From Chloroflexota bacterium (GTDB lineage: Bacteria > Chloroflexota > Limnocylindria > P2-11E), in the NCBI GenBank assembly GCA_005889405.1, contig VBFY01000057.1, positions 81,475-113,698 of the forward strand: a stretch of 32,224 nucleotides of DNA. Reading direction: 5' to 3'. Below, in pieces: positions 1 through 32,224 of this stretch (positions are counted from its first letter, which is position 1; every line of letters begins with the position of its first letter). The notes below the pieces were generated by a model, which ran no database searches, had not been told where the DNA came from, and saw nothing but the letters and a program-made list of their open reading frames with translations. Both the position numbers and the translations under genes were made by a program.

Positions 1-1
1 T

Positions 2-775
2 CCCGAGCCGATCCCGCCGAACACCGACGAATTCCTCGCGCGGATCACCTCCGAGAAGGCCGACGTCGGTCTCGCGGTGGACGGCGACGCCGACCGCGCC
101 GGGCTCGGCGACGAGAAGGGCCGCTTCGTCACGACGCTCACGACCTACGCGCTGCTCATGTGGTACCTGCTCGAGGTCCGCAAGCTGCGCCAGCCCGTCG
201 TGAAGACCGTGAACATGACCTCGATGGTCGACCGCCTCGGCGAGAAGTACGGCGTGCCCGTGTACGAGGTCCCGGTCGGCTTCAAGTACATCGGGCCGAA
301 GATGCAAGAGACCGGAGCGATGATGGGCGGCGAGGAGTCCGGCGGCTTCGGGTTCGCGATGCACCTGCCCGAGCGCGACGGCATCGTCGCGGATCTCTTC
401 TTCCTCGACTTCATGCTCAAAACGAAGAAGAAGCCGTCGCAGCTCATCGCCGAGCTGATGGACCTGGCCGGCCCCTCCTTCTATCTGCGGCGCGACTTGC
501 GTCTCGACGCCGCGACCTACGGCGCCGAGAAGCCGAAGATCATGGAACGGCTGCGCGCCGCGAAGCCGCGCGAGCTCGCGGGTCACGCGGTGAAGAAGGT
601 CGTCGATCTCGATACCGGCGACGGGGTGAAGTTCTTCGTCGACGACGGCTCGTGGCTGCTGATGCGTCTCTCGGGCACCGAGCCGCTCGTTCGCGTCTAC
701 GCCGAGACGCGCAGCGAGGCCGAGCTCGCGCCGATGCTCGACATCGGAGTGAAGATGGTGCAGGGGAGCACGTGA
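2..775 (+). CDS. Phosphoglucomutase/phosphomannomutase, C-terminal part (5' truncated by window edge)
   Basis: An open frame runs in from the left edge in phase 2 and encodes the last ~257 residues of an alpha-D-phosphohexomutase, which interconverts hexose-1- and hexose-6-phosphates in the cytoplasm. The metal-binding loop reads VDGDADR (family consensus DGDGDR) close to the left edge. The sugar-specificity loop GGEESGGFGF follows about 85 residues later, and the phosphate-binding loop RLSGTEPLVRVYAE lies near the C-terminus. The N-terminal domain with the catalytic phosphoserine is outside the window. The stop codon overlaps the ATG of the following isomerase by one base (TGATG), so the two are probably translated together. 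Glucose versus mannose preference cannot be decided from this part; GEESGG occurs in both types. Confidence 0.93.
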   Translation, partial: PEPIPPNTDEFLARITSEKADVGLAVDGDADRAGLGDEKGRFVTTLTTYALLMWYLLEVRKLRQPVVKTVNMTSMVDRLGEKYGVPVYEVPVGFKYIGPKMQETGAMMGGEESGGFGFAMHLPERDGIVADLFFLDFMLKTKKKPSQLIAELMDLAGPSFYLRRDLRLDAATYGAEKPKIMERLRAAKPRELAGHAVKKVVDLDTGDGVKFFVDDGSWLLMRLSGTEPLVRVYAETRSEAELAPMLDIGVKMVQGST

Positions 776-1836
776 TGGACACATCGGTCATCGAGTCCGT
801 CGAGCGCATCCGCGCGGCCGATCCCGAGGACATGCTCGGGCGGATCAAGGAGCTCCCGAAGCAGATCCAGGGCGCCTGGCAGGTCACGCGCGCGGCGCAG
901 CTGCCGCCGGCCTATGGCGACGTCCGGAACATCACCGTCATCGGCATGGGCGGCTCGGCGATCGGGGGCGATCTCGCCGCCGCGCTCCTCGCCGATGAGC
1001 TCAAGGTCCCGATGAGCGTGCACCGCGACTACGGGCTTCCCGCCTTCATCGGGCGCGACTCGCTCGTGATCGCCTCCTCCTACTCGGGCAACACCGAGGA
1101 GACGCTGTCTGCGTTCGAGGAGGCACGCAAACGTGGCGCCAAGGTGCTCGCGCTGACCACCGGCGGGACGCTCGCCACGCAAGCGCGTGCCGCGAATTAT
1201 CCCGTCGTCACGTTCTCGTACAAAGCCCGACCGCGCGCGACGCTGGGCTACTCGCTCGGCCTCGTGCTCGGTTCACTCACGCGGCTCGGGCTGATACGCG
1301 ATCTCTCGGCCGACATCGACGCGGCGGTCGCCGACCTCGCGAGGCTCGAGGAGAGGGTGCACGAGGGGGCGCGGACGAACGACGCGAAGAAGCTGGCCAT
1401 CGAGCTGCATGGCCGGATCATCTTCGCGTACGGCGCGGGCGTGATGGGGGTGATGGCGCGCCGCGTGAAAGGCCAGTGGAACGAGAACGCGAAGAACTGG
1501 TCCGCGTACGACGTGATGAGCGAGCTGAACCACAACGCGGTCGTCGGCTTTCCGAACCCTCAGATCGCGCGGGAGGCGATCACCGTGCTGTTGCTCCGGA
1601 GCGACCGCGACAACCCGCGGCACAAGATCCGCTTCGATGTCACGCGGGAGCTGCTCGACCGCGCGAGCATCCAGCACAAGAGCCTCGAGTTCGGCGGGAC
1701 CAACATGCTCTCCGAGGTGCTGCAGATGACGCTCTTCACCGACTACGTGTCCTTTTATGTCGCGCTGCTGAACGGCGCGGATCCGTCGCCGAACACGGCC
1801 ATCGACTATCTGAAGGACCGACTCGCCAAGGGTTGA
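775..1836 (+). CDS. Bifunctional phosphoglucose/phosphomannose isomerase
   Basis: A cytoplasmic SIS-fold aldose-ketose isomerase of 353 residues that interconverts fructose-6-phosphate with glucose-6- or mannose-6-phosphate. The first SIS domain shows the phosphate-binding motif IGMGGSAIGGDL and the SYSGNTEETLSA loop. The second SIS half carries the catalytic region MSELNHNAVVGF, with the conserved Glu and His of the archaeal-type PGI/PMI family. The length matches that family (about 300-350 aa) and is much shorter than classical Pgi. The start is the ATG at 775, which overlaps the mutase stop; a longer open frame upstream is out of phase with the mutase and is Arg-rich shadow. Together with the mutase it links glycolytic sugar phosphates to GDP-mannose or UDP-glucose precursors. 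Confidence 0.93.
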   Translation: MDTSVIESVERIRAADPEDMLGRIKELPKQIQGAWQVTRAAQLPPAYGDVRNITVIGMGGSAIGGDLAAALLADELKVPMSVHRDYGLPAFIGRDSLVIASSYSGNTEETLSAFEEARKRGAKVLALTTGGTLATQARAANYPVVTFSYKARPRATLGYSLGLVLGSLTRLGLIRDLSADIDAAVADLARLEERVHEGARTNDAKKLAIELHGRIIFAYGAGVMGVMARRVKGQWNENAKNWSAYDVMSELNHNAVVGFPNPQIAREAITVLLLRSDRDNPRHKIRFDVTRELLDRASIQHKSLEFGGTNMLSEVLQMTLFTDYVSFYVALLNGADPSPNTAIDYLKDRLAKG

Positions 1837-1849
1837 GATCGAGCTCGGA

Positions 1850-2371
1850 GTGATCCACCGCGCGGCGCACTTCGCGTTCTGCCCGCGCGATGGCACGGCG
1901 CTCGTACCAACGCGCATCGACGGCCGTGACCGTCCCACCTGTCCGGTCTGCGGCTTCGCCGACTTCATGCACGTGCAGATCGGTGCGAACACCATCGTCG
2001 AGCGCGACGGCGGCGTGCTCCTGGTGCGCCTCAATTACGGTCCAAGGGATGGCCGCTGGGCCCTCCCCGGCGGTCTGGTCGAAGATGATGAGACGCCGGA
2101 GGAGGCTGCTGTTCGCGAGACGTGGGAAGAGACGGGATTCCACGTGCGCCTCGAGGGCCTGCTCGCGAGCTGGATGCGGCCCGGCTTCCCGATCCTCGTC
2201 GTCGTCTACCGCGCGCGCATCGAGCGCGGCGAGCTCCGCGTCGCGCCGGACGAGGCATCCGAGGCGCGTTTCTTCCCGCGCAAAGAGCTCCCGCCTCTCG
2301 AGGACCTCGCTTGGCCGTCTACTGCGCACGGCCTCGATGCGTGGCGGGCATACGAGCCACCGCGTCCCTAA
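1850..2371 (+). CDS. Nudix hydrolase with an N-terminal zinc-ribbon-like segment
   Basis: A 173-aa protein with a complete Nudix box (residues 75-97): G-x5-E-x7-RE-TW-EE-T-GF. It is therefore expected to hydrolyse a nucleoside diphosphate linked to another moiety, using Mg2+ bound by the RE..EE glutamates. The N-terminus looks like the zinc ribbon of NudC-type NADH pyrophosphatases (C11-PRDG, then C31-PVC34), but one of the four cysteines is replaced (CPRD), so zinc binding may be incomplete. The substrate cannot be read from the sequence. The proposed start is GTG at 1850, 13 nt after the isomerase stop. No strong SD is visible, so co-transcription with the upstream sugar-phosphate genes is inference. 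Confidence 0.88.
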   Translation: MIHRAAHFAFCPRDGTALVPTRIDGRDRPTCPVCGFADFMHVQIGANTIVERDGGVLLVRLNYGPRDGRWALPGGLVEDDETPEEAAVRETWEETGFHVRLEGLLASWMRPGFPILVVVYRARIERGELRVAPDEASEARFFPRKELPPLEDLAWPSTAHGLDAWRAYEPPRP

Positions 2372-2437
2372 ACACCGATACGCGCCAGCAACCCCGACTC
2401 CCCCGCGCGAGGCATCCGACCTCACCCGACCGCCGCG

Positions 2438-3820
2438 ATGCTCACGCGCGTGATGAGCCCCGTCGCTCGCTTCTCGTTGGCCCTCGCCGCGGTGCTGGCC
2501 GTGACCGCGCTCATCCTCGGCACCGGCACCGCCTATCTCATCGGGCGCTACGTCGACGACGAGACGACGGCGTTTACACAGGACGCGGTCGCGAGTCACT
2601 TCGGGTCGGTCTTCAGCGATGACGTGTTCCAGCGTGGCCTCACATCAGACGAGCGGCAGGAGCTGCTCGAGGTGGTGACGTTCCACTTCTCGATCTACCA
2701 CGTGGTCGCCACCGACTTCTTCGACCGCACGGGCAAGATCGTCTTCTCCTATGACTCCGATGAGATCGGTCGGCAGCTCGATTCCGCGACGTATCCCGAG
2801 CTCGCGAGCGCGCTGAACGGGGTGCGCGAGGCGGATCGGACGACGATCGTTGCCGATCCCAAGCTCGGTGTCCCCGGTTCGGCCGTCGGCTACGGAAGCT
2901 TCAACACGCACCACATGGTCGCGGACGCCCCCGTCGCGGCCACGCCCGGCGCTGGGACGCGCGAGATCCCCGCGCTCGAGGCCTGGGTACCGGTGAAGCA
3001 GAACGGTCAGATCGTCGGAGCCGTCGTCGTCTGGCGCGACATCGCGCCGCTCGACGCCGCGCTCATGCGCATCCAGATCACGATCGCCGCGATCATCGCG
3101 CTCGCCGCCGCGTTCCTGTGGCTGGTGCTGCGCGGCGTGTACGCGCGGTCCTCGAAGCGGATCGTCGCGCAGGCCAGCGCGCTCGAGGACGCGCTCGCGC
3201 TGCGGGAGCGGACCTACGACGCGACGCTGACCGCGCTGACGAGCGCGCTCGACTTCCGCGACAACGAAACGGGCGGGCACTCGGACCGCGTCGTCGCGTA
3301 CATGGAGCTCCTGCTGGAGCAGATGGACATCCACGGCCCCGAGCTCGCGACGCTGCGCCGCGGCGCGCTGCTTCACGACGTTGGCAAGATCGGCGTGCCG
3401 GACAACGTCCTCCGCAAGCCGACCGCGCTCAGCGAAGGGGAGTGGGCAGTCATGAAGCGCCACCCCGAATTCGGCGCGCGGATCATCGCGGGCATCCCGT
3501 TCCTCGAGGACGTCGCGCGCATCGTCCGTCACCACCACGAACGCTGGGACGGCATGGGCTACCCGGACGGACTCAAGGGCGATCGCATCCCGCTCGGCGC
3601 ACGCATCTTCGCGGTCGGTGACTCGTTCGACGCGATGACGAGCGACCGCCCGTACCGCCGCGGTCTCTTGATCGACGCGGCGCGTGAGGAGATCCGGCGC
3701 TGCGCCAATTCGCAGTTCGATCCCGCCGTCGTGACAGCGTTCCTCAGCATTCCGGTCGCGCGTCTGGTGGCGATCGCCGACGACGCTCCGCACACGCACC
3801 CGCGAGTGGTAGCGAGCTAG
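2438..3820 (+). CDS. Membrane-bound HD-GYP domain phosphodiesterase
   Basis: A 460-aa inner-membrane signalling protein. A first membrane segment (about residues 12-34) is followed by a ~170-residue extracytoplasmic region that is probably a Cache/PAS-like sensor, then a second membrane segment (about 210-232). A short helical linker leads to a cytoplasmic HD-GYP domain. Visible motifs are the first metal site HSDRVVAY, the HD pair in LLHDVGKIGVPD (H313, D314), RHHHERWDGMGYPDG with GYP at 374-376, and DSFDAMTSDRPYR. HD-GYP enzymes degrade cyclic di-GMP, and some degrade cGAMP. All residues expected for activity appear present. No partner diguanylate cyclase is in the window. The start is ATG 2438; ATG 2453 is an alternative that removes five residues. 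Confidence 0.93.
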   Translation: MLTRVMSPVARFSLALAAVLAVTALILGTGTAYLIGRYVDDETTAFTQDAVASHFGSVFSDDVFQRGLTSDERQELLEVVTFHFSIYHVVATDFFDRTGKIVFSYDSDEIGRQLDSATYPELASALNGVREADRTTIVADPKLGVPGSAVGYGSFNTHHMVADAPVAATPGAGTREIPALEAWVPVKQNGQIVGAVVVWRDIAPLDAALMRIQITIAAIIALAAAFLWLVLRGVYARSSKRIVAQASALEDALALRERTYDATLTALTSALDFRDNETGGHSDRVVAYMELLLEQMDIHGPELATLRRGALLHDVGKIGVPDNVLRKPTALSEGEWAVMKRHPEFGARIIAGIPFLEDVARIVRHHHERWDGMGYPDGLKGDRIPLGARIFAVGDSFDAMTSDRPYRRGLLIDAAREEIRRCANSQFDPAVVTAFLSIPVARLVAIADDAPHTHPRVVAS

Positions 3821-3864
3821 CCGCGGCACGTTTCCTAGGGAAATCGAGCGGTCTCGAGCGGGCC

Positions 3865-3870
3865 TAGAAT
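3865..3870 (+). promoter_or_regulatory. Putative -10 box of the SWIM-protein gene
   Basis: TAGAAT matches the TANNNT form seen in front of several other genes in this window. It lies 49 nt before the ATG at 3920, so this transcript would carry a ~40-nt leader, in which GGAGGT just before the start serves as the ribosome binding site. No convincing -35 is visible. Confidence 0.4.
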
Positions 3871-3919
3871 CGCTCTCGTCCGGCGCCAGCCGGAACGACG
3901 GAGCGGTGGAGGTCGGTGG

Positions 3920-4183
3920 ATGTACTCGAGCCTCATCTCCAAGATCGAGAAGGCCAAGCGATACGCCGAAGAGCCCCAGCGGATCACATTCCAGGAATTC
4001 GAGATCCGGTTCCGCGGCGACAACGGCTCCCATAGCGTCTCGCTCCACGGAGATGATTGGTCCTGCGAGTGCGAGCACTTCCGTACCTCGGGTCTGTGCG
4101 CGCACGTGATGACCCTTCAACGTCTCTTCGCGACCCACCTCGCCGACGCGGTGAAGTACACGACCGAGCACGTTCCCGCGTAG
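3920..4183 (+). CDS. Small SWIM-type zinc-finger protein
   Basis: An 87-aa cytoplasmic protein. It carries the CxC-x8-CxH signature of a SWIM zinc finger (C49-E-C51 ... C60-A-H62), the metal ligands found in SWI2/SNF2-associated, MuDR-transposase and bacterial SWIM proteins that bind DNA or protein. Here the finger makes up most of the protein; no helicase or other catalytic domain is attached. A GGAGGT ribosome site precedes the ATG and a TAGAAT box lies 50 nt upstream, so it looks monocistronic. It is followed directly by the cobalamin riboswitch of the next operon. The DNA or protein partner is unknown. Small stand-alone SWIM proteins of this size are usually left as hypothetical. Confidence 0.82.
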   Translation: MYSSLISKIEKAKRYAEEPQRITFQEFEIRFRGDNGSHSVSLHGDDWSCECEHFRTSGLCAHVMTLQRLFATHLADAVKYTTEHVPA

Positions 4184-4204
4184 CGACCCGCGTGCCCACA
4201 ACTG

Positions 4205-4331
4205 AATAGGCGGGGTCCCAGCGAAGCCGGTGCAAGTCCGGCAGTGTCGCGCAACCGTGATGGACGTACGTCCTCACTCGGGTCGCCTGGTACTCCTGCT
4301 CGCGGCCAACACGCCTTCGCGAAAAAGGAGT
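4205..4331 (+). promoter_or_regulatory. Cobalamin (B12) riboswitch
   Basis: The stretch before btuF holds the conserved adenosylcobalamin-aptamer core. It contains GAAGCCGGTGCAAGTCCGGC (4223 onwards), then AGTGTCGCGCAACCGTGATG, equivalent to the consensus 'GGUGxAAxUCC ... CCCGCxACUGU'. Downstream, GTCGCCTGGTACTCCTGC corresponds to the B12-box/J6-3 region. Position and content are as expected for repression of a B12 transporter when cobalamin is plentiful. The exact 5' boundary is approximate. Confidence 0.9.
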
Positions 4332-4332
4332 G
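4291..4332 (+). promoter_or_regulatory. Predicted SD-sequestering hairpin (riboswitch expression platform)
   Basis: ACTCCT at 4292-4297 is perfectly complementary to AGGAGT at 4326-4331, which contains the ribosome binding site of btuF. Nested inside, TCGCG (4300-4304) can pair with CGCGA (4318-4322). The two helices stack into one hairpin that would hide the SD, which suggests control at translation initiation. There is no U-tract for a transcription terminator. This is inference from complementarity only. Confidence 0.5.
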
Positions 4333-4338
4333 AGCCAG

Positions 4339-5277
4339 ATGCGTTTCCGCCTCCCGGCCTTTTTTGCTTTTCTCATGCTCGCCGCCACTTGTGCGCCTGC
4401 CGGAACGCCCGCCCCCTCATCCACGCCGCAACCCAGTGGCTCGGCCCTCGCAGCCGCGTTCCCAGCGACGGTCACGGATTTCCAGAACCGCTCGGTCGCG
4501 ATACCGAAGCGTCCAGAGCGCATCGTTTCCATCGGGCCGTCGATCACCGAGTTCCTGTTCGCGCTCGGCGCCGGACCGCGCGTCGTCGGCGCGGATGACT
4601 TCTCCGACGAGCCGGCCGCGGCGAGGCAGCTCGAGAAGGTCGGCGGCATCAAGGTCAACTTCGAGAAGGTCGTTTCCCTGCGGCCCGACCTCGTCCTGAG
4701 CGTGAAATTCTCCGACGGCACGATCGAAAAGCTCGCGGGCGCCGGCCTGCTCGTGCTCGTCGTCGATCCGCAGAGCGCCGGCGATGTCGCGCGGACCGCG
4801 GTCCTGCTGGGGCGCGCCGTTGGGAGCGACGGCGACGCCATGGCGCGCGACATCCAGAAGCGCGTCGACGACGTCAGGTCGAAGACGTCGGCCGCGGCGA
4901 ACAAGCCGCGCGTGTATCACGAGATCGACGCGTCGGATCCGACGAAGATCTTCACCGTCGGCCCAGGGTCGTACATCCACGACCTCATCGAGATCGCCGG
5001 CGGCCAGAACATCGCGGCCCGCGCGACGAGCGCCTATCCGCAGCTCTCCGCGGAGGAGATCCTCCGGAGCGATCCCGAGATCATCGTCCTCGCCGCGGCC
5101 GACTACTCGGCCAAACCCGACCAGGTGGCCGCGCGGACGGGCTGGTCGGTCATCAGCGCGGTGCGGAACAAGCGCATCGTCACGATCGCGCCGAACCTCA
5201 TCAACCGGCCCGGTCCGCGCGTCGGCGAGGCCGCGGAGGCGTACGCGAAGCTCGTGCATCCCGAGCTCTTCCCCTAG
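4339..5277 (+). CDS. btuF: Cobalamin ABC transporter substrate-binding protein BtuF
   Basis: A 312-aa cluster A-III (BtuF/FhuD/TroA-like) periplasmic-binding protein, probably lipid-anchored outside the membrane. The ATG at 4339 lies 8 nt after AAGGAG; a GTG three codons earlier sits inside the SD and is less likely. The N-terminus is a signal peptide ending AATC (Cys18), a sub-optimal lipobox with Thr at -1, followed by a Ser/Pro/Thr-rich linker. The core has the typical opening RPERIVSIGPSITEFLFALG, then VVSLRPDLVLS, the long backbone-helix fold, and a C-terminal part around GWSVISAVRNKRIV. The cobalamin riboswitch directly upstream and btuC/btuD downstream make B12 or a corrinoid the likely ligand, rather than a siderophore. 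The stop overlaps the btuC GTG by one base. Confidence 0.92.
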   Translation: MRFRLPAFFAFLMLAATCAPAGTPAPSSTPQPSGSALAAAFPATVTDFQNRSVAIPKRPERIVSIGPSITEFLFALGAGPRVVGADDFSDEPAAARQLEKVGGIKVNFEKVVSLRPDLVLSVKFSDGTIEKLAGAGLLVLVVDPQSAGDVARTAVLLGRAVGSDGDAMARDIQKRVDDVRSKTSAAANKPRVYHEIDASDPTKIFTVGPGSYIHDLIEIAGGQNIAARATSAYPQLSAEEILRSDPEIIVLAAADYSAKPDQVAARTGWSVISAVRNKRIVTIAPNLINRPGPRVGEAAEAYAKLVHPELFP

Positions 5278-6205
5278 TGCGCACGGTCACCGTCCTCGCG
5301 CTGCTCGCGGTCGCGCTCCTCGTGAGCGCGGCCGCGGGCATCCTGGTCGGCGCGGTCCCGATCGCGCCTGGCGACGTGCTCTCGGCGCTGCTCGGCGCGG
5401 ATAACACCAGTGGCACGATCATCCGCGAGCTCCGGCTGCCGCGCGTGCTGGGCGCGGCGCTCGTCGGCGGCGCCCTCGCCGCGGCCGGCGCCCTCCTCCA
5501 AGGCATGCTCCGCAATCCGCTCGCGGATCCCTTCGTCACCGGGACGTCCGCGGGCGCGTCGCTCGGCGCGGTGCTCGCGGTCGCGCTCGGGTTCGAGCCG
5601 GTGCTCGTGCCGCTCGCGGCGTTCGTCGGCGCGACCGTATCGATCGCGCTCGTGTGGCGCCTCGCGCGGCTCGGCGGGAGGACGACCGTGCTCACCGTCC
5701 TTCTCGGCGGCGTCGTGCTCACCTCGTTCGCGGGCGCGCTCGTGACGCTGGTCCTCGTCTCGAGCGATCGGCTCGCGCTCCGTCTCCGCGCCGTGCTCGG
5801 GTCGTCGCCGTCGGCGTGATCGGCGCGCTGCTGCTCGCGCCGCGCATCGATGCCTACGCGTTCGGCGAGGAGACCGCGGCGGCGCTCGGCGTCGATCTCG
5901 ATCGGACCACCGCGGCGGTCCTCGCGACGACCGCGCTGCTCACGGGCGCCGCCGTCGCGATCGCCGGGCTCGTGGGGTTCGTCGGCCTCGTGATCCCGCA
6001 CGCGCTGCGCTTCGTGCTCGGTGCGACGCACCGACGACTCATCGTCGCGAGCATCCCGGCCGGAGCCATCGCGTTGGTGCTCGCCGATCTCGGCGCGCGC
6101 ACCGCGCTCGCGCCCGCGGAGCTGCCGGTCGGTGTGATCACCGGCCTGGTCGGCGCGCCGTTCTTCCTCGCGCTGCTGGTGCGCTCACGCCGGGTGATCG
6201 TGTAG
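5277..6205 (+). pseudogene. btuC: Cobalamin ABC permease BtuC, interrupted by deletion/frameshift
   Basis: Two adjacent frames together make one FecCD/BtuC-type permease. Frame 1 (5277-5819, 180 aa) covers the N-terminal membrane helices with RELRLPRVLGAALVGGALA and GMLRNPLADPFVTGTSAGA. It then ends in an out-of-place SSPSA-stop. Frame 2 (to 6205) holds the rest, with APRIDAYAFGEETAAALGV and GFVGLVIPHALRFVLG. Compared with E. coli BtuC, about 17-19 residues of the loop around the MMGGFGGVDW segment are missing at the junction, along with a phase change. The second frame could restart at GTG 5816, which overlaps the TGA of frame 1 (GTGA), so a coupled split protein is possible. The missing loop argues for inactivation or an assembly error. 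The neighbouring btuF and btuD look intact. Confidence 0.82.
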
Positions 6206-6215
6206 TGCTACGCCT

Positions 6216-7019
6216 GTGAGCAGCGTCGTCGCGCTCGGGATCCGGGCCGGCTATCGCGATCGTGAGGTGCTGCGTGGCGTCGACCTCGTCGCGGACGCCG
6301 GCGAGCTCGTCGCCCTCATCGGTCCGAACGGCGCGGGAAAGTCCACGCTGCTGCGCGTGCTCGGCGGGCTGCTTCCGCTTACGGCGGGCAGCGTGACGAT
6401 CGACGGGATCGACGCGGCCGCGCTGGATCGCCGCGCGATCGCGCGTCACATCGCCGTGGTGCCGCAGGTCTTCGAGACGCTGTTCCCGTTCACCGTTCGC
6501 GAGATCGTCGCGCTGGGCCGGACCTCGCGGCTCGGACCGCTCGGCACGCTCGGCTCTGAGGACGCGCGCGCCGTCGCCCGAGCGCTCGGCGACATCGGCG
6601 CGACAGATCTCGCCGAGCGCCGTATCGACCGCGTGTCGGGCGGCGAGCGACAGCGCGCCGTGCTGGCGATGGCCCTCGCGCAAGAGGCTGGCGTGCTGCT
6701 CCTCGACGAGCCGACCGCGCATCTCGACCCCGCGCACCAGCGCGCGACCCTCGAGCGCGTGGCGACCCTCGCCCGGACTCGCGGCATCGCGGTCGTCGCT
6801 GTCTTGCACGACCTGAATCTCGCCGCCGCGTTCGCCTCGCGTGTCGTCCTGCTCGCGGACGGCGCGGTCGTCCGCGACGGCGAGGTGAGCCAGGTCATCA
6901 CACCGGAGCTCGTGGCGCAGGTCTTCGGACCGGGGCTGCGCGTGATCGCGCACGACGGCCGGCCGTTCGTCATCCCCGAGCCCGCCACCGTGCCGGAGCG
7001 TCGTGCCCGCGCCGGCTGA
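6216..7019 (+). CDS. btuD: Cobalamin ABC transporter ATP-binding protein BtuD
   Basis: A 267-aa ABC ATPase of the FepC/BtuD class that powers corrinoid import on the cytoplasmic face. Visible motifs are Walker A GPNGAGKST (K42), Q-loop VVPQ, signature VSGGERQRA (S141), Walker B VLLLDEPTAHLD (D164, E165) and switch VLHDLN (H198). All catalytic elements are intact. GTG 6216 is taken as start, giving MSSVVALGIRAGYRDREVL; it lies 10 nt after the btuC stop. The last 17 nt overlap the next small gene in another frame. Riboswitch-controlled co-expression with btuF is expected. A siderophore or heme role is possible for the family but is made unlikely by the upstream B12 aptamer. Confidence 0.93.
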   Translation: MSSVVALGIRAGYRDREVLRGVDLVADAGELVALIGPNGAGKSTLLRVLGGLLPLTAGSVTIDGIDAAALDRRAIARHIAVVPQVFETLFPFTVREIVALGRTSRLGPLGTLGSEDARAVARALGDIGATDLAERRIDRVSGGERQRAVLAMALAQEAGVLLLDEPTAHLDPAHQRATLERVATLARTRGIAVVAVLHDLNLAAAFASRVVLLADGAVVRDGEVSQVITPELVAQVFGPGLRVIAHDGRPFVIPEPATVPERRARAG

Positions 7020-7224
7020 CGACCGCTGCGCGGCGTGCGACGCTCCACTGGATCTTGAGCGGTACGCGCGCTGCGACGTGTGTAAGGGTGCGCGCTTTTG
7101 CATCGGCTGTGGTCGCTCGCATCTGTGCACAGCGCGTTGCGCATCCAACGGCTGCGTCCCGGGCCTCTGCGTGCATCTCGTGCGCGCCGGCGTGGTCGAC
7201 ACGCGCTACGGCATCGTCGAGTGA
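7003..7224 (+). CDS. Cys-rich mini-protein, zinc-ribbon-like, in the B12 operon
   Basis: A 73-aa protein starting at GTG 7003 inside the end of btuD. It is dense in cysteine pairs (CAAC, CDVC, CIGC, then CTARC, and single Cys residues near GCVPGLC), as in zinc ribbons, treble clefs or iron-sulfur mini-proteins. No catalytic motif is recognisable. Its stop overlaps the start of the downstream PP-loop ATPase (GTGA), so it is translated in series with btuD and that enzyme. This placement suggests a part in corrinoid handling or in assisting the ATPase. I do not recognise the family. The regular overlaps on both sides and the coherent CxxC spacing argue that it is real. Confidence 0.7.
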   Translation: MPAPADDRCAACDAPLDLERYARCDVCKGARFCIGCGRSHLCTARCASNGCVPGLCVHLVRAGVVDTRYGIVE

Positions 7225-7886
7225 CATACGCGCTCATGTGGTCCGGCGGAAAAGACAGCGCCCTCGCGCTCTGGCGTGCGCGGCGCAGCGGACTCGACAT
7301 CGGATGGCTGGTCAATGTGTACGACCGCGCAACCGAGCGTGTGCGCTTCCACGCGACGCCGATCGAGGCCATCGCGCGCCAGGCCGACGCCGCCGGCGTT
7401 CCGCTCGTGCGCGTCCCGACCGACTGGGAGACGTTCGACGGTTCGCTCCGAGATGCGTTCGCCGCGCTGGTGCGGCAAGGTTGCCGCGGCGTCGTGTTCG
7501 GCGATATCCACCTCGCCGATGTGCGCGCGTGGTACGAGGAGCGCACGCGCGCCGCGGGTCTCGAGCACGTCGAGCCACTCTGGGGCGAGGCGCCGGCGGC
7601 GCTGCTCGCAGAATTCGTCGCGATCGGCGGGCGCGCCATCGTCACCTGCATCGAGACCACGAAGCTTGATGACGCGTGGCTGGGCCGTGTCATCGACGCC
7701 GACTTCGTGCGCGACATAACACCGACCGGCATCGATCCGTGCGGAGAGAACGGCGAGTACCACTCCTTCGCGTACGGCGGTCCGTTCTTCAGACGTCCGG
7801 TCGCGTGGCGCGCCGGCGAGCGAAGGGACGACGGGCGTTTCGCGCAGCTCGACATCATCACCAGCGCCGAGGCCGCGCTAGTTTGA
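7221..7886 (+). CDS. DUF71/COG2102 PP-loop ATPase (diphthine-ammonia-ligase-like; probable B12 salvage role)
   Basis: A 221-aa adenine-nucleotide alpha-hydrolase. The N-terminal PP-loop is WSGGKDSALALW (SGGKDS at residues 8-13). The C-terminal family motif GENGEYHSFAYGGPFF matches the conserved GExGEYHT segment of COG2102. In archaea and eukaryotes this family (Dph6) amidates diphthine on EF2, a modification bacteria lack. A bacterial subgroup has been predicted from gene neighbourhoods to act in B12 salvage. Here the gene lies downstream of a cobalamin riboswitch and btuFCD, with overlapping coupled starts, which fits that prediction. The start is GTG 7221, overlapping the previous stop. An amidation or amide-handling reaction on a corrinoid side chain is inference. 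Confidence 0.85.
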   Translation: MTYALMWSGGKDSALALWRARRSGLDIGWLVNVYDRATERVRFHATPIEAIARQADAAGVPLVRVPTDWETFDGSLRDAFAALVRQGCRGVVFGDIHLADVRAWYEERTRAAGLEHVEPLWGEAPAALLAEFVAIGGRAIVTCIETTKLDDAWLGRVIDADFVRDITPTGIDPCGENGEYHSFAYGGPFFRRPVAWRAGERRDDGRFAQLDIITSAEAALV

Positions 7887-8997
7887 CTTGATTGCGCCCT
7901 TGAGCTCGATGTCGAGCTGCTGCGAGTCCTTGCTGGGTACGCCCACGAGCCGGCTGCGATCCGCGGCCGTGACACCTGGCCACCAGAGCGCGTGCAGCTC
8001 CGAACCGCGTGGCCCCCAGACGTGCATGCGGTAGTCGCCCGGCACGAGGCGCACGAGGTATCGACCGTCATCGACCGTGGTGGCGGACGTGACCCAGCCG
8101 CCGTCGGCGCTGTAGAAGTCGACCGCGCACGACGTGCCCCGCCGGCAGGAGGCCGTCGATCCGAGTCGCGTTCTTCGTCACCGTGAGGTCCGTCGCGCTC
8201 TCGAAGGTCGCACCGTCCTTCCACCACGAGGTGCCGTACCCATCGAGACCGCGCGGGTAGAACATGATCCGGTAGTCGCCCTCGGGCACCGTCATCTGGT
8301 ATCGCCCGGTGCTTCCCGTTGTGACCGACGGCATCGCGAGGTCGCAACACGGCGCGAATCCGCCCTTGAACAGGATGATCTCGACTCCAGCGAGCGGACC
8401 GCCCGTCGCCTTGCTCATCACCTGACCGGTGATGATGTATCGCGCCTCCGTCGTGTTCGCGTCGATCAGACCGCGCGCGATCGCGTAGCTGCGGTCGTTG
8501 TCGGTGTCGGCGCCTACGACGACGACGTAGAACGTGCGCTGGAGCCACGCGTACGCGGTGAGGGAACCTTTCTCGATGTAGGCGACCGTGCGTCCACCGA
8601 GGCCGACGTCGTCGGTCCACGCCGCGCCGGCGATCTTGTCGGTGATGTCATCCTGCGCACCCGCCACGCCGGCGGCCAGCGGCCGGAGGGCGTAGACGTA
8701 GACAGAGACGCGGTACGGGTCACCGTTGAAGACGATCGATCGGGAGCTCTTGCCCGCGACGATGTCCTTCAAGCTACCGGACTCGAGCTCTCTCAAGAAG
8801 GGCGGAAGCTGTTCTTCGAGCGGCGCGTACCGGAAGCCGGTCAGCGTGACGAAATATTCATCGGCCGGATTCGCGGTCGCGCTCGCGGTCGGCACCGGTG
8901 TCGCGCTCGGGGCGACCTCTGTCGCCGGCACGTCCGTGCAGCACGCGAAGAGCAAACCCATGGTGACGAGCCATGATCGACGCCGACCTCGTGACAT
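7878..8997 (-). pseudogene. Lipoprotein with carboxypeptidase-regulatory-like beta-sandwich domains, frame-disrupted
   Basis: The reverse strand encodes a secreted lipoprotein. Its signal peptide starts at ATG 8997 and ends LLFACC (C19/C20), followed by a Thr/Ala/Ser-rich linker, an unassigned region, and a CarboxypepD_reg-type domain (ITGQV ... GPLAGVEIILF ... GRYQMTVPEGDYRIMFYP). After RIDGLLPAGHVVRGR the frame is lost. A second such domain (VDFYSADGGWVTS ... DGRYLVRLVPGDYRMHVWGP) continues in another phase to a stop at 7878. Either one extra base in the C-run at 8137-8140 or a ~35-nt deletion removing the first strand of domain 2 would explain it; the smooth LPAGHVVRGR end favours the deletion. 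An upstream ATG at 9042 is possible but would precede the signal peptide. No enzyme activity is expected. Confidence 0.75.
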
Positions 8998-9059
8998 CGG
9001 AGGAGGCTGGCAGGCCGGACCGTCCGGCATCAACAGGACCATAGTCCGGTGTCTGCACG

Positions 9060-11444
9060 GTGACAGCGCACATAGTTCTCAGGGTGATGCCGCGCTCGTT
9101 CTCTATGCGCACCGCCACGGCGGTGTGCCTGCTCTCGTGCTCGGCGCTGCTGTTTCAGGTCGCGCAGACGCGTCTTTTCAGCGCGACGCTGGGCTACCAC
9201 CTCACCTTCGTCGCCGTGTCGATCGCGCTGCTCGGCGTCGGTGCCGGTGCGGCTGCCGCGACGTTGATCGATCGGCGTCCGAGCGCACCGAGCACATCGC
9301 GCCTCGCCACGTTCGCCAGTGCCAGCTACGTCCTCGCGATGGCCGCCGCGACCGTCGTCGATCCGGCGGCGCTCGACGTCAGCCTCGCGATCGTGCTGAT
9401 CTACGCCGCGAGCAGCCTTCCCTACGTCCTGGTCAGCTGGGTCGTCGTTCGCGCGCTCGCGGCCGACCCCGCCTCGGCGGGCCGCACCTATGCCGCTGAC
9501 CTCGGCGGCGCCGCGGTCGGCGGGCTGCTCGCGTTCCTCGCGATGCCGGTGCTAGGCGCACCGGGCGAGTACGGATCGGCCGCGGCGCTCGCCTCGGCCG
9601 CGGCGCTCGTGCTGGCGGCCCCGAGCGCACGGCGCCGCGTCGCGCTCGCCGTGGTCCTGCCGACGGTGCTGCTCACGCTCGCGCTCGCGTCGGCCGGCGA
9701 CCAGCTCGCGCCTCTCCGGCCGGCCGCATTCAAGCCGATCCTCGAGGACCTTCGGCGTGGCGCCACCGTCGAGGCCGCGCGCTGGGACGTGCAGGGCCGG
9801 GTCGATGTCGTTCGCTACGGCGTGGATGGGGCGTCGAGCGCGTACGACTTCCTCGTCGACCCGGCGTTCGGAGGAGCGCGCCCGCGCTCTCTGATCATGA
9901 GGATCGACCTCGACGCTTCGACCTTGATCGTCGAAGGCGGCACGGCGGCCGATGGTGCTGTCCTCGACGCGAGCGTTCTCGCGACGCCGTACCTGCTGGC
10001 GGACAAGCCCAACGTGCTGGTCATCGGCCCCGGCGGTGGCATCGACGTTCTCGTCGCGCTGCGTCGCGATGCGCGGGCTGTGACCGGCGTCGATGTCAAC
10101 CGCGCGGTGATCGCGACGGTCCACGATCGCTACCGCGGCTACGGCGGCGCTCTGTACGACGATCCGCGTGTGACCGTCGTCGCTGACGAAGCGCGCAGCT
10201 TCGTGCGGCGCTCGAGCGACCGATACGACGTCATCGTGATGACGGTCGTCGACAGCTGGGCCGCGCTCCAGAGCGGCGCGTACGCGCTTTCGGAGAGCTA
10301 CCTCTACACGGAGGAGGCGTTCGCCGATTACATCCGTCATCTCACTCCGGGCGGGACTCTTTCGATCGGTCGCTGGTATCGCGATCCGCCGGCGGAAATG
10401 GTGCGGGCGCTGGAGGTCGCGAGCGGGGGTCTTCGCCGCATCGGCGCCTTGCGACCCGAGCGGCATCTGGCCGTCGTCCGCAGCGCGGAATTCGCGCTGA
10501 TGCTCGTGCGCGCCGAAGAGTTCGACGAGGCCAGCGTCGCGACGATTCGCGGCTTCGCCGCGACGCACGGTTTTGAGATGGCCTACGACCCGATGCAAGG
10601 GAGCGGGCCGCTTGCGTCGGCATTCTCGTCGAGCGGCCGGCAGGCGCCTTCGACCGACGACCGTCCGTTCTTCTTCGACAGCGTTCCCCTGGGCGAAGCG
10701 CTCGCCGGTCGAGCGACGCTCGCGCAAGGACAGCAGACGCTCGTCGCCGCTCTCGTGACCGCCCTGCTGCTCTCGTTCGGGTTGATCCTCTTACCGCTGC
10801 GCCGGACCGTCTCGCGCTGCGACGCGCGTCTGGTGCGCTGGGTCACGGGCTACGCACTCTTGCTCGGCGCCGGCTTCATCGTTGTCGAGATCGTCCTCCT
10901 GCAGCGTCTCACGCTGTATCTCGGTCAGCCCACGCTCGCGCTCGCCGTCGGGGTCGCCGGACTCCTGTCCGGCGCTGCCGCGGGCTCGGCGAACGTTCGC
11001 CGGCTCCCGGGCGGCCTGCGCGGCGCGACGATCGGGAGCACGGTCGCGCTGGCGGCCGTTCTCGTGGTGCTGCCCCGCATCGCCGACGCCACGCTCGCGG
11101 CCCCGCTGCTCGTGCGCGTGTTCATGGCGCTGCTCTTCGCCGTCGCGCTCGGACTTCCACTCGGCACGGCCTTTCCGCGAGTGCTGAACGCCGCCGGCGC
11201 GCACGAGCGGAACCTCCTCGCCTGGGCCTGGGGCGCCAACGGTGTCGCGTCGGTCATCGGCTCGATCCTCGCCGCCGAACTGGCGCTCGAGACGGGATTC
11301 ATCGGGCTCGCCTGGGTCGCCGTCGCCTGCTATGTCGTCGCGACGCTCCTCGGCGAACCGCCGCGCGTCCGTCAGTCCGCGCTGAGTGCGACCGGAGCGG
11401 TCCAGCCCCAGTCCCAGCGTGCAAGCTCCTCGAGCAGCGCGTGA
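9060..11444 (+). CDS. Membrane-embedded spermidine-synthase-like protein
   Basis: A 794-aa polytopic membrane protein with a soluble Rossmann-fold domain inserted between two blocks of hydrophobic helices. The N-terminal block has about six helices. The soluble part resembles polyamine aminopropyltransferases/SAM methyltransferases: nucleotide-binding loop VLVIGPGGGIDVLVAL, acidic strand end TGVDVN, then DEARSFVRRSSDRYDVIVM. A second helix block follows (from TGYALLLGAGFIVVEIVLLQ). Whether it makes polyamines is doubtful, as many such fusions lack the SpeE substrate residues. The start is uncertain: GTG 9060, ATG 9087 or ATG 9105. The 3' end overlaps the convergent surE gene by 73 bp, adding a Ser/Gln-rich tail. 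Confidence 0.8.
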   Translation: MTAHIVLRVMPRSFSMRTATAVCLLSCSALLFQVAQTRLFSATLGYHLTFVAVSIALLGVGAGAAAATLIDRRPSAPSTSRLATFASASYVLAMAAATVVDPAALDVSLAIVLIYAASSLPYVLVSWVVVRALAADPASAGRTYAADLGGAAVGGLLAFLAMPVLGAPGEYGSAAALASAAALVLAAPSARRRVALAVVLPTVLLTLALASAGDQLAPLRPAAFKPILEDLRRGATVEAARWDVQGRVDVVRYGVDGASSAYDFLVDPAFGGARPRSLIMRIDLDASTLIVEGGTAADGAVLDASVLATPYLLADKPNVLVIGPGGGIDVLVALRRDARAVTGVDVNRAVIATVHDRYRGYGGALYDDPRVTVVADEARSFVRRSSDRYDVIVMTVVDSWAALQSGAYALSESYLYTEEAFADYIRHLTPGGTLSIGRWYRDPPAEMVRALEVASGGLRRIGALRPERHLAVVRSAEFALMLVRAEEFDEASVATIRGFAATHGFEMAYDPMQGSGPLASAFSSSGRQAPSTDDRPFFFDSVPLGEALAGRATLAQGQQTLVAALVTALLLSFGLILLPLRRTVSRCDARLVRWVTGYALLLGAGFIVVEIVLLQRLTLYLGQPTLALAVGVAGLLSGAAAGSANVRRLPGGLRGATIGSTVALAAVLVVLPRIADATLAAPLLVRVFMALLFAVALGLPLGTAFPRVLNAAGAHERNLLAWAWGANGVASVIGSILAAELALETGFIGLAWVAVACYVVATLLGEPPRVRQSALSATGAVQPQSQRASSSSSA

Positions 11445-12172
11445 TTCGTTAGGTCGAGCGCGATCGGCGTGACGCTGATCTTCCCGGCGCGCATCGCCGC
11501 GACGTCGGTGCCGTCCTCGGCTTCCTCACTGACGGCCGGCCCGCCGACCCAGTAATACGGATTGCCGTAGGGATCGAGCCGCTCGACGAGCTGATCGCGA
11601 TAGGTGCGTTTGCCGAGCCGCGTCACTTCGACGCCCGTGATCTCCGCGCGCGGCAGCGGTGGCACGTTCACGTTGAGCAGCGTGTCCGGCGGGAGACCGC
11701 GGTCCAGGATGTTGCGCGCGAGCAGCGCCGCGAAGCTCGCCGCCGGTCGGTAGTCCGTGTCGCCACCGAACGCGCCGATGGAGATCGCGATCGAAGGGAT
11801 GCTGGAGAGCAGGCCCTCCATCGCGGCGGCCACTGTCCCGGAATACGTGATGTCGTCGCCCATGTTCGCGCCGCGGTTGATGCCGCTCACGACGAGGTCC
11901 GGCCGGTGCCTCAGGAATCCGAGCACCGCAAGGCGCACGCAATCCGTGGGCGAGCCGTCGGTCATGTACGCGGGCTGGCCGCCGCGCAGCTTCGTGGGCC
12001 GCACGCGAAGCGGCCGGAAGAGCGTGATGCTGTGGCTCGCGCCGCTCCAGTTCCGCTCAGGCACGATGATGTCGACGTCGCCGAGCCTCGAGAGGGCATC
12101 CGCGAGCGGAGGCAGCGCGTCGGCGTCGATCCCGTCGTCGTTCGTGATCAGGATGTGCCTGGGATCGGTCAT
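11372..12172 (-). CDS. surE: 5'/3'-nucleotidase SurE
   Basis: A 266-aa cytoplasmic metal-dependent nucleotidase that removes phosphate from nucleoside 5'- and 3'-monophosphates, and in some species from short polyphosphate. It shows the SurE metal site at the N-terminus (ILITNDDGIDA; D12, D13), the Ser of GASHSIT (S44) and the signature SGINRGANMGDDITYSGTVAAAMEG split over residues 96-120 (N99). Length fits the family (250-270 aa). The ATG overlaps the stop of the upstream permease gene (ATGA), so both come from one transcript. The last 73 bp are shared with the convergent spermidine-synthase-like gene. SurE is commonly linked with stationary-phase survival. Confidence 0.96.
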   Translation of the reverse strand: MTDPRHILITNDDGIDADALPPLADALSRLGDVDIIVPERNWSGASHSITLFRPLRVRPTKLRGGQPAYMTDGSPTDCVRLAVLGFLRHRPDLVVSGINRGANMGDDITYSGTVAAAMEGLLSSIPSIAISIGAFGGDTDYRPAASFAALLARNILDRGLPPDTLLNVNVPPLPRAEITGVEVTRLGKRTYRDQLVERLDPYGNPYYWVGGPAVSEEAEDGTDVAAMRAGKISVTPIALDLTNHALLEELARWDWGWTAPVALSAD

Positions 12173-13386
12173 TCGCGTTTCGGGGCGAGATCCGTTCCCG
12201 GCGTGGCGCGGGCGCCGCGGCGGGCCTCGATCGTGGCGTCTCGCGCTTCGGCCGCGGCCGCGGCCGAAGCGGCCTCGCGTTCGGCGATCAGCGTCCGCGC
12301 CTCGGTGCGCGCCCTCCGACCGCGAGCCACCTCGTAGGCGTACCGCGCGAACGTGTTGATGATGCCCGCGACGGGCACCGCGAGGAGGACGCCCCAGAAG
12401 CCCGCAAGCTTCGCGCCGAGGAGCAGGGCGAGGAACACGAAGATCGGATGGATGCCGATGCTCCGCGACATGATGCGTGGCCCGACGACATTCAGAAGCA
12501 CCTGCTGCACCGCCAGGGTGAGGATGAACACGACGAGCAGGCGGTCGGCGGCGCCCACGAAGGTCACCGCGAGGACCGGGATCATGGCGATGATCGGACC
12601 AAAGAAAGGAATGATCATCGTGAGCCCCGATACGAGCGAAAGCACGCCGGCGTACGGCACACCCAGCAGCACGAGGATCGCGAGTGTGGCGATGCCGTAG
12701 ATGGCGCCGAGGATCAGCGATCCGCGGATGAATCCACCGAAGGACCGATCCGCGCTCTGCTGCAGCAGCTCGGCCTCACTCCCGAGCTCCGGCGGCAACG
12801 CACGCGTGAAGCGGCGCCACATCGTGTTCCCGTCGTTGAGAATGAGGAAGGCGATGATGAGGACGAGCGTCACGTTGAAGAAGATCGTTGCCGTGGCCGA
12901 CACGACGCCGAGGATGTCCTTCGCGTAGGCGCCGGCGAGGTCGCCGAAGCGCTGCGGCAGCGTGCCGTAGAACTCGGTGAGATTCACGTGGATGCCGAGC
13001 CGCTCGAGCGCGGCTTGGATACCCGCGGCGAGCTGTGACGCGCGCTCGCCGTACTCCGGCCCACGCGTCACGAGATCGTTGAGCTGAGCGATGAGTGGTG
13101 GGATCGCGAGCAGACCGATGAGCACCAGCACGAGCGCGATCCCGATGTACACCACCACCACCGATAGCGTGCGATCGAGCGCCGTCGCGGTGTCGATGCG
13201 TGTGACGAGCGGCGAGAGCAGGTAGGCGATGGCCCACGCCGCGATGAAGATGATGATGACGTCCGCGACCTGCGCGACTGCGACCCACCCCAGTGCGAAC
13301 ACCTGGAGCGCCAGATACAGGATCGCGAGCACCACCAGCACCTGGAGCAGCTGATGTTCCCGCGCGCTGAGGCTCACGGCGCCCAT
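12169..13386 (-). CDS. AI-2E family transporter (TqsA/PerM-like permease)
   Basis: A 405-aa integral membrane protein of the AI-2E_transport family. Two N-terminal hydrophobic segments come first (LLQVLVVLAILYLALQVFAL and VADVIIIFIAAWAIAYLLSP), then another helix and a helical extracytoplasmic or amphipathic section (about residues 100-170). The C-terminal helix bundle contains the family-typical GLTMIIPFFGPIIAMIPV and VGPRIMSRSIGIHPIFVFLALL. Members export autoinducer-2 or act as Na+/H+ antiporters or general permeases; the substrate here is unknown. The C-terminal ~50 residues are a charged, Ala-rich helix. The start is ATG 13386; an upstream in-frame ATG at 13413 would add nine residues. 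The stop overlaps the surE start. It is divergent from thrC. Confidence 0.92.
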   Translation of the reverse strand: MGAVSLSAREHQLLQVLVVLAILYLALQVFALGWVAVAQVADVIIIFIAAWAIAYLLSPLVTRIDTATALDRTLSVVVVYIGIALVLVLIGLLAIPPLIAQLNDLVTRGPEYGERASQLAAGIQAALERLGIHVNLTEFYGTLPQRFGDLAGAYAKDILGVVSATATIFFNVTLVLIIAFLILNDGNTMWRRFTRALPPELGSEAELLQQSADRSFGGFIRGSLILGAIYGIATLAILVLLGVPYAGVLSLVSGLTMIIPFFGPIIAMIPVLAVTFVGAADRLLVVFILTLAVQQVLLNVVGPRIMSRSIGIHPIFVFLALLLGAKLAGFWGVLLAVPVAGIINTFARYAYEVARGRRARTEARTLIAEREAASAAAAAEARDATIEARRGARATPGTDLAPKRE

Positions 13387-13407
13387 GGTATGAGGGCGTG
13401 GGAGGTC

Positions 13408-13413
13408 TAACAT
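13408..13413 (+). promoter_or_regulatory. -10 box of thrC (leaderless type)
   Basis: TAACAT ends exactly 6 nt before the GTG start of thrC, so transcription should begin at or next to the start codon. The same spacing occurs before marR, fabZ, fabF and the lipoprotein gene at 29723. Confidence 0.55.
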
Positions 13414-13419
13414 CCCGCC

Positions 13420-14487
13420 GTGACACCCGCGCTCTGTCTCATCGATCGTTACGCCGCGTACCTGCCCGTTACGCCACGCACTCCCCGGCTCACGCTCGGT
13501 GAAGGCGGCACACCGCTGGTGCGCGCGCCGTCGCTCGAGCGCGAGACGGGCATCGACGCGGTGTGGCTGAAGGTCGAGGGAGCGAACCCGACGGGCTCGT
13601 TCAAGGACCGCGGCATGGTCGTCGCCGTCGCGAAGGCGCTCGAGGAGCGCTCGGGGGCGGTCCTCTGCGCGTCGACGGGCAACACCGCCGCATCCGCGGC
13701 GGCCTATGCCGCGCGCGCCGGCCTCCCCTGCACGGTCGTGCTGCCTGGGGGATACGTTGCTCTCGGGAAGCTCGCGCAGGCGATCGCGTTCGGCGCGACC
13801 ATCGTGTCGGTGCGCGGTCCGTTCGACGCCGCGCTCACGGTCGTGAAGGAGCTCGCGTCGCAGGGCGAGGCGACGCTCGTCAACAGCGTCAATCCGCATC
13901 GCATCGAGGGTCAGAAGACCGCGGCGTTCGAGATCTGCGAGGCGCTCGGAGAGGCGCCGGACGCGCTGTTCATCCCCGTCGGCAACGCCGGGAACATCAC
14001 CGCCTACTGGCAGGGATTCGTCGAATCCGTCACCGCGGGATTCGCGACGCGCCGGCCGCGCCTCTACGGCTGGCAGGCCGAAGGCGCCGCGCCGATCGTG
14101 CGCGGCGTGCCCGTCGCCGAGCCGGAGACGATCGCGACGGCGATCCGGATCGGTGCGCCCGCGTCGTGGCAGGGTGCGCTTCGCGCGCGCGACGAATCGG
14201 GCGGCGCGATCGAGGCGGTGAGCGATGCCGAGATCATGGATGCGTACCGCGACCTCGCGCGCCGCGAGGGCATCTTCGTCGAGCCCGCGAGCGCCGCGTC
14301 GGTCGCGGGGCTGCGAAAGCGCGCGCAGAGTGGAGGACTCCGCGGCGCCTCGACCGTGGTGTGCGTCCTGACTGGGAACGGCCTTAAGGATCCGGACACC
14401 GCGCGCTCGCTCATCCGGGAGGTCGCTCTGGTGGATGCGACGGCCGATGCCGTCATGGGCGCGATCGCGCACGCGACGCGCGCATAG
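13420..14487 (+). CDS. thrC: Threonine synthase
   Basis: A 355-aa PLP enzyme of fold type II that converts O-phosphohomoserine to threonine and phosphate in the cytoplasm. The PLP Schiff-base lysine lies in NPTGSFKDRG (K62). ASTGNTAASAAAYAARAG is the substrate/PLP ring loop, VGNAGNI holds the PLP phosphate, and CVLTGNGLKDP is the C-terminal motif. The length is that of the short bacterial/archaeal ThrC class. The start is GTG 13420, with a -10-like TAACAT 6 nt upstream and no SD, so the message may be leaderless. Homoserine kinase follows 9 nt later and completes the last two steps of threonine synthesis. The divergent permease shares the short upstream region. Confidence 0.95.
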   Translation: MTPALCLIDRYAAYLPVTPRTPRLTLGEGGTPLVRAPSLERETGIDAVWLKVEGANPTGSFKDRGMVVAVAKALEERSGAVLCASTGNTAASAAAYAARAGLPCTVVLPGGYVALGKLAQAIAFGATIVSVRGPFDAALTVVKELASQGEATLVNSVNPHRIEGQKTAAFEICEALGEAPDALFIPVGNAGNITAYWQGFVESVTAGFATRRPRLYGWQAEGAAPIVRGVPVAEPETIATAIRIGAPASWQGALRARDESGGAIEAVSDAEIMDAYRDLARREGIFVEPASAASVAGLRKRAQSGGLRGASTVVCVLTGNGLKDPDTARSLIREVALVDATADAVMGAIAHATRA

Positions 14488-14496
14488 GACGGGGTC

Positions 14497-15396
14497 GTGG
14501 GCGAGATCCGTGTCCGCGTGCCCGCCTCGAGTGCGAACCTCGGCCCGGGATTCGACTCGTTCGCCGTCGCGCTGCCGCTTCTCGCTGAGTACGAGCTCCG
14601 GCCCGCGAAGGCGTGGTCGGTGACGGTCGAGGGTGACGGCCAGGGCATCCCCGCGGACGAGGGGAACCTTTTCATCGTGTCCGCGCGCGCGGCCGCGAGG
14701 GCCGCGGGTCGCGAGCTCGTCGCCCAGCACGTGACGCAGCGTTCAGCGATCCCGATCGCGCGCGGTCTCGGCTCGAGCGCGGCGGCGATCGTCGGTGGCG
14801 CCGTCGCGGCGAACGCGCTACTCGGCGAGCCGTTCGATCGCCGATCTCTCCTGCGGATCGCGAGCGAGGTCGAGGGACATGCCGACAACGTCGCCGCCGC
14901 GCTGTACGGCGCGTTCACGGTCGCGCTCCCGGACGAGGGTGGGCCGGTCGCGACGCGTCTCGTGTTCCCGCGCACCTGGCGCGTGTGTCTACTCATACCC
15001 GGACGCCTCCTGTCCACCGAGGACGCGCGAGCCGTCCTTCCGTCGCAGGTCTCACGAGAAGACGCGGTGTTCAACGTCGCGCACGGCGCGGCGCTCATCG
15101 CCGCGGTCATGCGCTCGGATGGCGCGTTGCTCGCGCTCGCGATGGCGGACCGTCTCCATCAGGCCGCGCGCACCAAGCTCGTACCGGCGCTGGGCGAGAT
15201 CATCGCGGCGGCGCGCGAGGCCGGCGCGTTCGGTGCAGCGCTCTCCGGTGCGGGACCCAGCGTGCTCGCGGTCGCGCCGGCGCGGCTTGCAGCACGCGTG
15301 GTCTCCGCGATGGAGGAGGCGGCCGCGGCCGCCGGCGTTCCGGGTCGCGGTCGCGTCGTTCGGGTGCGCGCTGCGGGCGCTCAAGTGTTGAAATGA
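14497..15396 (+). CDS. thrB: Homoserine kinase
   Basis: A 299-aa GHMP-family kinase that makes O-phosphohomoserine, the substrate of the upstream threonine synthase. GHMP motif 1 is VPASSANLGPGFDSFAVAL (residues 8-26). Motif 2 is the ATP phosphate loop IPIARGLGSSAA (85-96). Motif 3 is FGAALSGAGPSVLAV near residue 245. The EGHADNV segment is also typical of ThrB. Start GTG 14497 lies 9 nt after the thrC stop. A weaker TAGGAC box stands 6 nt before it, so a second internal promoter cannot be excluded, but operon expression with thrC is simplest. The ATGA at its stop could start a 25-codon frame. Confidence 0.94.
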   Translation: MGEIRVRVPASSANLGPGFDSFAVALPLLAEYELRPAKAWSVTVEGDGQGIPADEGNLFIVSARAAARAAGRELVAQHVTQRSAIPIARGLGSSAAAIVGGAVAANALLGEPFDRRSLLRIASEVEGHADNVAAALYGAFTVALPDEGGPVATRLVFPRTWRVCLLIPGRLLSTEDARAVLPSQVSREDAVFNVAHGAALIAAVMRSDGALLALAMADRLHQAARTKLVPALGEIIAAAREAGAFGAALSGAGPSVLAVAPARLAARVVSAMEEAAAAAGVPGRGRVVRVRAAGAQVLK

Positions 15397-15470
15397 GCGA
15401 CGAGCGGCTGTGCCGCGAGGAGCGAATCCGTCAGCTTGAGCGTGTCTCCTGCGCGCAGCGCAGAGATTGA
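15393..15470 (+). CDS. Possible 25-aa coupled mini-ORF
   Basis: An ATG overlapping the thrB stop (ATGA) opens a 25-codon, charge-rich frame beginning MSDERLCREERIR with two cysteines, ending at 15470. Apart from the coupled start there is little support for it. The remainder of the 119-nt gap up to the biotin-ligase start shows no RNA gene that I can recognise. Confidence 0.2.
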   Translation: MSDERLCREERIRQLERVSCAQRRD

Positions 15471-15515
15471 TCAGGTCCTGAAATAGCACGGCTCGCGCTC
15501 CTCGCGGATCCCGCC

Positions 15516-16253
15516 GTGCGTTCGGCGTTCGCCGGAGAGCTCGGTCGCGTCATCGAATACCACGACGTGCTGCCGTCGACCCAGTCGCGCGCGCGCGAGC
15601 TCGCGGCGCAGGGCGCATCGCACGAGATCGTCGTCGCGAACGAGCAGAGCGCGGGCCAAGCAACGCGCGGTCGCGTGTGGCTCGCGCCGAAAGGAACGAG
15701 CCTCCTCGCGTCGTGGATCGTGCGGCCCGCGCCCGTCGCGCCCGCGCTGTTCGCCGCGCTCGCGGGCGTCGCGATCGCGCGCGCTCTCGCAGGGCTGGCG
15801 AGCGCGGATGCCCGCCTAGAATGGCCCAACGACGTACACGTCGGGGGAAGGAAGGTCGCGGGCGCGCTCGCGCATGCGACATCGGACGGCGACGGCGGCG
15901 TGCTCGTGCTCGGTATCGGCATCAACGTGCATCAGCGACGTGACGACTTCCCCGCGGAGCTGCGCGAACGAGCGATCTCGCTCGCGCTGGCCGGCTATCC
16001 CGTCGACCGGCTCGCCCTCCTCGCGCGCGTGACGCGCGAGCTCGACCGTCTCGAGGACGCCGCTGAGCGTGGCGCGGCGCTCGGTGAATGGCGGCGCCGC
16101 TCGACATTCCTGGGCAAGGCCGTCGAGGTGCGCGCCGGCGAGCGCGCGCCGCTCCGGGGCATCGCGACCGCGATCGACGATGATGGCGCCCTGCTCGTGC
16201 GGACGTCGTCTGGAACGGAACGCGTCGTCGCCGGTGAGGTCGCGCTCGCTTGA
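15516..16253 (+). CDS. birA: Biotin--[acetyl-CoA-carboxylase] ligase, short form, with altered biotinoyl-AMP loop
   Basis: A 245-aa group I biotin-protein ligase without the DNA-binding domain of E. coli BirA, so it should not act as a repressor. It activates biotin to biotinoyl-AMP and transfers it to the BCCP lysine. The opening VIEYHDVLPSTQSRARELA, the catalytic region LEWPNDVHVGGRKVAGALA, VLGIGINVH and a C-terminal SH3-like domain (AVEVRAGERAPLRGIATAI) are present. The loop normally reading GRGRRGR reads GQATRGR, replacing three residues that include the equivalent of E. coli Arg118. Start GTG 15516 is the only usable codon in the open region. The overlapping DegV gene and accD/accA downstream fit a biotin and fatty-acid cluster. 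Confidence 0.9.
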   Translation: MRSAFAGELGRVIEYHDVLPSTQSRARELAAQGASHEIVVANEQSAGQATRGRVWLAPKGTSLLASWIVRPAPVAPALFAALAGVAIARALAGLASADARLEWPNDVHVGGRKVAGALAHATSDGDGGVLVLGIGINVHQRRDDFPAELRERAISLALAGYPVDRLALLARVTRELDRLEDAAERGAALGEWRRRSTFLGKAVEVRAGERAPLRGIATAIDDDGALLVRTSSGTERVVAGEVALA

Positions 16254-17113
16254 GCGACCGCTTCGCCATCGTCGTCGACGGGACCGCGTCCTTCTCACCG
16301 GAGGTTCAGCGCGAGTTCGATATCCGCCTGCTTCCGCTGCACGTGGACATCGGGTCGGAGACGTTCACCGCCAACGTCGATCTGACCGCGGATGAGTTCT
16401 ACCGTCGCATCGCCGCGCCCGGAGTGCTCACCGGCACGTCGCAGCCGAACATGGGCGAGTGCCGGGACGTCTACGACGCGATCGTCGCGGAGGGGACGAG
16501 ACAGCTCCTCGTCATGACGATCGCCACGGAGCTCTCGGGCACGTTCTCCGTCGCGAGTACGACTGCTCAGGCCATGCCTGGCGCGAGCATCGAGGTCATC
16601 GACACGCGTTCCTTGGCCGGCGCCATCTCGCTCATCGCGACCGCGTGCGCGCGCCTGCGCCGCGGCGGCAGCTCGTTCGAGCAGACGGTGGCGCTCGCCC
16701 GGAAGCTCTCGGGGAAGGTCGCGATCTACGCCGTCGCGGACACCCTCGAGTACCTGAAACGGTCCGGGCGGGTGAGTGGGGCGCAGGCGCTCTTCGGCTC
16801 CATGCTGAAGATGAAGCCGATCCTCGAGGTCGCGAACGGCGTGGTGCATCCCGCCGATCGCGTGCGCACGCGTGAGAGGGCCGTCCAGCGCATGAAGGAG
16901 CTCGTCGAGGCGCGCGTTCCCGCCGGTGCGCGCATCCACGCCTGTACCCTGCACACCAACGCGCCCGATCGCGCGCGCGAGGTGGCGGACTGGGTGCAGG
17001 AGCGCTACCACTGCGTCGAGCACTGGATCGCCGAAGCCGGGCCGGTCATCGGCGCCCGCGCGGGCCCGGGGGTCGTTGGACTCTGCTGGTACCGTGAGGA
17101 AGACGCGAGATGA
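16250..17113 (+). CDS. DegV family fatty-acid-binding protein
   Basis: A 287-aa DegV/FakB-type protein; family members bind a single fatty acid between two alpha/beta domains and can present it to fatty-acid kinase FakA. Visible signatures are the N-terminal AIVVDGTASF, the TGTSQPNMGECRDVYDAI fatty-acid-headgroup region, MTIATELSGTFSVAS, and YLKRSGRVSGAQALFGSMLKMKPIL. The start is a TTG at 16250 that overlaps the biotin-ligase stop (TTGA) and gives Met-Ser-Asp-Arg. The same TTGA arrangement recurs at 19021. The location between the biotin ligase and the acetyl-CoA carboxylase genes is consistent with a lipid role. No fakA is in the window, so fatty-acid binding is known for the family but not shown here. 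Confidence 0.93.
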   Translation: MSDRFAIVVDGTASFSPEVQREFDIRLLPLHVDIGSETFTANVDLTADEFYRRIAAPGVLTGTSQPNMGECRDVYDAIVAEGTRQLLVMTIATELSGTFSVASTTAQAMPGASIEVIDTRSLAGAISLIATACARLRRGGSSFEQTVALARKLSGKVAIYAVADTLEYLKRSGRVSGAQALFGSMLKMKPILEVANGVVHPADRVRTRERAVQRMKELVEARVPAGARIHACTLHTNAPDRAREVADWVQERYHCVEHWIAEAGPVIGARAGPGVVGLCWYREEDAR

Positions 17114-17142
17114 GCAGTGAGGCGCGTTCTCGTCCCGGGGTT

Positions 17143-17161
17143 GCAGGGGCGGAGCCCCTGC
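17143..17161 (+). repeat. GC-rich perfect hairpin between degV and accD
   Basis: GCAGGGGC (17143-17150), a GGA loop, then GCCCCTGC (17154-17161) form an 8-bp perfect inverted repeat. There is no T-run after it, so it is not a standard intrinsic terminator. It resembles REP-like palindromes that recur in intergenic spaces of many GC-rich genomes, but only one copy is in this window. Confidence 0.6.
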
Positions 17162-17198
17162 GAGGAATAGGTGCTGATCTCATGGCGGCGAAGCCGAC

Positions 17199-18050
17199 AT
17201 GAGGTTGCGCATGCCGTTCGGCCGGAAGCCGAACGAGTTCCCCTCTCATCTGTGGACGCAGTGTCCCAGCTGCAACGAGATGCTCTTCAACAAGCAGCTC
17301 GCGCGCAATCTCAACGTGTGCACGAAATGCGATCACCACTTCAGGCTCGGCGCGCGTGAGCGCATCGAGCTCCTCGTCGACAAGGGCTCGTTCCACGAGC
17401 ACGATGCGGCGCTGACTTCGGGCGACCCGCTCGGCTTCACGGACAGCAAGCCCTATCCGGAGCGGATCGCCGCGGCGCAGACGAAGAGCGGCGAGAAGGA
17501 CGCGATCATCACGGGCGAGGCGACGATCGGGGACAACCCGGTGATCCTCGCGGTCATGGACTTCGAGTTCATGGGCGGATCGATGGGTACCGTTGTCGGC
17601 GAGAAGATCACGCGCGCCGCAGAGCGCGCCCTCGCGGAGCGCAGGGCGCTCGTCATCGTCTCCGCCTCGGGTGGCGCGCGCATGCAAGAGGGCACGCTCG
17701 CGCTCATGCAGATGGCGAAGATCCTCGGCGCGCTCGCGCGTCTCGACCAGGCGCGCCTTCCCTACGTGAGCGTCATCACCGACCCGACGACGGGCGGCGT
17801 GCTCGCGTCCTACGCGTCGCTCGGCGACATCATCGTCGCCGAGCCGGGCGCGCTCATCCGCTTCTCGGGCGAGCGTGTCACGAGCGGAACGGTGGGCGAG
17901 AAGCTACCGACCGGCTTCGGCAAAGCCGAGTTCCTCCTCGAGCGCGGCTTCCTCGACCAGATCGTGCCGCGGCCGCAGCTGCGCGAGCGGATCGGATTCT
18001 TCCTCACCGCGTTCCGCGCCGCGTCGCAGGACCTGCGCTGGAGCCTCTAG
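17199..18050 (+). CDS. accD: Acetyl-CoA carboxylase carboxyltransferase subunit beta
   Basis: A 283-aa crotonase-fold subunit. With AccA it forms the heterotetramer that moves CO2 from carboxybiotin to acetyl-CoA, giving malonyl-CoA. The N-terminal zinc ribbon is intact (CPSC ... CTKC). The catalytic core shows DFEFMGGSMGTVVGEKI, SASGGARMQEGTLALMQMAK and ITDPTTGGVLASYASLGD. The usual GFAGPRVIEQT segment reads RFSGERVTSGT, a local variation. Two starts are possible: ATG 17199, which overlaps the stop of a 6-codon frame (17182-17202, MAAKPT) in ATGA fashion, or ATG 17211 (MPFGRKPNEF), which has TGAGG upstream. accA follows after 2 nt. A GC-rich hairpin precedes the gene and might influence read-through from degV. 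Confidence 0.95.
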   Translation: MRLRMPFGRKPNEFPSHLWTQCPSCNEMLFNKQLARNLNVCTKCDHHFRLGARERIELLVDKGSFHEHDAALTSGDPLGFTDSKPYPERIAAAQTKSGEKDAIITGEATIGDNPVILAVMDFEFMGGSMGTVVGEKITRAAERALAERRALVIVSASGGARMQEGTLALMQMAKILGALARLDQARLPYVSVITDPTTGGVLASYASLGDIIVAEPGALIRFSGERVTSGTVGEKLPTGFGKAEFLLERGFLDQIVPRPQLRERIGFFLTAFRAASQDLRWSL

Positions 18051-18052
18051 CC

Positions 18053-19024
18053 GTGTCGATGCTCGACCGCATCACGGGAACGAAGCGCACCGTGGAAGCC
18101 AACGGTCACCTCCCGGTCGACGCGAATCTCATCACCGAGCCCGCGCAGCTCGCGTCGCGCGTGAGCGCATGGGAGGCGGTGCAGGCCGCGCGCAACATCC
18201 AGCGCCCGCACACGCTCGACATCGTCGGGCGCGTCTTCGATCGCTTCCACGAGCTGCATGGCGATCGCGGCTTCCGTGACGATCCCGCGATCGTCGGTGG
18301 GATCGCGGATCTCGACGGCCGGCCGGTCGTCATCGTCGGCGAGCAGAAGGGCGCGTCGACCGAGGAGAACATCGCGCGCAACTTCGGGATGCCGCACCCC
18401 GAGGGCTACCGTAAGGCCATGCGCCTCTACCGCCTCGCGGAGAAATTCCATCTGCCGCTCATCACGTTCATCGACACGCCGGGTGCGTACCCGGGCCCCG
18501 AGGGCGAGGAGCGCGGGCAGGCCGAAGCGATCGCGCAGTCGATCCTCCTCATGGCGCGTCTGCAGACGCCGATCGTCGTCGTCATCCTCGGTGAGGGCGG
18601 CTCGGGTGGCGCGCTCGCCCTCGGCGTCGGCGACGTCGTGCTCGCGATGCAGAACGCGATCTACTCTGTCATCTCGCCCGAGGGGTGCGCGGCCATCCTG
18701 TGGCGAAGCCCGGCCGAGGCCGAACGCGCAGCGAAGGCGATGCGTGTGTCGGGGCCCGACCTCCTCGAGCTCGGTGTCGTCGACGCCCTCATCCCCGAGC
18801 CGGCCGGTGGTGCGCACACCGATCACGCCGCGACCGCCGCCGCGATCCGCACCGCGCTCGCGGCTCAGCTCGCGAAGCTCGAGCGTGTGCCGGCGGCCGA
18901 CCTCATGTCGGCGCGCTACGAGCGGTTCCGCGCCTTCGGTGCGCTCGACGAGGCGGGCGCCGCGCCGCCACCGCCACCGCCGGATTCGTGGTGGCGACGC
19001 ATGATGAAACGACCGAGCTCTTGA
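18053..19024 (+). CDS. accA: Acetyl-CoA carboxylase carboxyltransferase subunit alpha
   Basis: A 323-aa partner of AccD. The N-terminal helix-rich part (AWEAVQAARNIQRPHTLDIV) is followed by the crotonase core with FHELHGDRGFRDDPAIVGGI, GMPHPEGYRKAMRLYRLAEKF, FIDTPGAYPGPEGEERGQAE and the oxyanion-region segment GEGGSGGALALGVGD. The C-terminal tail has a run of prolines (APPPPPPDSW) and basic residues not typical of the E. coli protein. GTG 18053 lies 2 nt after accD, so the two are coupled, which suits an alpha2beta2 complex. The stop overlaps a TTG start of the BCCP-like gene (TTGA). Confidence 0.96.
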   Translation: MSMLDRITGTKRTVEANGHLPVDANLITEPAQLASRVSAWEAVQAARNIQRPHTLDIVGRVFDRFHELHGDRGFRDDPAIVGGIADLDGRPVVIVGEQKGASTEENIARNFGMPHPEGYRKAMRLYRLAEKFHLPLITFIDTPGAYPGPEGEERGQAEAIAQSILLMARLQTPIVVVILGEGGSGGALALGVGDVVLAMQNAIYSVISPEGCAAILWRSPAEAERAAKAMRVSGPDLLELGVVDALIPEPAGGAHTDHAATAAAIRTALAAQLAKLERVPAADLMSARYERFRAFGALDEAGAAPPPPPPDSWWRRMMKRPSS

Positions 19025-19443
19025 GCGACACCGACCACGTCCTGGGCCTCCTCGACGACCTCATGCGTCTCGCCGACGGCTCACCAGCGGTGACGATCGA
19101 GGTCGAGGCCGACAGCTTCGCCGTTTCCGTAACGAGGCGTGGCGCCGCGCGGCCCGACGCGAGCCTCGCGACGACCGAGCGCCCCGCGGTCGCGGGCGAC
19201 GCGCAGCCCACACGCCAGCCGACGCAGCGCGTGCACGCGACGACGGTCGGCATCTTCAGCCCATCGAAGGAGTGGCATGCCGGCGACGCGGTGTCGCGCG
19301 GGGACATCCTCGGTGGGATCAAGTCGCTCGGCCAGGTCGCGAAGATCGTCGCTCCCGCCGATGGCGAGGTCCGTGAGGTGCTGGTCGCCGGCGGTGCGCC
19401 GGTGGAATACGGCCAGCCGCTCCTCGTGATCACGCTGCACTGA
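19021..19443 (+). CDS. BCCP-like protein lacking the biotinyl lysine (BADC-like)
   Basis: A 140-aa paralogue of AccB. The N-terminal part (LLDDLMRLADG ... VTIEVEADSFAVSVTRR) matches the BCCP N-terminal helix-strand module. A variable linker (about residues 41-69) follows, then a lipoyl/biotinyl-like beta domain (71-140). Ungapped alignment with the genuine BCCP encoded at 29072 places GDILGGIKSLGQVAKI over GDVIALIEAMKLFNEI: the EAMKL motif becomes KSLGQ, and the biotin-accepting lysine is Gly104. The thumb segment is also shortened. The protein therefore should not carry biotin. Start TTG 19021 overlaps the accA stop, and its own stop overlaps the next ATG. Plant BADC proteins have this same design and modulate acetyl-CoA carboxylase by replacing BCCP in the complex; such a role here is inference. 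Confidence 0.85.
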   Translation: MSDTDHVLGLLDDLMRLADGSPAVTIEVEADSFAVSVTRRGAARPDASLATTERPAVAGDAQPTRQPTQRVHATTVGIFSPSKEWHAGDAVSRGDILGGIKSLGQVAKIVAPADGEVREVLVAGGAPVEYGQPLLVITLH

Positions 19444-19718
19444 TGGCCACGCGAAAGATCGATATCTCCTACAGCGAATCCGGACACGGCTGGGTCGCGC
19501 GCGTGACGACGACGGCGCCGAGAAAGACGTCGCATGTCGTGCGCGTCTCTCGCGCGGAGCTCGAGCGCTACGGCGGCGGCGACGTGCATGAGCTGCTGCG
19601 CCGCTCGTTCGAATTCCTGCTCGATCGCGAGGCGAACACGTCGATCCTGCCGGAGTTCGACCTCGGCACGATCGAGCGCTACTTCCCGGAGTACCGGGCG
19701 GCGATGAAGCGCAGCTAG
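19443..19718 (+). CDS. Uncharacterised 91-aa protein in the acc/fab operon
   Basis: A small, probably cytoplasmic protein, coupled by TGATG to the biotin-less BCCP gene and followed 17 nt later by fabD. The N-terminal half forms a likely beta-hairpin (KIDISYSESGHGWVARVTT ... SHVVRVSRAELERYG). The C-terminal half is a helix plus a distinctive motif FEFLLDREANTSILPEFDL followed by IERYFPEY. No metal site, membrane segment or catalytic motif is visible. I recall similar short proteins annotated as hypothetical in other bacteria but know no function. The position inside an acetyl-CoA carboxylase and fatty-acid operon suggests a structural or regulatory accessory, or a passenger. Confidence 0.82.
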   Translation: MATRKIDISYSESGHGWVARVTTTAPRKTSHVVRVSRAELERYGGGDVHELLRRSFEFLLDREANTSILPEFDLGTIERYFPEYRAAMKRS

Positions 19719-19735
19719 GACGGCAGCGCTCGCGC

Positions 19736-20662
19736 ATGGGGAGCGGTGTCGCGTGGCTCTTCCCCGGTCAGGGTTCGCAGATCGTGGGCATGGGCCGCGA
19801 CCTCGCTGAGCATCATCCGAGCGCCGCGCGCGCATTCGAGGAAGCCGGCGACGCGCTCGGCCTCGATCTGCGCGCGTTGTGCTGGAACGGACCGCAGAGC
19901 GACCTCGATCGCACCGCGAACACGCAGCCGGCGCTCCTCACCGCGTCCATCGCGGCGCTCCGCGCAGCGGAGGAAGCAGCCGGTGGTCTCGGCGAGCCCG
20001 TTGTCGTGATGGGTCACTCGCTTGGTGAGTTCACGGCGCTCGTCGCCGCGGGCGCGCTGCCGCTCGCGGCCGCGGTCGTGCTGGTGCGTCGCCGCGGCGA
20101 GCTCATGCAGGACGCCGATCCGTCCGGCGGCATGCTTGCCGTCATCGGTCTCGATGCCGACGCCATCGCGAAGGCGATCGCCGAGACCGGCCTCGTCGTG
20201 GCGAACGACAACGCGCCCGGACAGGTCGTCGTCTCCGGCCCGAAGGCCGGCTTCGAGCGGGCGACCACCGCACTGAAGGACGCCGGCGCGAAACGCGTGA
20301 TCCAGCTGCGCACGTCGGCGGCCTTCCATTCGCCCGCGATGCGTCCGGTCGGACCGGAGCTTGCCAAAGCGATCGCGGCGACGCCGTTCGCGACGCTCCG
20401 ATACCCGGTCGTCGCCAACGTCGATGCACAGGTGCACGAACATGCGGCGGATTTCGCGTCATTGCTGGAGAAACAGGTGTGGTCTCCGGTACAGTGGGTC
20501 GCCTGCGTGCGGCGTGCTCGAGGGGAGGGCGCGACCGCATTCGTCGAGTTCGGTCCCGGCAATGTCCTCACCGGACTTGCGAAACGGATCCTCCCCGATG
20601 CGCGGACCGCGAACGTGTCTGACGTGAAGACACTCGAGGAGGCACTCACTGTCCTTCGATAA
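19736..20662 (+). CDS. fabD: Malonyl-CoA:ACP transacylase
   Basis: A 308-aa cytoplasmic acyltransferase that loads malonate onto acyl carrier protein for chain extension. The N-terminal FPGQGSQIVGMG holds the oxyanion Gln. The nucleophile elbow is MGHSLGEF (Ser95), the catalytic His lies in AAFHSPAM, and the C-terminal FVEFGPGNVLTGLAKRI is typical of FabD. Length matches the family. The start is ATG 19736. The 3' end overlaps the proposed CTG start of accC by 14 nt, and the GAGGAGG in its final codons acts as that gene's SD. No acpP, fabG or fabH gene is in the window, so those must lie elsewhere. Confidence 0.96.
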   Translation: MGSGVAWLFPGQGSQIVGMGRDLAEHHPSAARAFEEAGDALGLDLRALCWNGPQSDLDRTANTQPALLTASIAALRAAEEAAGGLGEPVVVMGHSLGEFTALVAAGALPLAAAVVLVRRRGELMQDADPSGGMLAVIGLDADAIAKAIAETGLVVANDNAPGQVVVSGPKAGFERATTALKDAGAKRVIQLRTSAAFHSPAMRPVGPELAKAIAATPFATLRYPVVANVDAQVHEHAADFASLLEKQVWSPVQWVACVRRARGEGATAFVEFGPGNVLTGLAKRILPDARTANVSDVKTLEEALTVLR

Positions 20663-22007
20663 GATCCTCATCGCCAATCGGGGCGAGATCGCACTGCGCG
20701 TCATCCGCGCGTGTCGCGAGCTCGGTATCCAGACCGTGCTCGTCTACAGCGAGGCGGACGCGCACAGCCTGCCGGTGCACCTCGCCGACGAAGCGATCTG
20801 TATCGGCCCCGCGTCTTCGCGCGAGAGCTATCTCAACATCCCGTCGATCATGTCGGCTGCGCTCATCAGCGGTGCGCAGGCGATCCATCCCGGGTATGGG
20901 TTCCTGGCGGAGAACGCCGACTTCGCCGAAGTCTGCAAGGAGCATGGGCTCGTCTTCATCGGTCCGCCACCTGAGATCCTCCGGCGCTTCCACGACAAGG
21001 TCGCGACGCGCGTCGCGATGAAGACGCTCGGTCTGCCGGTGATCCCGGGTTCGGATGGTCCGGTGAAGACCATGGCCGAGGGGCTGCGAATCGGCGAGGC
21101 TGTCGGCTATCCGGTGATGCTGAAGGCGCGCTCCGGCGGTGGCGGTCGCGGCATGCGCAAGGTGAGCGCTCCACAGGAGCTCCAGCGTCTCTGGGACCAG
21201 GCGAGCTCCGAGGCCAAGGCGTCGTTCGGTGACGCGGGCCTTTACGTCGAGCGCTGTCTCGAGGGTGTGCGTCACGTCGAAACCCAGATCGCCGTCGACG
21301 AGTACGGGAGCGGCATCTGCCTGGGAGAGCGCGAGTGCTCGATCCAGCGCCGCAATCAGAAGATGATCGAAGAGGCGCCGTCCGCATCGATCAGCGAGGA
21401 GCTGCGCCAGGAGATCGCGCGGCGCGCGGTCGACGCCGCGGTCCGGTGCGGCTATCGCAACGTCGGCACCTTCGAGTTCCTCGTCGACGCGCGCGGCGAG
21501 TTCTACTTCATCGAAGTGAACTCGCGGATCCAGGTCGAGCACACCGTGACCGAGATGACCACCGGCATCGATCTCGTGAAGGAGCAGATCGCGCTCGCGT
21601 CGGGGCAGCCGTTGTCTTTCAGCGAGGAACAGATCTGGGTCAGCGGGCACGCGATCGAGTGCCGCATCAACGCGGAGGACAGCGAGCAGAACTTCGCGCC
21701 GTCGACCGGCGTGCTCACGACCTGGCTCACGCCCGGCGGGCCCGGGATCCGCATCGATACGCACTGCTTCCAGGGCTACGAGGTGCCGCCCTACTACGAC
21801 TCATTGCTCGCGAAGGTCATCGCCTGGGGCCGCGACCGCGCCGAGGCCGTCACGCGGATGCAGCGAGCGCTCGACGAATTCACGATCGTCGGCGTGACGA
21901 CGAACATTCCGGCGCACAAGAAGATCCTCGCGAGCGAGCTCTTCCGCTCGGGTCAGGTGACGACACACCTCATCGACACCGTCGGAGTCGACGCGCTGAG
22001 CACATAG
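20649..22007 (+). CDS. accC: Biotin carboxylase subunit of acetyl-CoA carboxylase (probable CTG start)
   Basis: A 452-aa ATP-grasp enzyme that carboxylates the biotin on BCCP using ATP and bicarbonate. The conserved N-terminus SFDKILIANRGEIALRVIRA is in frame only if translation begins at CTG 20649. This codon follows GGAGG at 20638-20642 with a 6-nt gap. The first conventional start (GTG 20736) would delete 29 conserved residues of the N-terminal domain. With the CTG start, the ATP-binding Lys falls at 159 (VMLKARSGGGGRGM), as in E. coli AccC, and the active-site segment EVNSRIQVEHT at 289-299. Length equals that of E. coli AccC within a few residues. The 5' end overlaps fabD, and fabZ follows after 19 nt with its own promoter-like box. 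Confidence 0.95.
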   Translation: MSFDKILIANRGEIALRVIRACRELGIQTVLVYSEADAHSLPVHLADEAICIGPASSRESYLNIPSIMSAALISGAQAIHPGYGFLAENADFAEVCKEHGLVFIGPPPEILRRFHDKVATRVAMKTLGLPVIPGSDGPVKTMAEGLRIGEAVGYPVMLKARSGGGGRGMRKVSAPQELQRLWDQASSEAKASFGDAGLYVERCLEGVRHVETQIAVDEYGSGICLGERECSIQRRNQKMIEEAPSASISEELRQEIARRAVDAAVRCGYRNVGTFEFLVDARGEFYFIEVNSRIQVEHTVTEMTTGIDLVKEQIALASGQPLSFSEEQIWVSGHAIECRINAEDSEQNFAPSTGVLTTWLTPGGPGIRIDTHCFQGYEVPPYYDSLLAKVIAWGRDRAEAVTRMQRALDEFTIVGVTTNIPAHKKILASELFRSGQVTTHLIDTVGVDALST

Positions 22008-22014
22008 CCCCCTC

Positions 22015-22020
22015 TAGACT
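22015..22020 (+). promoter_or_regulatory. -10 box of fabZ (leaderless type)
   Basis: TAGACT lies in the 19-nt gap after accC and ends exactly 6 nt before the GTG start of fabZ; there is no SD. It is identical in sequence and spacing to the box before fabF at 27809, so the two fatty-acid genes may share promoter class. Confidence 0.55.
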
Positions 22021-22026
22021 CGCCGC

Positions 22027-22491
22027 GTGACATCGCTGGATCGGGCGGGCATCGAAGCGCTCATCCCGCACCGTGATCCTTTCCTTCTCATCGACCGCGT
22101 GACCGAGCTCGAGCCCGGCGTGCGGGCCGTCGCCGAGCACACCTTCACCGGCGAGGAGTGGTATCTGAAAGGCCATTTTCCCGGCAACCCGATCGTGCCC
22201 GGGGTCATTCTCGTCGAGTCGCTGGCCCAGGCCGCGACCGTGATGGCCATGGCGCTGCCCGAATACCGCGACGGCCTCGGGCTCTTCGCCGGCATCGATG
22301 AGATGCATTTCAAACGCATCGTCCGACCCGGTGAGACCGCGCGGTTCGAGGCCGTCGTCGACAGGATGCGACGCGGTTTCGCGCGCGTGAAGGTCCGCGC
22401 GTTCGTCGGCGACGAGCTCGCCGCCGAGGGCGTCGTCCAGGCGATCTTCCAGCCGCGCGCCGCGACTGCGGCGAAACAGACCGCGCGGTGA
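22027..22491 (+). CDS. fabZ: 3-hydroxyacyl-[acyl-carrier-protein] dehydratase FabZ
   Basis: A 154-aa hotdog-fold dehydratase that removes water from 3-hydroxyacyl-ACP in fatty-acid elongation. The substrate-side motif IPHRDPFLLIDRV is followed by KGHFPGNPIVPGVILVESLAQ (split here as residues 49-69), holding catalytic His50 and Glu64. The length is the standard size. GTG 22027 is chosen because the start region aligns with FabZ proteins and a TAGACT box sits 6 nt before it. The stop overlaps a GTG that opens arginase. Whether the protein also dehydrates medium-chain substrates or isomerises like FabA cannot be told. Confidence 0.95.
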   Translation: MTSLDRAGIEALIPHRDPFLLIDRVTELEPGVRAVAEHTFTGEEWYLKGHFPGNPIVPGVILVESLAQAATVMAMALPEYRDGLGLFAGIDEMHFKRIVRPGETARFEAVVDRMRRGFARVKVRAFVGDELAAEGVVQAIFQPRAATAAKQTAR

Positions 22492-23474
22492 GCGGAGAAC
22501 GCTTCCCGCGTCAAGTGGATCCCGAGAAGATGCGCCGCATGGAAGGCCGTCCGGTCATCGAGATCGTCGGCGTGCCGATGGATCTGGGCGGCAATCGTCG
22601 CGGGGTCGACATGGGCCCGTCCGGCATCCGCTACAGCGGACTCGTCACGAAGCTCTCCGAGATCGGCTTTCGCGTGCGCGACCGCGGCAACATCCACGTC
22701 GCCGATCCCGATGAGGGTCTCGCGACGCACGCGTACAAGAGGGTCGACGCGGAGCGGATGTTCAAAGGTCCGCGCGCGCACAACGTCACCGAGATCGTGC
22801 GCGCGTGCGAAGAGCTCGCGAGCGTCGTGGCGGACATCGCGCGCGCCGGCAACATCCCGCTCGTCCTCGGCGGTGACCACTCCATGGCGATGGGCACCCT
22901 CGCCGGCCTCGCCCGTGCAGGGAAGCGGCCCGGCGTGATCTGGATCGATGCGCACGGCGACATCAACACTCCCGAGACGACGCCATCGGGGAATGTGCAC
23001 GGGATGCCCTTCGCGGTCGCGCTCGGGCTCGCGGGCGATCCGTTTCCCGCCGACCTGCGTGGAACGACAAGCGGCCAGCACGGCGTGCTGCTCGGGCTGC
23101 GCGATGTCGATCCGGGCGAGCGCGACAACATCAAGAAGGCTGGCGTCACGGCGCTCACGATGGCCGACATCGATCGTCTCGGCCTGGGCCCGGCGATGGA
23201 GAGGGCGATCGCGGTAGCGGGAAAGGGAGACGGGATCCATCTGTCGCTCGACATGGACGCGCTCGATCCCGACGAGGCACCGGGCGTCGGGACGCCGGTC
23301 CGCGGTGGCCTCACCTACCGCGAGGCGCAGCTCGCGATGGAGATGCTCGCGGCGTCGGGCAAGCTGCGCTCGGTCGAGATCGCCGAGGTGAATCCGATCC
23401 TCGACGAGAGCAATCGCACCGCGGCGCTCGCCGTCGAGCTCGTCGCGAGTGCGCTGGGCGAGACGATCCTCTGA
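22488..23474 (+). CDS. rocF: Arginase
   Basis: A 328-aa ureohydrolase that splits L-arginine into ornithine and urea with a binuclear manganese centre. Metal ligands are visible as GGDHS (H131), WIDAHGDIN (D154, H156, D158) and SLDMDALDP (D255, D257). The arginase-specific substrate loop ETTPSGNVHGMP and the APGVGTPV segment separate it from agmatinase. GTG 22488 overlaps the fabZ stop (GTGA); the first ~20 residues are not conserved in arginases, so ATG 22530 (MRRMEGRPVIEIVG) is a plausible alternative. Co-transcription with fabZ is implied, although no metabolic link is obvious. Confidence 0.93.
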   Translation: MSGERFPRQVDPEKMRRMEGRPVIEIVGVPMDLGGNRRGVDMGPSGIRYSGLVTKLSEIGFRVRDRGNIHVADPDEGLATHAYKRVDAERMFKGPRAHNVTEIVRACEELASVVADIARAGNIPLVLGGDHSMAMGTLAGLARAGKRPGVIWIDAHGDINTPETTPSGNVHGMPFAVALGLAGDPFPADLRGTTSGQHGVLLGLRDVDPGERDNIKKAGVTALTMADIDRLGLGPAMERAIAVAGKGDGIHLSLDMDALDPDEAPGVGTPVRGGLTYREAQLAMEMLAASGKLRSVEIAEVNPILDESNRTAALAVELVASALGETIL

Positions 23475-23662
23475 CGACATCTCGCGCCAGCGACCGCCTC
23501 GGTCACGCCGAGCTCGACCGCATCCGGCAGCGCGACGGCCTCGCCCGCGGCATCCGCAACGGCCACGGCATCAAGTGACTACGTGCTCGGCATCGACCCG
23601 GCGGATTGGTCGCCGGCCGGCTCTTATCGTCCGCGGCCGCAGTGACGCGCTCGCTCGTGTCG
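23475..23662 (+). other. Gap after arginase with coding-like, start-less reading frames
   Basis: The arginase frame stays open after its TGA for another 56 codons, to 23642. It encodes an Ala/Thr/Ser/Pro-rich stretch (ASGSATASPAASATATASS) and then YVLGIDPADWSPAGSY, like the linker and tail of an exported protein. It has no ATG, GTG or TTG start near its beginning. A second frame (23471-23577) reads DRLGHAELDRIRQRDGLARG with nearly all G or C at third positions. It may be a gene remnant, a readthrough tail, or chance in GC-rich DNA. No RNA gene or terminator was recognised. Confidence 0.3.
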
Positions 23663-24367
23663 CTAGGTGCGCCCGCGATCCGTGACGGCGCGGTGCACCA
23701 GCGCCGCGACCTCGATGTTCCGTCGATCGCGTGCGATATCGAGTGGAGTGTGGCCTTTCGGGTCTGATGCGTTCGGATCGGCGCCGTAGGCGAGCAGCAG
23801 CTCCGCGCCCTCGAGATCGCCGGTGAAGGCGGCGGTGTGGAGCGGCGTCCCGCCTTCGCGGCTCTTCGCGTTCGGATCCGCGCCGGCCTCGAGGAGCAGG
23901 CGGATGATCTCGTGCTCGCTTGGGCCAGCGTCCGTGGCGACCGCCGAGTGGAGCGGAGTGAAGCCCTGGTCGCGTGAGGGAAGGCTTGGCCTGGCGCCCC
24001 GTTCGAGGAGGACCTTCACGACGTCCCGGCGCTTGAAGAAGGCCGCGAGGCCGAGCGGCGTGTAGCCGTCACGGGCGACCGCGTCGGCGCGCGAGCGGTC
24101 CTCTTCCACGAGCGCTGCCACGCGCCTTGCGTCGCCGGCGGTGGCCGCCTCGAAGACGTCGAGCGCGGGCGCGCGTGACAGCAGCGCGGCCGCGACCTCG
24201 GGCTTGCCGTGGTAATGGGCGAGCAGGACCGCCGACGTGCCGCGCTCGTCACGCGCGGACACCAGTGAGGGATCGGTGTCGAGCATCCGGTCGACCGCGG
24301 CGCGGTCGCCCTTCCTCACCGCGTCGAGGAACTGCGCTGCCACCTTCGGCCTCCCCGTTCGTTGCAT
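23663..24367 (-). CDS. Ankyrin-repeat protein
   Basis: A 234-aa protein built of about six ankyrin repeats from residue 10 to the C-terminus. Canonical examples are GYTPLGLAAFFKRRDVVKVLL, GFTPLHSAVAT ... IIRLLLEAGADPNAKS and GTPLHTAAFTGDLEGAELLL. There is no signal peptide or membrane segment, so it is probably a cytoplasmic protein-binding scaffold. It is transcribed divergently from marR, and its start codon lies inside the left arm of the palindrome proposed as the MarR operator. It may therefore be the regulator's target. ATG 24367 is the first possible start. The partner protein and physiological role are unknown. Confidence 0.92.
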   Translation of the reverse strand: MQRTGRPKVAAQFLDAVRKGDRAAVDRMLDTDPSLVSARDERGTSAVLLAHYHGKPEVAAALLSRAPALDVFEAATAGDARRVAALVEEDRSRADAVARDGYTPLGLAAFFKRRDVVKVLLERGARPSLPSRDQGFTPLHSAVATDAGPSEHEIIRLLLEAGADPNAKSREGGTPLHTAAFTGDLEGAELLLAYGADPNASDPKGHTPLDIARDRRNIEVAALVHRAVTDRGRT

Positions 24368-24388
24368 TACTTAGCCTTGCTAACTAAT
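24366..24388. promoter_or_regulatory. Putative MarR operator between ankyrin gene and marR
   Basis: A 23-bp inverted repeat: ATTACTTAGC, spacer CTT, GCTAACTAAT, with nine of ten arm positions complementary. It is AT-rich in otherwise GC-rich DNA. It overlaps both the ankyrin start codon and the -10 box of marR, an ideal place for a MarR dimer to repress both genes. Binding by the adjacent MarR is inference. Confidence 0.65.
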
Positions 24389-24390
24389 AT
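24385..24390 (+). promoter_or_regulatory. -10 box of marR (leaderless type)
   Basis: TAATAT ends 6 nt before the ATG of marR. A TTG-containing hexamer TTGCAT at 24362-24367 stands 17 nt upstream as a possible -35. Its first four bases lie within the palindromic operator, so bound regulator would block the polymerase. Confidence 0.6.
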
Positions 24391-24396
24391 CACGGC

Positions 24397-24843
24397 ATGC
24401 CGTCGAGCGCAAGAGGACCGGGACGACCGCGCGAACGCGAGCTCGCGGATCGCCTCCACTCCGCCGCGATCCATCTTCTGCGGCGCGCTCGGCGTGGTGA
24501 TCCGCTCACTGGCGCGACGCCGGCGCAGCTTTCGGCCCTGTCCGTCCTGATGAGCGGGCCAAAGACGCTGGGAGACCTCGCGGCCGCGGAGCAGGTCCGG
24601 GCTCCCACGATCAGCCGGCTGGCTGCGGAGATGGTGCGGATCGGTCTCATCCGGAGGCGCGCCGATCCCGGGGACGGTCGTGTCGTGCGTGTCGAGATGA
24701 CCGCGAAGGGCCGGCGCGTGCTCGGCAAGGGGCGCGAGCTGCGTATCGCCGATATCGAAGGCCGCGTTGGCCGCCTGGACCGCGCCGAAGTCGGAGCGCT
24801 CGAGAAGGCGGTGAGCATCGTCGAAGGAATGCTGCGCGACTGA
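24397..24843 (+). CDS. MarR family transcriptional regulator
   Basis: A 148-aa winged-helix regulator. The N-terminal helix (RELADRLHSAAIHLLRRAR) would form the dimer interface. The DNA-binding part follows: LSALSVLMSGPKTLGDLAAAE, the recognition helix APTISRLAAEMVRIGLI, then the wing RRRADPGDGRVVRVEMTAKG, the classic MarR 'DxRD.R' type wing. The C-terminal helix completes the dimer domain. The start is ATG 24397, 6 nt after TAATAT with no SD. The palindrome between it and the ankyrin gene is a likely autoregulatory operator. Ligand unknown; family members often sense small phenolics or oxidants. Confidence 0.94.
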   Translation: MPSSARGPGRPRERELADRLHSAAIHLLRRARRGDPLTGATPAQLSALSVLMSGPKTLGDLAAAEQVRAPTISRLAAEMVRIGLIRRRADPGDGRVVRVEMTAKGRRVLGKGRELRIADIEGRVGRLDRAEVGALEKAVSIVEGMLRD

Positions 24844-24850
24844 ACGGCGT

Positions 24851-24856
24851 TAGCCT
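24851..24856 (+). promoter_or_regulatory. Putative -10 box of cysS
   Basis: TAGCCT lies 22 nt before the GTG of cysS, so the transcript would have a leader of about 15 nt that includes the GGGGAGG ribosome site at 24868-24874. It is of the TANNNT form but not leaderless. Confidence 0.4.
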
Positions 24857-24878
24857 GTTACTCGACAGGGGAGGCCGC

Positions 24879-27068
24879 GTGCAGATACGTCTTCATAACA
24901 CGCTGACGCGGCGCGTGGAGCCGGTCGTGCCGGCTCACGCGGGCGAGATCCGCATGTACACCTGCGGACCCACCGTCTACCGACCCGTCCACGTCGGCAA
25001 TCTCCGCTCGTATCTGCTCGCCGACTGGCTCCGGCGCACCTTCGAGCTGTTCGGCCACCACGTCGTGTCCGTGAAGAACATCACCGATGTCGGGCACATG
25101 CGGCAGGACGCGGTCGACCGGGGCGAGGACAAGGTCATCGCCGCGGCGCTCGCGGAGGGAAAAACGCCGATGCAGATCGCGGAGTTCTACGAGGCGGCGT
25201 TCCGCGAGGATGAGCGCAAGCTCGGCATCCTCCCCGCGACGGTGTATCCGCGCGCGACCGCTCACGTCGGCGAGATGATCGCGCTGATCGAGCGCCTGCT
25301 CGCACGCGGTCTCGCGTACGTCGTGGACGGGACCGTCTATTACGCGGTGAAGCGATTCGCGAGTTACGGCCGCCTGTCGGGGAACGTCGGCGAAGCGCTG
25401 CGGCAGGGCGTCCGGTCGGAGGTCGACCCGAACAAACGGAACGCCGCGGACTTCGCCCTCTGGAAGCGCGCGGAGCCGGGGCGGAGCGCGCTGGTGTGGG
25501 ACTCGCCCTGGGGATCCGGCTTTCCCGGCTGGCACATCGAGTGTTCGGCGATGAGCACCAAGTACCTCGGCGAGCGGTTCGACGTGCATACCGGTGGCGT
25601 GGACAACATCTTCCCGCATCACGAGGACGAGATCGCGCAGTCGGAAGGAGCGCTGGGACACCCCGTCGTGGGTACGTGGGTGCACGGGCAGCATCTGCTC
25701 GCCGATGGCGTGAAGATGGCGAAGTCCGCGCGCAACACGCTCGAGGTCCACGAGATCGAGGAGCTCGGTCTCGATCCGCTGGCCTTCCGTTACCAGTGTC
25801 TCCTCACGCATTACCGCACGCGCATGCACTTCAGCGTCGCCGCGCTGCGCCAAGCTGCTGAGGGCCTCGACCACCTCCGCCAGCGCGTCCGCGTCCTGGC
25901 CCAGCTTTCTGGCGACAAGACAACGCCGCCGCGTCTCCCGGAGCGCGTCCGCGTCGCGTTCGGGTCCGTCGCCCTCGACCGCTGGAACGAGCTCCTTCGC
26001 GAGCGGCTCGCCGACGACCTCGACCTCCCCGGAGCGCTCGCGCTCGTGCAGGCGTGCGTCACCGACGCCGACATCCCGCCGTCGGTGCGCCTCCAGTTCG
26101 TCCACGACGCCGATGTGGTCCTCGGTCTCGATCTCGACGCCGTCGTGCGCGAGCGCACCGATGCGCCACCGGTGGTCCTCGAGGCCGTCGCCGGCCATGA
26201 GCTGGCACGTGCGACGCGTGATTACGACGCGGCGGATCGCCTCCGCGCGAAATTCGACGGTGTGCGGGTCGACGATCGTGCGAGCGGTGCGCTTGTCGCG
26301 CGCGCTGATCGGCGGCTCGCGCCGCGTCCGCGCCGGACCATCGCGTCGGCGCGTGAGCTTCGGGACCGGCGCGCCAAGCGCGCGGTCCGGTCATGGTCGG
26401 TCTGCGTGCTCGCGCGGGAGTGGCCGGACGACGTCGCACGCTGCGTGCGCAGCGTCCTTCGTTTCATTCCGGCCGACGGCGAGGTCCTCGTCCTCGATCA
26501 GGGATCGAGCGAAGATGCGAAGCGCCGTCTCGACGAGCTCGCCGCGCGCGAGCCCCGCGTGCTCGTCCACCACGCGGACCGCGACCTCGGTGAGGGCGCG
26601 GGTCGGAGCGCGTTGTTGCGCGTCGCGCGCGGGCGATCGGTGCTCGAGCTCGATCCGTCCGTCGAGATCACCGGGCCGCTCTTCACGGTGCTCGAGGAGG
26701 CGCTCGGCGATGGCGCGGGCATCGTGGGACCGTGGGGTCTGCGGACGGTCGACTTCAAGCATTTCGATGAGGTGACCGCTGGCGAGTGCGACGCGATACA
26801 GGGGTACTGCCAGGCCGCCCGCCGCGACATCCTTCTCGCGATCGGCGGCTTCGACGAGCGCTACCGCTTCTATCGGAACCTCGACATCGCGGTGTCGTCC
26901 GCGGTCCGAGAGCTCGGTCTGCGCGCGCTCGCGATCGGGGCCGATCGCGTGACGCGGCACGAGCACCGCGCCTGGGAGGCCCTCTCCGACGAGGAGCGCG
27001 AGAAGCGCAGCCGCAAGAACTACGACCGCATGTACAAGCGGTTCCACCGAACGGCGGTGTCGGCATGA
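24879..27068 (+). CDS. cysS: Cysteinyl-tRNA synthetase fused to a C-terminal GT2-like glycosyltransferase domain
   Basis: A 729-aa protein in one uninterrupted frame. Residues 1-476 are a full class I CysRS: zinc ligands Cys29 (YTCGPTVY), Cys222 (HIECSAMS) and the FPHHEDE histidine/glutamate (247-249); HIGH-type PVHVGN at 37-41; KMAKS at 279-283; and the usual C-terminal anticodon domain ending near DGVRVDDRASG. A basic linker (477-504) leads to a ~225-aa domain with GT-A family-2 features: WSVCVLAREWPDDVARCVRS, VLVLDQGSSED (equivalent to VDNGSTD), an acidic LELDPSVE where DXD is expected, and IGGFDERYRFYRNLDIAV. The DXD-like site is degenerate, so catalysis is uncertain. The usual CysRS is about 460 aa. 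GTG start has GGGGAGG upstream. The stop overlaps the next gene (ATGA). Confidence 0.93.
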   Translation: MQIRLHNTLTRRVEPVVPAHAGEIRMYTCGPTVYRPVHVGNLRSYLLADWLRRTFELFGHHVVSVKNITDVGHMRQDAVDRGEDKVIAAALAEGKTPMQIAEFYEAAFREDERKLGILPATVYPRATAHVGEMIALIERLLARGLAYVVDGTVYYAVKRFASYGRLSGNVGEALRQGVRSEVDPNKRNAADFALWKRAEPGRSALVWDSPWGSGFPGWHIECSAMSTKYLGERFDVHTGGVDNIFPHHEDEIAQSEGALGHPVVGTWVHGQHLLADGVKMAKSARNTLEVHEIEELGLDPLAFRYQCLLTHYRTRMHFSVAALRQAAEGLDHLRQRVRVLAQLSGDKTTPPRLPERVRVAFGSVALDRWNELLRERLADDLDLPGALALVQACVTDADIPPSVRLQFVHDADVVLGLDLDAVVRERTDAPPVVLEAVAGHELARATRDYDAADRLRAKFDGVRVDDRASGALVARADRRLAPRPRRTIASARELRDRRAKRAVRSWSVCVLAREWPDDVARCVRSVLRFIPADGEVLVLDQGSSEDAKRRLDELAAREPRVLVHHADRDLGEGAGRSALLRVARGRSVLELDPSVEITGPLFTVLEEALGDGAGIVGPWGLRTVDFKHFDEVTAGECDAIQGYCQAARRDILLAIGGFDERYRFYRNLDIAVSSAVRELGLRALAIGADRVTRHEHRAWEALSDEEREKRSRKNYDRMYKRFHRTAVSA

Positions 27069-27811
27069 CGCGCGGAGCGCTCGTGCTGTGCGGCTCGGGC
27101 GAGTTCACGCGCGCCATGGCGGAAGTGGACCGCGCGATCCTCGCCGATATCGGGTCGCGTCACGTGCGCGTGGCGATCGTGCCGACCGCGGCAGGCCTCG
27201 AGGACACGCCGAGATCGTGGGTCGAGATGGGCACGGCTCATTTCGCTTCACTCGGTGCCGAGGCGACCGGGATCATGGTCCTGAACCGCGGCGACGCAGA
27301 GGATCCGCGGCACTCCGCGGCGATCGCGGACGCGGACTGGATCTACTTCTCGGGCGGCAAGCCCGGTCACCTGATCGAAACGCTCTCCGGCACGGCGTTC
27401 TGGTCCGCGGTCCTCGCGCGCCACCGCGCGGGCGCGGTGCTCGCTGGCGCGAGCGCGGGCGCGATGATGTTGGGAAGCCGCACCTTCTATTTTCCGGACG
27501 GGGTCGGTGCCGCCGGCGTGCCGCGGCGTGTGGCGGTCCGAGACGCGCTCGGCCTGTTGCCCGGCATCTTGGTGGCGCCGCATTTCGATGCGTTTCCGGT
27601 CGAGCGGTGGCGGGCTTGGGCCAACAGCTGGCCAGAGGGACATCGGATGCTGGGTATCGACGAAGACACCGCGATCGTCGAGCGTGCTGACGGGTGGATC
27701 GTGGGCGGGAGAGGCCGAGCGATGGTCTTCCGCTCGCTCGACGACCACGACGTGCATCCGACCGGCGCGCGCTTCGACGGCATCCATGTCGTCGACGCGG
27801 CCCGCACCTAG
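27065..27811 (+). CDS. Peptidase S51 (cyanophycinase/dipeptidase E-like) family protein
   Basis: A 248-aa class I glutamine-amidotransferase-like serine hydrolase. The N-terminal strand reads GALVLCGSGEF, then VAIVPTAAG; FSGGKPGHLIE is the oxyanion loop, and the nucleophile elbow is LAGASAGAMMLGS (Ser130). The C-terminal GIDEDTAIVE and VGGRGRAMVF are typical of cyanophycinase-like members. Such enzymes cut Asp- or isoAsp-containing peptides; some degrade cyanophycin. No cyanophycin synthetase is nearby, so the substrate is open. ATG 27065 overlaps the cysS stop, so both are made from one message. The start is chosen over upstream in-frame codons because those lie inside cysS and encode Arg-rich shadow. 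Its 3' end overlaps the fabF -10 box. Confidence 0.9.
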   Translation: MTRGALVLCGSGEFTRAMAEVDRAILADIGSRHVRVAIVPTAAGLEDTPRSWVEMGTAHFASLGAEATGIMVLNRGDAEDPRHSAAIADADWIYFSGGKPGHLIETLSGTAFWSAVLARHRAGAVLAGASAGAMMLGSRTFYFPDGVGAAGVPRRVAVRDALGLLPGILVAPHFDAFPVERWRAWANSWPEGHRMLGIDEDTAIVERADGWIVGGRGRAMVFRSLDDHDVHPTGARFDGIHVVDAART

Positions 27812-27814
27812 ACT
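27809..27814 (+). promoter_or_regulatory. -10 box of fabF (leaderless type)
   Basis: TAGACT begins inside the stop codon of the S51 gene and ends 6 nt before the ATG of fabF, with no SD between them. It is the same hexamer and spacing as before fabZ (22015-22020). Confidence 0.55.
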
Positions 27815-27820
27815 CGACGA

Positions 27821-29068
27821 ATGGCGAGCCGAGAGCGCCGTCGCGTCGTCGTGACCGGCCTCGGCATGATCACGCCGCTGGGCGGCTCCGTCTCGAAGAC
27901 GTGGGACGGCATCCTCGCGGGCCGCAGCGGCATCGGACCGATCACGCGCTTCGACACGACCGGGCTCGAGACGACGATCGGCGGCGAGGTGCGGGACTTC
28001 GATCCCCTCGAGTACATGGACCGCAAGGAAGCGCGTCGCGCCGACCGCTTCGCGCAGTTTGCCGTCGCCACCGCGTCGCAGGCGATCGCTGACGCGAAGC
28101 TGGAGATCACGAAGGACCTCGCGCCACGCGTCGGCGTCGCGTTCGGATCGGGCATCGGGGGCGTGAGCACCGTCGTCGAGAACGTCCTGTCGCACGCGAA
28201 GGACCCACGGCGGGTCTCCGCGTTCATGATCCCGATGATGATCATCGACATGGCAGCCGGCGAGATCGCGATGAAGTTCGGCGCCAAGGGACCGAACATG
28301 GGTCACGTCTCCGCCTGCGCCTCGAGCGCCCACGCGATCGGCGAGGGATCCGAGATCATCCGCCGCGGGCAAGCGGACGTGATGATCGCGGGCGGCTCCG
28401 AAGCGGGCCTCATCAAGATCGCGATCGCGGCGTTCAATCAGGCGCATGCCCTGTCGCGCCGCAACAACGCGCCCGCGAAAGCGTCGCGGCCATTCGACAA
28501 GGAGCGGGACGGCTTTGTGTTCAGCGAGGGCGGCGGCTGTGTCGTCCTCGAGGAGCTCGAGTTCGCGAAAGCTCGTGGCGCGCGCATCCTTGCGGAGGTG
28601 ATCGGCTACGGCCAGAGCGCCGACGCGCACCACGTGACCGCGCCGGCCGAGGGCGGCGAGGGCGCCGTGCGCGCGATGCGCATGGCGATCGAAGGCGCGG
28701 GCATCGCTCCGACCGATGTGGGGTATATCAACGCGCACGGCACCTCGACGCCGGCGAACGACGGATCCGAGACCGCCGCGGTGAAGACGCTCTTCGGCGA
28801 TCATGCGTACAAGCTCGCGGTGTCGTCGACCAAGTCGATGACGGGGCACACGCTCGGTGCGGCAGGCGCGATCGAGGCGATCTTCTGCGTGCTCGCGATG
28901 CGTGACGGCGTGCTGCCCCCGACCATCAACCAGGAAGTAGCCGATCCCGACTGCGACCTCGACTACGTACCGAACGTCACGCGCAAACAGCAGGTCGACG
29001 TGTCGCTCTCCAACTCGATGGGCTTCGGTGGCCACAACGCCGCGCTCCTGCTGCGGCGCTGGGCGTAA
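27821..29068 (+). CDS. fabF: 3-oxoacyl-[acyl-carrier-protein] synthase II
   Basis: A 415-aa thiolase-fold condensing enzyme that extends acyl-ACP with malonyl-ACP. The N-terminal RRVVVTGLGMITPLG is standard. The active-site triad is Cys166 (HVSACASSAHAIG), His306 (INAHGTSTPAND) and His343 (KSMTGHTLGAAGAIEA), with the lysine just before SMTGH. The C-terminal SNSMGFGGHNAALLLRR is also conserved. Cys-His-His marks a decarboxylating elongation KAS rather than FabH. Length is as in E. coli FabF. The ATG is preceded by TAGACT at leaderless spacing. accB follows 3 nt after the stop, tying elongation to malonyl-CoA supply. Confidence 0.97.
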   Translation: MASRERRRVVVTGLGMITPLGGSVSKTWDGILAGRSGIGPITRFDTTGLETTIGGEVRDFDPLEYMDRKEARRADRFAQFAVATASQAIADAKLEITKDLAPRVGVAFGSGIGGVSTVVENVLSHAKDPRRVSAFMIPMMIIDMAAGEIAMKFGAKGPNMGHVSACASSAHAIGEGSEIIRRGQADVMIAGGSEAGLIKIAIAAFNQAHALSRRNNAPAKASRPFDKERDGFVFSEGGGCVVLEELEFAKARGARILAEVIGYGQSADAHHVTAPAEGGEGAVRAMRMAIEGAGIAPTDVGYINAHGTSTPANDGSETAAVKTLFGDHAYKLAVSSTKSMTGHTLGAAGAIEAIFCVLAMRDGVLPPTINQEVADPDCDLDYVPNVTRKQQVDVSLSNSMGFGGHNAALLLRRWA

Positions 29069-29071
29069 CCG

Positions 29072-29530
29072 GTGGCCGACCCGAAGAAGCTCCGAGCCGA
29101 CGCGAACGCTCTCGTGACCGAGCTCCTGCAGCGGCTCGGCGCGGAAGACGTGCAGCAGCTCGAGATCCGCCGCGGCGGCCTGCGCGTGAAGGTGAGCAAG
29201 AATGGCTCACCGCCGGCGGCGTCGACCGCGCCCGCGCCGGCGAAACCCGGCGTCACCGTCACCGGACCGGACCAGCCGGCCCCGAGCGACCTCCCGACGG
29301 TGAACGCGCCGCTCACCGGCGTCTTCTACCGCTCGCCGACACCGCAGGCGCCGCCGTTCGTGCAGATCGGCGTGATCGTCAACACGGGCGACGTCATCGC
29401 GCTTATCGAGGCGATGAAGCTTTTCAACGAGATCCGCTCGACCGCCGGCGGAAAGGTGAAACGCATCTTCGCGGAGAACGGACAGCTCGTTCGCGCACAC
29501 CAGCCGCTTCTCGAGCTCGAGCCGATCTGA
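29072..29530 (+). CDS. accB: Biotin carboxyl carrier protein of acetyl-CoA carboxylase
   Basis: A 152-aa carrier that moves carboxybiotin between biotin carboxylase and the carboxyltransferase. The N-terminal module (ALVTELLQRLGAEDVQQLEI ... LRVKVSK) is followed by an Ala/Pro-rich flexible linker (about 47-75). The biotinyl domain comes next, with the thumb-like VFYRSPTPQAPPFVQIG and the biotinylation motif IEAMKLFNEI (Lys116). It is the only protein in the window with an intact biotin site; compare the biotin-less paralogue at 19021. GTG 29072 lies 3 nt after fabF. The stop overlaps the next ATG (TGATG). Confidence 0.97.
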   Translation: MADPKKLRADANALVTELLQRLGAEDVQQLEIRRGGLRVKVSKNGSPPAASTAPAPAKPGVTVTGPDQPAPSDLPTVNAPLTGVFYRSPTPQAPPFVQIGVIVNTGDVIALIEAMKLFNEIRSTAGGKVKRIFAENGQLVRAHQPLLELEPI

Positions 29531-29700
29531 TGGCCGCGGTCTGCGTCGTGTGCAAGAGCGCGCTCGCGGTCGATCGGATCCGTCTCCGCTACGAGGGCCG
29601 CTACTACGAGTTCGATCGCGACCGCTGCAAGCTCATCTTCCAGGAGAACCCCGACCGCTGGCTCGACGCGCAGGGCGAGGTGCTCGACCAGCCGCGGTAG
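29530..29700 (+). CDS. YHS-domain-like mini-protein
   Basis: A 56-aa protein whose ATG overlaps the accB stop. It reads MAAVCVVCKSALAVDR, then LRYEGRYYEFD, Cys33 and IFQENPDRWLD. The spacing C5-xx-C8 ... Y-x-G-x-YY-x-F ... C33 ... F-x-x-NP-x-R-W-L matches the YHS/TRASH metal-binding domain, which binds copper or other soft metals or acts as a metal-sensing add-on. The domain makes up the whole protein. It appears co-translated with fabF-accB. Nothing in its sequence explains a fatty-acid role; a metal chaperone or redox role is possible. Confidence 0.72.
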   Translation: MAAVCVVCKSALAVDRIRLRYEGRYYEFDRDRCKLIFQENPDRWLDAQGEVLDQPR

Positions 29701-29710
29701 CGCACGCGCT

Positions 29711-29716
29711 TAGAGT
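29711..29716 (+). promoter_or_regulatory. -10 box of the lipoprotein gene at 29723 (leaderless type)
   Basis: TAGAGT ends exactly 6 nt before the ATG at 29723. The 22-nt space after the YHS gene holds no SD. It is the fifth case in this window of a TANNNT box at this spacing. Confidence 0.55.
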
Positions 29717-29722
29717 CGGACC

Positions 29723-30976
29723 ATGCGTCGCGATGCCGCGTTCGTCAGTGCCCTCGCCGCGCTCACGCTGACGGCGAGCGCCTGCCTGCCCGCGGCACGC
29801 GCCCCCACGCCTTCCGTCACGCCTGGACCACCGTCGCCCTCGTCGTCGAGCTCGCCTCCTTCGTCAACTCCATCGCCATCGCCCTCGCCATCGCTCTCAC
29901 CGTCACCGACGCCGGCGTCTTCGGCCGCAGTCCACACGACGGCCGTCACGCTGCCGGACGATCCGCACTTCTTCTCCGTCGGCGGGCAGGACTCGACCCG
30001 CATCCTGCTGTTCGACTCGGCCGCGACTCGCGCGCCGGTCGAGGTGGTCCGATTCGATCCGGCGCCGGTGCCGGGAGGCCCCGACGTCAGGACCATCGCG
30101 TTCGGCGCGTCCGCCGACGGACGCGTCCTCGTGATCGCGCGCCGCTTCTCCGAGCAGCGCACGGTGCAGTACCTGGTGCGTCCGCAGACCGGTGAGGTCG
30201 TCGTGCTGCTGACGGATCTCGCTTCGTCTTTCAGCGTGCCGGTCGTGTCACCGGACGGTGCGCGTTACGCGTTCGCGCGGAGCGGCGATGCCGCCGGCAC
30301 CGGCGTGTTCATCGCCGACGCGCGCGCCGGCCCAGATCCCAAACGCATCGTCGCCTCGGATCCGCAGATCGTCGGCTCGCCGCCTCAGCCGTCCGCGTGG
30401 TCACCCGACGGCAAATGGCTCGCGGTGACGTACCAGAACGACACTGGCAGCCGCATGGGCGTGGTCCAGATCTCAGCGGGCGAGACGACGCTCGACATCG
30501 CTCGCGAGGCGTTCACCGGCGGCAACGCGCGCCTGCTCGGGTATGGCGGTGCGATCGACTGGCGCGGCGGCGATCAGAACCTCCTCATCACGAGCTCGCG
30601 CAACATCTTCGGCGGACGCTCCTTCGTCTACACCGGCACGGTCGCCGGCGGAACCCCACGCGAGCTGTACGTGCCGAACACCGACACGGTCCTGAGCGGA
30701 GCGGCCTGGCATCCCGCGCTCGACCGCTTCTTTGTCGACGAGCGGCCTCTCTGTTGCGGCGTCAACGCGCCGAGCACGATCTCGATCCGGAAGCCGGATG
30801 GGAGCGGCACGAATGTGTACGCGTCGCCGTTCGTCGACGTGCCGTGGTGGTCGAAGGACGGAACGCGCCTGTGGGCGCAGGTCGGCGGTGACGACTCGGT
30901 CGGTTATCTCCGCGATCTGCTTTCGACGACGTCGGTCATGTTCTGTCTGCGCTCGGCCGGCCCGCCCTGTCTCTAG
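29723..30976 (+). CDS. Lipoprotein with beta-propeller (TolB/WD40-like) repeats
   Basis: A 417-aa secreted lipoprotein. The signal peptide ends LTASAC (Cys21), followed by a long Ser/Pro/Thr linker (about 26-68), then a beta-propeller-like body. Repeating blade signatures are visible: VPVVSPDGARYAFAR, SAWSPDGKWLAVTYQ, GAAWHPALDRFFVDE and PWWSKDGTRLWAQ, the 'W/S-P-D-G-x-x-(I/L)-A' pattern of TolB-type propellers. There is no enzyme motif. It is convergent with a related lipoprotein gene, with a 4-bp overlap of the stops. Both are probably extracytoplasmic binding or scaffold proteins. A DPP-IV-like peptidase is excluded because no hydrolase domain follows the propeller. Confidence 0.85.
   Translation: MRRDAAFVSALAALTLTASACLPAARAPTPSVTPGPPSPSSSSSPPSSTPSPSPSPSLSPSPTPASSAAVHTTAVTLPDDPHFFSVGGQDSTRILLFDSAATRAPVEVVRFDPAPVPGGPDVRTIAFGASADGRVLVIARRFSEQRTVQYLVRPQTGEVVVLLTDLASSFSVPVVSPDGARYAFARSGDAAGTGVFIADARAGPDPKRIVASDPQIVGSPPQPSAWSPDGKWLAVTYQNDTGSRMGVVQISAGETTLDIAREAFTGGNARLLGYGGAIDWRGGDQNLLITSSRNIFGGRSFVYTGTVAGGTPRELYVPNTDTVLSGAAWHPALDRFFVDERPLCCGVNAPSTISIRKPDGSGTNVYASPFVDVPWWSKDGTRLWAQVGGDDSVGYLRDLLSTTSVMFCLRSAGPPCL
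29870..29908 (+). repeat. Imperfect hexanucleotide Pro-Ser-coding repeat
   Basis: About six tandem hexamers of the CCNTCN type (CCATCG, CCATCG, CCCTCG, CCATCG, then drifting) encode alternating Pro-Ser in the linker of the lipoprotein. In-frame length change by slippage is conceivable; the repeat is imperfect, so this is a weak expectation. Confidence 0.6.
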
Positions 30977-32088
30977 CGGCACTGTCCGCTGGTGCCGCAG
31001 ATCGACGCGACGACGCGGCCGCCGGGCAGCTCGAGGATGTCGAAGTCGCCGATGCTCGGCGCCCCCACCGTCGCACCGCGCGCAGCCGTCGCGTAGATCT
31101 TCGAACCGTCGCTCGACCACCAGGCGTCCCAGATCTTCCTGGGCGACTCGACGCGCTTCGGCGCGTCCTCGGATAGAGCGCGCGTGTACACGTCGCGCTC
31201 AGCGAACGCGTCGTCGGCCGCGGTATACAGGACGCGGTCGGCGCCCGGATGCCAGGCGATCGAGCCGTAGAACTTCGCGCCGAGCGGCTCGAGGTCGTGG
31301 ACCACACCGTCGTTGGGGTCCACGGCGTAGATGCGGTTCTCGCCGCCGAACGTGCCGGCGGAGCCGACCACAGCCAGGAATGGCGCCTTCGTGCGCCAGC
31401 TGACCTGCGAACCCGTGCCGGTCCAGTACTGCTCTCCGTCCGACGCGCGGAAGGCGCCGACACGCGTGACGGTGTCGGTGCCCTGTGCGAGAGCGATCGC
31501 GCTCCGATCGAGCGACCACGCGAGCGGATACCAGATCTTCGCCATGTCCGCGGGATCGTCATCCTCCACGAACAGCCGCGTCGGGCCCCCGGCGGCATCG
31601 CCGACGCGCACGCCGTCGTGTCCGTGGAACGCGTAGAGCGCGCCGTCCGGGCTGATGATGCCGCGCAGCGAGCCGATCGACCAGATCTCGTCGTCCTCAT
31701 AAAGGAGCGTCGTGCGGCCGGCGGCGACGTCGATCAGGTACAGCGCCGATCGATCGGCTGGACCGACGGCGCCGACCAGAAGTTGTTTCCCGTCGGCGGA
31801 CTCGCTGAACGGCGGCGCGTAGTACGGCCGACCCGGAGAGCCGCGGGCCGCGACGACCTCGGTGCTCGTTCCCCTCGTGAGGTCGACGAGGAGGATCCTC
31901 CACATCTGCCCGTCGGAGAGCGCGACGTAGCGGTGCTCGACGGGGACGGTGTTGGCATGGGCGACGACCGCGGCGGACGACGCCGTGCCGGCGGGGCGAC
32001 CGGTCTGCGACCCCGCGGACGGCGGAGGCGCCGACGTGCACGCGACGGCGATGACGGCGAGAAGCGAGGTCGTCGCGACGACCCTCAT
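30973..32088 (-). CDS. Lipoprotein with beta-propeller-like repeats (paralogue-like)
   Basis: A 371-aa secreted lipoprotein on the reverse strand. The ATG at 32088 overlaps the stop of the upstream transporter (ATGA), and the signal peptide runs to AVAC (Cys17), followed by a short Ala/Ser/Thr linker. The body has propeller-like blades: GIISPDGALYAFHGHDG, LAWSLDRSAIALAQG, IAWHPGADRVLYTA and WWSSDGSKIYAT. The C-terminus has a Cys pair (SICGTSGQC). The overall plan (lipobox, linker, about 300-aa propeller) matches the convergent lipoprotein at 29723, suggesting an ancient duplication. Its coupling to a divalent-metal transporter gene suggests joint expression; a metal-related role is speculation. 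Confidence 0.84.
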   Translation of the reverse strand: MRVVATTSLLAVIAVACTSAPPPSAGSQTGRPAGTASSAAVVAHANTVPVEHRYVALSDGQMWRILLVDLTRGTSTEVVAARGSPGRPYYAPPFSESADGKQLLVGAVGPADRSALYLIDVAAGRTTLLYEDDEIWSIGSLRGIISPDGALYAFHGHDGVRVGDAAGGPTRLFVEDDDPADMAKIWYPLAWSLDRSAIALAQGTDTVTRVGAFRASDGEQYWTGTGSQVSWRTKAPFLAVVGSAGTFGGENRIYAVDPNDGVVHDLEPLGAKFYGSIAWHPGADRVLYTAADDAFAERDVYTRALSEDAPKRVESPRKIWDAWWSSDGSKIYATAARGATVGAPSIGDFDILELPGGRVVASICGTSGQCR

Positions 32089-32224
32089 GCGAAGAATGAT
32101 GCGACCAGATACGCGATCGAGAGCGAGCCCGCGATCCCCGCGATGCCCCAACCGAGCACGGTCGCGGTGCGACCGTTCACGGCATCGCCCATGACGCGAC
32201 GGTCAGTGGCGAGCCGGAGTATGA
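32085..32224 (-). CDS. C-terminus of an Nramp-type divalent metal transporter (truncated by window edge)
   Basis: The reverse-strand frame entering from the right edge encodes about 46 residues. It begins ILRLATDRRVMGDAVNGR, then a final hydrophobic helix (GWGIAGIAGSLSIAYLVASF) and stop. The 'TxxRxxMGxxVNxR' segment before a terminal helix is the usual end of Nramp/MntH Mn2+/Fe2+ transporters. The stop overlaps the start of the lipoprotein gene (ATGA). Identification rests on this short tail, so it is moderate; the upstream part lies outside the window. Confidence 0.65.
   Translation of the reverse strand, partial: ILRLATDRRVMGDAVNGRTATVLGWGIAGIAGSLSIAYLVASFFA

Follow-up and report, generated by a model that had tools for sequence, protein, structure and literature searches.

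A conserved lysine-less BCCP paralogue in the acetyl-CoA carboxylase operon of a soil Chloroflexota bacterium: a putative bacterial counterpart of plant BADC

A paralogue of the biotin carboxyl carrier protein (BCCP) that has no biotinyl lysine is encoded within the acetyl-CoA carboxylase (ACC) operon of a soil Chloroflexota bacterium, and by analogy it looks like a bacterial counterpart of the assembly/regulatory subunits known from plants as BADC. The gene occupies positions 19021..19443 of the window, the 32,224-nucleotide stretch of contig VBFY01000057.1 that was analysed; it, birA, the acc genes, fabD, and the 91-aa ORF described below are on the plus strand. The most probable interpretation, to which we would assign a probability of roughly 0.6, is that this Lys-less BCCP is a non-biotinylated paralogue serving as a non-catalytic subunit of the heteromeric ACC of its host, where it would help AccC and BCCP to assemble in the manner of plant BADC. 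ACC supplies fatty acid synthesis with its committed precursor and is both a drug target and an engineering target.

Judged by its sequence, the 140-residue product is a true BCCP homologue. It matched the Pfam Biotin_lipoyl family (PF00364) with 29.4 bits, over the cut-off of 22.1, and the BCCP family TIGR00531 with 42.3 bits; the latter score is far below the equivalog cut-off of 115.2, under which the genuine BCCP of the same genome, scoring 93, likewise falls. Identity to that genuine BCCP is 29% (BLASTP E = 8e-7). The class-family profile matched full-length E. coli BCCP (4hr7_B, residues 28-176) at E = 3.1e-23, N-terminal hairpin included, in agreement with the sequence-only reading, which had described a BCCP paralogue with both modules. 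In the AlphaFold2 model of the monomer, residues 71-140 (19231..19440) adopt a biotinyl-domain fold at pLDDT 96-98, and Foldseek returned the E. coli biotinyl domain 1bdo as the top PDB match (32% identity, same fold), with the E. coli BC-BCCP complex and Arabidopsis BCCP1 among the further matches. A helix (residues 3-18) and a beta-hairpin (25-30/33-38), the equivalent of the BCCP N-terminal hairpin, were predicted with low confidence (pLDDT 52-67) at 19027..19134; the hairpin pattern is conserved in the class alignment. The model indicates that the BCCP architecture of N-terminal helix and hairpin, linker, and biotinyl fold is retained. Fold, N-terminal helix/hairpin, and linker are shared with E. 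coli AccB/BCCP (TIGR00531), which differs in having the biotin lysine, an EAMKM motif, and a thumb that is longer by six residues.

What has been lost is the attachment site. Where the genuine BCCP of the same genome (accB, 29072..29530, motif EAMKLFNE) reads VIALIEAMKLFNEI, the Lys-less BCCP reads ILGGIKSLGQVAKI; the site aligned without gaps and, as previously claimed, Gly104 (codon 19330..19332) stands at the place of the biotinyl lysine. KSLGQ replaces the AMKL biotinylation motif, lysine included, and the thumb, already described as shortened, lacks six residues relative to the genuine BCCP. In the AlphaFold2 model, strands 96-102 and 105-110 join at L103-G104, leaving the attachment hairpin closed at its tip by Leu-Gly. 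At the canonical site such a protein cannot take up biotin. It might still act as a carrier if biotin, lipoate, or another group were attached elsewhere, or if a ligand were bound non-covalently, and the strong conservation of the fold and of a VEYGQ segment in the class alignment is in keeping with such a role. We consider this very improbable: the EAMKL recognition motif is wholly lost, and no conserved lysine was found elsewhere in the biotinyl domain among 120 distinct class sequences. K101, which had been named as a possible alternative acceptor, is excluded, being confined to the closest relatives and replaced by Gln or another residue beyond them.

A strong orthologue was found in 25 of the 29 genomes of the host order, with Gly at the site in every one. 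Within the host class, 143 of 151 genomes yielded a match, and about 128 of the 151 (an approximate count from the listing) a match above 95 bits; the genuine BCCPs listed in the same search reached no more than about 78 bits. Gly occupies the lysine column in 120/120 distinct class orthologues and Lys in none; the pattern is x-L-G-x where carriers have Met-Lys. The lone K in the census (L161) comes from a locus of another class and is hence no class orthologue. The gene has been retained by most members of a class family with genomes of about 1.1 Mb. Whole-protein dN/dS was 0.07-0.27; of nine pairs compared over the biotinyl part, eight gave 0.03-0.08 and one, L010/L011, gave 0.24. The Lys-less BCCP is under purifying selection. 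Decay in a single strain, a concern raised along with the original observation, is excluded as the origin of the lysine loss by the class census together with these ratios. A relic in the wider sense, a former BCCP drifting without function while a second BCCP does the chemistry, would account for the missing lysine but is hardly credible in view of the mostly low dN/dS of the domain, the class-wide presence of the gene, its conserved place in the operon, and its stop/start overlap. No match to the Lys-less BCCP was found in the viral contigs searched.

Upstream of the operon lies a birA-type biotin protein ligase gene (15516..16253; PF03099, PF02237), which is kept upstream in class loci. The operon continues with accD (17199..18050; TIGR00515, 365 bits), accA (18053..19024; PRK05724, 398 bits), the Lys-less gene, a 91-aa ORF (19443..19718), fabD (19736..20662; named from its own sequence and matched in syntenic loci), and accC, which encodes the biotin carboxylase (20649..22007; TIGR00514, 647 bits, and Pfam domains) without a fused BCCP domain. 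The 91-aa ORF overlaps the Lys-less gene, its start falling on the stop of the latter; no family match to this ORF was found in Pfam or NCBIfam. The start of accC is 1.2 kb downstream of the Lys-less gene, the distance originally given, and is apparently a CTG: conserved SFDKILIANRGEIALRVIR (20649-20735) precedes the first ATG/GTG/TTG at 20736. In the host order, a DegV-family gene (16250-17113; PF02645) is located between birA and accD. Fatty acid binding is a known property of DegV proteins, and this gene may therefore share a pathway with the acc operon.

The TTG start of the Lys-less gene overlaps the stop codon of accA, bearing out the proposed coupling, and a four-base NTGA stop/start overlap between the two genes recurred in 17 of the 18 order loci read. 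The operon position proved to be conserved as well: accA is directly upstream in 72 of 73 class loci, the remaining locus being a contig end, and the downstream neighbour in the 73 loci is accC (43), a small ORF of the 91-aa type (15), or fabD (10). Longer class stretches read birA-(degV)-accD-accA-x-(fabD)-accC-fabZ ... fabF-accB, where x is the Lys-less gene, and in every class operon read that far fabF is followed by a separate biotinylatable BCCP with the motif EAMKLFNE. The host genome has a biotinylatable accB alongside separate accA, accC, and accD (a heteromeric ACC), as do class operons with enough contig. Its five Biotin_lipoyl matches are the Lys-less gene, accB, two of lipoyl type, and an EAMKME domain in another ORF. 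A location directly after accA, with this overlap in nearly all of the order loci read, couples the gene to accA and not to accC, and might be taken to mean that the Lys-less BCCP binds AccA/AccD, for example near the biotin site, and links the carboxyltransferase (CT) to the BC part. We regard this as unlikely, given that the conserved N-terminal hairpin is of the BC type and that the Lys-less copies of Armatimonadota and of the phylum of genome G421, described below, are mostly beside accC.

In plants, BADC aids BC-BCCP assembly, although in vivo studies suggested an inhibitor; non-catalytic subunits of the BADC type have been described as unique to plant ACC (PMC11926652). A bacterial decoy of the inhibitory kind, a negative regulator that takes up the sites at which BCCP binds AccC or CT and reduces activity in a dose-dependent way, would suit the BCCP architecture of the Lys-less protein and its place in the same operon, as well as the in vivo descriptions of plant BADCs as inhibitors (PMC11926652). 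We nevertheless judge it improbable, if worth keeping in mind: the overlap with the accA stop hints at production in constant proportion and not at a dose that varies, and retention in streamlined genomes suits a constitutive part. The sequence-only reading had proposed a BADC-type regulator. Its first element, a BCCP that is conserved in the operon without its lysine, stands, but "regulator" is narrower than the evidence; because of the conservation, an obligatory structural (assembly) subunit fits better.

The likeness to plant BADC is one of kind. Both are low-identity BCCP homologues with the biotinyl fold (about 25-30% identity is typical of BADC, and the Lys-less protein shares 29% with the genuine BCCP of its host) that have lost the biotin motif and exist alongside a biotinylated BCCP. 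Arabidopsis BCCPL-2 we take to be one of the BADC proteins. Its Brassica orthologues have CYIEQLGGQFPIE where BCCP has CIIEAMKLMNEIE (PMC9578262), which, with the comparison confined to the published motif, is the same change of MK to LG as in the Lys-less BCCP. The shared Leu-Gly may be inherited from a common ancestor, or both lineages may have converged on a sequence well suited to the turn. Plant BADC is the product of a nuclear gene and is targeted to the plastid, whereas the Lys-less BCCP is encoded in a bacterial operon, beside accA, and has no transit peptide; interaction with ACC and an effect on it have been shown for plant BADC only. Because the plant/plastid feature is missing and binding is putative, we call the Lys-less BCCP BADC-like and not a member of BADC. 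The earlier remark that no described bacterial counterpart of plant BADC is known agrees with our finding none in the open-access library searched, though one elsewhere is possible. If our interpretation is correct, a class-wide bacterial counterpart encoded in an operon that could be transferred to E. coli would allow the disputed question of whether BADC is glue or brake to be addressed by reconstitution in a simple system.

We infer a structural partner on AccC because a hairpin-type N-terminus and the biotinyl fold have been kept, the attachment lysine is absent, and the start overlaps the accA stop. The assembly envisaged is as follows: on AccC, the N-terminal hairpin of the Lys-less BCCP would associate with those of the genuine BCCP, the BC-BCCP subcomplex would then consist of two carrier-like proteins, one active and one structural, and the Lys-less BCCP would stabilise, or set the amount of, the active ACC complex, as plant BADC does. 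A related arrangement comes from the same phylum. In Chloroflexus aurantiacus BC1, four BCCP N-terminal hairpins, equivalent to that of the Lys-less BCCP, assemble into a barrel by which two BC dimers are held together; without the hairpin, BC1 falls to dimers and its activity is lower (PMC11077971). BC1 is a fused BC-BCCP and is biotinylated, whereas the Lys-less BCCP is a separate protein and the biotin lysine is absent. For the terms looked up, no mention of a Lys-less BCCP was found in that paper (PMC11077971). It cites the E. coli BC-BCCP complex as being held by biotinyl cores and not by hairpins (PMC11077971), and the mode of assembly on AccC may therefore differ from a hairpin barrel.

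Alignments indicate that the lysine has been lost in a similar way in two or more bacterial groups besides the host class. Both copies were read in 20 genomes of Armatimonadota. Lys is present in the second BCCP of all 20 but in the first BCCP of only 7, the other 13 having Gly, Asp, Arg, or Thr there; in most of these genomes the first copy adjoins accC. Where a Lys-less BCCP was the best match (13 Armatimonadota genomes), accC adjoins it in 11, and the second BCCP has Lys. The phylum of G421 has accC-linked BCCPs with Gly, Asp, or Lys at the site and a second BCCP of the type EAMK[LM]FNE in the same genomes. As in the host, then, the lysine is gone and a second, Lys-bearing BCCP is present, mostly with accC beside the Lys-less copy; the replacing residues vary in these phyla (Gly, Asp, Arg, Thr), as opposed to Gly throughout the host class. 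Among the Lys-less, accC-linked BCCPs of the two phyla (loci L303-L310 and L333-L362), some retain an otherwise almost unchanged motif (RAMGLMNEV). When the accC-linked copies of both phyla were placed in one tree, about five changes at the lysine site were needed (range across bootstraps 4-6), of which well-supported branches force at least 2, and the losses in Armatimonadota and in the phylum of G421 are apparently separate. The repeated losses in Armatimonadota provide natural pairs of genomes with one versus two possible carriers.

A history consistent with these patterns would run as follows: an old duplication gave rise to two BCCPs, one linked to accC and the other of the EAMK[LV]FNE type; the latter kept its biotin, and the accC-linked copy lost its lysine, repeatedly across phyla. 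We put forward with slightly less than even confidence the broader proposal that several bacterial phyla build ACC from two BCCPs, one biotinylated and one an obligatory, structural, Lys-less subunit, and that this is a general, convergent design of repeated origin, in plants (Leu-Gly) as well.

In other Chloroflexota classes the annotated loci differ. Lys-less relatives there (Asn or Gly at the site; L163-L171) adjoin pepP/efp and xseA, not acc genes, and no accC was found beside them in these loci. In many other bacteria, such surroundings hold accB-accC. A role outside ACC is possible in most of these classes, since the Lys-less relative is not beside acc genes. In a 62-row tree, in which the deep branching order is poorly supported and L083/L084 sit on long branches, the Lys-bearing BCCPs formed mostly one group (90/94), with the Lys-less L100 inside it and the Lys-bearing L077 outside. 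The order proteins form a clade (100/99), as do the class proteins (97/91). The AU test did not reject a single clade of order and class (p = 0.25), which also lacked support, and the same holds for a single group of all Chloroflexota Lys-less proteins (p = 0.12); these results are compatible with a single origin of these proteins within Chloroflexota and with multiple origins.

Elsewhere in the window, between accC and accB, an unusual fusion was observed: the ORF for cysteinyl-tRNA synthetase (24879-27068; 729 aa) runs into a glycosyltransferase family 2 domain at residues 507-617 (PF00535, 36.5 bits).
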